Shown here piece by piece: positions 1 to 64,000 of a stretch of DNA of 64,000 nt; the stretch's first letter is position 1, and each line of letters opens with the position of its first letter. The notes below the pieces were generated by a model, which did no database searches, had not been told where the DNA came from, and saw nothing but the letters and a program-made list of their open reading frames with translations. Both the position numbers and the translations under genes were made by a program. Source of the stretch: Kushneria konosiri (GTDB lineage Bacteria > Pseudomonadota > Gammaproteobacteria > Pseudomonadales > Halomonadaceae); NCBI RefSeq assembly GCF_002155145.1, contig NZ_CP021323.1, forward strand, positions 1,116,001-1,180,000, given 5' to 3'.

Positions 1-323
1 ATGCGATCGTCCCAGTACTCGGGCGTGACCTCCTCAAGCCGGTGGCGATCGTCATTGGCGGCGTTGTTGACCAGAACGTCTACCGTGCCGATTTCAAGAA
101 GCACCTGATCCAGCGCGTGCGGGTCGGTCAGGTCACAGCGATGAAAGTGCACGTGCGCGCCCAGCGACTCGGCAAGCGATGCAGCCTCATCGATGATGTC
201 CAGAAAGTGCACCTCGGCACCCTGCTCGGCGAAGGCACGCACAATGCCTTCCCCGATCCCGGAGCCGCCCCCGGTTACCACCACGCGACGGCCTTTCAGA
301 TCGGGATAGATCGGAGCAGTCAT
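1..323 (-). CDS. SDR oxidoreductase, D-xylose 1-dehydrogenase-like (partial)
   Basis: This is the N-terminal 107 codons of a short-chain dehydrogenase/reductase; the gene runs off the window at base 1. The translation begins MTAPIYPDLKGRRVVVTGGG and continues SGIGEG, giving the TGxxxGIG nucleotide-binding motif at about residues 17-24, then DLTDP and the structural VDVLVNNAAND near residue 85. The start and the NDDRH stretch closely resemble the Caulobacter XylB D-xylose dehydrogenase as I remember it, which oxidises xylose to xylonolactone with NAD. The catalytic Ser/Tyr/Lys part lies outside the window. A ROK repressor gene is divergent, as expected for a sugar locus. SDR membership is firm; the substrate is inference. 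Confidence 0.85.
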   Translation of the reverse strand, partial: MTAPIYPDLKGRRVVVTGGGSGIGEGIVRAFAEQGAEVHFLDIIDEAASLAESLGAHVHFHRCDLTDPHALDQVLLEIGTVDVLVNNAANDDRHRLEEVTPEYWDDR

Positions 324-339
324 GATATTGATTCCGCCA

Positions 340-375
340 GAATGGATTTAATTAAGAGTTCTTACCGCGCAGTGT
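340..375. promoter_or_regulatory. AT-rich divergent promoter/operator candidate
   Basis: The stretch between the SDR and the ROK gene contains TTTAATTAAGAG around an 8-base palindrome TTAATTAA. It is the only AT-rich spot in this divergent region and a reasonable place for the ROK repressor to act. No second symmetrical arm was seen, so this is a weak call. Confidence 0.25.
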
Positions 376-556
376 CTACCTGCCCTGAGGATGCAGCCAT
401 TGGACATAGGTCGACTCCAGGCATGACTTTCTAAACGTCGAATTGCCGGACGTCAGAACACATTCGATGATAAAAGGGATGACCGACGCTCAAACACGTC
501 GTGCCAGAGAGGGCATCTGCCTGCCTGTTCGTTATCGCAACCCGGTGCCCGACACC

Positions 557-1756
557 ATGACTCGTTTGTCCGACCCACGCCCTGCAGGCGATCTCAACTC
601 CCTGAAACAGCGTAACCGCCTGGCCATTCTGGATGCGCTGAGGCGAACGCCGGGCATGACCCGCACCGAACTGGCACGCCAGACGGGACTGACCAAGGTG
701 ACCGTTGGCAGCGCTGTCGCCCCGCTGCTTGAAAGCGGCTGGCTCGAGGAAGGTGCCCTGCAGTACCGGCGGGGCGGCAGACCCGGGCGTGAACTATCGC
801 TTGGCGAACATCACCACCTGATGCTGGGAGCCGAAGTCGGCGTGCATGAACTCCGGGTGATGGCCTGCACGCTGTCCGGTGCCACACTGGCGCAGCGCTG
901 TATATCCCTGTCCAGCCCTGCCCCTGACGACGCCGCCCGCCTGCTGGCGCACGAGATCACGACATTGCTTGAAAGCGATGATCTTGGCGCACGCCGGCTG
1001 CTGGGAATAGGCGTGGCCCTGCCGGGGCCGGTCATGCCGGGCGAGCCGCTGCTGGGACTGGCCCCCAACCTGGGCTGGCATCAGGTCCGGTTTCTGGATC
1101 TGCTGGCAGATCACCTTCCGGCGCTTTCGGGCATTCGGCTGATGGATAACGAATCCTCGCTGGCCGCGTTCGGCGAGCTCTACTTCGCCACGCACGGCGC
1201 GCCCGAATCACTGCTGTTTGTCAGCGCCGATACGGGTATTGGCAGCGGTCTGGTGGAAAACGGCGCGCCGCCACGCATCATCCGCGGCGTGCATGGCCTG
1301 GCCGGTGAAATTGGCCACACCCTGCTGGACCCGGACGGGACGCTGTGTCACTGCGGCAATTACGGCTGCGCCGAGACGCTGGTAAGCGGCTGGCGGCTGC
1401 GTCAGCAGCTCGGTATCGAGGACAGCGTGGATCTGGTCGATGGCGTGGCCGCTCTGCCCGACGCCACGACCGCCCCGGTGCTCAAGCAGGCCGGCCAGGC
1501 ACTGGGCATGCTGCTGCACAATCTTCATCACACGCTCAATCCCGCCGAGATCGTGATTGGGGGCACGCTGACCACCCTCGGCCCCGCCTTCATGGACCCG
1601 GCACTTGCCCGCTTTGCCAGTACCCAGCGTCGACTGCTGCCGGAAGCCACCCTGATTACCCCTCGCGTTCTGGCACAACACCAGCTGATACCCGCCCGGG
1701 GGGCCGCAGCGATGGTCATGGCCAGCGCCCTGTCGCTCCTTGAGTCATCGGAATGA
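557..1756 (+). CDS. ROK family transcriptional regulator (XylR/NagC type)
   Basis: The 399-residue protein has an N-terminal winged helix (about residues 12-65, RTELARQTGLTKVTVGSAV) followed by a ROK sugar-kinase-like domain. The zinc motif of the family is visible as CHCGNYGCAE after HTLLDPDGTL, and the phosphate loop reads DTGIGSGL. Family members bind a sugar through the kinase fold and release an operator. The start at 557 was chosen because the HTH follows directly (MTRLSDPRPAGDLNSLKQRN), as in relatives; a TTG at 443 and ATGs at 467 and 479 are alternatives, and none has a strong ribosome site. It faces the xylose-dehydrogenase-like gene and probably controls it, which suggests a pentose inducer. 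Confidence 0.85.
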   Translation: MTRLSDPRPAGDLNSLKQRNRLAILDALRRTPGMTRTELARQTGLTKVTVGSAVAPLLESGWLEEGALQYRRGGRPGRELSLGEHHHLMLGAEVGVHELRVMACTLSGATLAQRCISLSSPAPDDAARLLAHEITTLLESDDLGARRLLGIGVALPGPVMPGEPLLGLAPNLGWHQVRFLDLLADHLPALSGIRLMDNESSLAAFGELYFATHGAPESLLFVSADTGIGSGLVENGAPPRIIRGVHGLAGEIGHTLLDPDGTLCHCGNYGCAETLVSGWRLRQQLGIEDSVDLVDGVAALPDATTAPVLKQAGQALGMLLHNLHHTLNPAEIVIGGTLTTLGPAFMDPALARFASTQRRLLPEATLITPRVLAQHQLIPARGAAAMVMASALSLLESSE

Positions 1757-1785
1757 TGTCGACCCTCCCCTGCGTGCGGGCATGA

Positions 1786-1820
1786 AAAAACCGTCCGACC
1801 CTTGCGGGCCGGACGGTTGA
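1786..1820 (-). terminator. Rho-independent terminator of ppsA
   Basis: CCGTCCGACCC and GGGCCGGACGG pair around a short TTGC loop. Read on the minus strand the stem is followed by six T, so it ends ppsA; it may also stop read-through from the ROK gene. Confidence 0.85.
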
Positions 1821-1837
1821 GAGGACTGCCTGATGCG

Positions 1838-4294
1838 TTACCTGTTGAGCAGTGACGCCGGCTGGTCATTGCCCGCCTGAGACGCGCCCCCCTCATTCTG
1901 CTCGCCCAGGGAGAGCCAGGTATTGATGACCGTATCCGGGTTGAGCGAGAGACTGTCGATGCCTTCACTCATCAGCCAGGCGGCGAAGTCCGGGTGATCC
2001 GACGGGCCCTGCCCGCAGATGCCCACGTACTTGTCCTGGCGCTTGGCGGCGCGGATGGCCATTGACAGCAAGGCCAGCACGGCATCGTTGCGCTCGTCAA
2101 ACTGCTCGGAGACCGTACCGGAGTCGCGGTCCAGCCCCAGCGTGAGCTGGGTCATGTCGTTGGAGCCGATCGAGAAGCCATCAAAGTACTCAAGGAACTG
2201 ATCAGCCAGCAGCGCATTGGAAGGCAGCTCGCACATCATGATGACCTTGAGGCCGTTTTCACCGCGCTTGAGACCGTGGGTTTCCAGCGTCTCGATCACG
2301 GCACTGGCGTCCTTGAGCGTCCGCACGAACGGAATCATGATCTCGACGTTTTCAAGGCCCATCACGTCGCGTACCCGCTTGACCGCCTGACACTCCAGCG
2401 CGAAGCAGTCACGGAAGTCCGGCGAGACGTAGCGACCGGCACCGCGGAAGCCCAGCATCGGGTTTTCCTCGTGCGGCTCGTACTGTTCACCACCCACCAG
2501 GTTAGCGTACTCGTTGGTCTTGAAGTCCGACAGACGCACGATGACACGCTTGGGCCAGAAGGCCGCCGCCAGGGTCGCCATGCCTTCGGTCAGACGGGCC
2601 ACGTAGAACTCGACCGGATCAGAGTAACCCGCAATGCGGCTCTTGATTTCAGCCTGCAGCGCCGGCGTCTGACGGTCGAACTCCAGCAGGGCACGCGGGT
2701 GAATGCCGATCATGCGGTTGATGATGAACTCCAGACGCGCCAGACCCACGCCCTCGTTGGGCAGTGTGGCAAAGTCAAAGGCTCGGTCGGGATTGCCGAC
2801 GTTCATCATCAGCTTGAGCGGCAGCTCCGGCAGATCATCGATGGCGGCACTATTGACCTCGAACTCCAGCTCGCCTTCGTAGATGTAGCCGGTGTCACCC
2901 TCGGCACAGGAAACGGTGACATGAGACGTCGATGTCAGCCGTTCGGTGGCATCGCCACAGCCGACTACCGCCGGAATGCCCAGCTCGCGGGCGATGATCG
3001 CCGCGTGGCAGGTACGTCCGCCACGATTGGTCACGATCGCCGCGGCACGCTTCATGATCGGTTCCCAGTCCGGGTCGGTCATGTCGGTGACCAGCACATC
3101 GCCTGGAGAGACTTCGTGCATCTGGCTGATGTCGGAGATGATCTTCACGGGGCCGGCGCCGATGCGCTGACCGATGGCACGCCCTTCGGCGACCACCGGG
3201 CCACGAGACTTGAGCTGGTAGCGCTCCATGACCTGCTTGCGCGAGCGAACGGTTTCCGGACGCGCCTGAACGATCAAAAGCTCACCGGTGTGACCATCCT
3301 TCGCCCACTCGATGTCCATCGGGCGGCCATAGTGCTGCTCGATCAGCATGGCCTGACGGGCCAGCGCTTCGATTTCTTCATCACTCAGGCAGAAACGGTC
3401 CTGGTCGGCGGTGTCGACCGGCTCGATGCGTACCTGCTTGCCGTGAGCGCGATCATCGGCATACACCATGCGCTCGGCCTTGGTGCCCATGCTGCGACGC
3501 ACGACCGAGGGGCGATTGGCAGCCAGAGTGGGCTTGTGAACGTAGTATTCATCCGGATTGACGGCGCCCTGTACCACCATTTCGCCCAGACCCCAGGCGG
3601 CAGTAATGAACACGACCTGATCGAAGCCGGACTCGGTGTCGATGGTGAACATGACGCCCGAGGTGGCCAGATCCGAGCGCACCATGCGCTGCACACCGGC
3701 GGACAGCGCCACGCCCTTGTGATCGTAGCCCTGGTGAACGCGGTAGGAGATGGCGCGGTCATTGAACAGCGAGGCAAACACGTGGTGAATCGCCTCACGT
3801 ACCGCGTCCAGTCCCTGCACGTTGAGGAAGGTTTCCTGCTGGCCGGCAAAGGAAGCGTCAGGCATATCCTCGGCCGTGGCCGACGAGCGTACCGCAAAGG
3901 AAGCGTTCGGATTGTCGCCGGCCAGCTGTTCGTAGGCCGTGGCGATGGCGCTGTCGAGTTCAGCGGTAAAGGGCGTGTCGATCACCCACTGACGGATACG
4001 GGTGCCGGCAGCGGCCAGCGCCTGGGTATCGTCGATGTCGGTCTCATCAAGCAGAGCGTGGATGCGATCATCCAGACCGCTCTGCTCCAGAAAGCGTCGC
4101 CATGCATCGGCGGTGGTCGCAAAGCCATTGGGCACCTGAACGCCCAGACTGGTCAGATGACTGATCATCTCGCCCAGCGAGGCATTCTTGCCTCCGACAC
4201 GATCCACATCGTGCATGCCCACCTGGTCATACCAGAGCACATCCAGCTCAGCGCTGTTGGGGCGATTGTCGTCTGTCACCTTGCGATCACTCAT
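1838..4294 (-). CDS. ppsA: phosphoenolpyruvate synthase
   Basis: The enzyme makes PEP from pyruvate and ATP (with AMP and phosphate released), the entry step of gluconeogenesis. The 818-residue length is about that of E. coli PpsA. The N-terminal ATP-grasp half starts [20 protein letters not shown], the central swivel domain carries the catalytic histidine in [21 protein letters not shown] (about residue 420), and the C-terminal TIM barrel ends with the [11 protein letters not shown] cysteine motif. The start at 4294 (MSDRKV) is preceded by GGGAGAG; an upstream start at 4327 lacks this. The regulatory protein gene ppsR is divergent, about 460 bases away, which fits their known functional link. 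Confidence 0.97.
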
Positions 4295-4752
4295 TTCCGT
4301 CTCTCCCGGCAATCCTTTAGCCACCAATACCCGAAGCTACCGGCGGTGCCCTACCCAAAAGTAAACAACGTAAAAAAACGTCGCCCGGGGCGTGTCGATG
4401 CATCGCACGACCACATAAAAACGACGTTTTTCAAATTCTTCTGTCCCATGACAGTCGAGCAGAGCGTAATCATTTTTTTCGACCTGCCATAGCCTTCATG
4501 ACAAGTTTTAAGGCCAGGAGCATTTTGAAAGACTACTACAATGCATTAACATAAAGTATGAACAATGCAGTTCAACTTATTGAATATGAAAAACAATATC
4601 AAAATAAACAGAGTACAAAAAATCACTACATGGTTTGTAGTGCGTGCGCAAATTTGACAAATAAGGTCGCAATGGCATTGCAACATTTTGGCCATTACCG
4701 TGGTTTAATGCCTGATAAATCGTGTCTTTTTATGTCGGGAAGAGAGGGCCTT
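4295..4752. promoter_or_regulatory. ppsA/ppsR divergent intergenic region
   Basis: This 458-base, AT-rich stretch separates two divergent genes and must hold both promoters. It contains a long-range inverted repeat (AAAACGTCG near 4374 and CGACGTTTT near 4424) on the ppsA leader side and a TTGACA at about 4655 on the ppsR side without a convincing -10. An open frame in register with ppsR reaches back to 4558, but its composition and the strong ribosome site at ppsR argue that it is non-coding. Confidence 0.5.
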
Positions 4753-5574
4753 ATGCCAAAAACAGTGTTTTATATTTCCGATGGCACGGCCATTACCATG
4801 GAAGTGCTGGGACATGCCGTTCTCTCCCAGTTTGATACGGAATTTACCCAGCGCACCTGGCCCTTCGTCGACACTCGCGAGCGCGCGATCGAAATTCGTG
4901 ATCGTATTGACCGGCTCTTTGCCGAGACCGGTGAGCGACCCATCGTCTTTTACTCGATCGTCAGTGATGAAATTCGCCAGATCATCCTGTCGAGTCACGG
5001 CTTCTGCCATGACGTGATCGAATCCGTCATCGCCCCGCTCAGCGAAGAGCTCAACATGGCACCGCATCCCACGCTGCACCGCACTCACGGGCTCAATCAG
5101 CGCAATGTGGCCCGCTATGACGAGCGCATTGCAGCGATCGACTATGCGCTGGCGCACGATGATGGCCTGTCGCTGCGTCATCTCGAGCAGGCCCAGGTGA
5201 TCCTGATCGGCGTCTCACGCTGTGGCAAAACGCCCACCAGCCTTTATCTGGCCATGCAGTTTGGTCTGCGGGTGGCCAACTACCCCTTCATTGCCGATGA
5301 CATGGACCGCCTGGCACTGCCACCGGCCCTTCGAGAGCAGCGCGGCAAGCTGTTCGGATTGACCATCAATGCCGACCGGCTCGCCGCCATCCGCAACGAA
5401 CGGCGCACCGCCAGCACCTATGCCTCGCTCAGACAGTGTCGACTGGAGCTTTCCGAAGTCGAGGCCCTCTATCGTCGGCTGCGTATTCCCTATCTGGACA
5501 CCACCAACTATTCGGTCGAGGAGATCGCCACGCGCCTGATGGATACGCTCGGTATTGATCGGCGCATTTTTTGA
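4753..5574 (+). CDS. ppsR: PEP synthase regulatory protein (bifunctional kinase/pyrophosphorylase)
   Basis: This DUF299 protein inactivates PEP synthase by ADP-dependent phosphorylation of a threonine next to the catalytic histidine and reactivates it by phosphate-dependent pyrophosphorylation. The 273-residue protein starts [20 protein letters not shown], the usual family opening, and has the P-loop-like [15 protein letters not shown] at about residue 150. The start at 4753 is supported by AGAGAGGG eight bases upstream and by the family length (277 in E. coli); an upstream ATG at 4558 would add 65 unrelated residues. Its target ppsA is the divergent neighbour. Confidence 0.95.
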
Positions 5575-5651
5575 TCGCGGGCATTGCGCGTGACAAGGGA
5601 TAACATGGACGGCTCGGTGGCGAGCCGTCGGAGGGAAGCGCTGCTGGAGGA

Positions 5652-6614
5652 TCAGCCGCTCAGCAGGCTGGTATAGCGCGCCATGTCGACGTTGCCGCCG
5701 CTGATAATGATGCCGACACGTCTGCCCTGCAGTTCCTCTTTCATCTGCCGCGCTGCGGCGAAGCCAAGGCAACCGGTTGGCTCGACGACCAGCTTCATTC
5801 GCTCGGCCAGAAACGCCATGCACTCAATGAGTTCGCTGTCTGAAGCAGTCAGAATGTCGTCGACATCGCGCTGAATGATGGGAAAGGTGATCTGCCCCAG
5901 ATGCTGGGTCTGCGCGCCATCGGCAATGGTGCGAGGCGTGTCGATGTGAACGATCCGACCGCTGCGAAATGATTGCTGCCCATCGTTGCCCGCCTGGGGC
6001 TCGACGCCATAGATCCGGCACCCGGGCGACATCGAACGCGCTGCCAGCGCAGAGCCCGACAGCAGACCACCACCGCCCAGACACACAAACAGCGCATCCA
6101 GCGGGCCGGTCTCTTCAAAAAGTTCCATGGCGGCCGTGCCCTGACCGGCCAGAACATCGGGGTGATCATAGGGCGGGATCAACGTCAGGCCGTGTGTTTC
6201 GGCCAGCTCGCGGCCAATCTGCTCGCGATCCTCGGTGTAGCGATCATACATCACCACGTTGCCACCATAACCCTTCGTGGCCGCCACCTTGGCTTTCGGG
6301 GCGTCCTCGGGCATGACAATGGTGGCCGGAATGCCAAGCAGCCTGGCAGACAGGGCAATGGCCTGGGCATGGTTACCGGAAGAGAACGCTACCACGCCGG
6401 CACGCTTCTGCTCGGGCGTAAATTGTGACAGCGCATTGAAGGCGCCGCGAAACTTGAAGGCCCCCGAGCGCTGAAAGTTTTCACATTTGAAAAAGACCCG
6501 TGCGTCCAGCATCTCGTCAACGGTACGCGAGGTCATGACCGGCGTGCGACGCGCCTGGCCTTCAAGTCGTTTTGATGCAGCCACTACATCTTCAAAGGTG
6601 GGATGATGATTCAT
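5652..6614 (-). CDS. PLP-dependent threo/erythro-3-hydroxyaspartate ammonia-lyase (BhcB-like)
   Basis: A fold-type II PLP enzyme of 320 residues in the serine racemase / threonine dehydratase family. The PLP lysine is in SGAFKFRGAFNAL (about residue 53), the phosphate-binding glycine loop is CLGGGGLLSGS (about 184), and a C-terminal SGGNVDM is present. The regulatory ACT domain of biosynthetic threonine dehydratase is absent. The neighbouring D-threonine-aldolase-like gene points to 3-hydroxyaspartate as substrate (giving oxaloacetate or iminosuccinate plus ammonia) rather than threonine; serine racemase or generic serine/threonine dehydratase remain possible. AAAGGAG precedes the start. It lies 90 bases downstream of the regulator gene on the same strand. 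Confidence 0.8.
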   Translation of the reverse strand: MNHHPTFEDVVAASKRLEGQARRTPVMTSRTVDEMLDARVFFKCENFQRSGAFKFRGAFNALSQFTPEQKRAGVVAFSSGNHAQAIALSARLLGIPATIVMPEDAPKAKVAATKGYGGNVVMYDRYTEDREQIGRELAETHGLTLIPPYDHPDVLAGQGTAAMELFEETGPLDALFVCLGGGGLLSGSALAARSMSPGCRIYGVEPQAGNDGQQSFRSGRIVHIDTPRTIADGAQTQHLGQITFPIIQRDVDDILTASDSELIECMAFLAERMKLVVEPTGCLGFAAARQMKEELQGRRVGIIISGGNVDMARYTSLLSG

Positions 6615-6704
6615 GGAGCTCCTTTCTCGGCCAGGCGGCCGGACCAGACCGTTTAATGCCCGCGTTCATCACGCAGACCCTTCCAGCGCCCTCCGCGCCA
6701 GACA

Positions 6705-7334
6705 CTACCTTGCATAGCCATAGACCGAGGCGCGTGACACCCCCAGATGGCCGGCAACAATTTCCATCGCCCGGCGCACTTCCAGCAGGCCGGCCGACTT
6801 CAACTCCTTGACCAGCACCCGTCGATCTACTGCCTTGAGCGCCCTTGGCGTGGTGGCCATGCGCGCGGCGAACTGATCAATGCGCGCCCGGATGGCGTCG
6901 GCGCCTACGGGGTCCAGCGTCTCCTGCGCGGGAGCTGCGCCCGGCAGATCAACGAACTGGTTCAGCATACCCTGAAAGCCCTGAAACACACTGAGATCGA
7001 TGTTCATGCACAGCGCGGCGATGTAGCGCCCATCGCTGTCCTTGATGCCGACCGACGTACTCTTGACCTGACGCCCATCGGAAAAGTGATTGGGATAGTT
7101 GGCAATCACCTGATCAATATCGGCATCCTGAATTCTGGCCAGCCCCAGTTCGGTGGCCGGATCGCCGGGCTCTCGGCCGGAAAGATTGTTATGGATCGCC
7201 AGCACGGCATGCGAAGGGTCCAAAAGGTCGTGGACGACCACCTCGCAAAAGGGGGCGAAGGTCCGGGCGACCCCTTCGGCGACCTGCTGAAGCTGTTCGA
7301 GCAACCACCGTTGCTCCGGCGTTTTCGATGTCAT
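6705..7334 (-). CDS. YheO/DauR-type PAS-like transcriptional regulator
   Basis: The 209-residue protein has an N-terminal PAS-like sensor of the YheO family (ARTFAPFCEVVVHDLLDPSHAVLAIHNNLSGR, then KSTSVGIKDSDGRYIAALCMNID) and a C-terminal helix-turn-helix (VRRAMEIVAGHLGVSRASVYGYAR). Relatives such as DauR control amino-acid catabolic operons. The start at 7334 (MTSKTPEQRWLLEQ) has AAGGGG 11 bases upstream; the much longer open frame reaching to 7841 overlaps the divergent aldolase gene and is rejected. It sits upstream of the ammonia-lyase and faces the aldolase gene across a dyad operator at 7357-7390, so it is probably the local regulator. Confidence 0.85.
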   Translation of the reverse strand: MTSKTPEQRWLLEQLQQVAEGVARTFAPFCEVVVHDLLDPSHAVLAIHNNLSGREPGDPATELGLARIQDADIDQVIANYPNHFSDGRQVKSTSVGIKDSDGRYIAALCMNIDLSVFQGFQGMLNQFVDLPGAAPAQETLDPVGADAIRARIDQFAARMATTPRALKAVDRRVLVKELKSAGLLEVRRAMEIVAGHLGVSRASVYGYAR

Positions 7335-7356
7335 GGTAGGTACTGCCCCTTGATTT

Positions 7357-7390
7357 TTGACACTTTGTTTATTTTTATACAAATTGTCAA
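7357..7390. promoter_or_regulatory. 34-bp dyad operator between regulator and aldolase gene
   Basis: TTGACACTTTGT (7357-7368) and ACAAATTGTCAA (7379-7390) are inverted copies matching at 11 of 12 positions around a 10-base AT-only spacer. Each arm offers a TTGACA hexamer on one strand, which could serve as -35 elements for the two divergent promoters. It lies in the only gap between the two genes and is the likely site of the YheO/DauR-type regulator. Confidence 0.7.
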
Positions 7391-7421
7391 TAAACACTTT
7401 CAACCCGGATTGCTGCCTGCC

Positions 7422-8558
7422 ATGACGACTTCCCTGCACACTATCGAGACCCCCGCCGCCCTGATCGATGTTCAGCGCATGCAACGCAATATCGAGCATA
7501 TGCAGGCCCGCATGGATGCCTTCGGGGTCACCTTTCGACCCCACGTCAAGACAGCCAAGTGTATAAGCGTGACGCAGGCACAGATGGCCGCCGGCGCCCG
7601 CGGCATTACGGTGTCGACCCTCAAGGAGGCCGAGCAGTTTTTCGCCGCCGGTATCACCGACATCCTGTACGCCGTGGGCATCTCGATCGACAAGCTCCCG
7701 CGGGCACTTGCCCTGTGTCAGCGTGGCTGTGATCTGAAACTCATCGTGGATAATGTCGACACTGCTCACGCGCTCGATGACTTTGGAAAGACGTTTAACG
7801 CCACCTTCGAGGTCTGGATCGAGATCGATACCGACGGGCATCGCAGCGGCATCAAGCCCGACGACGAAACCCTTCTAACGATTGCTCGCATCCTGCAGGA
7901 AAGCGGCATGACCATGGGCGGGGTCATGACCCATGCCGGCTCCAGCTATGACTATCACACCCCGGAGGCGCTGCGAGCCATCGCCGAGCAGGAGCGTGCC
8001 GGCGCCGTCAAAGCCGCACAGCGGCTGCGCGAGGCCGGATTTTCCTGTCCGGTGGTCAGCGTGGGCTCGACGCCCACTGCCCTGAGCGCCGAGCATCTCA
8101 AGGGCGTTACGGAAGTGCGTGCCGGCGTCTATGCGCTGTTTGACCTGGTCATGCACAACGTGGGCGTATGCGCACTTGATGACATCGCGCTGAGCGTCAT
8201 CACCACCGTGATCGGTCATCAGGAGGAAAAGGGCTGGGCCATTGTCGATGCCGGCTGGATGGCGATGAGTCGCGACCGCGGCACACAGAAACAGACGCAT
8301 GATTTCGGTTTCGGTCAGGTCTGCACCGAGGACGGCACGGTGCTTGAAGGCTATATCCTGAGCGGTGCCAACCAAGAGCACGGCATCCTGTCTCACGCTG
8401 GCGAGACCGATCACGACATCAGGAATCGTTTTCCCATCGGCACGCGTCTGCGTATTCTGCCCAACCACGCATGTGCCACCGGGGCGCAGCATCCGCACTA
8501 CGCCGCCCTGGCCCATGACAACAGTATCGATATCTGGCCACGTTTTTACGGCTGGTAA
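7422..8558 (+). CDS. D-threonine aldolase / 3-hydroxyaspartate aldolase family protein (BhcC-like)
   Basis: A 378-residue fold-type III (alanine-racemase-like) PLP aldolase of the DSD1/D-threonine aldolase family. The PLP lysine sits in RPHVKTAKC (about residue 45), and the C-terminal beta domain has the metal-binding pattern LPNHACATG (His and Cys) typical of the family. These enzymes split 3-hydroxy amino acids to glycine and an aldehyde; 3-hydroxyaspartate gives glycine plus glyoxylate. The ATG at 7422 is the family-typical start (MTTSLHTIETPAALIDVQRM); its ribosome site is weak. The asparaginase gene starts 33 bases downstream and is probably co-transcribed. The exact substrate (D-threonine, D-3-hydroxyaspartate or erythro-3-hydroxyaspartate) is inferred from the neighbouring ammonia-lyase. 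Confidence 0.85.
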   Translation: MTTSLHTIETPAALIDVQRMQRNIEHMQARMDAFGVTFRPHVKTAKCISVTQAQMAAGARGITVSTLKEAEQFFAAGITDILYAVGISIDKLPRALALCQRGCDLKLIVDNVDTAHALDDFGKTFNATFEVWIEIDTDGHRSGIKPDDETLLTIARILQESGMTMGGVMTHAGSSYDYHTPEALRAIAEQERAGAVKAAQRLREAGFSCPVVSVGSTPTALSAEHLKGVTEVRAGVYALFDLVMHNVGVCALDDIALSVITTVIGHQEEKGWAIVDAGWMAMSRDRGTQKQTHDFGFGQVCTEDGTVLEGYILSGANQEHGILSHAGETDHDIRNRFPIGTRLRILPNHACATGAQHPHYAALAHDNSIDIWPRFYGW

Positions 8559-8591
8559 TTTTTGATGACCCGCCATCAGGGAGCAGCTTTC

Positions 8592-9560
8592 ATGACACCC
8601 TCTTCAACAGCAGGCGCACGCCGCCTTGTAGTGCTCGGCACCGGCGGCACCATTGCCGGTTCCTCATCAAATGCTGGCGCCAATCTTGGCTACACCGCCG
8701 GCACGGTCTCGGTAGAAGACCTTCTGGGAGGCATCGCCGCGCCTGACGGTTTCACCCTGCATGCCGAGCAGGTGGCCCAGCTCGACAGCAAGGACATGGA
8801 TACCGCCACCTGGCAGACCCTTCATGAGCGCTGTCAGCACTGGCTGGCCCAGGAGGATGTCGCGGGACTGGTCATCACCCACGGCACCGATACCATCGAG
8901 GAGACGGCGTTTTTCCTGCACTCGGTGCTCTCCAGCGACAAGCCGGTGGTGATGGCCTGCGCCATGCGCCCGGCCACTGCCCGCATGCCGGACGGCCCAC
9001 AGAATCTGCGCGACGCGCTGGCCGTGGCGGCCACCCCCGAGGCCACTGGCGTCACGGTGGTCTGTGCCGGAGAGATCCACAGTGCGCTTGATGTGCGCAA
9101 GGACCACCCCTATCGCCTGAAGGCGTTCTCCTCGGGCGACAGCGGCCCCATCGGCTACGTTGAAGAAGAAAGCGTGCGTCAGGTACGCGCCTGGCCGCGG
9201 CCGGAAGGCAGTGATCAGGGGATTCTGCCTGACGCCGAGCACTGGCCGCGGGTCGAAATTGTACTCAGTCATGCCGGCGCCAGCGGCGCGCTGATCGATC
9301 TGCTGGTGCAGGAACGAGAAAGCGGCGCCTCAAAGCCGGTAGCGGGCATCGTGCTGGGCGCGACCGGCAACGCCAGTCTTCATCGCGACCTTGAGCAGGC
9401 CGCCCAGCGGGCCCGGAGTGCCGGCATCGAGGTGCGGGTGGCCGCGCGCTGCCAGGAGGGGCGGCTGCTCCCTACGCCGGATGCTCCCTTTTTGATCATG
9501 ACGGCGCTTTCACCGGTGAAGGCCAGAATTGCCCTGATGCTTGAACTTTGCCGCGGCTAA
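8592..9560 (+). CDS. L-asparaginase family amidohydrolase
   Basis: The 322-residue protein has both asparaginase threonine motifs: VVLGTGGTIAGS (nucleophile Thr near residue 18) and VITHGTDTIEETAFFL (second Thr and Asp near 95), with SKDMDTATWQ for substrate binding. No signal peptide is visible, so it should act in the cytoplasm. It hydrolyses asparagine, or possibly a side-chain-modified asparagine, to the acid plus ammonia. GGGAG lies eight bases before the ATG at 8592. It follows the aldolase gene by 33 bases, suggesting it supplies an aspartate-type acid to the same pathway; beta-hydroxyasparagine is a conceivable substrate but not shown. Confidence 0.9.
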   Translation: MTPSSTAGARRLVVLGTGGTIAGSSSNAGANLGYTAGTVSVEDLLGGIAAPDGFTLHAEQVAQLDSKDMDTATWQTLHERCQHWLAQEDVAGLVITHGTDTIEETAFFLHSVLSSDKPVVMACAMRPATARMPDGPQNLRDALAVAATPEATGVTVVCAGEIHSALDVRKDHPYRLKAFSSGDSGPIGYVEEESVRQVRAWPRPEGSDQGILPDAEHWPRVEIVLSHAGASGALIDLLVQERESGASKPVAGIVLGATGNASLHRDLEQAAQRARSAGIEVRVAARCQEGRLLPTPDAPFLIMTALSPVKARIALMLELCRG

Positions 9561-9572
9561 AACCGGCTGGAC

Positions 9573-9590
9573 GCCGCTGGTGTCAGCGGC
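9573..9590. terminator. stem-loop between convergent genes
   Basis: GCCGCTG and CAGCGGC pair around GTGT, between the convergent ends of the asparaginase and lactonase genes. Only a weak pyrimidine run follows, so it is a possible rather than a clear terminator. Confidence 0.4.
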
Positions 9591-9606
9591 GCCCTTTCCC
9601 GTGCGA

Positions 9607-10920
9607 TCAACCGCTGACGGCCGTGAAGGCAAAATCGACCGGCACGGGGGAATTGACCGTGTGTACAGGGCCTTCCAGCGCACCGCTTTGCGGATCAATG
9701 CCAAACACCTTGATGGTGTCGCTGTTCTGGTTGCCGACATAGAGAAAGCGACCGGATGCGTCGAGATTCATGCCGCGCGGAATCTCACCGCCGCTGGAGA
9801 CCCAGCCGGTGTTGACCAGCTGTCCGCTCTCGTCATCGATACGAAATATGGCGATGCTGTTCATACCGCGATTGGTGGCGTAGAGCGCATGCCCCTGCGG
9901 ATGGATGCGAAGCTCGGCGGTCGTGTTGCTGCCGCCGGGCACTTCGCCCGGGTTGTCAGGGTTGAATACCGGACGGCCGAACTCGCTGTCAGCCGGCAGG
10001 GTCGACAACGATTGCGTTTGAATGAAACTGCCGCGTTCGGGATAGAAGTCAAAAACATCCACCGTGGAGGACAGCTCGTTGAGCACGTAGGCAAAGGGTT
10101 TTTGCGGATGAAAGACCATATGCCGACAGCCGTTGCCCGAGGCCACATTGGCATAGGGCACCGGCCCGGGGGAGAGCCTGCCGCTGTCCATATCAAGCGT
10201 GAACGCCAGCACCCGATCCGCGCCCAGATCGACCCCGAACACGTGATGCGCTCCCGGTCCCGTGATCATCATGTGCGCGTGCGCGCCTTCCTGACGCACA
10301 CCATCCGGCCCCAGCCCATTGCGGGGCGATTCGACCAGATCGCTCATCTCTTCAATGTCGCCGTTAGCCCCCAGCGGAAAGACCGAGAAACTACCGGTGC
10401 CGTAGTTGGCGGCAAACAGATAGCGGCCGGAGGGATGGACCGAGCAGTGACAGGTCCAGCTGCCCTGCGTTGGCCGGGTATTGATAAAGGCAAGCTCACC
10501 GTTTTTCGGATCGATGCGATAGGCGCTGACGCGTCCCTGCGGCCTGCCATCATCATCGGGCCCGAGTTCATTGACGCTGTAGAGGTAACGGCCATCAGGT
10601 GACAGGGCCAGAAAGGAGGGATTTTCGGCCGCCATGACCTGCACCGGGGTGAGCCCGCCCTGCGCCGGGTCCATGCGAAACACATAAATCCCCTTTGCCT
10701 GGCTGGGCGCCACACCGCCCGGCGCGGTGTTGGGGCCGGTATAGGTACCGACGTAGACGTATTGCGCGCCATTGCCATTGGAGGCGGCCATCGCGGCACT
10801 TGATGCCGACAACAGCGGGTAAAACGCCGCGGCACCGGCCGCCATTCCCATGCCCTTGAGAAGGCGGCGACGCATCTCGTCGGTCAATACGCTGTCTGCA
10901 CCGTTTGATTGCCCATCCAT
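9607..10920 (-). CDS. Tat-exported lactonase family (Pgl-like) seven-bladed beta-propeller
   Basis: The 437-residue protein has a twin-arginine type signal (RRRLLKGMGMAAGAAAFYPLL, cleavage after about AMAA) followed by a cytochrome-D1-like/6-phosphogluconolactonase propeller (VYVGTYTGPN, PSGRYLFAANYGTGSFSVFPL, FHPQKPFAYVLNELSSTVDVF, GRFLYVGNQNSDTIKVF). Relatives hydrolyse sugar lactones or cleave cyclic muconolactone. The start at 10920 is set by GGAGGG six bases upstream; a longer frame to 11034 has no such site and would bury the signal peptide. Export means its substrate would be periplasmic, so the cytoplasmic 6-phosphogluconolactonase role is unlikely. Confidence 0.85.
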   Translation of the reverse strand: MDGQSNGADSVLTDEMRRRLLKGMGMAAGAAAFYPLLSASSAAMAASNGNGAQYVYVGTYTGPNTAPGGVAPSQAKGIYVFRMDPAQGGLTPVQVMAAENPSFLALSPDGRYLYSVNELGPDDDGRPQGRVSAYRIDPKNGELAFINTRPTQGSWTCHCSVHPSGRYLFAANYGTGSFSVFPLGANGDIEEMSDLVESPRNGLGPDGVRQEGAHAHMMITGPGAHHVFGVDLGADRVLAFTLDMDSGRLSPGPVPYANVASGNGCRHMVFHPQKPFAYVLNELSSTVDVFDFYPERGSFIQTQSLSTLPADSEFGRPVFNPDNPGEVPGGSNTTAELRIHPQGHALYATNRGMNSIAIFRIDDESGQLVNTGWVSSGGEIPRGMNLDASGRFLYVGNQNSDTIKVFGIDPQSGALEGPVHTVNSPVPVDFAFTAVSG

Positions 10921-11102
10921 GCCATGCCCTCCGGGAAAGGAAAACCTCAAGCATTGGCCTTCCCTACTGCACCGGCAATCCAGACCTTGGTTTACCCCAG
11001 GGCATGCACCTTCAGGACCGCAGGCATCAGGCAATATTGTTCAATACATCCCTTCTGACCAGGCGCAAGCTGAAAGCCGTTGTTGATTTCAGAGTGTTTC
11101 CC

Positions 11103-11732
11103 TTGTCATCTGCCCTGCTGTTCTCCATGGCCGCCTTTGCGCTGGCGGCCTCGCTCACCCCCGGCCCTGTCAACATCGTGGCATTGAGTGCCGGGCTCAA
11201 CCACGGTGTCCGGCAAAGCCTTGGCCACATCACCGGCGCCACCATCGGTTTCACCCTGCTGCTGGTGCTGGTCGGGCTGGGGCTTCAGTCGCTGTTTGAG
11301 CAGGTGCCACTGGCCGGTGTGGTACTGCGCTGGGGTGGCGTTGCCTTTTTGCTTTACATGGCCGCGATGCTTGCGATGTCAAAGGCTCACGACGCGCACG
11401 CCGAGCCCGCAGCAGCGCCCTCGTTCTGGCAGGGCGCGCTGATGCAGTGGCTCAATCCCAAGGCGTGGGTGGCGTCTGCCGCGGCCGTGAGTGCCTATAC
11501 CCGGGATGGCACCGGAATCGCTGTACTGGCCATCATCTTTTTTATCCTGTGCTATGCCAGCATCAGCGTCTGGGCAGTGATGGGAGGCTGGCTCGGGGCA
11601 CGACTGACTCAGGCGCACCATCTGCGCCGGCTCAACCGGATCATGGCAGCACTTCTGGTGGCCAGTGCCGCGGCCATGGCCCTGATGTCGCTTGGCGATA
11701 CTGCCGGGGCGTTGCCGCCGTCAGACGTTTGA
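11103..11732 (+). CDS. LysE/RhtB family amino-acid exporter
   Basis: A membrane protein of about 209 residues with six predicted hydrophobic segments and the LysE opening LAASLTPGPVNIVALSAGLNHG. Family members export amino acids such as lysine, threonine or homoserine lactone, driven by the proton gradient. The start is unclear: TTG at 11103 keeps the first helix complete, GTG at 11094 is possible, and ATG at 11130 would cut the helix. The gene converges with, and at its 3' end overlaps by 92 bases, a frameshifted AraC-type regulator; such pairs are often regulator and target. Confidence 0.85.
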   Translation: MSSALLFSMAAFALAASLTPGPVNIVALSAGLNHGVRQSLGHITGATIGFTLLLVLVGLGLQSLFEQVPLAGVVLRWGGVAFLLYMAAMLAMSKAHDAHAEPAAAPSFWQGALMQWLNPKAWVASAAAVSAYTRDGTGIAVLAIIFFILCYASISVWAVMGGWLGARLTQAHHLRRLNRIMAALLVASAAAMALMSLGDTAGALPPSDV

Positions 11733-12500
11733 AGGTGCGCTGAAAATGCGCCTGATCGGCGAAATGGCAGTTCAGCGCCGTTTCGGCGATATCCGCGCCG
11801 CGCCTGAGCGCACGCTGGCCCCAGCGAATGCGACAATCGATCAAAAAGGCGTGGGGCGTGATGCCGTAGTCACGGCGAAAGCCCCGGATGAGGGTAAACC
11901 GCGAGCATCCCGCCGCGTGGGCCACCTGCTCAAGGCTCAGGGGCGATAGACAGTTCGTACGGATAAACGCCGCGGCGCGAGCGGTCATCTCGCTTTCACC
12001 TGACTCGATGTGCGGCGCTGTACCCAGCACCTCGAGGGCCTGATCGATTACACCTTCGATCTCGCCAGCCTGCGGCGACCGATCTGAATCGAAAAATCCT
12101 TCGGCCAGCTCAAAAAACGCCTGATAAAGCGACGGGTCGCGACTGATGCGCCGAGCCAGCGGCTGAAAGCCCTCCACACCATGCGTCTGACGCGCCGCCA
12201 ACCAGTGCGGATGATATAGAGCATGAAATAGGACCAGGGAAGGCCATCGCTCGGGTTGCAGGCGTGCACCTCGCCCGGATTCATGGCCACCACGCTGCCC
12301 CGTGAGACCGGGACGATATGCTCGACCCTCTCATGGCAGTACTCATAGTGGCTCTGCCCGCCCAGTACGGCGCCCAGCGACAGGGTGTCATGGCTGTGAC
12401 GGGCATAGCGCACTGCTCGGGCATTCCGGGTCAGACGCGCTTCCAGCCACGGCAGATCCGGATGACGCCAGAAGTGCATGTCATGCGATGCGCGTGCCAT
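11641..12500 (-). pseudogene. AraC family regulator, frameshifted
   Basis: Two frames together make one AraC protein of about 286 residues. The N-terminal cupin sensor (HSHDTLSLGAVLGGQSHYEY, GEVHACNPSDGLPWSYFMLYI) is in one frame and the C-terminal double HTH (LSLEQVAHAAGCSRFTLIRGFRRDYG, then LNCHFADQAHFQRTFKRL) in another. The break is at about 12212: adding one base there restores LYIDPHWLAARQ, a typical AraC link. As read, the product would lack its DNA-binding domain. Whether this is a true mutation or a sequence error cannot be told from one genome. It is likely the regulator of the convergent LysE exporter. Confidence 0.85.
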
Positions 12501-12532
12501 TTCCCCTCCCTCGCTTGCAACACCTACCGTCG

Positions 12533-13462
12533 TTATACCCGGATATCTTCCGGCCCACGGATTTCAGCCTCGATACGAACGCCGGTCTCGCGCTCCTCAC
12601 TGGAGAAGCCGTCAAAAGTACTCAACGTTCCGAAATCCAGTCCGGTCAGGGCCTCGATGCGGGCCACGCTACGCTGCCAGGTCTTGTACTGGCCAAACAT
12701 GAAGCCAAGCTGATCCAGCGCATCGCTCTGTTCGATCATGTAGGCCGTGGCCGAAGGCCGACCGTCTTCACCTGCAAAGGCCACCACCTTCCAGTAGGCC
12801 TCAGGGATCTGAAAGCCGCGATACACCCGGTCGTCAGGATCAAGAACGGGGCCGGAGAAGACCGTGATGCGCTGGCGATCGGCGCGGGCATTGTCCAGCA
12901 GATAATCCTCAAGCCCAAGCCAGGTCTGCTGGTTGAAGCCTGCCATCTGCGGTGTGGCGTTGGTGAAGTGAAAGGTATCGTCATTGGCCTGCCGGGCGTT
13001 GTCTCCCCAGTTGGCCGCCGTGCGACGCACCAGATGACCTCGATCGAGTGGATTGTGGCTATAGAGATCAGGACCGGCCTGCAGGTCGTCGTCGATCCGT
13101 GGATCAAAGCGCCAGTGATCGCTGCCACGGGGAACACTGACCAGCGCGCCACCATCAATGTTGACTGCCGTGAACAGGGCAAGCCTTCGGCTTTTCGACA
13201 TCACCAGCGAAAAATGGGTGTAATCGAGCCGGCCATCCTCGCGGCCGGGCACCGGCGTGACGTCTTCGGCCAGTACCCCGGAAGGCATCGGCAGGGCCAC
13301 CGGCATGTCTTTCAAAAAATCGGCGTCATAGCCCTCGCGGGATGCCAGTGCCTCCACGGTGGCGGTATGGGCCTCAGGCGGTTCGGCCCGTGCCGTGGCT
13401 GCGGGTTCAATCAAGCGGCGCATGTCGCGAAGGCCGGTCCGTTCATGGTTGCGAGCAGTCAT
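12533..13462 (-). CDS. DNA/RNA non-specific endonuclease (NUC1/beta-beta-alpha Me type)
   Basis: The 309-residue protein carries the endonuclease NS core DRGHLVRRTAANWG (catalytic His of the DRGH motif near residue 146) followed by the metal-binding Asn in TNATPQMAGFNQQTW. Such enzymes cut single- and double-stranded nucleic acids with Mg. No signal peptide or membrane segment is visible, unusual for a family that is mostly secreted or kept with an inhibitor. The start at 13462 has GGGAG seven bases upstream. It overlaps the end of the GGDEF/EAL gene by 20 bases, so the two are translationally coupled. No immunity gene is apparent nearby. Confidence 0.9.
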   Translation of the reverse strand: MTARNHERTGLRDMRRLIEPAATARAEPPEAHTATVEALASREGYDADFLKDMPVALPMPSGVLAEDVTPVPGREDGRLDYTHFSLVMSKSRRLALFTAVNIDGGALVSVPRGSDHWRFDPRIDDDLQAGPDLYSHNPLDRGHLVRRTAANWGDNARQANDDTFHFTNATPQMAGFNQQTWLGLEDYLLDNARADRQRITVFSGPVLDPDDRVYRGFQIPEAYWKVVAFAGEDGRPSATAYMIEQSDALDQLGFMFGQYKTWQRSVARIEALTGLDFGTLSTFDGFSSEERETGVRIEAEIRGPEDIRV

Positions 13463-15083
13463 GGTGAGCTCCCTGAGGCGTGATATCTGTAGCCTGGCAG
13501 AGATGGCCCCGAACGTCGGTCGCAGGTGGATGACGTTCCAGAAGATGCTGTCGCAGGGCCTGGGCCGGCATCGGTCGACCAAAGAGATAGCCCTGTCCCA
13601 GGTGGCAACCCTGTCGTACCAGACGCTCGGCCAGGCGCTCATCCTCGATGCCTTCGGCCACGACCGCCATACCCAGCGACCGGCCCATGGCAATGATCAT
13701 GCGCACCAGATTGTCCTGACGAATCTCTTCTGCATTGAAAAAGGAGCGATCGATCTTGATCTTGTCGACATCCAGCCGCGCCAGGTGATAAAGCCCCGAA
13801 TAGCCGGTTCCGAAATCATCCAGCGATACGTGCACGCCCATGTCATGTAGCCGATTCAGGTTCTGTTGAACGATGTCCAGCCGCTCGATCAGCACGTTTT
13901 CGGTAATTTCGACCTCCAGACGATCGGCCGGAAACGCGTGACGCTCAAGCAGTGAGGCCATCTGCGGCACAAACGTTTCATCTTCCAGATACGAGGCCGT
14001 GATATTGATCGCCAGAAAGCAGTGACCCGGCCACTGCCGGGCATCCTGTATGGCGCAGTCCAGCAGGTGGCGGGTCATCTCCGGCATCAACCCCAGGCGT
14101 TCAATCAGCGGGATGAACTCATCCGGCGGGACCAGCCCGCGCTCGGGATGCTGCCAGCGGGCCAGCATCTCGACACCGACCGTCTCACGGCTTTCAAGCG
14201 CCACGACCGGTTGATAAAAGGGCACGATCTCGCCGTCATCCAGTGCCTGTCTGAGGCGCTGGGCGTGACGGGCATCCGACTGTTTGGCTTCGGGCAGGAA
14301 GGTGTCCTGCAGCCGTATCCGCTCGCCACTGCACTTGGCCTTGTGCATGGCGCTATAGGCCGCGGCCAGCAGTTGATCGGCCGAGGTGGCGTTGAGGGGG
14401 GCGACGGCGATGCCGATGGTGGTTTCCAGTATTTCGCGTCGATGGCCACAGACCAGCGGCTGTCGCACCAGCCCCTGTAATGCCTGCGCCTGGTCAAGAA
14501 TCTCGCGCCGGGTCAGCGCACCGGTCAACGCCACCACGAATTCGTCGCCTCCCAGTCGCCCCAGCAGCGGGTCGCCAACGGCGCGCACACTGTTCAGTCG
14601 CCCGGCAATACGGCGCAGGGCATAATCTCCCGCCGTGTTGCCATGGGCATCATTGATGGCCTGAAAGTGATCAAGGTCGATGACCAGCAGCGCGGTCTGC
14701 TCAAGCATCGGGCTGAGCCGGGCATGCAGCAGGGTCATGAAATGGGGGCGATTCATGAGATCGGTCAGGGCATCGTGCCGGGCCAGATGATAGCCGTGCG
14801 CTCGGGCGGCCAGCAGATGGCGATAGCGGTGACGCAGCCGCCAGATCAGCCGAAGGGAGAGTATCCATGGCACGACCATGGCCACGGCGGCAAATCCGGT
14901 ACAGGTCAGAATAAAGCGCCAGCGCGAGGCAGTATCGAGATCCGGCGGCTTGCCCCAGCCCAACCACTTGAAGGCCGGTACCTCCAGCCAGAACTCCCAG
15001 GTCACGGCAATCAAAAAGAGGATCACAAGCGTGGCGGCAAAGAGCGCAAGCCCCTGACGAAGGAGATAACCCTTGGTTCGCAT
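13443..15083 (-). CDS. membrane GGDEF-EAL cyclic-di-GMP enzyme
   Basis: The 546-residue protein has two N-terminal membrane segments (about residues 10-30 and 58-80) flanking a short periplasmic loop, a GGDEF domain with intact GRLGGDEFVVAL (about residue 200), and an EAL domain with GVEMLARW, ITEN, the DDFGTGYSGL loop and KIDRSF motif. Both catalytic signatures look usable, so it could make or degrade c-di-GMP; no canonical RxxD inhibitory site lies before GGDEF. EAL-positive composite proteins often act mainly as phosphodiesterases. It is first in a two-gene operon with the nuclease. Confidence 0.92.
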   Translation of the reverse strand: MRTKGYLLRQGLALFAATLVILFLIAVTWEFWLEVPAFKWLGWGKPPDLDTASRWRFILTCTGFAAVAMVVPWILSLRLIWRLRHRYRHLLAARAHGYHLARHDALTDLMNRPHFMTLLHARLSPMLEQTALLVIDLDHFQAINDAHGNTAGDYALRRIAGRLNSVRAVGDPLLGRLGGDEFVVALTGALTRREILDQAQALQGLVRQPLVCGHRREILETTIGIAVAPLNATSADQLLAAAYSAMHKAKCSGERIRLQDTFLPEAKQSDARHAQRLRQALDDGEIVPFYQPVVALESRETVGVEMLARWQHPERGLVPPDEFIPLIERLGLMPEMTRHLLDCAIQDARQWPGHCFLAINITASYLEDETFVPQMASLLERHAFPADRLEVEITENVLIERLDIVQQNLNRLHDMGVHVSLDDFGTGYSGLYHLARLDVDKIKIDRSFFNAEEIRQDNLVRMIIAMGRSLGMAVVAEGIEDERLAERLVRQGCHLGQGYLFGRPMPAQALRQHLLERHPPATDVRGHLCQATDITPQGAHHDCSQP

Positions 15084-15290
15084 GAAAAGAAGTACCAGAG
15101 CCGCGGCCGTTGACTGACAGCAATTATTTGAGAAATGTCTAATAATAGAGCTTATCTATCGGCCGCTACTTTAGTCTTCTGAACCTTGCGTTCATACCTT
15201 CAGATGAGATGGCCTGTAAAAGAAATCACCGTCAGAAATGAAAGACCAGGGCCAGACCGGACCTTGCCCACGTTTATCCTGCCGGGATAT

Positions 15291-15551
15291 TCAGGCACTC
15301 GAGCGTCGGTTGATCTGGCCGCGCATGCGCTCACGCAGGGAAGGGGCCGCCAGCCGATGCAGATCGTGAGGGGTACAACGCACAAGCCGACCGTGCATTC
15401 TGATCAGGCAGTCACTGCCTTCAACGCAGACCGGATGAATATCGCGCTGTTTGAGCCGTTCCATTTCCCGTGATGTCAGACCCAGCATGAGCATTACTCC
15501 GTGACCGTGGATAGCATCTGTCAGGCGCAGCATGTCGAGCGCGGATGTCAC
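15291..15551 (-). CDS. small hypothetical protein
   Basis: An 86-codon frame starting with GTG 24 bases after the DUF2256 gene on the same strand; an internal ATG gives 80 residues (MLRLTDAIHGHGVMLMLGLT). It is rich in Arg and His, with no family I recognise, no signal peptide and no membrane segment. It is kept because it follows an overlapping small-gene operon and fills an otherwise empty stretch, but it may be chance. Confidence 0.35.
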   Translation of the reverse strand: MTSALDMLRLTDAIHGHGVMLMLGLTSREMERLKQRDIHPVCVEGSDCLIRMHGRLVRCTPHDLHRLAAPSLRERMRGQINRRSSA

Positions 15552-15575
15552 GGTGATGACACTCTGATAACGGCG

Positions 15576-15710
15576 TCATGACTTCGAGCGCCGACATCGT
15601 TCGGAGCAGTAGATCACGCTGTCCCAGTTGCGCGCCCACTTCTTGCGCCAGGTAAAGGGAAGACCACACACCGGGCAGGTTTTGGTCGGCAGATCGGATT
15701 TCTTTCGCAT
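15576..15710 (-). CDS. DUF2256 zinc-ribbon protein
   Basis: A complete 44-residue gene starting [20 protein letters not shown] and ending with [11 protein letters not shown]. Two Cys pairs (CPVC and CSERC) with the [10 protein letters not shown] centre are typical of DUF2256 proteins, small zinc-binding proteins of unknown function often found near photolyase or other stress genes. Its ATG overlaps the stop of the upstream lipoprotein gene (TGATG), so the two are coupled. Confidence 0.88.
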
Positions 15711-16264
15711 CAGTTGGCCGGCACTTCCATCGCGTCTGATGAGGGCGTCTCGATCCAGTTCGAGATGCCAAGGGTTTGAGGCATCCTGTCGCCAAGCAGA
15801 TGTGTCAGCGACCGTGCACGCGCCGAGCGGCAGCCGCCGTCGTGTAAAAGCGTTGCCCGATGCCCGTTATGCCAGATCCAGGTCACGGTGTAATGCGACA
15901 TGTCCGTCACGCGCGGCCCGCAGTCGTCGGATTCGCGTGACTGATCCATCATCGGCTGCCATGGGGCCAGAGCCTGCTGAAGCCGGGAAAACGCCTGCGC
16001 GTCGTTTTGACGGACCTGCCTGCCCCTGGCCTGCGTATGCTGTTGACCGATAAACGTGGTGGTGCCATCGGCGCGAACCTCAACGGAGTAGACCGGGCAA
16101 AACCCATGGCAGGGCCCGACCTCATAGCGAATGCTGGTCAGATCACCGGCTGCTGCCGCCGCGATATCACCGCGGTTTGAGGCTGGCTCAGGATCGCCGC
16201 CGCTCGCGCAGCCTGCCAGCATGACAGCACCTGCCAGACACGTGGCGCGCAGAAAAGTGTTCAT
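15710..16264 (-). CDS. lipoprotein with DUF6438-like domain
   Basis: The 184-residue protein begins [20 protein letters not shown], a lipoprotein signal with lipobox LAGC, so the mature protein is lipid-anchored. The domain starting [20 protein letters not shown] is typical of DUF6438: a CPxY motif preceded by a strand. A second Cys region ([20 protein letters not shown]) suggests disulfides in the periplasm. Function is unknown. The start at 16264 was chosen for the signal peptide; the frame runs upstream to 16492 over the end of ubiX. Confidence 0.8.
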
Positions 16265-16328
16265 GGACAAACTCCCTGATCGTTGTGCCCTGCCCGTGGC
16301 GACGAGCTGCTTCAAACGTGGCCCCTGA

Positions 16329-16919
16329 TCATCGGGCCCTGCCCGGCGGGTGAAGGTTTTCGCCCCAGCGCGGCATGCCGTCGATCTCGATATCAAAGAG
16401 ATCCAGCGCGCGCGCCACGCTGTGATCGACCATCTCCTCGATTGTGGTCGGCCGGGCGTAAAAGGCCGGCACCGGCGGAAACAGGATGGCACCCATTTCG
16501 GTCAGGGTCGTCATGGTGCGCAGATGCCCCAGATGCAGCGGCGTTTCGCGCAGCATCAACACCAGCCGACGGCGCTCCTTGAGCACCACATCGGCGGCGC
16601 GCGAGATCAGATTGGTGGTCGTGCCGGTGGCGATTTCCGACATGGTCTTGATCGAACAGGGGGCCACCAGCATGCCGAGCGTTTTAAAGGAGCCGGAAGC
16701 CAAGGAAGCACCGATATCGCCGACCGGATGGACCTCATCGGCCAGCGCAAACAGTTGATCGCGGCTGATGCCGGTCTCATAGCGACGGGTCAGCTCGGCG
16801 GATTTGGACACCACCAGATGGGTCTCGATCTCAAGCGGCCTGAGCAGCTCCAGGGCGCGCGCGCCGTAGACAAAGCCTGTGGCACCGGTAATGGCAATGA
16901 TCAGTCGACGACGGGGCAT
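16329..16919 (-). CDS. ubiX: flavin prenyltransferase UbiX
   Basis: The enzyme prenylates FMN with dimethylallyl phosphate to make the prenyl-FMN cofactor of UbiD decarboxylases, needed for ubiquinone synthesis. The 196-residue length and the motifs fit: [20 protein letters not shown] at the N-terminus, [20 protein letters not shown] in the middle and the C-terminal [16 protein letters not shown]. It stands between the lipoprotein and RNase Z genes on the same strand, about 60 bases from each. No ubiD is nearby. Confidence 0.95.
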
Positions 16920-16976
16920 CAGGGCTCCTGCAAATCATGAAAGAACGCGTAAGCCCCATTGTAGCCGGGCATGCCC

Positions 16977-17943
16977 TTATTCACATCGATGCAGCCCATG
17001 GTCCCGCGACAGTTCAAACACGGCCAGATCCTCGGCCAGCATCAACGTGGCGTTAAAGTGGCCGCGCGCCTCCTGCTCGATCTCGTCAATACAGTGCGCC
17101 CCCCGGGCGACTGACATAGCGCGGGCTGAAGTGCGTCAGGATAAGTCCGGAAATCCCCGCCTCGGCCGCAAAGGTACCAATGCGGGCAGCACTGCTGTGG
17201 CCGTGGTCGGTGCCCTGACGCTCGATCACCGCCTCGGTATAGGTCGCTTCATGCACCAGGACGTCCGCGCCCTGACAGAGCTCAGCCAGCAGATCGGGCG
17301 TGTCGTTGTCACCGGCCACCACCAGCCGACGCGCGTCACGCGAAGGTAATTGATAGTCAGCGCCGCTCAGCTTGCGTCCCTGCTCATCGATGACCGTTTC
17401 ACCGCGCTGAAGACGGCCCCATAGCGGACCGGCCGTCACGCCTTCCGCCCGGAGCTTCCCGACATTCAGCCCGGCTTCGACATGGCGCTCTTCAAACGCA
17501 TAGGCGTAACACTCGACGCCATGAGACAGCGGCGTGGCGCGCACGATGACATCGGCAAGTTTCAAGGGCGCCTCGACCAGCGTTGAAGCCTCGACGTGGA
17601 TCAGCTCGAAATCGAAAAACAGTCCAGTGGTAGCCTTTATTGCCTCGATATATTCACGCACGGCCGGCGGCCCCACGAGAGTCAGCGGTGCCCGGCGCCC
17701 GGCCATCGAGGCACTGGCCAGCAGTCCGGGGAGACCATAGCAGTGATCACCGTGAACATGGGTGATCAATACTGCTTCAAGGCGTGCCGCGCTCAGGGGC
17801 GTGCGCATCAGCTGATGCTGGGTACCTTCGCCGCAGTCAATGAGCATCCAGCGACGCTGTCTTTCCGGAATCAGGGCGAGCGCACTGACGTTACGGGCTC
17901 TGGTAGGGACACCGGCCGAGGTGCCCAGAAAGCGCAGCTGCAT
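16977..17943 (-). pseudogene. rnz: ribonuclease Z with frameshifted C-terminus
   Basis: RNase Z trims tRNA 3' ends. From MQLRFLGTSAGVPTRARN (start 17943, AGGA eight bases upstream) the protein shows the whole metallo-beta-lactamase set: THVHGDHCYGLPGLL, LSHGVE, AGDNDTPDLL, HEATY, DHGHSS and LTHFSPRY. Just after the last motif, a run of six C (17099-17104 on the plus strand) puts it out of frame and it stops at 17086. Removing one base continues to a normal tail (IDEIEQEARGHFN ... HRCE) ending at 16977, about 321 residues, the family length. All metal ligands precede the break, so the short product may still work. A sequence error in the homopolymer is quite possible. Confidence 0.85.
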
Positions 17944-18041
17944 GGCAAAATCCTGGGTATTGAACAAGACGGGGTGATGATCATCATGCCGGAGGCTATG
18001 CTGGAAAGCATGCCTGTCAACGTTTGATCAAGGAGCAGATG

Positions 18042-18485
18042 ATGAAACAGTGGATCATGCCGGCCCTGCTGGCCGCCGCCCTGACGGGCGGTGGCGCGCA
18101 GGCAGGCGAGATCAACCCGGCCGCCAATCCGCTGCTGGCCGACAAGTGGCAGTCGCGCCCGCTGATCATGGTAACCCCGAGTGCGGACAACCCGGACTAT
18201 GAGCGCATGCGCGGCATCATCGAAACGCAGCGCGACGCCTTTAACGATCGCGAGATGGTGCTCTACACCGTGGAAAACGGCGACGGCAGCAAGGATGGCC
18301 AGGCGCTGACCGAGATCGAAACCGATGCGCTGCTGGATGCTCTTGGGGTGAACGCCCGGGGGCCGCTGACCACGGTGCTGGTCGGCAAGGATGGCGGTAA
18401 AAAGGTGCAGCAGGAAGGCTTTGTGGATCCGCGTCAGCTGTTCGATACCATCGATAACATGCCGATGCGCCGCGCGCGCCAGTAG
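18042..18485 (+). CDS. DUF4174 periplasmic protein
   Basis: The 147-residue protein starts with a clear signal peptide (MKQWIMPALLAAALTGGGAQA) and then a thioredoxin-like DUF4174 domain (RPLIMVTPSADNPDYERMRG, ... GPLTTVLVGKDGGKKVQQEG, ... LFDTIDNMPMRR). The function of this family is not known. The second of two adjacent ATGs was chosen, six bases after AAGGAG. It is divergent from RNase Z. Confidence 0.82.
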   Translation: MKQWIMPALLAAALTGGGAQAGEINPAANPLLADKWQSRPLIMVTPSADNPDYERMRGIIETQRDAFNDREMVLYTVENGDGSKDGQALTEIETDALLDALGVNARGPLTTVLVGKDGGKKVQQEGFVDPRQLFDTIDNMPMRRARQ

Positions 18486-18525
18486 GCGCCAGCCGGTCAA
18501 CGGTCACTGCAGGGGAGGGTCACAC

Positions 18526-19476
18526 ATGCGCTGTGCCATCATTGATGACTACCAGAATGCGGCGCTGACCATGGCCGACTGGTCGCGCCTCGAGGGGCGT
18601 GTCGCCATCACACCCTTTCACGATCACCTTGATGATGAGAACGCGCTCGTCGAACGGCTGGTCGGGTTTGACGTGATTGTCATCATGCGCGAGCGCACGC
18701 CCTTCCCGGCGACACTGCTGTCCCGCCTGCCGCAACTGAAGCTTTTGATCACTTCAGGAATGCGCAACGCCGCCATCGATATTGAGACAGCGCGCGAGCG
18801 AGGCATCACGGTCTGCGGCACCGACAGCCATCCAGCACCGCCCACCGAGCTTGCCTGGGCACTGATTCTGGGACTGGCACGCCACCTACCCGCCGAGCAT
18901 CATCATTTCACCACCAATGGCCCGTGGCAGAGTACGGTTGGCACGACGCTGGCAGGCCGCACACTGGGCATTGTCGGGCTTGGCAAGATCGGCACACGCA
19001 TGGCGCGCATCGCGCAGGCCTTCGATATGGAGGTGATGGCCTGGAGCGAGCATCTGACGCCGGCACGCTGCGAGGAGGCAGGCGTTACGTATGCCGACTC
19101 CCTGAAGACGCTGATGAGCACCAGCGATATCGTCTCGATTCACCTGGTGCTGAGCGCGCGCACCCATCATTTGATCAGCCGGGAAGCGCTCGAATGGATG
19201 CCGCCCACCTCGCTTTTGATCAACACCTCACGCGCGGCCATCGTCGATCAGACCGCACTGCTTGAGGTGCTCGAGGAAGGCCGGATTGCCGGCGCGGGAC
19301 TGGATGTTTTCGAACAGGAGCCCCTCCCGCCTGATCATCCCCTGCGACGATTGCCCAGCGTGCTGGCCACGCCACACCTGGGGTACGTCAGCGATACCAA
19401 CTACCGCGTCTGGTTTGGACAGGCCATCGAAAATATCGAGGCCTGGCTTTCGGGTACGCCGATTCGGCGACTGTAA
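18526..19476 (+). CDS. D-2-hydroxyacid dehydrogenase family protein
   Basis: A 316-residue NAD(P)-dependent dehydrogenase of the D-isomer-specific family. The Rossmann motif is TLGIVGLGKIGTRMARIAQAF (about residue 150), and the catalytic Arg (NTSRAAIVD), Glu (DVFEQEPL) and His (TPHLGYVSD) are all in place. Relatives include phosphoglycerate and glyoxylate/hydroxypyruvate reductases; the exact substrate is not readable. AGGGGAGGG precedes the ATG at 18526. It follows the DUF4174 gene by 40 bases and may share its transcript. Confidence 0.9.
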   Translation: MRCAIIDDYQNAALTMADWSRLEGRVAITPFHDHLDDENALVERLVGFDVIVIMRERTPFPATLLSRLPQLKLLITSGMRNAAIDIETARERGITVCGTDSHPAPPTELAWALILGLARHLPAEHHHFTTNGPWQSTVGTTLAGRTLGIVGLGKIGTRMARIAQAFDMEVMAWSEHLTPARCEEAGVTYADSLKTLMSTSDIVSIHLVLSARTHHLISREALEWMPPTSLLINTSRAAIVDQTALLEVLEEGRIAGAGLDVFEQEPLPPDHPLRRLPSVLATPHLGYVSDTNYRVWFGQAIENIEAWLSGTPIRRL

Positions 19477-19478
19477 GG

Positions 19479-19901
19479 CTAGCTCTCGCGAGGCACGAGC
19501 GTGCTGCCCACATCCTGAGCATAGCGCCGCGTTTCATTGGCAAAGTCGTAAAAGCCGGGTTTGTCCTGAAGATAGATCTCTTCGGTCATCACCATCAGGG
19601 ACTGATCATCAAAGGTGCCCGCCGTGAACGCATAGGCGTTGTCCGGGGTGTGGCGAAAATAGAGCTGACTCCCACAGCGCAGGCAAAAACCGCGCTCGCC
19701 CTGCTCGGAGGAGTGATAGATGCCGACCGGCGAGCCATCATCAAAGACCGGTTTTCCCTCACAGATCACGGCCAGCATGGGTCCGCCCGTGGCCTTGCGA
19801 CACAGGGAGCAGTGGCAGACGTGCACTTCACCACCGTGTCGTACCATAAACCGGACCTGCCCGCACAGACAGCCGCCCGCCCTTTCCGTAATCTCGGTCA
19901 T
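19479..19901 (-). CDS. GFA / CENP-V family zinc protein
   Basis: A 140-residue protein of the glutathione-dependent formaldehyde-activating (GFA) fold. The zinc cysteines are seen in GGCLCGQVRF, CHCSLCRK and FCLRCGSQLYF. Most small members have no proven activity. AAGGAGGAG before ATG 19901 fixes the start over an earlier ATG at 19925. It converges with the dehydrogenase gene with a two-base gap. Confidence 0.9.
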   Translation of the reverse strand: MTEITERAGGCLCGQVRFMVRHGGEVHVCHCSLCRKATGGPMLAVICEGKPVFDDGSPVGIYHSSEQGERGFCLRCGSQLYFRHTPDNAYAFTAGTFDDQSLMVMTEEIYLQDKPGFYDFANETRRYAQDVGSTLVPRES

Positions 19902-20044
19902 GATGTCTCCTCCTTGTGAATGCATTGATCTGCAATGTCGCCGGCCGCTGGCGCCCTTTTCATGGCAGGGATCCCATGCCGGTCTCGAACCCTATCACGA
20001 CATCACACCATTAGATCAGACATGATGCATGGAAGATCCTCATC

Positions 20045-20059
20045 TTCGTTTAAAACGAA
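20045..20059. promoter_or_regulatory. 15-bp palindrome upstream of the MAPEG gene
   Basis: TTCGTTT and AAACGAA form a perfect inverted repeat with one central base, 100 bases before the MAPEG start. It looks like a repressor operator (TetR-type size), with no known binder here. Confidence 0.4.
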
Positions 20060-20158
20060 TAGAGCGTCATGCGCTTTCTCGCCATGAAAGCCTTGCGATA
20101 CCACAGGCCTGCTACTCTTGAAGAGACACTGTCCTATGAATCACCTCGGGAGTCGCGC

Positions 20159-20551
20159 ATGACCATGGAACTCTATCTGCTGGGCTGGACGCTGGTGCTG
20201 GCCATCATCCAGATCATGCTGCCGGCGATGTATCGCAATCGCGAGACCGGCCTTGATTACAACGCCGGACCGCGCGACAAGGAAGGCCCTCCGATGGGCG
20301 TGGTGACCGGACGGCTGTTTCGGGCCCAGAAAAACCTGTTCGAGACCCTGCCACTGTTTATCGGCGCCATCCTGATCGCACATGTGGGTGGACAGGAAGG
20401 GGCGATGACGGCCTGGGGCGCCTGGCTCTATTTTCTGGCCCGTATCGTCTATGTTCCCCTCTACGCCATGGGCATTCCCTACGTGCGCTCGATGGTCTGG
20501 GGAATAAGCCTTCTGGGACTTGTACTGGTGATACTGCCGGTCATTTTCTAG
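20159..20551 (+). CDS. MAPEG family membrane protein
   Basis: A 130-residue integral membrane protein with four hydrophobic segments and the MAPEG signature region (GRLFRAQKNLFETLPLFIGAILIAH). The eukaryotic family includes microsomal glutathione transferases; bacterial members of this type are mostly uncharacterised. GGGAG lies six bases before the ATG at 20159. A stem-loop terminator follows at 20589. Confidence 0.88.
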   Translation: MTMELYLLGWTLVLAIIQIMLPAMYRNRETGLDYNAGPRDKEGPPMGVVTGRLFRAQKNLFETLPLFIGAILIAHVGGQEGAMTAWGAWLYFLARIVYVPLYAMGIPYVRSMVWGISLLGLVLVILPVIF

Positions 20552-20588
20552 TCCGCACCCTGACGGCTGTCACCACCGTTTTCAAAAG

Positions 20589-20620
20589 TGCCCGGTTCAG
20601 CGCCGGGCATTCCTTCTTTC
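20589..20620 (+). terminator. terminator of the MAPEG gene
   Basis: TGCCCGG and CCGGGCA pair around a seven-base loop, followed by the T-rich TTCCTTCTTTC. Confidence 0.65.
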
Positions 20621-20703
20621 AGGGAGGTGCCTTGATACGGCAATGATCAGGGCGTGGACATAAAAGGCATCCGCCAGGGAGTGTGGCGCGGATCAGCAGC
20701 CAT

Positions 20704-20738
20704 AAAAAATGCCGCTTCAGAGAAGCGGCATTTTATCA
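20704..20738 (-). terminator. strong terminator of the zinc-ribbon transcript (bidirectional)
   Basis: AAAATGCCGCTTC and GAAGCGGCATTTT pair around a three-base loop. The minus strand ends in six T, so it closes the transcript that contains the hairpin-array leader and the zinc-ribbon gene. Confidence 0.88.
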
Positions 20739-20761
20739 TGTTCTGCAGCAGCTACCGTGGA

Positions 20762-21013
20762 TCAGGCGGAGGCGCGCTGACCGATCTGCTGGTCATTGAT
20801 GGGGCGGCTTTCGCGGGCCATCATGAGCGTCAGGGTTCTGGACTTGTTCAGCGTCTGCATGGCAAAGGACGGAGAATGGAGATCATTCCAGTGACCTACC
20901 GTGTCCAGAAACTCGCCACACTCGGAGCAGGTGATCTCGTCCCACTCGTTGCAGGTATCCATCGGAGTATTCTGGTCGTGACCACAGCGCGTGCAGGAGA
21001 TGAAATGTGTCAT
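20762..21013 (-). CDS. small zinc-ribbon protein
   Basis: An 83-residue protein with two CxxC knuckles (SCTRCGHDQNTPMDTC and TCSECGEFLDTVGHW), a short zinc ribbon, and a polar tail ending MMARESRPINDQQIGQRASA. I do not recognise a named family. The start at 21013 has AAGGA nine bases upstream, itself within an AGGGAAGGAC stretch that could also bind CsrA. The gene is the only one in a transcript that begins near 21449, has a leader of about 430 bases made of GGA-loop hairpins, and ends at the terminator at 20704-20738. Confidence 0.8.
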   Translation of the reverse strand: MTHFISCTRCGHDQNTPMDTCNEWDEITCSECGEFLDTVGHWNDLHSPSFAMQTLNKSRTLTLMMARESRPINDQQIGQRASA

Positions 21014-21036
21014 GGCTTGAGTCCTTCCCTGGTCAT

Positions 21037-21413
21037 GTGACCGGCCTTCCTGGCCGGTAAGTGTTGCAATCCTTGCTCTGGCCATCCTGGCCGATCACTG
21101 CGGCAATCCCTGCCGTGGCGTTCCTCGCCATTCGGATCAACGTCCCTGTTGATCCCGGATCAACGTCCCTGTTGATCCCGGGTCAGCGTCCCTGTTGATC
21201 CCGGGTCAGCGTCCCTGTTGATCCCGGGTCAGCGTCCCTGTTGATCCCGGGTCAGCGTCCCTGTTGATCCCGGGTCAGCGTCCCTGTTGATCCCGGGTCA
21301 GCGTCCCTGTTGATCCCGGGTCAGCGTCCCTGTTGATCCCGGGTCAGCGTCCCTGTTGATCCCGGGTCAGCGTCCCTGTTGATCCCGGGTCAGCGTCCCT
21401 GCTGACCGTGTAA
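21037..21413 (-). ncRNA. candidate CsrA/RsmA-binding hairpin-array leader RNA
   Basis: On the minus strand this region is a chain of about 17 stem-loops, nearly all with GGA in the loop: five unlike stems with loops AGGAA, GGA, GGA, GGGAT and AGGAA (21039-21130) and 12 tandem units with hexaloop AGGGAC closed by C-G (21135-21410). The hexaloop and closing bases match the A-N-GGA-N rule for CsrA/RsmE sites, and the two perfect units give ACAGGGACGT. CsrB/CsrC/RsmZ sponges share this design. No terminator separates it from the zinc-ribbon gene, so it reads as an mRNA leader. The function is inference; in the nine central units the minus-strand stem has two A-C mismatches. Confidence 0.55.
21135..21410. 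repeat. 12 tandem copies of a 23-bp unit
   Basis: The unit is GGTCAGCGTCCCTGTTGATC plus CCG. The first two copies have GATCAAC in place of GGTCAGC, making perfect stems with GTTGATC. Nine middle copies are identical hybrids. The last copy (21388-21410) has GCTGACC and is again a perfect stem with GGTCAGC. The series looks like an expansion by unequal exchange between two differently paired hairpins. There are no unique spacers. Confidence 0.97.
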
Positions 21414-21437
21414 ACACACTCTGGCATAGCGCCGGGC

Positions 21438-21461
21438 AATGTACAAGGCTTGTACATTATA
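21438..21461 (-). promoter_or_regulatory. promoter with overlapping 21-bp palindromic operator
   Basis: AATGTACAAG and CTTGTACATT are perfect inverted arms around one central base (21438-21458). On the minus strand a consensus TATAAT (21461-21456) overlaps the upstream edge, so the start point would fall near the centre of the palindrome, the usual place for a repressor. No good -35 is spaced 17 bases away. A further half-site CTTGTACA is at 21566-21573. It controls the hairpin-array transcript. Confidence 0.65.
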
Positions 21462-21613
21462 ATTTTTTGTAACCGTCAATTCCGGGCCTGACAACACTTT
21501 TCAGCCTGCTTTTTGATGACATTTGAATGACGACAGGCCAAAACCTCACCCGGAATCAGCACAACTTGTACAACACTGTTTTTCAATTCCAATATTAATC
21601 GCAACTGACTGAA

Positions 21614-22177
21614 TCAAAAGGCAGGATCAGCCCTGCGTTGTCGTCGGAAAGTGTCGGGATAATCCAGTACCAGCCCCTGATCATCGACCTCCAGAGTCGC
21701 CGTGAAGCCGCTGCCGAGCCCTTCATAGCGCCAGCCATGTGACGACAGACGTGTATAGCGCTGCCGCATGAGGCCAATATCCAGCGACGGTACCGACAGC
21801 AGGACCACCGATAGTGCTGTTGATTCTCCCGGTTCAAGGCCCAGTCGTCGAATCGGCAACGTGTTGGTAAAGGGGGTCACGGCAATATCGATATCGATAC
21901 AGCCAGACAGAGCCGTCAAGGGCCCCTGCTTCTGACACCACCAACGGCCCTGCCCATCGCTTGAAAGCTGACAGGAGCGACCATCATCCAGCCGAGCCGA
22001 CAGCTGACGCATCCGCCACGCCGGGTCGAGCACCAGCTGATAGCTCAACTGATATCCCTGGCCGTCATGGCAGCCTTCCACCCGGCTTTCAGCCGTGATG
22101 CCATCATGAGCAATGGTCAGCTCAAGGCGCTCGCAGCCCTGATGATCCCAGCCGGTCCATGCCACCTCTCGCTGCAT
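21614..22177 (-). CDS. putative glycolipid-binding family protein
   Basis: A 187-residue protein matching the putative glycolipid-binding family (PA1994-like): it opens REVAWTGWDHQGCERLELTI and has the GQGYQLSYQLVLDPAWRMRQ strand series, the LPIRRLGLEPGES turn, and ends with the YEGLGSGFTATLEVDDQGLVLDYP motif. The structure-based name does not prove a function. It lies 27 bases downstream of cytidine deaminase on the same strand and is likely co-transcribed. Confidence 0.8.
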   Translation of the reverse strand: MQREVAWTGWDHQGCERLELTIAHDGITAESRVEGCHDGQGYQLSYQLVLDPAWRMRQLSARLDDGRSCQLSSDGQGRWWCQKQGPLTALSGCIDIDIAVTPFTNTLPIRRLGLEPGESTALSVVLLSVPSLDIGLMRQRYTRLSSHGWRYEGLGSGFTATLEVDDQGLVLDYPDTFRRQRRADPAF

Positions 22178-22204
22178 GTGTCCTCTCCCCTTGCCTGGAT
22201 TGCC

Positions 22205-22633
22205 TTACGCCATTTTCGAGGATTTACCGAGATTTTCCGGCCCAAAGGAGTCGGGCAACAGGGTCTCCATGTCATAGCGCTTGAGGGGCTGGCCCTGCGC
22301 GTTGACCACCACGATTTCGGTATCAGGTGCGGCGAACTCGCGAATGCGCTGACGGCAGTCGCCGCAGGGCGTACACAGCGCATCCCCCGGACCAATGACA
22401 TGAATGCTTTTTATCTCGCGCTCACCGTGAGCGACCATGGCCGCGATGGCACCGGCCTCGGCACAAAGGCCCTTGTAATTGGCGCTTTCAACATTGCAGC
22501 CGGTATAGACGGTGCCGCTATTGCTGATCAAAAGCGCTCCGACCGGATGATTCGAATAAGGGGCGTAGGCGTTGTCACGCACGCCAATCAGCTGTTGGCG
22601 CAGGCTTTCGGGCAGGGGAACAAGGTCGGTCAT
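22205..22633 (-). CDS. cdd: cytidine deaminase
   Basis: A 142-residue tetrameric-type cytidine deaminase that turns cytidine and deoxycytidine into uridine forms in pyrimidine salvage. The zinc motif is split as usual: CAEAGAIAAMV (Cys and catalytic Glu, about residue 57) and PCGDCRQ (two Cys, about 92). The N-terminal AYAPYSNHPVGALLI is family-typical. AGGAG precedes the start at 22633. Neighbouring genes do not form a nucleoside operon. Confidence 0.95.
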   Translation of the reverse strand: MTDLVPLPESLRQQLIGVRDNAYAPYSNHPVGALLISNSGTVYTGCNVESANYKGLCAEAGAIAAMVAHGEREIKSIHVIGPGDALCTPCGDCRQRIREFAAPDTEIVVVNAQGQPLKRYDMETLLPDSFGPENLGKSSKMA

Positions 22634-22800
22634 GAAACGCTCCTGGTCAGAATGATCGCTTATTGTCGCAGTCCTTGCGCTCTGGCAACAGCCGGACACC
22701 GCGGCCCGGCCAGCTACATTAAATTATTCTGTTTTAGGGTCATGTATGATCAAGGCCTGCATATCGAGCCTTCACCCCGCTTCAAGACAGGCAATCACTC

Positions 22801-23454
22801 ATGACCTCTCCCTCACCGCACTGGCAGATGGCCATCGACCTTGAGCGCTGCATCGGCTGTCACGCCTGCTCGGTCGCATGCAAGGTCGAAAACGATATCG
22901 AGCTGGGCGTCTTTCGCACTCGAGTGCTCTATCACGACCACGGGGCCTTCCCGGATACCCGGCGCAGCTTTCTGCCGACACTCTGCATGCAGTGCGCTGA
23001 TGCCCCCTGCATGACAGCGTGTCCATCAGGGGCCATCAGCCGTCAGGACGATGGCATCGTACGCATCGACCCTGACACCTGTGACAAGTGGGAATCCTGT
23101 CTCAAGGCGTGTCCCTACGGGGCACTGCACATCGACCCGGTACAAAAGATTGCCGACAAGTGCGACTTCTGCAGCCACCGGCTTGAACAATCGATGGCCC
23201 CGGCCTGTGTGGAGGCCTGCCCGGCCGATGTGCTGATCTTTGGTGACATCAACGATGATCAGAGCCCGGTGGCACGCTTTTACAAGCGTCATGGCGACGA
23301 GCTTGAAGGCCTGCGCCCTGAACGCGGTACCCGACCGCAGGTGCGCTATCGCGGGGTGGGCACGGTGGTGCCACAGACCGCCGTAGACCGACTCCCCGAT
23401 GGCCGACCGCACGACCCGGTCGATTACGAAATCGACCGGTGGGCCGAACGCTGA
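22801..23454 (+). CDS. 4Fe-4S ferredoxin-type electron-transfer subunit (DmsB/PsrB-like)
   Basis: A 217-residue subunit with four cysteine clusters: CIGCHACSVACK, CMQCADAPCMTACP, CDKWESCLKACP and CDFCSHR...CVEACP, the four-cluster pattern of DMSO-reductase-family beta subunits. It should pass electrons between the molybdenum subunit encoded downstream and a partner. No membrane anchor subunit (NrfD/DmsC type) follows, so the partner is unknown. The gene starts at 22801; the ribosome site is weak. It precedes the large subunit gene by 46 bases. Confidence 0.9.
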   Translation: MTSPSPHWQMAIDLERCIGCHACSVACKVENDIELGVFRTRVLYHDHGAFPDTRRSFLPTLCMQCADAPCMTACPSGAISRQDDGIVRIDPDTCDKWESCLKACPYGALHIDPVQKIADKCDFCSHRLEQSMAPACVEACPADVLIFGDINDDQSPVARFYKRHGDELEGLRPERGTRPQVRYRGVGTVVPQTAVDRLPDGRPHDPVDYEIDRWAER

Positions 23455-23500
23455 TGCGCCCCTTCGGGCGGACTTCTCTGGCAGATCACATGGCGCTTTC

Positions 23501-26158
23501 ATGAAACGACGATCCTTTATCAAGGCGGGCATTGCCGCCCTGGCCGGTCTCAAAAAAGGCGAATACATCTATCTGGGTGTCGGTGGTGCGCTGGGGGCCG
23601 CCGCCGTCGGCGGCGCCCTAATGACGCCGTCGCTGCCCCGCAAGGTGAAAAACGATTACAGCCGGGCACGCAGCGTCAAAAGCGTGTGACTCAACTGCTC
23701 GACCGTGTGCGGCATCGAGGGATTTGTCATTGATGACCGGGTGGTCAAGATTCGCGGCAATCCGAAAGATCCCAACATGGGCAGTTACATGACCTGCGCC
23801 AAGGGTCAGAGCGGGCCGACCATCAATGACTATCCCGAGCGTCTGGTCTACCCGCTCAAGCGGGCAGGCGCTCGGGGCGAAGGCCTGTGGCAGCGCATCA
23901 GCTGGGAGGAAGCCTATGACGAGATTACCACGCGCATTCAAAAAAGCATCGATGACGGCCACCCCGAGCGGGTGGTGCTGCATGCCGGGCGCTCGCGCAT
24001 CAATACCGAGATCAAGCGTTTTCTCGGCGCCATCGGCTCGCCGGTGCAGCTCAATCACCGCGCGCTGTGTTCCTCGAGCAAGCGCGGTGCCAACTATGTG
24101 AGCCTGGGCGACACCGACTGGGAATCGATCGACGCCGAACGCTGTCGCTACTTTCTCAACTTCGGTTCCAACTTTTATGAGGCTCATCAGGGCGGGCTGC
24201 ATCTGGTCAAGCGCGTGATCAAGGCCCGCTTTGACCATGGCGCGACGCTGGTGACCTTCGATGTGAGGCTTTCCAATACCGCCGGGCGCAGCGATGAGTG
24301 GTTTGCCCCCTTCCCGGGCACCGAAGGCGCCGTGGCGCTGGCCATGGCGCATGTGATCATGCGCGAGGGCGAGTTTGATCGGGAGTTCATCGAGCACTTC
24401 GTCAATCTGTCGGCCACTGAAATCATCGATTTTTTAAAGGATTACACCCCCGAGTGGGCAGCCACCGAATCAGGCCTTGCCGCTGCTGATATCGAACGGG
24501 TCGCGCTGGCCTTTGCGCGCGCCAGGCCGACCGCCGTGGCCTTCACCAATCGCGGCACCGGCTCGCACTACAACGGCATGAACGCCGAGCGCGCCGTGGT
24601 GATGCTCAACGCGCTGATCGGCTCCGTGGGTCGCCCTGGTGGCTACTGCTACGGCATGGAAGAGAAACTGCGCGCCGAGCGCTACCCTCAGCCCGACCCC
24701 GTCCCGCCCAAACCTGCGATCAGAACCGATCTGGAAGATCCGCCGGAGTGGCCGCTGGCCAACCGCTGGCAGAAGATGAAGGTGGGCCAGATCGTTTATG
24801 AGTACATCCGCCAGGGGCGTGCCAAAGTGGATGTCTATCTCTCCTATACCATCAGCTCGCCGATGAACTGGCCGGAGGGACGCACCACCACGGTCGGGGT
24901 GCTCAAGGATGAATCGCTGATCCCCTTTCACGCCTGCTCCGATGTGGTCTATTCCGAGATGGCCCACTACGCCGACCTGATCCTGCCGGATGCCACCTAT
25001 CTGGAGCGCTGGGGGCTGGAAACCCGCAGCAGCCCCGAACTGCGCCATTTCGTCACCCTGCGCCAGCCCATGGTGGCACCGCCCGGCGAGGCCCGCAGCT
25101 ACGCCGACGTGCTGTTTGATATCGGCCGTCGGCTGGGCCCGGAGCAGGCGCGCTATTTTGAATTCGGCGATCACGAGGCCTTCGTGCGCCATCAGTGTCG
25201 CCATATCCCCGCCGGAGAAGAGGTCGATGGATTCGAATGGATGAAACGCCACGGCGCCTTCGTCGATGACGTGCCCAAAAGCTACGAGGTGCATCGCCGG
25301 GCCCTGAGTGACGCCGAGCTTGCCGGTGCGCGCATCGATGAAGATACCGGGACAATCCATCAGCGCGACGCGCAGGGGAAGGAACAGGCCATCGGGCTGA
25401 TGATCAATGAGGGCGATACACGGCGCGCCGTGCGCGGCTTCGGCACGCCCTCACGTCGCTTTGAGATCTACAGCCGGGAAGTGGCCGAGGTGGCCCGGGA
25501 ACAGGGCATTTACCATGACGGGCTACCGGGCTACCTGCCGGTGCCGGCGCATGTGGATCTGCCAGAGGATCGCTTCATCCTGACCAGCTTCAAGTGGAAC
25601 GTGCATACCCAGGGGCGCACGGCCAATCAGAAGTATCTCAGCGAGATCGTTCACGACAACCCGATGTGGATCAATCCGCGTACGGCCGAGCATCTGGGCA
25701 TTGTCTCGGGGGATCTGGTCGAACTGACCACCTACCGCCCGCGCAGCAGCGACCGGGGAGATCAGGCCTTTCGCGGCACCGGTGAAGCGATCGGCAGCCA
25801 GCAGGTGCAGGTAGTGGTGACCGAGGGCATTCATCCGCGGGTGGTCGCAATCTCCAACAGTCTGGGATACGTCGTCTCCGGACGCGCAGCCATGGCACGT
25901 CAGGGACCAAGGGCACAGGAAGCCGCGCTGGGCCACAGAGCGTATGGCCCGGCCCCCGAACGCGACGATCTACGTGATCACCTGTGGTGGGACGAGCGCC
26001 TGGGCGGGCGCGGTAATGGTGTTAACGTCAATGCCCTGCAGCCGATCAACCCGGAGCCATTGATCGGCAATCAGGCCTGGTTCAATACGGTCTGCAGCCT
26101 GCGCCGCATCGAGGCGCCGGATCATCCATCAACAAGGGGTCGGCGTCAGTGGCTCTGA
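23501..26158 (+). CDS. molybdopterin oxidoreductase, Tat-exported, with in-frame TGA at a cluster cysteine
   Basis: Frame and content are continuous over 885 codons except for TGA at codon 63 (23687-23689). The N-terminus MKRRSFIKAGIAALAG is a twin-arginine signal. After KSV comes TGA-LNCSTVCGIEGF, so TGA takes the first place of the C-x2-C-x3-C [4Fe-4S] motif. Later come a likely Mo ligand Cys in HRALCSSSKRGANY (about 193), molybdopterin-binding stretches (GSHYNGMNAERAVVMLNALIG) and the C-terminal MopB lid (FILTSFKWNVHTQGR). TGA may encode selenocysteine, be a nonsense mutation, or be an error; without read-through the C-terminal part could only start at an internal codon and would lose export. 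Substrate unknown. Confidence 0.75.
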
Positions 26159-26355
26159 CCCGAAAGCCCGGGCGGCGGCAGAGTGCTTTCAGACGTCGCC
26201 CATGCCCTGCCCGGCGGCGCAACGAGAACAGGGGCTTTAACGGTAACGGTTAGGATGAGGCGTCAGACCATTTGATCCGTTACTCGCAGGCGATCGGGCT
26301 TTCAGGTCATTACGTAGACCACGGTCCGATATCGAGGCGCTCAAGGAGATTCGAC

Positions 26356-27252
26356 ATGGCTGTCCATGATGCGACCGCACAGCATTCCCGCGGTCTGACA
26401 CTGGCGACTTCAGGTATCGTTGTCCTGAGCTTTGACAGCCTGCTGGTACGGCTGGCGGCCACCGATGGCTGGAACATCGCCTTCTGGCGCGGGGCGTTGA
26501 TGGCGCTCATCATGGGCGTGCTCTATTGCCGGCGTCGACGGCTGGCCACGCTCAATGCCCATCGCGGCGCTTCGTTGATCTCCGCCGGACTACTGGCGGC
26601 GATCTCGCTTTTGTTCGTGATGGCGGTCATGCACACCCGCGTGGCCAATGTGGTGGTCATTTTAAGCACGGCACCCCTGTTTGCCGCCATTTTTACCCGG
26701 CTGTTCCTGCAGGAACACGTCGCGGTGAGAACCTGGGTCGCCATCGGTCTTGCCATGCTGGGGCTAGTGATTGTCTTTGCCGGCTCATTGACCGGCGAAG
26801 GCCTGCTGGGCGATGCCTTCGCACTCGGCGCCGCCATGGCCGTGGGCGCCAACCTGACGCTGCTGCGTCGCTATCCCGTGCTGGACCGCCTCCCCCTGAT
26901 CGCGGGCGGCGGGATCATCACGGCCTTGGTGGCCTGGCCCATGGCCACGCCGCTGGCACTCGAACCTCACAGCTATCTCGTGCTCGCCATCATGGGACTG
27001 GTCCAGATGCCGCTGGCCACGGCCCTGATCAATAACGCCACCCGCTATCTACCTTCTGCCGAAGTGGCACTGTTCTATCTGATCGAGGCCATCCTTGGCA
27101 CGTTGTGGGTCTGGTGGCTGCTCGGCGAAAACCCGCCCGAGGCCACGCTTTATGGTGGGCTGTTAACGCTGGTGACGCTTCTGGGCAATGGCTGGCTGGG
27201 ACTGCGTCGCGTGCGCGGCCGCAGGATGGCGGCCGCGTCCCATACCGGGTGA
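26356..27252 (+). CDS. EamA/DMT family transporter
   Basis: A 298-residue membrane protein with about ten hydrophobic helices in two EamA halves (TLATSGIVVLSFDSLLVRLA..., then LLGDAFALGAAMAVGANLTLLRR...). Family members export metabolites or amino acids; the substrate is not readable. AAGGAG precedes the ATG at 26356, which fixes the start against an earlier frame opening at 26272. Confidence 0.88.
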   Translation: MAVHDATAQHSRGLTLATSGIVVLSFDSLLVRLAATDGWNIAFWRGALMALIMGVLYCRRRRLATLNAHRGASLISAGLLAAISLLFVMAVMHTRVANVVVILSTAPLFAAIFTRLFLQEHVAVRTWVAIGLAMLGLVIVFAGSLTGEGLLGDAFALGAAMAVGANLTLLRRYPVLDRLPLIAGGGIITALVAWPMATPLALEPHSYLVLAIMGLVQMPLATALINNATRYLPSAEVALFYLIEAILGTLWVWWLLGENPPEATLYGGLLTLVTLLGNGWLGLRRVRGRRMAAASHTG

Positions 27253-27276
27253 TGCCCCCGGAAATACCGGTGGCGA

Positions 27277-28443
27277 TTAACGGCCTGCCAGAGCAGCGGC
27301 CATGACCTGCATCGTGTCGGTATCGGATGTGCCAATCTCCCGACAGCCCTGATATTGCTCGGGCGAAGTGACGGCGGCCACCAGCTGACGAGCATTCGGC
27401 TGCCAGAGCACGATGTCCAGCGGCCCGCGCGGGACAAACTTCAGGGACTTGCGCTTTTGAACCAGCGCCATGACCGGAACATCCAGCGCCGCACCGATAT
27501 GCAACGGTCCGGAATCAGGGCTGATGAGATGGCGGGCATGATGCAGCATGGCCGCGAAGGTTCGTAGCGGCCGGGGGCGACAAAGGGCACCGTAGCGACT
27601 GTTGGCCATTTCCTGTTCAAGCAGGGGCGCATGGCGCAGTTCCTCGGGCCCGACAAACACCACATGTCGCTGCCCGGCGGCCGCGAGCGCCCTGATGCTT
27701 TCCTGCCAGAAACTCAAGGGCAGTCGCTTGTCGAGATGGCCACCGATAAACAGGGCCACGAAAGGTGCTGCCCGCCCGGTATCATCAAAGTCGATGCCGA
27801 GTTCTTCGAGCTCCCCGCGTCCGATGCTGCATTCACCGTGGCTCAACCTCATCAGCGGACGGTCACGGCAGGGCGTTTCAAGTGCCTGAGAAAACATCTG
27901 CGGAATGTCGTAGGCATGTGCCTGATCGCCACTGACTTCAATATCGAACCAGCGCTGGCCGCGCTTGCCCTTGCCCATGGTGTAGCGACTATTGATACAG
28001 CGCACGAAGATCAGTCCGGTCAGCGAGCTGGGGCCTACCTGTACGGCAAGATCGTATTGCTCCTGACGCAGGCGCCGGATCATGGCGGGAAAACGCCATG
28101 GCCGTGTGATGGCATCACGGGAGAGGGTCAGAACGTGATCCAGACGCTGATGACGAAACAGCGACCGGGTGCTGTCGGTCGTGAGAAGGTCAATTCTGGC
28201 GTCTGGAAAACGCTGTCGAAAGGTCTCGATCACCGGCGACATGATCAGCGCGTTGCCAATTCGATAATTGGGACGCACCAGCAGTATTTTTAACGGGCCC
28301 TGAAGATTTTTGACATCAACGCTTTCACTTTTCTGAAGATATCTGGTGATGAGAAAGGTCACGCCGCGTCGTGCCCTCTTCTCGATACCCTGTGCGAGTG
28401 TTTTAAGAATTGTATTGGTGCGAATCGCTGTTTTCAGAGACAT
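27277..28443 (-). CDS. glycosyltransferase family 9 (LPS heptosyltransferase-like)
   Basis: A 388-residue GT9 protein: KILLVRPNYRIGNALIMSPV is the N-terminal acceptor motif, and FIGGHLDKRLPLSFW plus LISPDSGPLHIGAALDVPVMAL form the nucleotide-sugar site. Family members add heptose (or related sugars) to lipid A core. It stands alone, without other LPS genes, and a long AT-rich upstream stretch (28444-28866) follows. ATG 28443 has AGG seven bases upstream. Confidence 0.88.
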   Translation of the reverse strand: MSLKTAIRTNTILKTLAQGIEKRARRGVTFLITRYLQKSESVDVKNLQGPLKILLVRPNYRIGNALIMSPVIETFRQRFPDARIDLLTTDSTRSLFRHQRLDHVLTLSRDAITRPWRFPAMIRRLRQEQYDLAVQVGPSSLTGLIFVRCINSRYTMGKGKRGQRWFDIEVSGDQAHAYDIPQMFSQALETPCRDRPLMRLSHGECSIGRGELEELGIDFDDTGRAAPFVALFIGGHLDKRLPLSFWQESIRALAAAGQRHVVFVGPEELRHAPLLEQEMANSRYGALCRPRPLRTFAAMLHHARHLISPDSGPLHIGAALDVPVMALVQKRKSLKFVPRGPLDIVLWQPNARQLVAAVTSPEQYQGCREIGTSDTDTMQVMAAALAGR

Positions 28444-28866
28444 CACATCACCTGGTCAGGGCATTCATTGAGAGAAAAGACTCAAAATTATTAATGATTT
28501 ATTAACGCATTCGTTTTTCAATCGTTGACGTTAAAAGACCACGATGACAGTCACTGGTTCCAGTATTCAAGAGAGATTTTCTTAAAATCCGCACATTAAA
28601 ATGAAGAAAATATTAAACATTCAACCCGGCGTTACCGTTTTATTAAAAGGAAACGTGAGCTTTTAACTGGCCTCCATTTAATAAACAATGTTTTTTAATT
28701 ATGGCTATTTCAGCCATTCAAAAGCACTACATCAAACAGACGTGATATAACAATATTGGCCGTGCCTATCGGTCCCACCCCGACGTGGTGGCCATGCACC
28801 ATGAAGGGCATGAAGAGCCGTCTACCGCTATGCTGAAGATCATCACCTATCAGGGGGGAGCGTATT
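28444..28866. other. 423-bp AT-rich intergenic region
   Basis: Divergent promoters of the GT9 and HAD genes must lie here. The stretch is clearly richer in A+T than its surroundings. I see no RNA gene, repeat or convincing hairpin, and no coding frame better than chance; a 34-codon frame from 28795 overlaps the HAD start and is not credible. Confidence 0.5.
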
Positions 28867-29715
28867 GTGACGACAGGCAAGAAAATGGAGCGAGACGTTG
28901 ATTGCTGGCTGACCGATATGGACGGCGTGCTGGTGCATGAAAACAAGGCCATCCCCGGCGCTGCGGAACTGATCAATCAATGGCGGGAGAAAAAAAAGCC
29001 CTTTCTGGTACTGACCAATAATTCGATTTATACCCCGCGTGATCTCAGTGCGCGCCTGGCGCGCAGCGGTATTGACGTGCCCGAGGATCAACTCTGGACC
29101 TCGGCGCTGGCGACCGCCGCCTTTTTAAAGGATCAGTCGCCCGGCGGTTCGGCCTTTATCATTGGCGAGGCCGGCATTACCACGGCGATGCACGAGGCCG
29201 GATTTGTGATGACCGATACCGATCCGGACTATGTCGTGCTGGGTGAGACCCGCACCTACTCGTTCGAGGCCATTACCCGGGCCATTCGTCTGATCAACAA
29301 TGGGGCCCGCTTTATTGTCACCAATCCCGATGTGACCAGCCCCAGTCAGGAAGGCCCGCTGCCGGCCACCGGTGCAGTAGCGGCGTTGATCACCAGCGCC
29401 ACCAAGCGCGAGCCCTACGTGGTGGGCAAACCCAACCCGATGATGTTTCGCTCGGCGCTGAACAAGCTGGGGGCCCACTCCTTGCGTACCGGCATGATCG
29501 GTGACCGCATGGATACCGATGTCGTGGCGGGTATCGAGGCAGGGCTGCATACCGTTCTGGTGCTGACCGGCATCGCTCAGCGCGATGATCTGGAGCAGTA
29601 CCCGTTCCGTCCCAAGGAGATTCTCGATTCCGTGGCGGATCTGCTGGAAGACGACAATGCTCAAGCTATCAAAAGCGGTGAAAAAGAAGCCAGAAAATCC
29701 GAAACCAAAAAGTGA
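28867..29715 (+). CDS. HAD-IIA family hydrolase (NagD-like phosphatase)
   Basis: A 282-residue phosphatase with HAD motif I as DMDGVLVHE (nucleophile Asp near residue 17), motif II LVLTNNS, a large C2 cap, motif III lysine in VVGKPNPMMF and motif IV GDRMDTDVVAGIEAG. NagD-type enzymes remove phosphate from nucleotides or sugar phosphates. The start is GTG 28867, preceded by GGGGGGAG. The tail after residue 265 is highly charged (GEKEARKSETKK). A strong terminator follows at 29816. Confidence 0.92.
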   Translation: MTTGKKMERDVDCWLTDMDGVLVHENKAIPGAAELINQWREKKKPFLVLTNNSIYTPRDLSARLARSGIDVPEDQLWTSALATAAFLKDQSPGGSAFIIGEAGITTAMHEAGFVMTDTDPDYVVLGETRTYSFEAITRAIRLINNGARFIVTNPDVTSPSQEGPLPATGAVAALITSATKREPYVVGKPNPMMFRSALNKLGAHSLRTGMIGDRMDTDVVAGIEAGLHTVLVLTGIAQRDDLEQYPFRPKEILDSVADLLEDDNAQAIKSGEKEARKSETKK

Positions 29716-29815
29716 TTTCTTTTTAAATTTTACATCTTGGGCTATTTGATTTCCCGGCCCTGAGAAATCGATCGGCAATCCAGAACGCCTGAGTCTTTCC
29801 ATGCGTTGATGCCTT

Positions 29816-29856
29816 TGCGCCCGTTGGATCACTTCAACGGGCGCATTTCATTTTAT
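29816..29856 (+). terminator. terminator of the HAD gene
   Basis: TGCGCCCGTTG and CAACGGGCGCA form an 11-bp stem with an eight-base loop, followed by TTTCATTTTATT. Confidence 0.85.
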
Positions 29857-29936
29857 TGACGTCAAATGCTTGTTTTTGCAGCGACCAGGCAGGGATTCAA
29901 ATCAATCGAGGCCGGCCTCGCCTGACGCTGCTCTGA

Positions 29937-31738
29937 TCAGGGATACCCCTTCGATGAACCAGTGCCCCGGGTCAGCAGGTGAGCACTGTTGATCAGGCCT
30001 ACATGCGAAAAGGCCTGGGGGACGTTGCCCAGCTGACGCCCTGAACGTGGGTCATACTCCTCCGACATCAGCCCCAGATCGTTACGAATTCCCAACAGCT
30101 GATCAAAAAGGGCCCGGGCCTCGTCGTATCGCTCCTGTAGAACCAGATTATCGACCAGCCAGAAACAGCCGATCACAAAGGCACCTTCGCCGTCTGTCAG
30201 ACACGTCTGCTTGTTATCGGTCAGAAAGCGATATAGAAAATCATCATGGCCCAGCTCCTTGCGAATGAGATCGACAGTGCTGACCATGCGCGGGTCATCT
30301 GCCGGCAAGAACCCCATCAGGGGCAACAGCAAGGCCGACACATCAAGTGCCTCACCGCCGTAATACTGGACAAAGCTCTGACGACGCTCATTGAACCCAT
30401 GGGCACACACTTCATCATGCACCTGCTGACGCAGGGCCTTCCAGCGTTCGAGATCGCCTTTCATATCAAAGCATTCCACTGCCTTGACTGCGCGATCAAA
30501 GGCCACCCAGACCATGACTCTGGAATGCGTATAATGGCGCTGCGGACCACGCAGCTCCCAGAGGCCGGCACCAGGCTCCTGCCAATGCTGCTCAAGATAT
30601 TCCAGCAGCTGATACTGCACGTGCCAGAGATCGCTTTCGGGCGCCAGCGCGTGTCGACGCGCCCGGTGCAGGGCGTCCATGACCTCACCGTAGACATCCA
30701 GCTGTTGCTGCTGCCAGGCGCCGTTGCCAATGCGCACCGGCGTTGCACCATTAAAGCCTGACAGCCACGGCAACTCATGCTCCACAAGGCGCCGCTCGCC
30801 ACCTATGCCATACATGGGCTGCAGGCTTTCAGGCCCGCCGGCCACCGCACGCAGAAGCCATGACCGCCAGGCCTCGGCCTCTTCCCGGTAGCCACTATCC
30901 AGCAGCGCATGCAGTACAAAGGAGGCATCTCGCAGCCAGGTGTAGCGATAGTCCCAGTTGGCTTCTCCCCCGCTGATTTCGGGCAGGGAGGTCGTCGCTG
31001 CCCCAGGATACCGCCCGTATCGGCATCGGTCAGCGCCTTGAGGGTAATCAGGGAGCGTATGACCGGCGCACGATATCGATCGTCGATCTCACAACGACGG
31101 CTCCACTGTTGCCACCACTGCTCTACTGCCTGCTGTTCAAGGTCGGCATCCAGAACCTCAGGAGGTGTTTGCCAGGCCGGGTGCCAGGTCAACACAAAGG
31201 CGACGCGTTCACCGGAAGTGACACTGAACCGCGCGCAGCAGACGCCTTCTTCGTTTTCTTCAAGTTCAGCACTCGATGCCAGGCGCAAACTGTCAGGCCC
31301 GGCCACAGCCGACATGACGCCGTTTTGATAATGCGAGAAAGGCGCCACTCGACCGTAATCAAAACGAAAGAGGGCCCGGCTTTGCATCTCGACACATCCC
31401 TGACGCCCTTCTACCACACGCACCAGATCGTTATGCGTCTGTCCCTTCTGAACGGGCGGCATGAAATCGATCACTGCGACTCGTCCGTTTTCCGTTTCAA
31501 ACTCGGTTTCAAGCACCAGCGTCTCACCGCGGTAGCGGCGCGAGCGAGACACGACCGCTCCCTGTGGAGAGATTTGCCAGTAACCGTTATGCCGCTCTCC
31601 CAACAACAGCGCACAGCAGGCTTCGGCATCGAACCGGGGTAGACAGAGCCACGCTATGCAGGCATCGCGATCGATCAGCGCCGCCGTTCTCAGGTTACCG
31701 ATGAAGCCATAGTCCTCAATACAACGGGATGCCTGCAT
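29937..31738 (-). pseudogene. glycoside hydrolase family 15 (glucoamylase/trehalase type), frameshifted
   Basis: Two frames together give a GH15 protein of about 600 residues, the family length. The N-terminal part (MQASRCIEDYGFIGNLRTAALI ... TLKALTDADTGGIL) changes frame at a four-C run (31001-31004 plus strand). One extra base restores AATTSLPEISGGEANWDYRY and TWLRDASFVLHALL, which hold the conserved WDYRYTWLRD motif. The second frame carries the remaining (alpha/alpha)6 barrel (MYGIGGERRLVEHELPWLSG ... EEYDPRSGRQLGNVPQAFSH), including the catalytic EEYDP glutamate. Such proteins act on trehalose or alpha-glucans. The break is either a real loss or a homopolymer error. Confidence 0.88.
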
Positions 31739-31865
31739 GTCCTTGTCTCCAGAGTGTGCTCACGGCCAGTTTATTCAGCCTAGATTAAGTTTATAACGGC
31801 GACAGGGAGACTTTTGTCGCGCACACGATCCCTTCATGTGCCTTCTCGCTGATCAGATAGCGATC

Positions 31866-31881
31866 TACGCTGTATAGCGTA
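31866..31881. promoter_or_regulatory. inverted repeat between GH15 and SDR genes
   Basis: TACGCT and AGCGTA flank GTAT, about 35 bases before the SDR start, in the divergent GH15/SDR gap. It is a small possible operator with no known binder. Confidence 0.3.
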
Positions 31882-31916
31882 AAGTAAATTGAAACTTAAA
31901 ATTCGGAGAACGCCTT

Positions 31917-32942
31917 ATGCCACGCGAAACACAGGAAGTGACGGTGGTGACTGGTGCTGGCGCGGGACTGGGCTGTGCCATCGCTCATGAATTCGCCCAC
32001 CATGGCAGTCATGTCGGATTGATCGGACGCGATGAAGGACGTCTTGAAACGGTCAAAAAGGCGCTGGAAGCCATGGGGGTGCGCGCGGTAGTCGTCAGCG
32101 CCGATGTGGCTGATGCCGACCAGGTCGAGGCCGCGGCGGAGCAGATAGAAGCCGCGCTGGGCCCGATCGATGTCTGGGTCAACGCCGCCATGACGACGCT
32201 GTTTTCCTCATTGAGCGACATGAGCCCGGAAGACTATCGTCGGGTTACCGATGTCACCTATCACGGCAACGTCTACGGCACCATGGCAGCGCTCAAGCGA
32301 ATGCGCGCACGCAACAGCGGCACCATCGTGCAGGTCGGTTCGGCGCTCGCCTATCGGGCGGTGCCGTTGCAAAGCGCCTACTGCGGTGCCAAGCATGCCA
32401 TCAAGGGCTACACCCAGGCGCTGCGTACCGAGCTTCTCAACGAGGGCAGCCGGGTTCATGTCACCATGGTGGAAATGCCGGGATTGAACACGCCGCAGTT
32501 TGACTGGTGCAAGAGCCATCTGCCGCACCGCGCCCGGCCGGTGGCGCCGGTTTATCAGCCCGAAGTGGGCGCACGCGCCGTCTACTGGGCCGCCCATCAC
32601 CGCCGCCGCGAAATCTATGTCGGCCGGTCGGCCGTCATGAGCATCTGGGGCAACAAGGTTTTTCCCGGCCTGCTGGATCGTTATCTCGCTCGCACTGCCG
32701 TCAGTGGTCAGCAGACCGATGAGCGTCGCCCCCCCGGCCGCCCTGACAACCTTTGGCAACCGGTTCCCGGGGCACGCGGAGCGCATGGCCGTTTTGACGA
32801 TGAAGCGCTCTCCACCAGTGCGCAGCTCTGGGCAACCACTCACAGACATGAACTGGGCCTGATGGCCGGTGCGCTGGTGATTGTGGGATCGCTATTGAAA
32901 GCCGGTTCACGTCGCTCCACCAGACGACTCAAAAGACGTTGA
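31917..32942 (+). CDS. SDR family oxidoreductase with hydrophobic C-terminus
   Basis: A 341-residue short-chain dehydrogenase: VVTGAGAGLGCAIAHEFA (NAD(P) site), WVNAAMTTLFS, catalytic Ser in VQVGSALAYRAVPLQSAYCGAKHAIKG with Tyr and Lys of YxxxK (about 157-161). The usual SDR core ends near residue 250; a further 90 residues include a hydrophobic stretch (LGLMAGALVIVGSLLK, about 316-331) and an Arg-rich end, which may tether it to the membrane. GGAG lies before the ATG. It is divergent from the GH15 gene; similar SDR/GH15 pairs occur in other bacteria, but the substrate is unknown. Confidence 0.88.
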   Translation: MPRETQEVTVVTGAGAGLGCAIAHEFAHHGSHVGLIGRDEGRLETVKKALEAMGVRAVVVSADVADADQVEAAAEQIEAALGPIDVWVNAAMTTLFSSLSDMSPEDYRRVTDVTYHGNVYGTMAALKRMRARNSGTIVQVGSALAYRAVPLQSAYCGAKHAIKGYTQALRTELLNEGSRVHVTMVEMPGLNTPQFDWCKSHLPHRARPVAPVYQPEVGARAVYWAAHHRRREIYVGRSAVMSIWGNKVFPGLLDRYLARTAVSGQQTDERRPPGRPDNLWQPVPGARGAHGRFDDEALSTSAQLWATTHRHELGLMAGALVIVGSLLKAGSRRSTRRLKRR

Positions 32943-33190
32943 ATGCTTTGAGATAGCGCTGATTGTTGCCCCATCAGGCAGGTGTCCTGCACGCCTGTCT
33001 TTGGCGTTGGGTATTGTTGGCCCGAGAGACAGCCGGTCTGAAAAGACAGATTTGAGACGGCATGAAAACACCCACGCTCCTTCTGCGAGGCATTCGATTT
33101 TATCGATAACAAACGCTCATTTTATGCAGTTGCCATGCAGGAATTCGAAGCAGATGCTGGGCGCATTCCAGACTGACGGAGAGCTTTCCC

Positions 33191-33889
33191 ATGTTGACCC
33201 TGCGCCCTGGTAGCGAACGTGGCCACGCCGATCACGGCTGGCTTGAGAGCTACCACTCCTTTTCCTTTGCCGGCTATGTCGATCCTGACCATGTCCATTT
33301 CGGCCCCCTGCGGGTGATCAATGAAGACCGTGTCGCTCCCGGCGGCGGCTTTGGTCAACACGGCCATCGTGACATGGAGATTTTTTCCTACGTGCTTTCC
33401 GGCGAACTGGCCCATCGCGATACGCTGGGCAACGGCTCAAGCATTGGGCCGGGACGCGTGCAACTGATGACCACCGGTACCGGCGTGGAGCACAGCGAGT
33501 TCAACCACAGCGCCCATGAGCCGGTGCACTTTCTGCAGATCTGGCTCTTTCCTCGTGAGACCGGGCTTACACCGCGCTACAGCGAGGCGGACTTCTCTGC
33601 TGACTCAAAGCGTGACCAGCTGCGCCTGATCATCTCCCCGGATGGCCGCGATGGCTCACTGCGCACCGAACAGGATGCCTTCATTTACGCCACGCTCCTG
33701 GAGGGTGAGACCACGCTCACTCATACGCTGGCGCTAGGCCGTCGTGCCTACGTGCACCTCATTCGCGGCACGCTTGAGATCAACGGCCAGCTTCTTGAAG
33801 GCGGTGATGCCCTGATGCTGGAAGAAGAAGCGCGGATTGAGCTGACGCGCGGTCGTGATGCCGAAGCGCTGGTCTTTGATCTACCCTGA
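33191..33889 (+). CDS. pirin family bicupin (YhhW-like)
   Basis: A 232-residue pirin: LRPGSERGHADHGWLESYHSF start, metal-binding GQHGHRDMEIFSYVLSGELAHRD (two His) and TGTGVEHSEFNHS (His and Glu) of the N-terminal cupin, then a second cupin without ligands. YhhW of E. coli has quercetinase activity; the cellular role is unclear. The ATG at 33191 follows GGAG by about six bases. Ribokinase follows after 62 bases. Confidence 0.92.
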   Translation: MLTLRPGSERGHADHGWLESYHSFSFAGYVDPDHVHFGPLRVINEDRVAPGGGFGQHGHRDMEIFSYVLSGELAHRDTLGNGSSIGPGRVQLMTTGTGVEHSEFNHSAHEPVHFLQIWLFPRETGLTPRYSEADFSADSKRDQLRLIISPDGRDGSLRTEQDAFIYATLLEGETTLTHTLALGRRAYVHLIRGTLEINGQLLEGGDALMLEEEARIELTRGRDAEALVFDLP

Positions 33890-33951
33890 ATCGACAAGGG
33901 CCTCGTTGTGTTCGATGATCACACCAGATCAATGACTACAGCGAGGCCATC

Positions 33952-34902
33952 ATGTCCTTACCGAAGCAGCCGTCCTCCGGGTCGGCCACCGTCTACAACT
34001 ATGGCTCGATCAATATCGACCATGTCTATCGTGTCCCGCATCTGGTGCGTCCCGGCGAGACCCTCTCCAGCACTGATTACCAGATCGTGCTGGGCGGCAA
34101 GGGTGCCAATCAGACCATCGCGCTGGCGCGGGCCGGTGGGCAGGTGAGCCACTGGGGACAGCTTGGCCGTGCCGACGACTGGGCGCTGGAGACCCTGAAG
34201 GACGCCGGCGCCGATATCGATGACGTAGCGCTGCTGGAAAGTGCCAGCGGCCATACCGTGATCCAGGTCGACGACGAGGGGGAAAACGCCATCGTGCTGT
34301 TCGGTGGTACCAATCAGAGTTTTACGTCCGAGCGGATCGATGAGCTGCTGACCGGTGCCGACAAGGGCGGCTGGCTGCTGCTGCAAAACGAGTGCAACGA
34401 TATTGACGTCGTGATTCGTCAGGCGCTCGAGCGCGGATTGAAGGTCGCCTTCAATCCCGCACCGATGACGCCGGCCATTCGCGAATTGCCCCTGAAGGAT
34501 CTCGCGCTGTTGTTCGTCAACCGGGGCGAAGCTGCCGCGCTGGTGGACATCGACGAGCAAAGCGATGCCGACGCCCTGATCGAGGCGCTTCAAACGGCAC
34601 TACCGGGCGTCAATATCGTGCTGACGCTGGGCTCGGAAGGGGCCTGGCGCATCGACGGCGAACGTGGTGACACCCTGTACCAGCCGGCGCGTCCGGTACA
34701 GGCCGTCGATACGACCGGTGCCGGTGACACGTTCATCGGCTATTACATGGCCGCCCTGCAGGCGGGCAACGATGCCTCTACCTGCCTGGAGCGCGCTACC
34801 GCGGCCGCCGCACTGGCCGTGCAACGTGCTGGTGCGGCCACCGGCATCCCGACGGTCGATGAGGTCGAAACCTTCCTGAAGATCGCTGCCCGCCCGTCAT
34901 GA
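33952..34902 (+). CDS. ribokinase (PfkB family)
   Basis: A 316-residue PfkB carbohydrate kinase. GGKGANQTIALARAG (PfkB signature 1) and DTTGAGDTFIGYY (signature 2 with catalytic Asp and the anion hole) are present, with GSINIDHVYRV for the sugar site. Ribose is the likely substrate, but other pentoses or nucleosides are possible; no ribose transporter lies nearby. A strong bidirectional terminator follows directly. Confidence 0.88.
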   Translation: MSLPKQPSSGSATVYNYGSINIDHVYRVPHLVRPGETLSSTDYQIVLGGKGANQTIALARAGGQVSHWGQLGRADDWALETLKDAGADIDDVALLESASGHTVIQVDDEGENAIVLFGGTNQSFTSERIDELLTGADKGGWLLLQNECNDIDVVIRQALERGLKVAFNPAPMTPAIRELPLKDLALLFVNRGEAAALVDIDEQSDADALIEALQTALPGVNIVLTLGSEGAWRIDGERGDTLYQPARPVQAVDTTGAGDTFIGYYMAALQAGNDASTCLERATAAAALAVQRAGAATGIPTVDEVETFLKIAARPS

Positions 34903-34928
34903 GCCACACTCGCCACCGCTTCATGACA

Positions 34929-34964
34929 TAAAAAAGGCCCCGCCAATGGCGGGGCCTTTTTTTC
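34929..34964. terminator. bidirectional terminator between ribokinase and gabT
   Basis: AAAAAGGCCCCGCC and GGCGGGGCCTTTTTTT pair around AATG. There are T runs on both strands, so it serves both convergent genes. Confidence 0.95.
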
Positions 34965-34994
34965 AAGCGCTCGGATCATGCATGCGCTGGTGAC

Positions 34995-36272
34995 TTACGA
35001 CTGACCACTCATTTCCTTCAGCATGGATTCGATCAGATCCATCCCTTCACACAGCACGTCATCGCTGATGGTGACCGGCATCAAAAAGCGGATCGTGTTG
35101 CCATAGAGGCCGCAGGACAGCAGGATCAGGCCACGTTCGCGCGCCGTCTTGCAGAGCTTGCCGGCAAGCTCCGTATCAGGCTCGCCATCGGCGCGGACCA
35201 GATCGAAGGCGGCCATCGCCCCCAGATGGCGCGAGTTGCGCACGCAGTCAAACGAGCGTTCCAGCGTCTGGAACCGCTCACCGAGCTTGTCGCCCAGCGC
35301 CTGACTCTTCTCGAGGATGTTTTCCTCTTCGAACACTTCCAGCACGGCCAGAACAGCGGCACAGGAGACCGGGCTACCGGTATAGGTACCGCCAAGCGAA
35401 TTGCCGCCCGAGGCATCCATCACACGATCGGTACCGACCACGGCCGAAATCGGCATGCCATCGCCCATGCTCTTGGCCATGGTCATGATGTCGGGCTCAA
35501 CGCCGGTATGCTCGATGGCAAACATCTTGCCGGTACGGCCGAAGCCGGACTGCACTTCATCGACGATCAGCAAAATGCCGTGTTCGTCGCAGATCTCACG
35601 CAGTGCCTTCATGAAGCTCGGTGAAGCAGCATGGAAACCGCCTTCGCCCAGCACCGGCTCGATGACGATCGCGGCCGTGTCCTTCGGGTTGGCATCGGTC
35701 TTGAAGGTCATCTTCAGGCCGCGCAGTGCGTCTTCCTCGCTGACACCGATTGATTCGACCGGATAGGGCGCGCGATAGACCTGCCCCGGCATGGGACCGA
35801 AATCGGTGCGATAGGGGGCGACCTTGCCGTTCATGGCCATGGTCATGAACGTGCGGCCGTGATAGCCGCCGGTGAAACAGATCACGCCCGAGCGGCCGGT
35901 CGCGGCGCGCGCGACCTTGACGGCGTTTTCCAGCGCCTCGGCACCGGAGTTGGCCAGCATGACCTTGGCATGTCCGCGTACCGGCGTGATGTGACTGAGC
36001 TTCTCGGCCACCTTCACGTAGCCCTCATAGGGCATGACGGTCTGGCAGGTATGCATGACCTTGTCGAGCTGTGCCTTGACGGCCTCGATTACCTTCGGGT
36101 GACGATGGCCGATATTGAGCACACCAATACCGCCGGCAAAATCGATAAAGCGCTTGCCATCGACGTCCCACAGTTCGGCGTTCTCGGCACGGTCGGCAAA
36201 ATGACCATCCGGACTTGCCGCGCCGTTGGCGACGTAGCGTTTTTTAAGCTCATTGAGTTCATTATTATTCAT
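34995..36272 (-). CDS. gabT: 4-aminobutyrate aminotransferase
   Basis: This PLP enzyme transfers the amino group of GABA to 2-oxoglutarate, giving succinate semialdehyde. The 425-residue protein has the class III features: SGAEALENAVKVARAATGR, IIVDEVQSGFGRTGK (PLP Asp) and the Schiff-base lysine in MTMAKSMGDGMPISAVVG (about residue 268). It is the last gene of a three-gene minus-strand operon with gabD (26-base gap) and a permease; that set makes GABA use the most likely role, although 5-aminovalerate is a possible second substrate. Confidence 0.94.
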   Translation of the reverse strand: MNNNELNELKKRYVANGAASPDGHFADRAENAELWDVDGKRFIDFAGGIGVLNIGHRHPKVIEAVKAQLDKVMHTCQTVMPYEGYVKVAEKLSHITPVRGHAKVMLANSGAEALENAVKVARAATGRSGVICFTGGYHGRTFMTMAMNGKVAPYRTDFGPMPGQVYRAPYPVESIGVSEEDALRGLKMTFKTDANPKDTAAIVIEPVLGEGGFHAASPSFMKALREICDEHGILLIVDEVQSGFGRTGKMFAIEHTGVEPDIMTMAKSMGDGMPISAVVGTDRVMDASGGNSLGGTYTGSPVSCAAVLAVLEVFEEENILEKSQALGDKLGERFQTLERSFDCVRNSRHLGAMAAFDLVRADGEPDTELAGKLCKTARERGLILLSCGLYGNTIRFLMPVTISDDVLCEGMDLIESMLKEMSGQS

Positions 36273-36298
36273 GCGCGATCTCCTTTGATATGCAGCAA

Positions 36299-37747
36299 TT
36301 ACAGCCCGCCGAGACAGACATACTTGAGCTCGGTAAACTCCTCCAGCCCGTGGTGCGAACCCTCTCGACCCAGTCCTGACTCCTTGATACCGCCAAACGG
36401 GGCCAGCTCGGTCGACAACAGCCCTTCGTTGACGGCGACCATGCCGTACTCGAGCGCCTCCATCACCTGCCAGATGCGCTTGTAGTCGCGGGCATAGAAG
36501 TAGGCCGCCAGGCCAAAGGGCGTATCGTTGGCCATCGCAATGGCCTGATCATCCTGGTCGAAACGAAACACTGCCGCCAATGGCCCGAAGGTCTCTTCCC
36601 GAGCCACGGCCATCTCGGGGGTGACATCGGCCAGCACGGTCGGGGCGTAAAACGAGTGTCCCAGCGCGTGCGCCTGTCCACCTTCTACCAGTCGAGCGCC
36701 CTTGTCGAGCGCATCGCTGACATGGACACTGACCTTGTCGACGGCCGCCTGGTTGATCAGCGGTCCAATGATCGTGCCCTCTTCCATGCCGTTGCCAACC
36801 TTGAGTTCCCGCACGCGAGCGGCGAGCTTCTCAACGAAGGCATCGTAGACGCTGGACTGCACCAGAAAGCGGTTGGTGCATACGCAGGTCTGGCCGGCAT
36901 TGCGGTACTTGGAGGCAATCGCGCCTTCAACCGCGGCATCAAGGTCGGCATCGTCAAACACGATAAAGGGCGCGTTGCCCCCCAGCTCCATGGCCGTTTT
37001 CTTGACGGTGGAGGCACACTGCGCCAGCAGTTTCTTGCCGACCGGCGTGGAACCCGTGAAGGAGACCTTGCGCACTCTCGGGTCGGTAGTCAGCACTTCG
37101 CCCACTGCGGCAGGGCTTTTGGCGGTGACCACATTGATCGCCCCCTGCGGAATGCCGGCTTCCAGCGCCAGCGCGGCGAGTGCCAGCGCGGTCAACGGCG
37201 TCGCCTCGGCCGGCTTGATCACGACCGTACAGCCGGCCGCCAGCGCCGGCGCGCATTTGCGAGTGATCATCGCCAGCGGGAAGTTCCAGGGCGTGATGGC
37301 CGCGACCACGCCGATCGGCTCGCGCATGACCAGAATGCGCTTGTCCGCGCCGTGCCCCGGCAGGGTCTCGCCGGCGATGCGCTTGGCTTCTTCAGCGTAG
37401 AACTCGATAAACGAGGCGCCATAGCCGACTTCACCGCGGGCTTCCGCCAGCGGCTTGCCCTGCTCCAGCGTCATCAGGCGCGCCAGAGCGTCGGTATTTT
37501 CAACCACCAGGTCAAACCAGCGGCGCAGCAGACGCGAGCGCTCTTTTGCCGGCACCTTGCGCCAGTCGGCCATTGCCGTCTCGGCGGCCGCGACTGCCGC
37601 GCGAGTCTCCTCGGCGCCGAGATCGGCCACGTTGGCGACCAGCTCCCCGGTCGCCGGGTTGTTGACGGCAAACTGCTGCCGGCCTTCCTGCCACTGATCA
37701 CCGATCAGGGCGGCGGCACGCTGGTTCTTGAACTCGATATCAAACAT
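36299..37747 (-). CDS. gabD: succinate-semialdehyde dehydrogenase
   Basis: The 482-residue aldehyde dehydrogenase oxidises succinate semialdehyde to succinate with NAD(P). Motifs: TPWNFPLAMI, ELGGNAPFIVFDDADLD (catalytic Glu) and KYRNAGQTCVCTNRFLVQ (catalytic Cys with a nearby second Cys, the redox pair known in SSADH), about residues 250-290. It is the middle gene of the GABA operon, 22 bases after the permease and 26 before gabT. Confidence 0.94.
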   Translation of the reverse strand: MFDIEFKNQRAAALIGDQWQEGRQQFAVNNPATGELVANVADLGAEETRAAVAAAETAMADWRKVPAKERSRLLRRWFDLVVENTDALARLMTLEQGKPLAEARGEVGYGASFIEFYAEEAKRIAGETLPGHGADKRILVMREPIGVVAAITPWNFPLAMITRKCAPALAAGCTVVIKPAEATPLTALALAALALEAGIPQGAINVVTAKSPAAVGEVLTTDPRVRKVSFTGSTPVGKKLLAQCASTVKKTAMELGGNAPFIVFDDADLDAAVEGAIASKYRNAGQTCVCTNRFLVQSSVYDAFVEKLAARVRELKVGNGMEEGTIIGPLINQAAVDKVSVHVSDALDKGARLVEGGQAHALGHSFYAPTVLADVTPEMAVAREETFGPLAAVFRFDQDDQAIAMANDTPFGLAAYFYARDYKRIWQVMEALEYGMVAVNEGLLSTELAPFGGIKESGLGREGSHHGLEEFTELKYVCLGGL

Positions 37748-37769
37748 TGTCTACCTCATGGATATGATG

Positions 37770-39191
37770 TCAGCGGTGATAAACGTCCTGCATGACCCGG
37801 TCACTGAACGCTCGTCCATAGCGGTTGAGCGCAAAGAAATACATCGCCAGACCCAGAATCATCCAGCCTCCGAACACCCCCCACTCAATACCGGTCAGCG
37901 CCGACGGGCTACCCGGCAGATAAAGACAGGCCATACCCAGTGACAGCAGCACCGCCAGCGCGCCGACCACACGACCATTGCTCACCCTGAAGGGACGATC
38001 CATCCCGGGCTCACGCTTTCGAAGCACCATGAAGGACAGCGCCACGAACAGATAGGCGATCACGATGCCCAGACCGCCGGCATCCACCAGCCACACCATG
38101 GCCGGGCGGCCCATGAAGGGCGCAATCGTCGACAACAGACCGATCATGATGATGGCATTGGTCGGTGTCTTGTACTTCGGATGCAGCTTGCCCAGAAAGG
38201 CCGGCAGCATGCCAGAGTGCGCCAGCGCATAGATCGCTCGTGATCCGCCGATATAAAACGCATTCCAGCTGGTGATGATGCCGGCAATGCCTGCCAGAAC
38301 CATCAGCTTGCTGCCCCATACGCTGCCCATGACGGCCACCATGGCATCCGGGACGGACAGCGAGCTGCCTTCAAGCGCCGGCTGATCCAGCATCAGACTG
38401 GTGCCCAGCACGATCAGCGCATACCAGGCCACCGCCATCAGCACCGACGCAATCAGCACCTTGCCGATATCGCGAAACGGCAGATCGATCTCCTCGGCCG
38501 CCTGCGGGATCACGTCAAAACCCACGAACAGAAAGGGCGCCATGACCAGCACCGCCATGATGCCGCCGGCGAACCCGCCGCTGGACTCATGGTTGAACAG
38601 CGGCGTCATGTTGGCGGCCTCACCGGTAAAGAGCGCGCCGGTGATAAACAGCACACCCACCACCAGAATCAGCCCGGTCACCAGTTTCTGGATCAGCGCC
38701 GCGGTGGTGATGCCGACATAGTTGATCGCCATCATGATCAGCGAGCCGATGACACCGACGGCCACCCAGCTGGCCTTGACGTCCCAGCCGGCGACGGTCC
38801 AGAGATGGCCCACGTCATAGCCCGGAACAAGCTGCTCGACCACGGTGGGCAGGGCTACCGCCTCAAAGGAAACGACGCTCACATAGCCCAGCACGATGCT
38901 CCAGGTACAGACAAAGGAGGCAAAGTGGCCGAGTGCGCGATAGCTGTAGACGTGCTCACCGCCCACCTTGGGCATGGCGGCCGCCAGCTCGGCGTAGGTC
39001 AGCCCGACCAGCAGGACCGCAATACCACCGATGATAAAGGCGATGATGGCACCAAGACTGCCGGCATCAAGAATCGCGCCGCCGGTCAAAACGATCCAGC
39101 CCCAGCCGATCATGGCGCCGAAGGCCAGTGCCAGGACATCGGTGCGTGCCAGAACGCGCACCAGCTCGCGTGGTTTGGTTGTGCTCTGCAT
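37770..39191 (-). CDS. APC family amino-acid permease (probable GABA uptake)
   Basis: A 473-residue permease with about 12 membrane segments and the APC opening LALAFGAMIGWGWIVLTGGAIL. It is the first gene of the operon with gabD and gabT, so GABA or a related omega-amino acid is the likely cargo. It is not closely like E. coli GabP in what I can see, so the gene symbol is withheld. Its promoter faces the MocR-like regulator gene. Confidence 0.87.
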   Translation of the reverse strand: MQSTTKPRELVRVLARTDVLALAFGAMIGWGWIVLTGGAILDAGSLGAIIAFIIGGIAVLLVGLTYAELAAAMPKVGGEHVYSYRALGHFASFVCTWSIVLGYVSVVSFEAVALPTVVEQLVPGYDVGHLWTVAGWDVKASWVAVGVIGSLIMMAINYVGITTAALIQKLVTGLILVVGVLFITGALFTGEAANMTPLFNHESSGGFAGGIMAVLVMAPFLFVGFDVIPQAAEEIDLPFRDIGKVLIASVLMAVAWYALIVLGTSLMLDQPALEGSSLSVPDAMVAVMGSVWGSKLMVLAGIAGIITSWNAFYIGGSRAIYALAHSGMLPAFLGKLHPKYKTPTNAIIMIGLLSTIAPFMGRPAMVWLVDAGGLGIVIAYLFVALSFMVLRKREPGMDRPFRVSNGRVVGALAVLLSLGMACLYLPGSPSALTGIEWGVFGGWMILGLAMYFFALNRYGRAFSDRVMQDVYHR

Positions 39192-39281
39192 AGGATTTAT
39201 CCGTCATTATTGTGATCTTTCAGGGCCGGGAGGATGTTGTGCCATGTCACGCGGCCTGTTGTGTCTCCCTGCTCACACGCT

Positions 39282-39334
39282 ACCACTGTCCTGCGCCGGG
39301 TACATGAACCACTTGAGCGTTCGGGTAGACCACT
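39282..39334. promoter_or_regulatory. three ACCACT direct repeats, possible MocR operator
   Basis: ACCACT occurs at 39282, 39308 and 39329 in the gap between the permease and the MocR-like gene, spaced 26 and 21 bases. MocR/GabR proteins bind direct repeats upstream of their targets, so this is a candidate, but six-base repeats are weak evidence. Confidence 0.3.
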
Positions 39335-39391
39335 ACTGAAGTTCCCCACCATAATGACCTTCTCGCCCGCTACCCTGCCCGGACCCGTATC

Positions 39392-40823
39392 ATGCAGCGA
39401 TCTGTCGAAGAGGCTCTGAGCGATATCGAAATGGCCTGGCAACGCCAGCCCGACCGGCTGAGCAAGCAGGTACGTCTGGAGCAGGCCCTGACGACGCTGA
39501 TCGAGCAGCAGTGGGTCGATGGTCAGCGTCTGCCGGCCCATCGTCATATCTGTGAGCGTCTGGGCGTGGCGCGTAATACCCTGCATCGAGCTTTTGCAGT
39601 CGCGCCGGCTGCTGGCGACCCAGCACGGCCGCGGCAGCTGGAGTCGCCGCCAGGGCGCATCACCCGCCACGGCGCAGGCCGAGCCGGCGGCGCTGTCGCA
39701 GCGGGCGCAACGGATTCTGGGCACCAGCGGTGCCAGCCCGATCCAGAGTGGCGCCTTCGTGCCCGGCATTCCCGACATCGCCCGCTTTCCCATGCGGCGC
39801 TGGCGCACGCTCTACGCCACCCTGACCGTGCCGCAAAACGCACTGCTGCTCTCCTACTCCAGCGGTGGCTACGGGCCGTTAAAACGCGAGATCGCTGATT
39901 TTCTGCGTCGCGGTCGCGGCATCGAATGTGCCCTGGAACAGATCATCATTACCGATGGCACCCACCACGGGCTGGAGCTCTGCGCCCTGGCGCTGGCCGA
40001 TCACGGCGACCGGGTAGTGATGGACTCGCCCTGCTACTGGGGTGCTCGCAACGTCTTTCAGGCCACGGGGCTTGGCATCGAGCAGTGCCGCTGGCAGCCC
40101 GGCAGCGGCCATGTCGACATGTCAGTGATCGCCCCCGCCCCGCGACTCTTGTATCTGACCGGTGCCCGTCACTATCCGCTGAGCGTGCCGGTGCCGATCG
40201 AGGACAAGCGCGCGCTGGTCGAGCACCTGTCACCCGATATTGTGATCGAGGACGATTACGAATTTCTTGAGACCGGCCATCGAGAGCTGCTCTTCTCCCC
40301 GGATGACGGCCATTCCATTCTGGCCGGATCGTTTTCCAAGCTGATGTTTCCGGGGCTGAGGCTTGGCTATCTGGTCGTGCCCCGCGCACTGAGCAGTGCC
40401 ATCAACAAGCTCAGAAGCGAGATCTTTCGAGAAGGGCGCATGCTGGATCAGGCCGTGCTGGCAAGGTTCATGGCCGATGGCGACCTGGATCGCTGGTGTC
40501 GTCGGATCAACCGGGACTATCTCCAGCGCCAGCATACCCTGCATGACCTGCTGGTCGACCTGCCGGGCGTGATCGATATCTCACTACCGGCGGGTACCAT
40601 TACGCTGTGCGTGACATTGGCAGGCGACATTGATGATGTGCGCCTGTCACGTTATCTGCTCAACCATTACCGGCTGGTGGTCAAGCCGCTCAGCCCGGTC
40701 TGTGCTGACGATGATTCTCGTCGCGGGCTGGTACTGGGCATCGGCATGGTCGAGGGCGAGACGCTGGAACGGCTGGGACAGCAGCTTGCCGAGGGTATTC
40801 GCCGATTTGTCGAGGGCCGTTAG
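39392..40823 (+). pseudogene. MocR/GabR family regulator (GntR-HTH plus aminotransferase), frameshifted
   Basis: The winged helix (QVRLEQALTTLIEQQWVDGQ ... HICERLGVARNTLHRAF) is in one frame, and the rest (LLQSRRLLATQHGRGSW and the whole fold-type I aminotransferase domain, with IITDGTHHGLEL, VIEDDYEFLE and the PLP lysine in GSFSKLMFPGLRLGYL) in another. Compared with GntR proteins about three residues are missing between HRA and LQSRR. The data fit loss of eight bases near 39590, possibly one copy of a GAGCTT-containing direct repeat. It is divergent from the GABA operon, so it probably was its GabR-like activator. About 479 residues if intact. Confidence 0.87.
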
Positions 40824-40859
40824 CGACCCGCACCTGCCCTCCCCGGACCACCGCTGTCG

Positions 40860-42032
40860 TCAGGCGTTCTGGCTAAAGGTTTCACCTCGAACGGCCACGT
40901 TACTGGCGTCAGCAGCCTCATTGCGAATGCGCGCCTCGGTCTCGGGGTCAAAGGCCACCATGCGCGAGACATCGAAGGCAAAGCGGGTTGACTGTCCCGG
41001 ACTCAAGGGTAACCCTGGGCGCATGCGGGCGTTGATGCTGCGCCCGCCCAGTTGCGTCACCACGTAAAGATCCGCACCGGTGGGCTCGACCAGCGACACC
41101 TCGAGCGTCGCCTCATGGATGTCACCCTCCTCATGATTGGCGCTGGCCGGGTCGGTGATGGCCTCCGGACGTAGCCCGAGCATCACGTCCCGATCACACC
41201 ACGCCTCAAGCGCCGCGCGATCACGCACGATCGGCAGCGTGACGTCGCCCGACGGTGATGCCATGCGGGCCACCAGCGTCCCGTCGTGGCGCTCAATGCG
41301 GGCAGTGACCAGATTCATCGAGGGCGAGCCCATGAAACCCGCCACGAACAGGTTGTTGGGGTCATCGTAGACCGACTGCGGCGTGCCCAGTTGCTGCAGC
41401 TCGCCGCCGCGCATCACGGCGATGCGACTCGCCAGCGTCATCGCCTCGATCTGGTCGTGGGTGACGTAAACGATGGTGGTGCCCAGGCGCTGATGGAGCT
41501 GCTTGATCTCGGTGCGCATGTCGACACGCAGCTTGGCGTCCAGATTCGACAGGGGCTCGTCAAACAAAAAAAGCTGCGGTTCACGCACCAGCGCCCGCCC
41601 CATGGCCACGCGCTGGCGCTGACCACCGGAAAGCTGGGCCGGCTTGCGGTTCAACAGGTTCTCGATCTGTAAAAGCTCGGCGGCACGCTGGATCGCCTCG
41701 CGGCGTTTGGCCTTCGGGACCTTGCGCATCTCGAGGCCGAAACCGATGTTGCCGGCCACCGTCATGCTCGGATAAAGCGCATAGGACTGAAACACCATGG
41801 CGATATCGCGTCGCGACGGATGCAGATCGTTGATCCGCTCACCGTTGAGCAGAAGCTCACCTTCGCTGATGGCATCAAGCCCCGCGATCATGTTCAAAAG
41901 GGTCGACTTGCCACAGCCGGACGGCCCGACCAGCACCAGAAAATCGCCCTTCTCGATGGCGATGTCGATGCCCTTGAGCACATGGGTGTCGCCAAAGCGC
42001 TTGTGGACGTTGTGAATATGTAAAAAGCTCAT
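40860..42032 (-). CDS. sugar ABC transporter ATPase (MalK/UgpC type)
   Basis: The 390-residue ATPase has Walker A GPSGCGKST, the Q-loop, signature LSGGQRQRVAMGRALVREP, Walker B LFLFDEPLSNLDAKLR and a C-terminal TOBE/MalK-like domain (from about residue 240). It energises uptake through the two permeases upstream on the same strand. The MalK-like tail could allow it to serve other sugar importers. Seven bases separate it from the second permease gene. Confidence 0.95.
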   Translation of the reverse strand: MSFLHIHNVHKRFGDTHVLKGIDIAIEKGDFLVLVGPSGCGKSTLLNMIAGLDAISEGELLLNGERINDLHPSRRDIAMVFQSYALYPSMTVAGNIGFGLEMRKVPKAKRREAIQRAAELLQIENLLNRKPAQLSGGQRQRVAMGRALVREPQLFLFDEPLSNLDAKLRVDMRTEIKQLHQRLGTTIVYVTHDQIEAMTLASRIAVMRGGELQQLGTPQSVYDDPNNLFVAGFMGSPSMNLVTARIERHDGTLVARMASPSGDVTLPIVRDRAALEAWCDRDVMLGLRPEAITDPASANHEEGDIHEATLEVSLVEPTGADLYVVTQLGGRSINARMRPGLPLSPGQSTRFAFDVSRMVAFDPETEARIRNEAADASNVAVRGETFSQNA

Positions 42033-42039
42033 GAATGCC

Positions 42040-42915
42040 TCAACCCTTGACCGATCCCGACATCAGACCGCGCAGAAAGTATTTGCCCGCCAGGATGTAG
42101 ACGATCAGCGTCGGCACCGCCGCCACCATCGCCGCCGCCATGTTGACGTTATACGCCTTCACACCCGTGGAACTGTTGACCAGATTGTTAAGTGCCACCG
42201 TGATCGGCGCGCTATCGCCGGAGGTAAAGGAGACGCCGAACAGAAAGTCGTTCCAGACATTGGTGAACTGCCAGATGATCGTCACCACGATGATCGGAAT
42301 CGAGGCCGGCAGCAGAATGCGAAAAAAGATGGTGAAAAAGCCCGCACCATCGAGCTTGGCCGCGCGCACCAGCTCGTCGGGAAAGCTCTCGTAGAAGTTG
42401 CGAAAGAACAGCGTCGTAAAGCCGATCCCGTAGACGATGTGTACCAGCACCAGTCCGGTGGTGCTGTTGGCGATGTGCAGGATCCCCAGCACTCGCGCCA
42501 TCGGCAGCAGGATGATCTGAAACGGAATGAAGCAGCTGAACAGAACTAACCCGAAAACGATCTTGTGGCCGCGAAAGCGCCACTTGGTCAGCACGTAACC
42601 GTTGAACGCCCCCAGAAGCCCCGAGATCAGCACCGCCGGCACCACGATCCTGATACTGTTGAAGAAATAGCCGTGCACGCCGCTGCACTCGAGACCGATG
42701 CAGGCACTGCCCCACGCCTCGCGCCATGGCGCGAAGGTCCAGGTCTCGGGCAGCGCCAGCATGTTGCCCTGATGAATCTCCTCAAGCGGCTTGAAGGAGG
42801 TCACCAGCATCACATAGAGCGGCATCAGATAGGCGATCGCAAACACGGCGAGCACGGCGTAGAGCAGCGCCCGGCCAAGGGTGTTGCGACGCGCCACGGT
42901 GGTAGCGGCACTCAT
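42040..42915 (-). CDS. sugar ABC transporter permease (MalG/GtsC type)
   Basis: A 291-residue inner-membrane permease with six helices and the EAA loop LVRAAKLDGAGFFTIFFRILLP. A cysteine pair in the first periplasmic loop (GSACIGLECSGVHG) is a detail also found in glucose-type transporters. Its start overlaps the stop of the upstream permease by four bases (ATGA type). Confidence 0.94.
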   Translation of the reverse strand: MSAATTVARRNTLGRALLYAVLAVFAIAYLMPLYVMLVTSFKPLEEIHQGNMLALPETWTFAPWREAWGSACIGLECSGVHGYFFNSIRIVVPAVLISGLLGAFNGYVLTKWRFRGHKIVFGLVLFSCFIPFQIILLPMARVLGILHIANSTTGLVLVHIVYGIGFTTLFFRNFYESFPDELVRAAKLDGAGFFTIFFRILLPASIPIIVVTIIWQFTNVWNDFLFGVSFTSGDSAPITVALNNLVNSSTGVKAYNVNMAAAMVAAVPTLIVYILAGKYFLRGLMSGSVKG

Positions 42916-43811
42916 GATCGAGGCTCCCTCAGTTCACTGTAGAGATAGGGGATGATCAGCGCGGCAATGACCGCCAGCATGAACACGGCGCTGGCCGCGG
43001 CGATGCCCATCTCGTTGCGCGAAAACGCATAGGAGTACATGAAGGTCGCCGGCACTGCGGTGGCATTGCCCGGGCCACCGCCGGTCATGGCCACGATCAG
43101 ATCGAAGCTCTTGATCGCCAGATGCGCCAGCACCACGATCGCGCTCAGAAAGACCGGACGCAGCTGGGGAATAATGATGCGTAAATAGATTTTCCAGGTC
43201 GGCGCGCCGTCGATCTGGGCGGCCTTGATCATTTCGCCATCAATACCCCGAAGACCTGCCAGGAACATCGCCATGATAAAGCCGGTCGCCTGCCAGACGG
43301 CGGCGATCACGACGGTATAGATCGCCATTCTGGCGTCGATCAGCCAGTTGAAACTGAAACTCTCCCAGCCGAGCGAGTGCATGGTGCGCTCAAGCCCCAG
43401 TCCAGGATTGAGAAACCACTGCCAGGCCGTGCCGGTGACGATAAACGACAGCGCCATCGGATAGAGATAAATGGTTCGCAGCGCTCCCTCGGCGCGAATG
43501 CGCTGATCCAGCAAAATCGCCAGCAATAGCCCCAGAGCGGTGCAGGTCACGATATAGAGCAGCCCGAACACCCAGATGTTGTGCAGCGCAATGCCCCAGG
43601 TCCAGGAAGACCACAGCCGCGACCACTGCCGGGTACCGGCCCAGGTGTAGTCCGGCAGCATCCCCGAGTCGCTAAAGGAGATCCAGGTCGTCCAGAGAAT
43701 GAAGCCGTAGACGAAAAAGAGCACCAGCACGAACGACGGCGCAAGCACAAGCCTTGGCAGCCAGTGCTGCAGGCGATCGCCGATGCCCCGCGAAGAGGGT
43801 GGTTTCGACAT
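42912..43811 (-). CDS. sugar ABC transporter permease (MalF/GtsB type)
   Basis: A 299-residue permease with six helices and the EAA loop EMIKAAQIDGAPTWKIYLRIIIP. It precedes the MalG-like permease with a four-base overlap and follows the binding-protein gene across an intergenic stem-loop at 43835-43858. Confidence 0.94.
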   Translation of the reverse strand: MSKPPSSRGIGDRLQHWLPRLVLAPSFVLVLFFVYGFILWTTWISFSDSGMLPDYTWAGTRQWSRLWSSWTWGIALHNIWVFGLLYIVTCTALGLLLAILLDQRIRAEGALRTIYLYPMALSFIVTGTAWQWFLNPGLGLERTMHSLGWESFSFNWLIDARMAIYTVVIAAVWQATGFIMAMFLAGLRGIDGEMIKAAQIDGAPTWKIYLRIIIPQLRPVFLSAIVVLAHLAIKSFDLIVAMTGGGPGNATAVPATFMYSYAFSRNEMGIAAASAVFMLAVIAALIIPYLYSELREPRS

Positions 43812-43834
43812 CGAAAACCTCGGGTCAGGATCAT

Positions 43835-43858
43835 GGCCCCGCCGGGGATGGCGGGGCC
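43835..43858 (-). terminator. intra-operon stem-loop after the binding-protein gene
   Basis: GGCCCCGCC and GGCGGGGCC pair around a six-base loop, with no T run. Such a structure after a binding-protein gene usually protects its mRNA or reduces read-through, so that the binding protein is made in excess over the permeases. Confidence 0.7.
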
Positions 43859-43912
43859 GGATGCGTCACATCACTACTCGATCAGAACGACCGGACCAGA
43901 AACACGACGCGA

Positions 43913-45193
43913 TCAGGAGCGTGCGCCCTGAACTGCCATGGCCAGCTGCTCGGCGGCCACGTCGCTGGGCATGTCGCTGTTGACGAACGAGGAGACGATG
44001 TCAAAAACCGCATTTTTCACGCTCGCAGGCGCAGCATAACCATGTGCCATGCTGCCCATCAGCGTGTTGCTCTCGGCAGCCGTTTTCACCTGCTCGTAAC
44101 CGCGCTGGGCACAGGCATCCAGCTTGTCGGCGGCGAGGTCGGTACGCGCTGGCACCGAGCCCTTGAGCTGGCTGAAGGTGATCTGGAACTCCGGCGAGCC
44201 GATGATTTCGGCCATGGTGCGCTGCATCGCCTGCTGCTGTTTATCATCGGTCTTGAACATGATCATCAGATCGCTGTTGAAGGTCACCGCGTCCTGCGTG
44301 CCCGGCGTACGGAAGCACATGAAATCCTGCTCCGGCTTGAGCCCGGCATTGAGGAACTCGCCCTTGGCCCAGTCGCCCATGATCTGATAGAGCGCGTCAC
44401 CATTGATGACCATCGCGGTGGCCAGGTTCCAGTCACGGCCCGGGGAGTTGTCATCCTTGTACTGCAAAAGCTCCCGGAAGCGATCAAACGACCTGATCAT
44501 GGTGTCGGAATCAAGCGCTTCGGGGTCAAGATCGATCATGGCCTTGCGATAGAAGTCGGCACCGCCGGTGGCCAGCACCACGTTTTCAAACACGGTCGCG
44601 TCCTGCCACGGCTGTCCGCCGTAGGCCAGACCGGTATGACCAGCGTCCTGGGCCTTCTTCATCGAGGCCATGAACTCTTCCCAGGTGTTGGGCTGCTGGA
44701 TGCCGAGCTCATCCATCATCGATTTGTTGGCCCACACCCAGTTGGTGGAGTGAATCTCGAACGGCGCGGCAATCCAGTGACCGTCGCTTTTGGCGAACTG
44801 CTGGATCGGCTGCGGGAAGACCTCATCCCAGTTGCCGGCCTTTGCCACGTCATCCAGCGAACTCAATGCATCGCGGTCAGCCCAGTCCTGAGCGTCGTAG
44901 CCCAATACCTGCGCCGCCGTAGGAGGATTGTTCGACGTGATACGCGAGCGCAGCACGGCCATCGCGTTGGTACCCGCACCGCCCGCGACCGGCATGTTCT
45001 TCCAGCCGATGCCGTCGTCGGCCAGCTGATCCTTGAGCGCGCCCAGGGCCTTGGCCTCACCGCCGGAGGTCCACCAGTTGAGTACTTCAACCTCGCCCTT
45101 GCCGGTGCTCTCCTGAGCGAAAGCCGTCGACGACAGCGCAACGGCCAGCGGTATTGCACCCGCCATCAGGTATTTATTGAGTCTTGTGATCAT
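43913..45193 (-). CDS. sugar ABC transporter substrate-binding protein (glucose GtsA-like)
   Basis: A 426-residue periplasmic protein with signal peptide (MITRLNKYLMAGAIPLAVAL SSTAFA) and a family 1 extracellular solute-binding fold (VEVLNWWTSGGEAKALGALK ... PFEIHSTNWVWANKSMMDEL). The start and the WWTSGGEAKA sequence resemble Pseudomonas glucose-binding proteins, so glucose, mannose or a glucoside is likely. AAGGGA precedes the ATG at 45193. It is the first gene of the transporter operon. Confidence 0.93.
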   Translation of the reverse strand: MITRLNKYLMAGAIPLAVALSSTAFAQESTGKGEVEVLNWWTSGGEAKALGALKDQLADDGIGWKNMPVAGGAGTNAMAVLRSRITSNNPPTAAQVLGYDAQDWADRDALSSLDDVAKAGNWDEVFPQPIQQFAKSDGHWIAAPFEIHSTNWVWANKSMMDELGIQQPNTWEEFMASMKKAQDAGHTGLAYGGQPWQDATVFENVVLATGGADFYRKAMIDLDPEALDSDTMIRSFDRFRELLQYKDDNSPGRDWNLATAMVINGDALYQIMGDWAKGEFLNAGLKPEQDFMCFRTPGTQDAVTFNSDLMIMFKTDDKQQQAMQRTMAEIIGSPEFQITFSQLKGSVPARTDLAADKLDACAQRGYEQVKTAAESNTLMGSMAHGYAAPASVKNAVFDIVSSFVNSDMPSDVAAEQLAMAVQGARS

Positions 45194-45476
45194 TGGGATG
45201 TCCCTTGTCTTGTTGTTGAGGCGGGTCGATATCGTGCTCGGGGGGACCCACGAGGTCGGGCGCAAACGTGGGCGGTAAAGAACTATTACTCAGGCATTAG
45301 CGGGTCACAATACAACCATCGACGCAGGGCCTTGAGCCGTCTCTCGCATCTCAGGGGCGATAAATGGCGGCAGGGTGACAAGCGCTGATGCCGTACTGGC
45401 TTTTATGCGTCGCCCATGGATGTGATCGGCCGGGCACCGTGGCATGATCACTCCCTTTCCCTGACATGGAGACATC

Positions 45477-46340
45477 ATGGTGCAGCAGCCTCCCATCACC
45501 GCGCCGGCGCCCCTGGTCTGTTTTCAGGGCAACTGTGCCGGGCGCAACACCCTGGGCATGGCCGGCGCACTGGCGCTTGCTCGGCATCTGGCCCGGCATC
45601 TGGAGATTCCGCTTCAGACGCTCGGGGCGCCGGGGCGCGCGCTACCGGGCGGCTGGGAGCAGGTGCTGGAGGCCATTACACCCGATTTCATCTCGATGGG
45701 TCGCTATCTGGAAAAGAGCCTGATCACAGGGAAACACCCGGTACTGACCATGAGCCGCTGCGCCGGCGGACTGGCGACCCTGCCCGTGGTCGCGCGTCAG
45801 CACCCCGGCGCCTGCATTGTCTGGCTGGATGCTCACGGCGATCTCAACACACCACGGACGACCGGATCAGGCTATCTCGGCGGCATGGTGATTGCCGGGG
45901 CCGCCGGACTCTGGGACAGCGGTCTGGGCAGTGATCTGAGTCTGGATCAGGTGGTTCTGGCCGGCGCCCATCAGCTCGACCCCGACGAGCAGGCCCTGAT
46001 CGATGATGGGCTGGTCTACCACCTGCCCCCTTCTGAATTGAGCGCCGAGACGCTACGCCAGGCCATCAACGGTCGCCCGGTCTATATCCACCTGGACTGC
46101 GACGTTCTCGATGCAGGCGTAGTGCCCACCGATTATCAGGTCGAAGGCGGACTCTCACCGGAGGCACTCGGTGCCTTGATGACCGCCCTGTGTGAAGAAA
46201 ACGTCATCGGCATGGAGATTGCCGAGCTCGAATCCCACTGGCCAAACCAGTCGGAACCGGCCGATCTGACGACACTGGTCGAGATACTGGCGCCGCTGGC
46301 CAAAAGGCTCTTGTCCGTTGATGCACCATGCGCGCCCTGA
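45477..46340 (+). CDS. arginase/agmatinase/formiminoglutamase-fold protein
   Basis: A 287-residue ureohydrolase-fold protein. Two manganese motifs are clear: WLDAHGDLNTP (Asp, His, Asp near residue 120) and HLDCDVLDAG (two Asp near 205). The first motif, normally GGDHS with a metal-binding His, reads RCAGGLATL here, so one ligand is absent and the catalytic role is open. A divergent or amidohydrolase-like function is possible. Its 3' end overlaps the exonuclease gene start by 13 bases, so they are coupled. Confidence 0.8.
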   Translation: MVQQPPITAPAPLVCFQGNCAGRNTLGMAGALALARHLARHLEIPLQTLGAPGRALPGGWEQVLEAITPDFISMGRYLEKSLITGKHPVLTMSRCAGGLATLPVVARQHPGACIVWLDAHGDLNTPRTTGSGYLGGMVIAGAAGLWDSGLGSDLSLDQVVLAGAHQLDPDEQALIDDGLVYHLPPSELSAETLRQAINGRPVYIHLDCDVLDAGVVPTDYQVEGGLSPEALGALMTALCEENVIGMEIAELESHWPNQSEPADLTTLVEILAPLAKRLLSVDAPCAP

Positions 46341-47083
46341 TCCACGACTTTGAAACGTCCGGCGGCCGGGCTCGCGACTGCGGCGTGGTACAGCTGGCCG
46401 TGCTGGGAGGCGAGCTGGAAAGCGACGGTGTTTTTGATCAACAGTGGCAGTCAAGCGAGTGCTATCACCCGGGCGGGCCGATCGATCCGGCGACCACTCG
46501 GGTGCATGGCTTTCATGACAGGGATGTCGCGCACTGCCCTGACTATCGCCATGCCATCCCGCAGGTCTATCGCGAGGCCGCCCGCCAGGGGTTTGATGCG
46601 CTGGTGATCGGCTACAGCAATACCGGTTTCGACAACGTGATCGCGCGCCGGCTGGGCTGTCGTCCAGGGCGCAGCCTGGATCTGTTCATTCCCGCCTATC
46701 GGCTCAAAAAGCGCGACGGTCTGGTAAGCGCTTCACTGGGCAACATGTATCGCGAACTGACCGGTGACGAACCGACCCACGCCCACGATGCGCTCTTTGA
46801 TGTGACCATGACCGCAGCGCTGGTCCCGCCGCTGATGGCGCGCTTTGGTTTTACCGAATTTTCCCCCTTTCTCGACTGGGCCACCACCGGACAGCCCGTG
46901 CCCGGCATGCGTCTACGCCATGGCCCTGCACGCGGACACACCATCGAATCACTCGATGATGGCGCTCTGATCCAGGCGCTGACCGGCTGGCGCGGTGGCA
47001 GTATCGATGTGCTGGCCTCGCTCGAGGCTGAATACGCCAGACGTAGATTATCGAAAAAACCCATTCAGTCCCGTCTTTTCTAA
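46328..47083 (+). CDS. DEDDh 3'-5' exonuclease (DnaQ / ExoI-like)
   Basis: A 251-residue exonuclease with the DEDDh residues: HDFETSG (Asp and Glu at about 7 and 9), GYSNTGFDNVIAR (Asp near 102) and THAHDALFDVTMTAA (His and Asp near 150). The HDFET opening and the ordering resemble the N-terminal domain of exonuclease I (SbcB), but the protein is only half as long and lacks its SH3 and C-terminal parts. It probably degrades single-stranded DNA or RNA. It overlaps the arginase-like gene. Confidence 0.85.
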   Translation: MRALIHDFETSGGRARDCGVVQLAVLGGELESDGVFDQQWQSSECYHPGGPIDPATTRVHGFHDRDVAHCPDYRHAIPQVYREAARQGFDALVIGYSNTGFDNVIARRLGCRPGRSLDLFIPAYRLKKRDGLVSASLGNMYRELTGDEPTHAHDALFDVTMTAALVPPLMARFGFTEFSPFLDWATTGQPVPGMRLRHGPARGHTIESLDDGALIQALTGWRGGSIDVLASLEAEYARRRLSKKPIQSRLF

Positions 47084-47104
47084 AAAAGCTGTATTTATAG
47101 CAGC
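47082..47104 (-). terminator. terminator overlapping the stop of the OLD-type gene
   Basis: GCTG and CAGC flank TATTTATA; on the minus strand six T follow. The stem includes the stop codon of the ATPase gene. It is short but placed as expected. Confidence 0.6.
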
Positions 47105-48878
47105 CCCTTCAAAAAAACAAAAAAATCTGTCCTATCGATAGCCTTACTTCTCTTATAAAGTTTACTATTCACAGTTTCTGAAGATAAACCATAAAGTTGC
47201 AACTGGTTTTTAACACTTGCCATAAGGACTTTCCCATGGCAATTTTCAAAGCTTATATTTTCGTCACCACTTTGAGGTAGCCATTTGTTCCTTTTAGGTG
47301 CATTTCTTGGCAGCCCAAAACAAATTGCTTTTTCTTTGACTCTCTGCGATCCGTATATTTGGCTTTCTATTTTTTCTCTAGCTCTATCTATTTTTATAGG
47401 CAACTTATGCCTTTTCTGCTTTATAGCTTCAATAACTATTGAAGAAGCCTCTTCATCGCTCAAGCTTAAAACTTCAGAAAGATGATCGCTTTGGCAAAAG
47501 TAATGCTCCATATCATTATAATCTGTCATAATTTCATAAATTATAGAACTATTCGCATTCTCAATTTCCAGCCACTCATTAAATCTATTTTTTTCGAAAT
47601 TCACTTCACCTTCAGTTCTAAAATCTCTATCTCTATGTATCACTATAAAAACATTTTCTATCTTGTCAGATAGCAAAACTGCTAGTCTACGAGCAGCAGC
47701 AAGATTTTCACAGCCATTATATGACAAAAAAGCCACATTATCTTTGAACCCTGAACTTTCTAAGTACTCTCGAATAAAGAATTGATCTTTATCTTCCGTT
47801 AACAGGATTATTTTAGTTGTTTTCTCAAACAACGACTTTCCAAAACCAAGTGCTCCTATTTCTGTAAGAAGCGGTGTCAGCTTATCAGAAGAATTCTCAA
47901 TTCTGGACCCACTATCCAACCAAACCAACGAGCAGTTATCATGGTTTTCGATAAGATTCATCAGATGAGGAGAATGAGTTGCAAGTATTATCTGAGTACT
48001 ACCTTCTTTCGAAAGTTCGCTTAGTGCTAAAAACAGCTTATTCTGGCTGTCAGCGTGTAGATGAGCGTCTGGTTCATCTAACACCAACACTTTTGGCATA
48101 AAGAAACAAGCATATGCAAAAATCTGTATAACCTGTAAAACACCTGTCGCTGCTAAATCTATCGGTATTGAGTTACCTTTATTAGAAACGTAAACCTCGA
48201 TGAAATGATCGACGTCTATGTCATAAGCAACTTCAACTTCCATTCCTGGATAGCAGGAATTCAAAAAGGCGTAAAACCTTCTCCTTTTTTCAGCGACATC
48301 GAACACGTGATAAAGAATAGATCTCAGATATAAATTTGAATCTCCATGCATAGCTAAATGGCGCAACGCGCCTTGTGTTTTAAGCTCTTCGCTCCGAGCC
48401 AAACCAGAAAGGCCGGGAACCAGTACCGAAAACATATTTATGTGGCTGCTCAAAGTATCTGCAAAAATTAAGCTTCCCTTTGTTGCTAAAGATAAATTAG
48501 CATTTTTTCCTCTTTTCACTTCTACGCTATATTCTAAACTGCTTTGTTCTTCATCTAACTCATATTCGAATTTTATAGAAAAACCCGTTTGTTGAGTCGC
48601 TGGAGCCCCTTTCTTTAAATCAAGAATATTTTTTGTAGGTCTATATGGCACATCTTCATTTGAAAGTGATTTAGCAAAGTCGGGGCTACCATTTTTTTAT
48701 CTATACGTTTTCTAGCTCCTTGCATCAAAGAAGCTACTACCTGCACTGCTTGCAAAACACTACTTTTCCCGCTTCCATTTGCTCCAACAATACAAGTAAT
48801 TGGCTTCGTTTCTATTTCCACAAAACTTATTTTCTTAAAATTTTCAACCTTTATTTTTTTTAAAGAGATGTTGGACAT
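47095..48878 (-). pseudogene. OLD-type AAA ATPase/TOPRIM nuclease, frameshifted, AT-rich
   Basis: Two frames give one protein of about 594 residues. The N-terminus (VENFKKISFVEIETKPITC, then VGANGSGKSSVLQA) is an SMC/RecF-like Walker A. After a seven-A run near 48703-48709 it moves frame; one extra A restores DKKNGSPDFAKSLSNEDVPY. The second frame has the Walker B region (MPKVLVLDEPDAHLHADSQN), H-loop (LATHSPHL) and a TOPRIM domain (ILLTEDKDQF ... IVIHRDRDF). OLD-family nucleases act in phage defence. The gene is far richer in A+T than all neighbours, so it was probably acquired, and inserted next to gyrB. Confidence 0.85.
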
Positions 48879-48930
48879 TTGGCACCATAAATATTTTATC
48901 TTAATAAGGATATTCTTATTAAAAATCGCT

Positions 48931-48958
48931 AAAAAAGGATAGCTTTTGGCTATCCCTT
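48931..48958 (-). terminator. terminator of gyrB
   Basis: GGATAGC and GCTATCC pair around TTTTG; the minus strand ends in six T, 27 bases after the gyrB stop. Confidence 0.9.
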
Positions 48959-48984
48959 TAAACTAAAAAATCGTGCTTCTCTGA

Positions 48985-52513
<3,529 letters not shown>

Positions 52514-52606
52514 GACGATCCCGAAGGGACGCGCGCCCGGCCGAAGCCGGGCGCTGACGTGGCAGACAGGCTGACAGATGGTTTGACAGGCGATGTTGCA
52601 AAAACG

Positions 52607-53710
52607 TCAGAGCCGCATCGGCATGACGACATACATGGCATCGCCGCCGCCGGGCGCTTCCAGCAGCGCACTGCTGTTGGGATCGGACAGCGTCAGCTGG
52701 ACCTGATCGGTGTCCAGCACGCTGAGCACATCGATCAGATAGCCGACGTTAAAACCGATCTCCAGCGCGCTGCCGCTGTAGTCGATCGCCACGTTCTCTT
52801 CAGCCTCTTCCTGCTCGGGGTTATTGGCCAGCACTCGCAGGTTGCCCGCTTCCAGATTGAGGCGCACGCCACGGTACTTCTCGTTGGAGAGGATGGCGGT
52901 ACGCGAGAGCACCTGACGCAGCTCGCCGCGCTGGGCCAGAATCTGCTTGTCGCCGCCCTTGGGAATGACCCGCTCGTAGTCGGGGAACTTGCCGTCGACC
53001 AGTCGCGAGGTAAAGGTGTAGGCCCCGGTGCGCACGCGCAGATGGCTGGCGCCCAGCATCAGCGTGATCGGCTCGTCGCTGTCATCGAGCAGACGCGAGA
53101 GCTCGACCACGCCCTTGCGCGGTAGAATCAGACGTTGCGGCTCCTCGAGCGAAATATCGGCACTGCGCGAGCAGACCGCCAGACGGTGGCCGTCGGTGGC
53201 CACGGTGCGAACCAGATGATCGCGCAGCTCGATGAGCATGCCGTTGAGATAATAGCGCACGTCCTGCTGCGCCATCGCAAAGCCGGTGGCATCGATGAGC
53301 TGCTTGAGCGTGCGGCGCGGCAGGGTCAGTTTGGTACTGCCCTGGCCTTCGTCGATGCTGGGAAATTCAGCGGCCGGCAGGGTCGACAGCGTAAAGCGTG
53401 AGCGTCCCGAACGCAGCAGTGCCCGGCCCTCTTCGATGGCCAGGGTAATCTCGGACTGATCGGGTAGCGACTTGCAGATGTCCATCAGCTTGCGGGCCGG
53501 CACGGTCACCGCACCGCTCTCCTCGACGCTCGAGGGCGCCACGCGACCGATCAGCTCGACCTCGAGATCGGTACCGGTCAGCGACAGCTCGTCATCGCTG
53601 ACCGTTAATAAAACATTGGAGAGCACCGGCAGGGTCTGACGGCGCTCAACCACGCCCGCTACCAGCGATAGCGGGCGCAGCAGGGCTTCACGCAAAATGG
53701 AAAATTTCAT
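52607..53710 (-). CDS. dnaN: DNA polymerase III sliding clamp (beta subunit)
   Basis: The 367-residue beta clamp gives DNA polymerase III its processivity. It opens MKFSILREALLRPLSLVAGV and ends with the conserved VVMPMRL tail that lines the partner-binding pocket. Three repeats of the clamp fold are recognisable. It follows dnaA by 95 bases. Confidence 0.99.
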   Translation of the reverse strand: MKFSILREALLRPLSLVAGVVERRQTLPVLSNVLLTVSDDELSLTGTDLEVELIGRVAPSSVEESGAVTVPARKLMDICKSLPDQSEITLAIEEGRALLRSGRSRFTLSTLPAAEFPSIDEGQGSTKLTLPRRTLKQLIDATGFAMAQQDVRYYLNGMLIELRDHLVRTVATDGHRLAVCSRSADISLEEPQRLILPRKGVVELSRLLDDSDEPITLMLGASHLRVRTGAYTFTSRLVDGKFPDYERVIPKGGDKQILAQRGELRQVLSRTAILSNEKYRGVRLNLEAGNLRVLANNPEQEEAEENVAIDYSGSALEIGFNVGYLIDVLSVLDTDQVQLTLSDPNSSALLEAPGGGDAMYVVMPMRL

Positions 53711-53805
53711 GGGGCTCCACTCTTTTCAGGCTCTTGTTCCGGCCACAGTGTTGTCATGTCGATGACCGCTGATGATGTACGCGGCATGCGCCGAACGCTT
53801 GATCA

Positions 53806-55353
53806 TCAGCTGGTCAGAAGACGCAGCAGGTTCTTGTAGTCTTCGCGGATATCGGAGTTTTCCTCACGCAGCTCCACCACCTTGCGACAGGCGTGCAGCA
53901 CCGTGGTGTGGTCACGACCGCCAAAGGCATCGCCGATTTCAGGCAGACTGTGGTTGGTCAGCTCCTTGGCCAGCGCCATGGCGACCTGCCGCGGGCGGGC
54001 TACCGAGCGTGAGCGGCGCTTGGAGTGCAGATCGGCCACCTTGATCTTGTAGTACTCCGCCACGGTACGCTGGATATTATCCACACCGACCTGCTTGTCC
54101 TGCAGTGCCAGCAGATCCTTGAGCGACTCGCGGATGAACTCCTGGTTGATCGGCTGGCCCATGAAGTGGGAGTCGGCGATCACCTTCTTGAGCGCACCTT
54201 CCAGTTCACGAACGTTGGAGCGGATTTTCTGAGCGATGAAAAACGCCGCATCGTGCGGCAGATCCGCCTTCGCCTGCTCGGCCTTTTTCATGAGAATCGC
54301 CACGCGGGTTTCAAGCTCCGGCGGCTCGATGGCGACCGTCAGACCCCAGCCAAAACGCGATTTCAGACGCTCCTCGACCCCACTGATCTCCTTGGGGTAG
54401 CGATCCGAGGTCAGAATCATCTGCTGACCGCCTTCCAGCAGGGCATTAAAGGTATGGAAGAACTCCTCCTGGGAGCGCTCCTTGCCGGCAAAGAACTGGA
54501 TGTCATCGATCAACAGCGCATCCACGCTGCGATAAAAGCGCTTGAAATCGTTGATGGCGTTGAGCTGCAACGCCTTGACCATGTCGGCCACGAAGCGCTC
54601 GGAATGCAGATAGACCACCCGGGCGTTATCACGAAGGCCGGCCAGGTGATTGCCCACTGCGTGCATCAAATGCGTTTTACCCAGCCCCACGCCGCCATAC
54701 AGAAACAGCGGGTTATAGGCACCACCGGGATTTTCGGCCACCTGGCGCGACGCGGCCCGCGCCAGCTGGTTGGATTTACCTTCGACAAAGGTTTCGAAGG
54801 TAAAGCCCGGGTTGAGCCCGCTTTGATGGCGGATGCTGCCCTCGACCTGCACCTGGCGTTCGCCGCTGTCGCTGCGCCGTCCGCCCGTGGTATTGCCCGA
54901 AGGCGGCGCCGCAGGAATTTCGCGCTCGTCCTGATAGTCGCCGCGCGGAGAAGTCGGCGGCGAGGGCGGCATGGGCGCCGAGGACGTTCGTGTCACGCCC
55001 GCAGACCAGCTCTCCGGTGCCGGCTGCCCGGCACCGGACTGCGGCGCGGCGCTGCCTGACTCGCCGGAGGCGGCAGGCTTCGGCGCAGGATTGGACACGG
55101 TTCGGCGGCTACCGATATCCAGCGAGACCTTGGGCGGACGGCCCTGGGCCAGTTCGCGCATCAGTTCGTTAATGCGCTTTAAATACTTGTCATTGACCCA
55201 GTCACGCACAAAGCGATTGGGGGCCAGCAGGGAGAGTTCGTGGTCACTGGAACCGCTTTCGGCCTGCAGGGGACGGATCCAGGTGTTGAACTGCTGAGAG
55301 CTCAATTCATCCTGTAAATAGTCAAGACATTGCTGCCAGAGAGCGATGGACAC
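53806..55353 (-). CDS. dnaA: chromosomal replication initiator DnaA
   Basis: The 515-residue AAA+ initiator binds DnaA boxes and opens oriC. Domain I ([20 protein letters not shown]) is followed by a long low-complexity Pro/Ser/Gly linker (about 85-160), then Walker [17 protein letters not shown], Walker [14 protein letters not shown] and the domain IV DNA-binding signature [16 protein letters not shown]. The linker makes it somewhat longer than the E. coli protein (467). The origin with DnaA boxes lies just upstream. Confidence 0.99.
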
Positions 55354-55399
55354 ACGCGACCTCTATTGATGGTGAGTCTTGCAAATGGGGCGATAGTGT

Positions 55400-55600
55400 A
55401 ACGCCCGTGCACCAGGTTATCCACACCGTGATGGCGCGCCAAACCTCCTGTGGGTAACCTTGTGCTCGCTGTTCTGGCCTCTCAGCTTCGCACGGCGGGC
55501 CCTGAAAAAAAGATGCGATCGCCTTGTGCACAAAGTTATGCACAAAATGATCGTTTTCTTGCGTGGATAAAAATTGCACGTCTTCGTTGAATTCTCTAGA
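55400..55600. other. putative chromosomal replication origin (oriC)
   Basis: The gap between dnaA and rpmH holds several DnaA boxes: TTATCCACA at 55417-55425 (perfect), TGTGGGTAA at 55449-55457 (TTACCCACA reversed), TTGTGCACAA at 55524-55533, TTATGCACA at 55536-55544 and CGTGGATAA at 55562-55570. This is the usual oriC place in Pseudomonas-like gammaproteobacteria. The dnaA and rpmH promoters must also lie here. No long AT-rich unwinding element is obvious. Confidence 0.8.
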
Positions 55601-55685
55601 ATCCCGGCTCTTGACCCCCGTGCGCCTCGATTTTGAGGGCATCGGTGTCACCGATCACTCAAGTCTCAATTCGGGAATCGCAACC

Positions 55686-55820
55686 ATGAAACGTACTTTC
55701 CAGCCCAGCGTGCTCAAGCGCAAGCGTAACCACGGCTTTCGCGCTCGCATGGCCACCAAGAACGGCCGTCAGGTCATTTCGCGTCGCCGTGCCAAGGGTC
55801 GCAAGCGCCTGAGTGCCTGA
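55686..55820 (+). CDS. rpmH: 50S ribosomal protein L34
   Basis: The complete 44-residue L34 protein ([20 protein letters not shown] ... [12 protein letters not shown]), very basic and identical in pattern to gammaproteobacterial L34. It is part of the large ribosomal subunit. It begins the operon with rnpA and yidC running away from dnaA. Confidence 0.99.
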
Positions 55821-55845
55821 TCCCTCGACAGGATCGGTCCAGCTT

Positions 55846-56223
55846 ATGACCAATCAGGGATTTCCCCGCGGTCTTAGAATTCTGACCGCCGGGGAATACC
55901 GTCATGTTTTCGAACATGCCAGTTTTAGAATTCACGGCAAGGGCCTTCTCGCACTCGCCACACCGAACGATCTCGGTCACGTTCGGGTGGGGCTGGTATT
56001 CAGCAAGAAGAACGTACGCCGAGCCGTGGATCGCAACCGTCTCAAGCGCTTGACTCGAGAATCGGTGCGACTGCGCCAGCAGTGGCTGCCAGCCGTGGAT
56101 ATCGTTGTGCTGTCACGCAGGGGCGTTCACGAGATCGACTCGGAAACGCTGGCCAGACAGCTTCACGGTATGTGGCGACGTCTTGAAAAGGACGTCAAGC
56201 GCCAGCCGGAACATCAGCAATAA
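55846..56223 (+). CDS. rnpA: ribonuclease P protein component
   Basis: The 125-residue protein helps the RNase P RNA to process tRNA 5' ends. The signature KKNVRRAVDRNRLKRLTRES (RNR motif) is present at about residues 53-72. ATG 55846 (MTNQGFPRGLRILTAGEYRH) gives the family-typical opening; a GTG at 55813 overlapping rpmH is an alternative. It is followed by yidC after only 78 bases. Confidence 0.97.
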   Translation: MTNQGFPRGLRILTAGEYRHVFEHASFRIHGKGLLALATPNDLGHVRVGLVFSKKNVRRAVDRNRLKRLTRESVRLRQQWLPAVDIVVLSRRGVHEIDSETLARQLHGMWRRLEKDVKRQPEHQQ

Positions 56224-56301
56224 TACGAGGCGCGACGAACCGTCGAGTGCGACCCGTCGTTTTCTTGCGCCGCGTCGACATTTTCCCACCGGGCAATCCC
56301 A

Positions 56302-57990
56302 ATGGATCTGAAACGACTTCTTTTTGTCATCCCGCTGGCCGTGCTTGCCTATCTGATGATCATTCAATGGAGCAATGATCACGGGCAAAACGACCTGCCG
56401 GATGAAGCGCCTCCCGCCCTGTCCCAGCAAAGCAGTGACGTTGAACCCGGTGAGCAGTCGCTCGACGCCCCCGACACGGCCAGTGAACGCGCCAGTACCC
56501 CGCAGCCCGGCAACACTACCGAGAGCACCGACAGCGCCGCCGATACCGGAAACACCAGCCTGATCAGTGTACGCACCGATGCCCTTGACCTGCGCATCGA
56601 CCCGCGCGGTGGCGATATCGTCTATGCCGCCCTGCCCAAGCATCTACAGCGCCTGGATAGCGATGCACCCTTCGTTCTGCTTTCAGATGATCAGCGCCGC
56701 AGCTACATCGCACGCTCCGGGCTGCAGATGGAAGGCCACAAGGGGCGAATTACCTTTACCCCCGAAAAAACCCGCTATCAGCTGAGCGATGATCAAAAGA
56801 CGCTTCAGGTCGACATGCGGGCAACCGTCAACGGCGTGGACATCATCAAGCGCTTCACCTTTGAGCGCGACAGCTATGCCGTCAAGGTCGACTATCTGAT
56901 CGACAACACCTCTCAGACACCGGTCAGCGCCCGCTTTATCGGCCAGCTGGCCCGTGACAACAGTGATGATCCGACCAGCGGTGCCGGCGTGGGCATGCAT
57001 GCCTACCTGGGCGCGGCCTTCTCCTCGCCGGATGACCATTATCAGAAGGTCAGCTTCGAGGACATCAAAAACGGCAGTTTCAAGAACGCGGATGTGCGTG
57101 GCGGCTGGGTCGCGATGATTCAGCACTATTTCACCACCGCCTGGGCACCCAATCAGGACCAGCAGAACCTGTACTACGCCGACGTCGACCAGCGTGGACG
57201 CAATGTGGCGGCCTTTGCCAGCCCGAGCGAAACCGTGGCACCCGGACAGACCGGCGATCTCTCGGCCACCCTTTATATGGGTCCGAAGGAGCATGACCGC
57301 CTTGAAGCCGTGGCACCGCATCTACAGCTGACCGTCGATTTCGGCTGGCTGTGGTTCCTCGCCAATCCGCTGTTCTGGCTGCTCACGCATATTCATGCGC
57401 TGATCGGCAACTGGGGCTTCTCCATCATCCTGCTGACCGTACTGGTCAAGGCTGTCCTCTTCCCGCTCTCCGCCACCGCCTACAAGTCGATGGCCAAGAT
57501 GCGCAAGATGGGTCCCGAGATGAAGCGCATCAAGGAACAGCACGGTGACGACCGGCAGAAGATGTCGCAGGAGATGATGAAGTTCTACCAGAAGGAGAAG
57601 ATCAATCCTCTGGGCGGCTGTCTGCCGATCGTGATCCAGATGCCGGTGTTCATCGCGCTGTACTGGATGCTGATGGAATCCATCGAGCTTCGCCACGCGC
57701 CGTTCATGCTCTGGATTCATGATCTTTCGGCGCAGGATCCGTACTTCATCCTGCCGATCATCATGGGTCTGACCATGTTCCTGCAGCAGCAGCTGAATCC
57801 GACACCGCCGGACCCCACGCAGGCGAAGATCATGAAGATGCTGCCGATCGTCTTCACCTTCTTCTTCCTGTGGTTCCCGGCCGGTCTGGTGGTCTACTGG
57901 ATTACCAACAACCTGCTCTCGATCGCGCAGCAGTATTTCATTACCAAACGCATCGAACGGGAAGGCGACAGTAAGGAAACGGCCGCCTGA
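56302..57990 (+). CDS. yidC: membrane protein insertase YidC
   Basis: The 562-residue insertase places proteins in the inner membrane alone or with Sec. The N-terminal anchor (LLFVIPLAVLAYLMIIQW), the large periplasmic P1 domain (about 90-345) and the five conserved C-terminal helices are visible, including the cytoplasmic loop MRKMGPEMKRIKEQHGDDRQ, NPLGGCLPIVIQMPVFIALY and LMWFPAGLVVYW-like end. The positively charged hydrophilic groove Arg is in the KAVLFPLSATAYKSMAKMRK region. In relatives yidD usually precedes and mnmE follows; neither is present here. Confidence 0.98.
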   Translation: MDLKRLLFVIPLAVLAYLMIIQWSNDHGQNDLPDEAPPALSQQSSDVEPGEQSLDAPDTASERASTPQPGNTTESTDSAADTGNTSLISVRTDALDLRIDPRGGDIVYAALPKHLQRLDSDAPFVLLSDDQRRSYIARSGLQMEGHKGRITFTPEKTRYQLSDDQKTLQVDMRATVNGVDIIKRFTFERDSYAVKVDYLIDNTSQTPVSARFIGQLARDNSDDPTSGAGVGMHAYLGAAFSSPDDHYQKVSFEDIKNGSFKNADVRGGWVAMIQHYFTTAWAPNQDQQNLYYADVDQRGRNVAAFASPSETVAPGQTGDLSATLYMGPKEHDRLEAVAPHLQLTVDFGWLWFLANPLFWLLTHIHALIGNWGFSIILLTVLVKAVLFPLSATAYKSMAKMRKMGPEMKRIKEQHGDDRQKMSQEMMKFYQKEKINPLGGCLPIVIQMPVFIALYWMLMESIELRHAPFMLWIHDLSAQDPYFILPIIMGLTMFLQQQLNPTPPDPTQAKIMKMLPIVFTFFFLWFPAGLVVYWITNNLLSIAQQYFITKRIEREGDSKETAA

Positions 57991-58013
57991 ACCGGAATCC
58001 TCGCGTTACCCAG

Positions 58014-58042
58014 AACCCCTGCTCATGCAGGGGTTTTCTTTA
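58014..58042 (+). terminator. terminator of the rpmH-rnpA-yidC operon
   Basis: AACCCCTGC and GCAGGGGTT pair around TCAT, followed by TTCTTT, 24 bases after the yidC stop. Confidence 0.88.
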
Positions 58043-58105
58043 TCCGCCACTCATGACCATCTTGTGACACAATGGCGCCCTGTCGAATCCCCTGCTGATT
58101 ACGAA

Positions 58106-59092
58106 ATGCCTCGGGCCGTCACCACCATGCCAGACAGCGCTGTCATTGCCATTGAACTCTCTGCCGTCGTCGTTGCGATGGAGTCGGCCACCCCCACCGT
58201 GTTACTCACGCACTCCACCGACCGCTGTCGCGCACCCATGCTGCCGGCAGGAAGCTTCGACCCCCGTCATCACCGCACCTTTGAACTGGGCCTTCGCGAT
58301 CGCGTCGCCCGCCAGACCGGTCTGACACTGGATTACGTCGAACAGCTCTATACCTTCGGCGATCAGGATCGTCTTCAACCCGACGCGCCCGGTGAAATCA
58401 CGCGTCATATTTCCATTGGCCACCTGGGGCTGGTGTCCTATCAGCAGTCACTGCGCGACGACCACACCGTCTGGACCAGCTGGTATGATCATTTACCCTG
58501 GGAGGATTATCGCCACGGTCGCCCGGCAATGATCGACATGATCATCGCCCCGGCCCTGTCTCGCTGGACGGCGGCAAGCCCGGACGAGGCGACACGAGAG
58601 GCAAGGCGTCAACGCGCGCAGCTGGCCTTTGGATTTGATGGCGCGCGCTGGGTAGATACTCGCGTACTCGAACGCTTCGAGCTTTTATACGAGGCCGGGC
58701 TCGCCTCGGAAGCGCAGCGTCATGACGACGTCGAGGTCGTGATCTCCTTGCCGGGAGAACCCTTGATGTCCGACCACCGTCGCATTCTTGCCACCGCCAT
58801 GGATCGTCTGCGTGGCAAGCTGCGTTACCGACCGGTCATCTTTGATCTGCTGCCCGAGCACTTCACCCTGTCCCAGCTGCAGCTGACCATCGAGGCGATC
58901 ATTGGCTGCCGGCTGCACAAGCAGAACTTTCGCCGCGCGCTGGACCGCACCGGTCTGGTGGTGCCCACCGGCGCGGTGGATACCACCACCGGCGGCCGGC
59001 CGGCCGAGCGCTTTCGCTTTTGCCGCGAGCAGTGGCGCCAGCAGATGGCGCCGGGCGTGCAGACCCCGTTGGCCCACAGCGAATATCAGTAG
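58106..59092 (+). CDS. Nudix-domain transcriptional regulator (NrtR-like)
   Basis: A 328-residue protein with an N-terminal Nudix domain (AVIAIELSAVVVAMESATPT ... DPRHHRTFELGLRDRVARQT) whose Nudix box has lost its catalytic glutamates, and a C-terminal winged helix (FTLSQLQLTIEAIIGCRLHK, QNFRRALDRTGLVVPTGA). This is the layout of NrtR, which senses ADP-ribose and represses NAD synthesis genes. The nadA-nadC pair lies about 1.8 kb downstream, which supports that role. The start is uncertain (58106 or 58127); a frame back to 58025 overlaps the yidC terminator. Confidence 0.8.
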   Translation: MPRAVTTMPDSAVIAIELSAVVVAMESATPTVLLTHSTDRCRAPMLPAGSFDPRHHRTFELGLRDRVARQTGLTLDYVEQLYTFGDQDRLQPDAPGEITRHISIGHLGLVSYQQSLRDDHTVWTSWYDHLPWEDYRHGRPAMIDMIIAPALSRWTAASPDEATREARRQRAQLAFGFDGARWVDTRVLERFELLYEAGLASEAQRHDDVEVVISLPGEPLMSDHRRILATAMDRLRGKLRYRPVIFDLLPEHFTLSQLQLTIEAIIGCRLHKQNFRRALDRTGLVVPTGAVDTTTGGRPAERFRFCREQWRQQMAPGVQTPLAHSEYQ

Positions 59093-59754
59093 ACGCGCTC
59101 CGAAACCCCAGATTCCTGAGATGGCCGATCCGGCCACGCCCAGGCGATCAGCACCATCGCAAGCCCCCCGGCTGGCACGACCATGGGCCACCACAGTTTC
59201 AACGTCCAGTGCACCAGCACACTGAAGATGAACCACACCAGCGGGATAATCAGTAACGCCCATCGGGCACGACGGGGCCACGCCAGCAGAAGCACTGCCG
59301 TGGATACCGCCGTCATGTCCGGTGTCATCCCGGGCAGCGCGATCGCCCACCACGTGCCGGTTTCGTAAACCGTCATCCATGATAGCGCCAGCAACACCGC
59401 GACCCAGCAGATCAGCACGACTGGACGTATGCCGCCCGGGGGAGGACGGAGGGCCAGCAGCGCAAGCAATAGGGCCTCCAGCGCAAAGACCCACGCAAGG
59501 GGGCCGATCGGCCAGTTGATAGGCGCATAGAACTGCAGCATGAAAACCGCCGCCGTCAGCCCCCAGCCGGCCGCCATCACAATCGGCACCAGCCGCCGGA
59601 GCCCGGACAGGGGCTGAAACAGCAGCACGGGCACGGCGGCCAGTAGTGCCACTACCATCCAGAGCCCGCGACCCGGCCACGCGTTGGCCCGCTCGAAAAG
59701 GCGTAGATAGACCTCGGGGGTAAACATCAGGAAATCGCTGAGCGCATACTCCAT
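59086..59754 (-). CDS. DUF6064 family membrane protein
   Basis: A 222-residue protein with about seven hydrophobic helices and the opening MEYALSDFLMFTPEVYLRLF typical of DUF6064. The function is unknown. It converges with the NrtR-like gene (seven-base overlap of ends) and lies three bases after the aldo/keto reductase gene on the same strand, probably in one transcript. Confidence 0.78.
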   Translation of the reverse strand: MEYALSDFLMFTPEVYLRLFERANAWPGRGLWMVVALLAAVPVLLFQPLSGLRRLVPIVMAAGWGLTAAVFMLQFYAPINWPIGPLAWVFALEALLLALLALRPPPGGIRPVVLICWVAVLLALSWMTVYETGTWWAIALPGMTPDMTAVSTAVLLLAWPRRARWALLIIPLVWFIFSVLVHWTLKLWWPMVVPAGGLAMVLIAWAWPDRPSQESGVSERVY

Positions 59755-59757
59755 TCG

Positions 59758-60678
59758 CTATAGCCCCTGAACGTGGTCGATCATGCGCTGGCGCTGCGCC
59801 TCGTCGGGCAGCCGGCCGTAGAGCGCCGCCATGTTCTCGCGCATGTGGGCCAGCTGTGTAGTGGCCGGGATCGCGCAGGTCATGGCCGGGTGCGACACGA
59901 TAAACTTGAGAAAAAAGCCGGCCCAGCTCGAGATTCCGGCCTCTCCGGCCCAGGCCGGCAGCGGCTGTGACCGGACGCGGTCAAACAGCCGTCCGCCCTG
60001 AAAGGGCCGGTTGGCAATGACCGCAATGCCTCGCTCACGAGCCAACGGCAGCAGTCGGTTCTGCGCCGCCCGATCGGCGATGTTATAGGTCAGCTGCACG
60101 AAATCGAGCGGCTCGCGCGTCATGATCCGCTCGAGTTCATCGTGGCGTCGTCCGTGGGAGGTGGTCACCCCGATATAGCGCAGCCGACCCTGCGATTTCA
60201 GCGCCTGAAGTGTTTCCAGATGGCCTTCCCAGCCCAGCAGATTGTGCACCTGCATCAGATCAAACCGTGCCACGCCCCACAGCGCTTCAGAGTTTTCGAC
60301 GGCCTCAAGGGTCTCGCCCTCATCACGCGTCCACACCTTGGTGGCAGCAAACAGATCGCGCTGTTCCAGACGCCCGAGCAGATCACCCATGACCGCTTCG
60401 GCGGAGCCATACATGGGCGATGAATCCACCACCCGGCCGCCGCGCTGAAAAAAGAGTTCGAGAATCTGCTCGCGCTGATCGAGCAGCATCGGATCACTAC
60501 CCACGTTGAAGGTGCGCCAGGTGCCCATGCCGATCACCGGCAGAGCTTCACCAGTGGCGGGGATCAATCGGGTGATCGGTTCGTCGCCGGATTCGGCGAA
60601 GACCTTCGGCCAGCGCGCCGCCAGACCGGTGGCCGCCAGCCCGAGCAGAAAATGACGTCGCCGTATCGGTAAACGCAT
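59758..60678 (-). CDS. aldo/keto reductase with Tat signal
   Basis: A 306-residue aldo/keto reductase starting with a twin-arginine type signal (IRRRHFLLGLAATGLAARWP). The catalytic tetrad is readable: Asp and Tyr in VDSSPMYGSAEAV, Lys in ATKVWTRD and His in MQVHNLLGWEG. Export of an NADPH-type enzyme is unusual, since the periplasm lacks that cofactor; the protein may carry its cofactor through Tat. The substrate is unknown. It is upstream of the DUF6064 gene. Confidence 0.86.
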   Translation of the reverse strand: MRLPIRRRHFLLGLAATGLAARWPKVFAESGDEPITRLIPATGEALPVIGMGTWRTFNVGSDPMLLDQREQILELFFQRGGRVVDSSPMYGSAEAVMGDLLGRLEQRDLFAATKVWTRDEGETLEAVENSEALWGVARFDLMQVHNLLGWEGHLETLQALKSQGRLRYIGVTTSHGRRHDELERIMTREPLDFVQLTYNIADRAAQNRLLPLARERGIAVIANRPFQGGRLFDRVRSQPLPAWAGEAGISSWAGFFLKFIVSHPAMTCAIPATTQLAHMRENMAALYGRLPDEAQRQRMIDHVQGL

Positions 60679-60862
60679 AAGGCTCTCCCGAAGAGGGTCA
60701 GAGCTTCTTTATAGGTCATGGGTCAGCCCACAGGCGAGCCACAGGGCCTGAACCCTCAGTTCCGGCCAGGCCTTTTCCCTGCTCTGATCGCATTGCTGCG
60801 AGGGCCGGAAAACGATAGGCTCAAAAATGCTCATTTTGAGAATAAAGTTCAGGAGCCTGTTC

Positions 60863-61984
60863 ATGACCGTGACGCCTGCCCGCTCGGCGATATCGTCTGC
60901 CCTGCAGATTGAAGCGCTGCTGCCCCCCTACAATGCCGAGGTGGCCCGCCATACCGACGCGCTTTATGCCCGGGTGGAAGACCATGTTAGCGCCCAGGAC
61001 TGGCCGGCCATGGCTTGCCGGGTTCATGCCATCCGAACACTTCAGCGCGAACAGGACGCCGTGATTCTGGCGCACAACTACATGCCGCCGGAAATCTACG
61101 CGCTGGTCGGCGACATTCGCGGTGACTCGCTGGCGCTGGCGCGCGAGGCCGCCAAAAGCGAGGCGAGTACCATTGTGCAGGCAGGCGTGCACTTCATGGC
61201 GGAAACCTCGAAGATTCTTTGTCCCGACAAGCGGGTGCTGATTCCTGATACTCACGCCGGCTGCTCGCTGGCCGCCTCGATCAGCGGCGCCCAGGTGCGT
61301 GCACTGAAATCACGTTACCCGAATGTACCGGTCGTGACCTACGTCAACACCAGTGCCGAGGTGAAGGCCGAAAGCGATATCTGCTGTACCTCCTCCAACG
61401 CCTTGAACGTGGTGGAAGCGATCGCTGCCGAATGGGGCGTGGACCGGGTCATCATGCTCCCCGACGAACATCTCGCTCGAAACGTGGCCGCGCGCACGCC
61501 TCTATCGATCCTGGTCTGGCAGGGCAGCTGCGAGGTGCATGAGCAGTTCACACCCGCCCAGATAGGGGCCATACGCCGTCGTCACCCGGGTGTGCAGGTG
61601 CTGGCGCATCCGGAGTGCCCCACCAGCGTGCTGGACGCCGCCGATTTCTCCGGCTCGACAGCTGCGCTGGAACGCTGGGTCGACGATCATCGACCCGAAC
61701 AGGTGCTGCTGCTCACCGAGTGCTCGATGAGTGACAATCTGATCAGCCGCCACCCGCAGATCGAGTTTGTGCGCAGCTGTACACTCTGTCCGCACATGCA
61801 GCGCATCACGCTGGACGGTATTCTGGACTCGCTTGCCTTCGGCCACCATGAAGTGCATGTCGATGAGAGCGTCGCCGTACGCGCTCGACGCGCCATCGAG
61901 GCGATGCTGGCACTGCCGGAACCCGCCACGCCGGCCGATTTCACCCGACCGGCCCGCACGTCTCACGTTGAGGTGGTGTCATGA
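60863..61984 (+). CDS. nadA: quinolinate synthase A
   Basis: This [4Fe-4S] enzyme condenses iminoaspartate with dihydroxyacetone phosphate to quinolinate, in de novo NAD synthesis. The 373-residue protein shows AHNYMPPEIYALVGDIRGDS, the cluster cysteines in CCTSSNA, HPECPTSV and CTLCPHM, and the GVHFMAETSKILCPDKRVL motif. AGGAG seven bases upstream sets the start at 60863. It overlaps nadC by four bases (ATGA). nadB is not in the window. Confidence 0.97.
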   Translation: MTVTPARSAISSALQIEALLPPYNAEVARHTDALYARVEDHVSAQDWPAMACRVHAIRTLQREQDAVILAHNYMPPEIYALVGDIRGDSLALAREAAKSEASTIVQAGVHFMAETSKILCPDKRVLIPDTHAGCSLAASISGAQVRALKSRYPNVPVVTYVNTSAEVKAESDICCTSSNALNVVEAIAAEWGVDRVIMLPDEHLARNVAARTPLSILVWQGSCEVHEQFTPAQIGAIRRRHPGVQVLAHPECPTSVLDAADFSGSTAALERWVDDHRPEQVLLLTECSMSDNLISRHPQIEFVRSCTLCPHMQRITLDGILDSLAFGHHEVHVDESVAVRARRAIEAMLALPEPATPADFTRPARTSHVEVVS

Positions 61985-62862
61985 GCCGACCCAACCACGA
62001 CATTGCCCCGCTGCCCAATGTGCTGCTCGACCCCATCGTGATCGCCGCGCTGACCGAAGATCTCGGCCGCGGCGGGGATATCACCAGTGATGCGCTGATC
62101 GAGGTCACTCACACCAGTCGCCTGCAGCTGCGCCCCCGACGCCCCGGCGTGCTGGCCGGCATGGACGTGCTGGCCCGCGTGCTTCATCACGTCGATACCA
62201 ACATCCACCTCAAGGTATATCACCGTGACGGTGACGCGCTTGACGCGCTTGAGACCATCGCCACGCTCGAAGGGCCGACCCGGTCGCTGTTGACCGCCGA
62301 GCGCACCGCCCTCAATTTCCTGACCCGACTCTCCGGCATCGCCACGCTCACTCGCACCATGGTCGATCAGCTCGAAGGCCGCCCGACAAGGCTTGCCTGC
62401 ACGCGCAAGACCACCCCCGGCCTGCGCGCGCTCGAAAAGCGTGCCGTGCGTCTGGGTGGCGGCGTCAATCATCGCCTGGGCCTTGATGACGCCATGCTGA
62501 TCAAGGACAACCATATCGCCGCGGTCGGCAGCATTCGCGAGGCGCTGGCGCGGGCCCGGGCACAGCTTGGGCATCTGCGCATGATCGAGCTGGAAGTCGA
62601 CACCCTCAAACAGCTTGAAGAAGCCCTCGAGACACCGCCACACGCCATCCTGCTCGACAACATGGGCCTTGAAGACCTGCGCCACGCTGTGACCATGACC
62701 CAGGGACGCTGCCTGCTTACGGCTTCCGGCGGCGTCGACGCCCAACACCTGCGCGAGATCGCCGAGACCGGCGTCGACCTGATCGCCGTGGGCGCCCTCA
62801 CCCACTCGGCGCCACAGCTGGATATCGGATTGGACACGATTGATCAGGACAGTCCCGATTGA
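61981..62862 (+). CDS. nadC: nicotinate-nucleotide pyrophosphorylase (carboxylating)
   Basis: NadC turns quinolinate and PRPP into nicotinate mononucleotide. The 293-residue protein has EDLGRGGDITSDALI, ERTALNFLTRLSGIATLT, the CTRKTTPGLRALEKRAVRLG loop and the GGGVNHRLGLDDAMLIKDNH phosphate-binding region. Its start overlaps the nadA stop. Together with nadA it forms a NAD operon; the NrtR-like gene upstream may regulate it. Confidence 0.97.
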   Translation: MSRPNHDIAPLPNVLLDPIVIAALTEDLGRGGDITSDALIEVTHTSRLQLRPRRPGVLAGMDVLARVLHHVDTNIHLKVYHRDGDALDALETIATLEGPTRSLLTAERTALNFLTRLSGIATLTRTMVDQLEGRPTRLACTRKTTPGLRALEKRAVRLGGGVNHRLGLDDAMLIKDNHIAAVGSIREALARARAQLGHLRMIELEVDTLKQLEEALETPPHAILLDNMGLEDLRHAVTMTQGRCLLTASGGVDAQHLREIAETGVDLIAVGALTHSAPQLDIGLDTIDQDSPD

Positions 62863-62950
62863 GCCATGACAAAAAGGCACAGAGGCATCTGTACAGGGCC
62901 TGCTAGAATGGCGCGTAAATTTGTCGTCACGCTTCTCAAAGGATGAAGAG

Positions 62951-64000
62951 ATGAGCATCGATCCCCATGCAGGGCAGCAGCCCGACGAGCAACGCCTCGC
63001 CCATCTGCCGCGTCTGGTGTCGCGCTATTACAGCGAGCGTCCCGACGTGTCGGATCCCGCCCAGCAGGTGGCCTTCGGAACCTCCGGCCATCGCGGCTCA
63101 TCGCTGAAAACGAGCTTCAACGAATGGCACATTCTGGCCACCACCCAGGCCATCTGTGATTACCGACAGGAACAGGGCATCACCGGGCCGCTGTTTATCG
63201 GCATGGACACCCATGCGCTGTCGGAGCCGGCCTTTGTCTCCGCCCTTGAAGTGCTGGCCGCCAACCATGTTGAGACCCGCATTGACGCCGGCTGTGAAGA
63301 GACGGGCGGCGAGCCGGGCTATACGCCGACGCCGGCGCTGTCCAACGCCATTCTCAATTACAACCGCGATCGCACCAGCGATCTGGCCGATGGCATCGTG
63401 ATCACGCCGTCGCACAATCCGCCGGTGGATGGTGGCTTCAAGTACAATCCTACCAACGGTGGCCCGGCCGACACCGGCATCACAAAATGGATTCAGGAGC
63501 GCGCCAATGCGCTGCTGTCCAATGATCTCGAAGGCGTGAAGCGCGTCAGCTACGCGCAGGCACTGGCTGCACCGACCACCCAGCGCTTTGACTTCATCGA
63601 CAGCTATGTCTCCGGCCTTGAACAGGTCATCGACATGGCCGCGATCCGCGACTCGGGACTCAAGTTCGGCGTCGATCCGCTGGGCGGGGCCGGCGTGCAC
63701 TACTGGACGCGCATCGCCGAGCGCTATCAGCTGCCGCTGGAAGTGATCTCCACCACCGTGGACCCGACCTTTCGGTTCATGCGCCTGGACTGGGACGGCA
63801 AGATCCGCATGGACTGCTCTTCCCCCTACGCCATGGCCGGTCTGATCGAGAACAAGGACCGCTTTGACGTCTCCTTTGCCTGCGACACCGACCATGACCG
63901 TCACGGCATCGTCGCCCGCTCGACGGGGCTTTTGAATCCCAATCACTATCTGGCCGTGGCGATCGAGTATCTCTTTACCCACCGTCCGCAGTGGAGTGAC
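62951..64000 (+). CDS. pgm: alpha-D-phosphohexomutase / phosphoglucomutase (partial)
   Basis: The first 350 codons of a glucose-specific phosphoglucomutase, which swaps glucose 1-phosphate and glucose 6-phosphate. The phosphoserine loop is [20 protein letters not shown] (about 150-170), with [10 protein letters not shown] near the N-terminus and the metal-binding [12 protein letters not shown] (about 310). The full family length is about 546, so the 3' third lies beyond the window. AAGGA with a close spacing precedes the ATG at 62951. Confidence 0.96.

Follow-up and report, generated by a model that had tools for sequence, protein, structure and literature searches.

Why should a gene for a small zinc-ribbon protein be preceded by a long series of hairpins? 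The question is raised by a locus of Kushneria konosiri within the 64-kb stretch of DNA that we analyzed (the window, positions 1116001–1180000 of a 3.58-Mb single-contig genome; coordinates below are those of the window unless stated otherwise). The ORF lies on the minus strand (20762–21013, including the stop codon; ORF list) and encodes 83 residues with the motif CxRCG ... CxECG. Its ATG at 21013 was chosen by comparison with relatives, the longer frame being 20762–21085. The protein has no Pfam match, its NCBIfam matches all fall below the cut-off, and its best PDB sequence match has an E-value of 0.04; the AlphaFold model (pLDDT 77.8, pTM 0.47) matched no PDB fold at an E-value below 0.001. 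The leader extends on the minus strand from near 21410–21440 (the start is approximate) to the ATG. A first-pass annotation, made from the sequence, had described about 17 hairpins here, as 12 tandem 23-bp units and five unlike stems with CsrA-type GGA loops, and had placed them in the leader of the zinc-ribbon gene. The total is 17, the coordinates fit, and the assignment to a minus-strand 5′ leader is supported.

Read on the minus strand, 12 AGGGACG loops succeed one another at intervals of 23 nt from 21400 down to 21147, and TRF delimits the 23-bp array at 21133–21405 (11.9 copies, 98% matches). The hexaloop AGGGAC closed by C-G is real. One unit has the arms GGTCAGC/GCTGACC (hairpin 1, 21388–21407; detector and folding), nine are hybrids with the arms GATCAAC/GCTGACC (21181–21384; TRF and folding), and two are of the hairpin-2 type, with GGATCAAC and GTTGATCC (GATCAAC/GTTGATC) on either side of AGGGAC (21134–21178; detector and folding). 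The five unlike stems come next. Three of them, TGGCG/CGCCA with the loop AGGAA (21116–21130), CGGCA/TGCCG with GGGAT (21101–21115) and GGCC/GGCC with AGGAT (21080–21092), were given by detector and folding; the fourth, GCAA/TTGC around a bare GGA (21066–21076), was seen in the sequence and has an accessibility of 0.73, and the fifth, ACCGGCC/GGCCGGT with AGGAA (21040–21058), likewise given by detector and folding, has one pair that changed on both sides within Kushneria. The Shine-Dalgarno region, ACCAGGGAAGGA (21022–21033, minus strand), is itself an A-N-GGA site (CAGGGA) whose GGA has an accessibility of 0.96, and it is identical across 6 aligned Kushneria leaders.

Folding of the leader left the loops open: their GGA was unpaired with a mean probability of 0.73–0.99 in the 12 units and 0.73–1.0 in the other five hairpins. 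A hybrid unit folded alone retained its AGGGAC loop at −10.1 kcal/mol, compared to −12.7 and −12.4 kcal/mol for its two parents, and the loop GGA of the hybrids was accessible at 0.73–0.84 in the fold of the whole leader. Our hairpin detector, which demands perfect 4-bp stems and loops of at least 4 nt, returns seven of the 17 window hairpins because the hybrids fail the perfect-stem rule and shorter loops are ignored; the remaining ones were counted from the sequence. When both strands of the 64-kb window were divided into 4256 segments of 180 nt (step 30), only six contained at least four detected GGA-loop hairpins, and all six overlap the array on the minus strand.

The same loops recur in relatives. 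We compared 34 relatives (32 named loci together with L003 and L009) from a search with two peptide patterns, which speaks to presence and not to absence from other genera; each leader was placed relative to the beginning of its tblastn match, which sometimes differs from the start codon. GGA-loop hairpins, between two and seven of them, are kept in 33 of the 34, across Kushneria, Salinicola and Larsenimonas and often on unlike stems; L066, whose match begins inside the protein, was counted as 0. The mean number detected per 180 nt was 3.91 in these leaders and 0.27 in 1008 flanking controls, while the opposite strand of the leaders gave 0.12. Three or more occurred in 29 of 34 leaders versus 2 of 1008 control windows, and no other of the 64 possible loop triplets is as common as GGA in the relatives' leaders. 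The 34 are not fully independent, since two Salinicola salarius strains and several same-genome paralogues are included. In several Salinicola genomes the zinc-ribbon gene is present in two to four copies, most of which have a GGA-hairpin leader of their own (same-genome groups L042/L064, L046/L059, L050/L054, L052/L053, L051/L057, L055/L066 and L056/L060/L063/L065).

Within the genus (9 other Kushneria genomes), the six nearest Kushneria (alignment A2) share the same seven hairpins, with hairpin 1 and hairpin 2 each single, and the detector finds six to seven in each (3-nt loops ignored). At greater distance the loops are kept and the stems differ, as in K. sinocarnis, K. aurantia and Salinicola: K. 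aurantia (G005) has at least five GGA-loop hairpins on other stems, and two further Kushneria (G001 and G007) have two to three, again on other stems. A GGA-loop hairpin falls at the Shine-Dalgarno region in 19 of the 34 relative rows, none of them Kushneria, where the detector found no hairpin at this position. Among Kushneria 97.1% of 239 cells are paired. Changes on both sides were found at 2 of 40 pairs, but 252 of 500 shuffles gave as many; the observed figure for cells paired was reached in 10 of 500 shuffles, and so was the covariation score. Variation within the genus was too small for covariation to be used as support; the case rests on the deeper comparison. There, and in the window itself, the first-pass proposal that CsrA-type loops are kept while stems change is supported, and the check in related genomes that it had suggested found the loops kept.

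What sets the window's leader apart is a local expansion. The repeated unit is exactly the 23-nt stretch (AGGGACGCTGACCCGGGATCAAC) that leads from the hairpin-1 loop to that of hairpin 2, and tandem copies were found solely in the window's genome (one assembly) among 19 searched. Comparison with the relatives suggests that the direction was from seven to 17 hairpins; the segment could have been multiplied by slippage or by unequal crossing-over, with the identical loop sequences of hairpins 1 and 2 as partners. A hybrid made by duplication of this segment takes its 5′ arm from hairpin 2 and its 3′ arm from hairpin 1. Because these arms differ by transitions, A faces C in the hybrids of one strand and G faces U in those of the other. 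Hairpin 2 itself is also doubled. The tandem units are a feature of this genome only and not a conserved core: in the comparison of copy number that had been proposed, related strains keep the loops, and the six nearest keep the seven hairpins, without tandem units.

Two rival explanations turn on this expansion. If the array were neutral DNA, a tandem or palindromic repeat (REP/BIME-like or mobile) with no RNA function, its near-exact units would resemble ordinary repeat expansion and their confinement to one genome would be expected. Yet nowhere else in the same genome does the unit match below E 0.99, and a dispersed repeat was rejected; moreover, three genera retain the hairpins, in unexpanded form, at this gene. 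We consider a neutral repeat very unlikely. No plasmid match to the unit was found. The second rival places the function on the plus strand, in an antisense or separate RNA whose hybrids would pair without mismatches. The plus strand does fold better (z of −11.9 versus −4.6 for the minus strand), and the first-pass annotation had counted the better pairing of the hybrids there against its own minus-strand reading. Duplication of the loop-to-loop segment explains the hybrids, however, unexpanded relatives have matched arms on both strands, and the GGA loops belong to the gene's strand. Plus-strand function was rejected, and we give it scarcely any credence.

The identity of the binding factor was approached through known RNAs. 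CsrA sites follow an A(N)GGA loop rule, and the sponge RNAs CsrB, CsrC and RsmX/Y/Z have in common with this leader a series of hairpins with such loops; CsrB is also near the array in size (17 sites, about 375 nt). When the kilobase around the array was compared with 4227 Rfam families by cmscan, CsrB had the lowest E-value (1.5e-4, minus strand), at 24.3 bits versus a gathering score of 71. RsmW gave a weak hit on the minus strand at E 2.1 (17.7 bits versus 52), and no Rfam model reached its gathering score at the array. The Infernal search that had been recommended bears out the CsrB likeness and the strand, and falls short of family membership. Among nine relative leader loci scanned, two (L006 and L041) had CsrB matches, below gathering, and seven had none. 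A long CsrB-like RNA, below the Rfam CsrB cut-off and with some twenty AGGA motifs by eye, was seen in another genome of the order (L032/L034, G043:C77:71053–71498). The genome contains a csrA gene, which the first-pass annotation had named as a check. Sequence cannot prove CsrA sites, and the hairpins might instead bind another GGA-reading factor or stabilize the mRNA. We judge this improbable, as the A(N)GGA loops, their regular spacing and the CsrB match all fit CsrA.

Is the leader, then, mainly a sponge? On this explanation it would chiefly sequester CsrA, and the small ORF would either be carried along as a passenger or serve the same response as a second output. In its favor are the series of sites conserved in relatives, 17 of them here at about the size of CsrB, the loops that stay constant while stems vary, and CsrB as the best Rfam match. 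The CsrB and RsmZ sponges, in contrast, are separate non-coding genes with their own terminators, whereas this leader is part of an mRNA with a downstream ORF and stays below the Rfam gathering scores, and a scan of 20550–21650 showed nothing terminator-like on the minus strand that would separate the array from the ORF. The ORF is conserved together with the leader, and the Shine-Dalgarno is itself a site.

A further argument comes from fdxA. In the window's genome a GGA-rich, RsmZ-like stretch lies between an enolase-like ORF and fdxA (L104, G000:C1 at about 2357390–2357570 in genome coordinates). It has a terminator-like end at about 2357541 and eight GGA in 320 nt, seven of them before the terminator. 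The seven other Kushneria fdxA loci returned have 7–10 A(N)GGA in 150 nt, and in G013 the family's best sub-threshold RsmZ match is also beside fdxA. L104 matches no Rfam family even when E-values up to 1 are allowed. The window's genome gave no convincing match to RF00166; by eye, four weak hits proved to be terminator or coding regions, L067 with a few GGA. The RF00166 cut-off was passed by only 1 of 58 genomes, and weak matches also arose in 4 of 14 control genomes, so that the label RsmZ-like is based on the density of GGA, the terminator and the location. With an RsmZ-like RNA beside fdxA and a csrA gene, the cell probably has CsrA-binding RNA other than the zinc-ribbon leader, and we dropped the idea that it replaces RsmZ in Kushneria. 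In Salinicola G012 and Larsenimonas G016, where no RsmZ-like GGA cluster was found downstream of fdxA (beyond fdxA these genomes were covered by strict RF00166 and RF00018 scans), the leader may have replaced RsmZ, a point in favor of the sponge. Taken together, a leader dedicated to sequestration appears possible but unlikely.

The sponge role as first proposed is weakened by the Shine-Dalgarno site and the relatives' hairpins in that region, which point equally to CsrA control of the gene itself. A CsrA-type site at the Shine-Dalgarno (CAGGGA) is the mark of a CsrA-regulated mRNA leader. The accessible text of PMC7652899 describes the leaders of E. coli pgaA (six CsrA sites) and cstA (up to four, one at the Shine-Dalgarno) as CsrA-repressed; the zinc-ribbon leader resembles them in having several CsrA-type sites that include the Shine-Dalgarno region, and differs in its more numerous and more regular hairpin sites and its tandem expansion. 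Nor is titration by an mRNA leader without precedent, contrary to the first-pass remark that such a sponge is unlike known ones. In the part of PMC4894983 available to us, the 5′ UTR sites of fimAICDHF (Salmonella) and flaA (Campylobacter) can titrate CsrA and lower its free level, as we propose here, and flaA is itself CsrA-repressed, as we propose for the zinc-ribbon gene. CsrA-titrating mRNA leaders are already known. According to the same portion of PMC4894983, the flaA leader probably binds one dimer, compared to the 7–17 regular hairpins here, and the optimal distance between two sites for one dimer is 18 nt, compared to 23 nt in the array. The present leader also belongs to another gene and has a TGTACA promoter, unlike fimAICDHF and flaA. 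A limited open-access search found no literature on this leader family, its promoter or its expansion, and no paper joining Kushneria with CsrA. The interpretation first given is partly supported: it is right in kind, as a CsrA-type leader, with the sponge a candidate role.

When would such a leader be made? The first-pass annotation had bracketed the region with a TATAAT (21456–21461, minus strand) and a terminator. A palindrome with a T-run is visible by eye after the ORF (20704–20734, minus strand; similar in form in relatives), although it is absent from the output of the terminator scan, which placed terminator-like sites at 20688–20672 after the ORF and at 21636–21621 upstream of the promoter region. 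A consensus scan found no sigma-70-type promoter in 20550–21650. The promoter is more likely to be a largely conserved TGTACA/TATGCC region, as judged across the genera, than the plain TATAAT. TGTACA-N5-TGTACA, a putative LitR/CarH-type operator, lies at 21440–21456 (minus strand) and occurs nowhere else in the genome in exact form. It is followed by TATGCC (21423–21428, minus strand), a possible −10 element largely conserved in relatives, whose distance from the preceding TTGTAC is 12 nt in the leaders of Kushneria and in many of those from Salinicola (variants TATGAC, TATGCA and TGTGCC). A second TTGTACAA (21566–21573, minus strand), about 116 bp upstream of the operator from start to start, is kept in the six nearest Kushneria at 105–116 bp.

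Of 35 upstream regions, each 320 nt long except that of the window (470 nt), 32 contain exact TGTACA, versus 3 of 244 control windows. Pairs spaced by 5, 12 or 23 with at most one mismatch were found in 25 of 35 versus 0 of 244, the spacings having been picked after viewing the data and the PmlR2 paper. The available text of PMC9758184 gives TGTACA-N12-TGTACA as the consensus of PplR1 and PmlR2, regulators of LitR/CarH light regulons; the leader shares with these the TGTACA repeats at the promoter and differs in its N5 spacing, the N12 form being present in L053, L054 and L057. Upstream of two of the shorter zinc-ribbon paralogues, a second family (TCHRCGS-type; L018–L021 and L015), TGTACA-N5-TGTACA was also observed (L019 and L020). 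Genome-wide, operator-like sites with up to two mismatches were not enriched (31 versus 45 in the reversed control), and a regulon by pattern search was abandoned as not above control.

The window's genome has a MerR-type LitR-like gene that adjoins a photolyase gene. Its product contains a MerR_1 domain and matches CarH over residues 13–282, below the cut-off (115 versus 400 bits). CarH sites follow an 11-bp repeat rule. All 14 genomes that gave a zinc-ribbon match have a LitR-like gene, but so do 23 of the 44 that gave none. TGTACA-N12-CGTACA stands upstream of the window genome's own LitR-like gene, and a TGTACA pair precedes this gene in 18 of 30 genomes (the window's included) versus 2 of 180 controls; the pair is absent from six of the seven closest Kushneria rows. 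A light-type cluster in L086 (3947–9124) comprises an epimerase with DUF1731, an FAD amine oxidoreductase, a LitR-like MerR gene and a photolyase, with TGTACA-N12-CGTACA ahead of the MerR gene and a two-mismatch TGTACA pair between epimerase and oxidoreductase. The TGTACA repeats suggest a LitR/CarH-type light regulator, and their enrichment together with the LitR-like gene makes light control of the leader promoter a supported guess. Among the open-access matches listed, no title linked LitR and CsrA through light, one being an unrelated Vibrio LitR.

Our preferred reading, held with moderate confidence, is that of a CsrA-controlled, repeat-expanded leader that can also titrate CsrA, from a promoter probably repressed by a LitR/CarH-type regulator. 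CsrA dimers would bind the A(N)GGA loops in series, and CsrA at the Shine-Dalgarno and neighboring loops would block translation of the zinc-ribbon ORF. A MerR regulator of the LitR/CarH type at the TGTACA repeats would probably repress the promoter, and light would open it. Since many dimers could be held per transcript, free CsrA would fall when the promoter is on; we prefer repression of the gene, with titration as a consequence of the number of sites. A stronger version, in which the transcript is a light-switched decoy mRNA, released from a LitR-type repressor in light, soaking up CsrA with its hairpins and keeping the ORF repressed until CsrA is exhausted, we regard as doubtful. If it is true, a photoreceptor would be coupled to the Csr/Rsm network, with a capacity tuned between strains by the copy number of a 23-bp segment. 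If the TGTACA promoter is LitR-controlled, light sensing would be linked to the Csr system. In Kushneria, Salinicola and Larsenimonas, one gene's natural leader family spans two to seven detected predicted hairpins and up to 17 in the expanded allele, and this natural range makes it possible to ask how the number of sites sets repression and titration.
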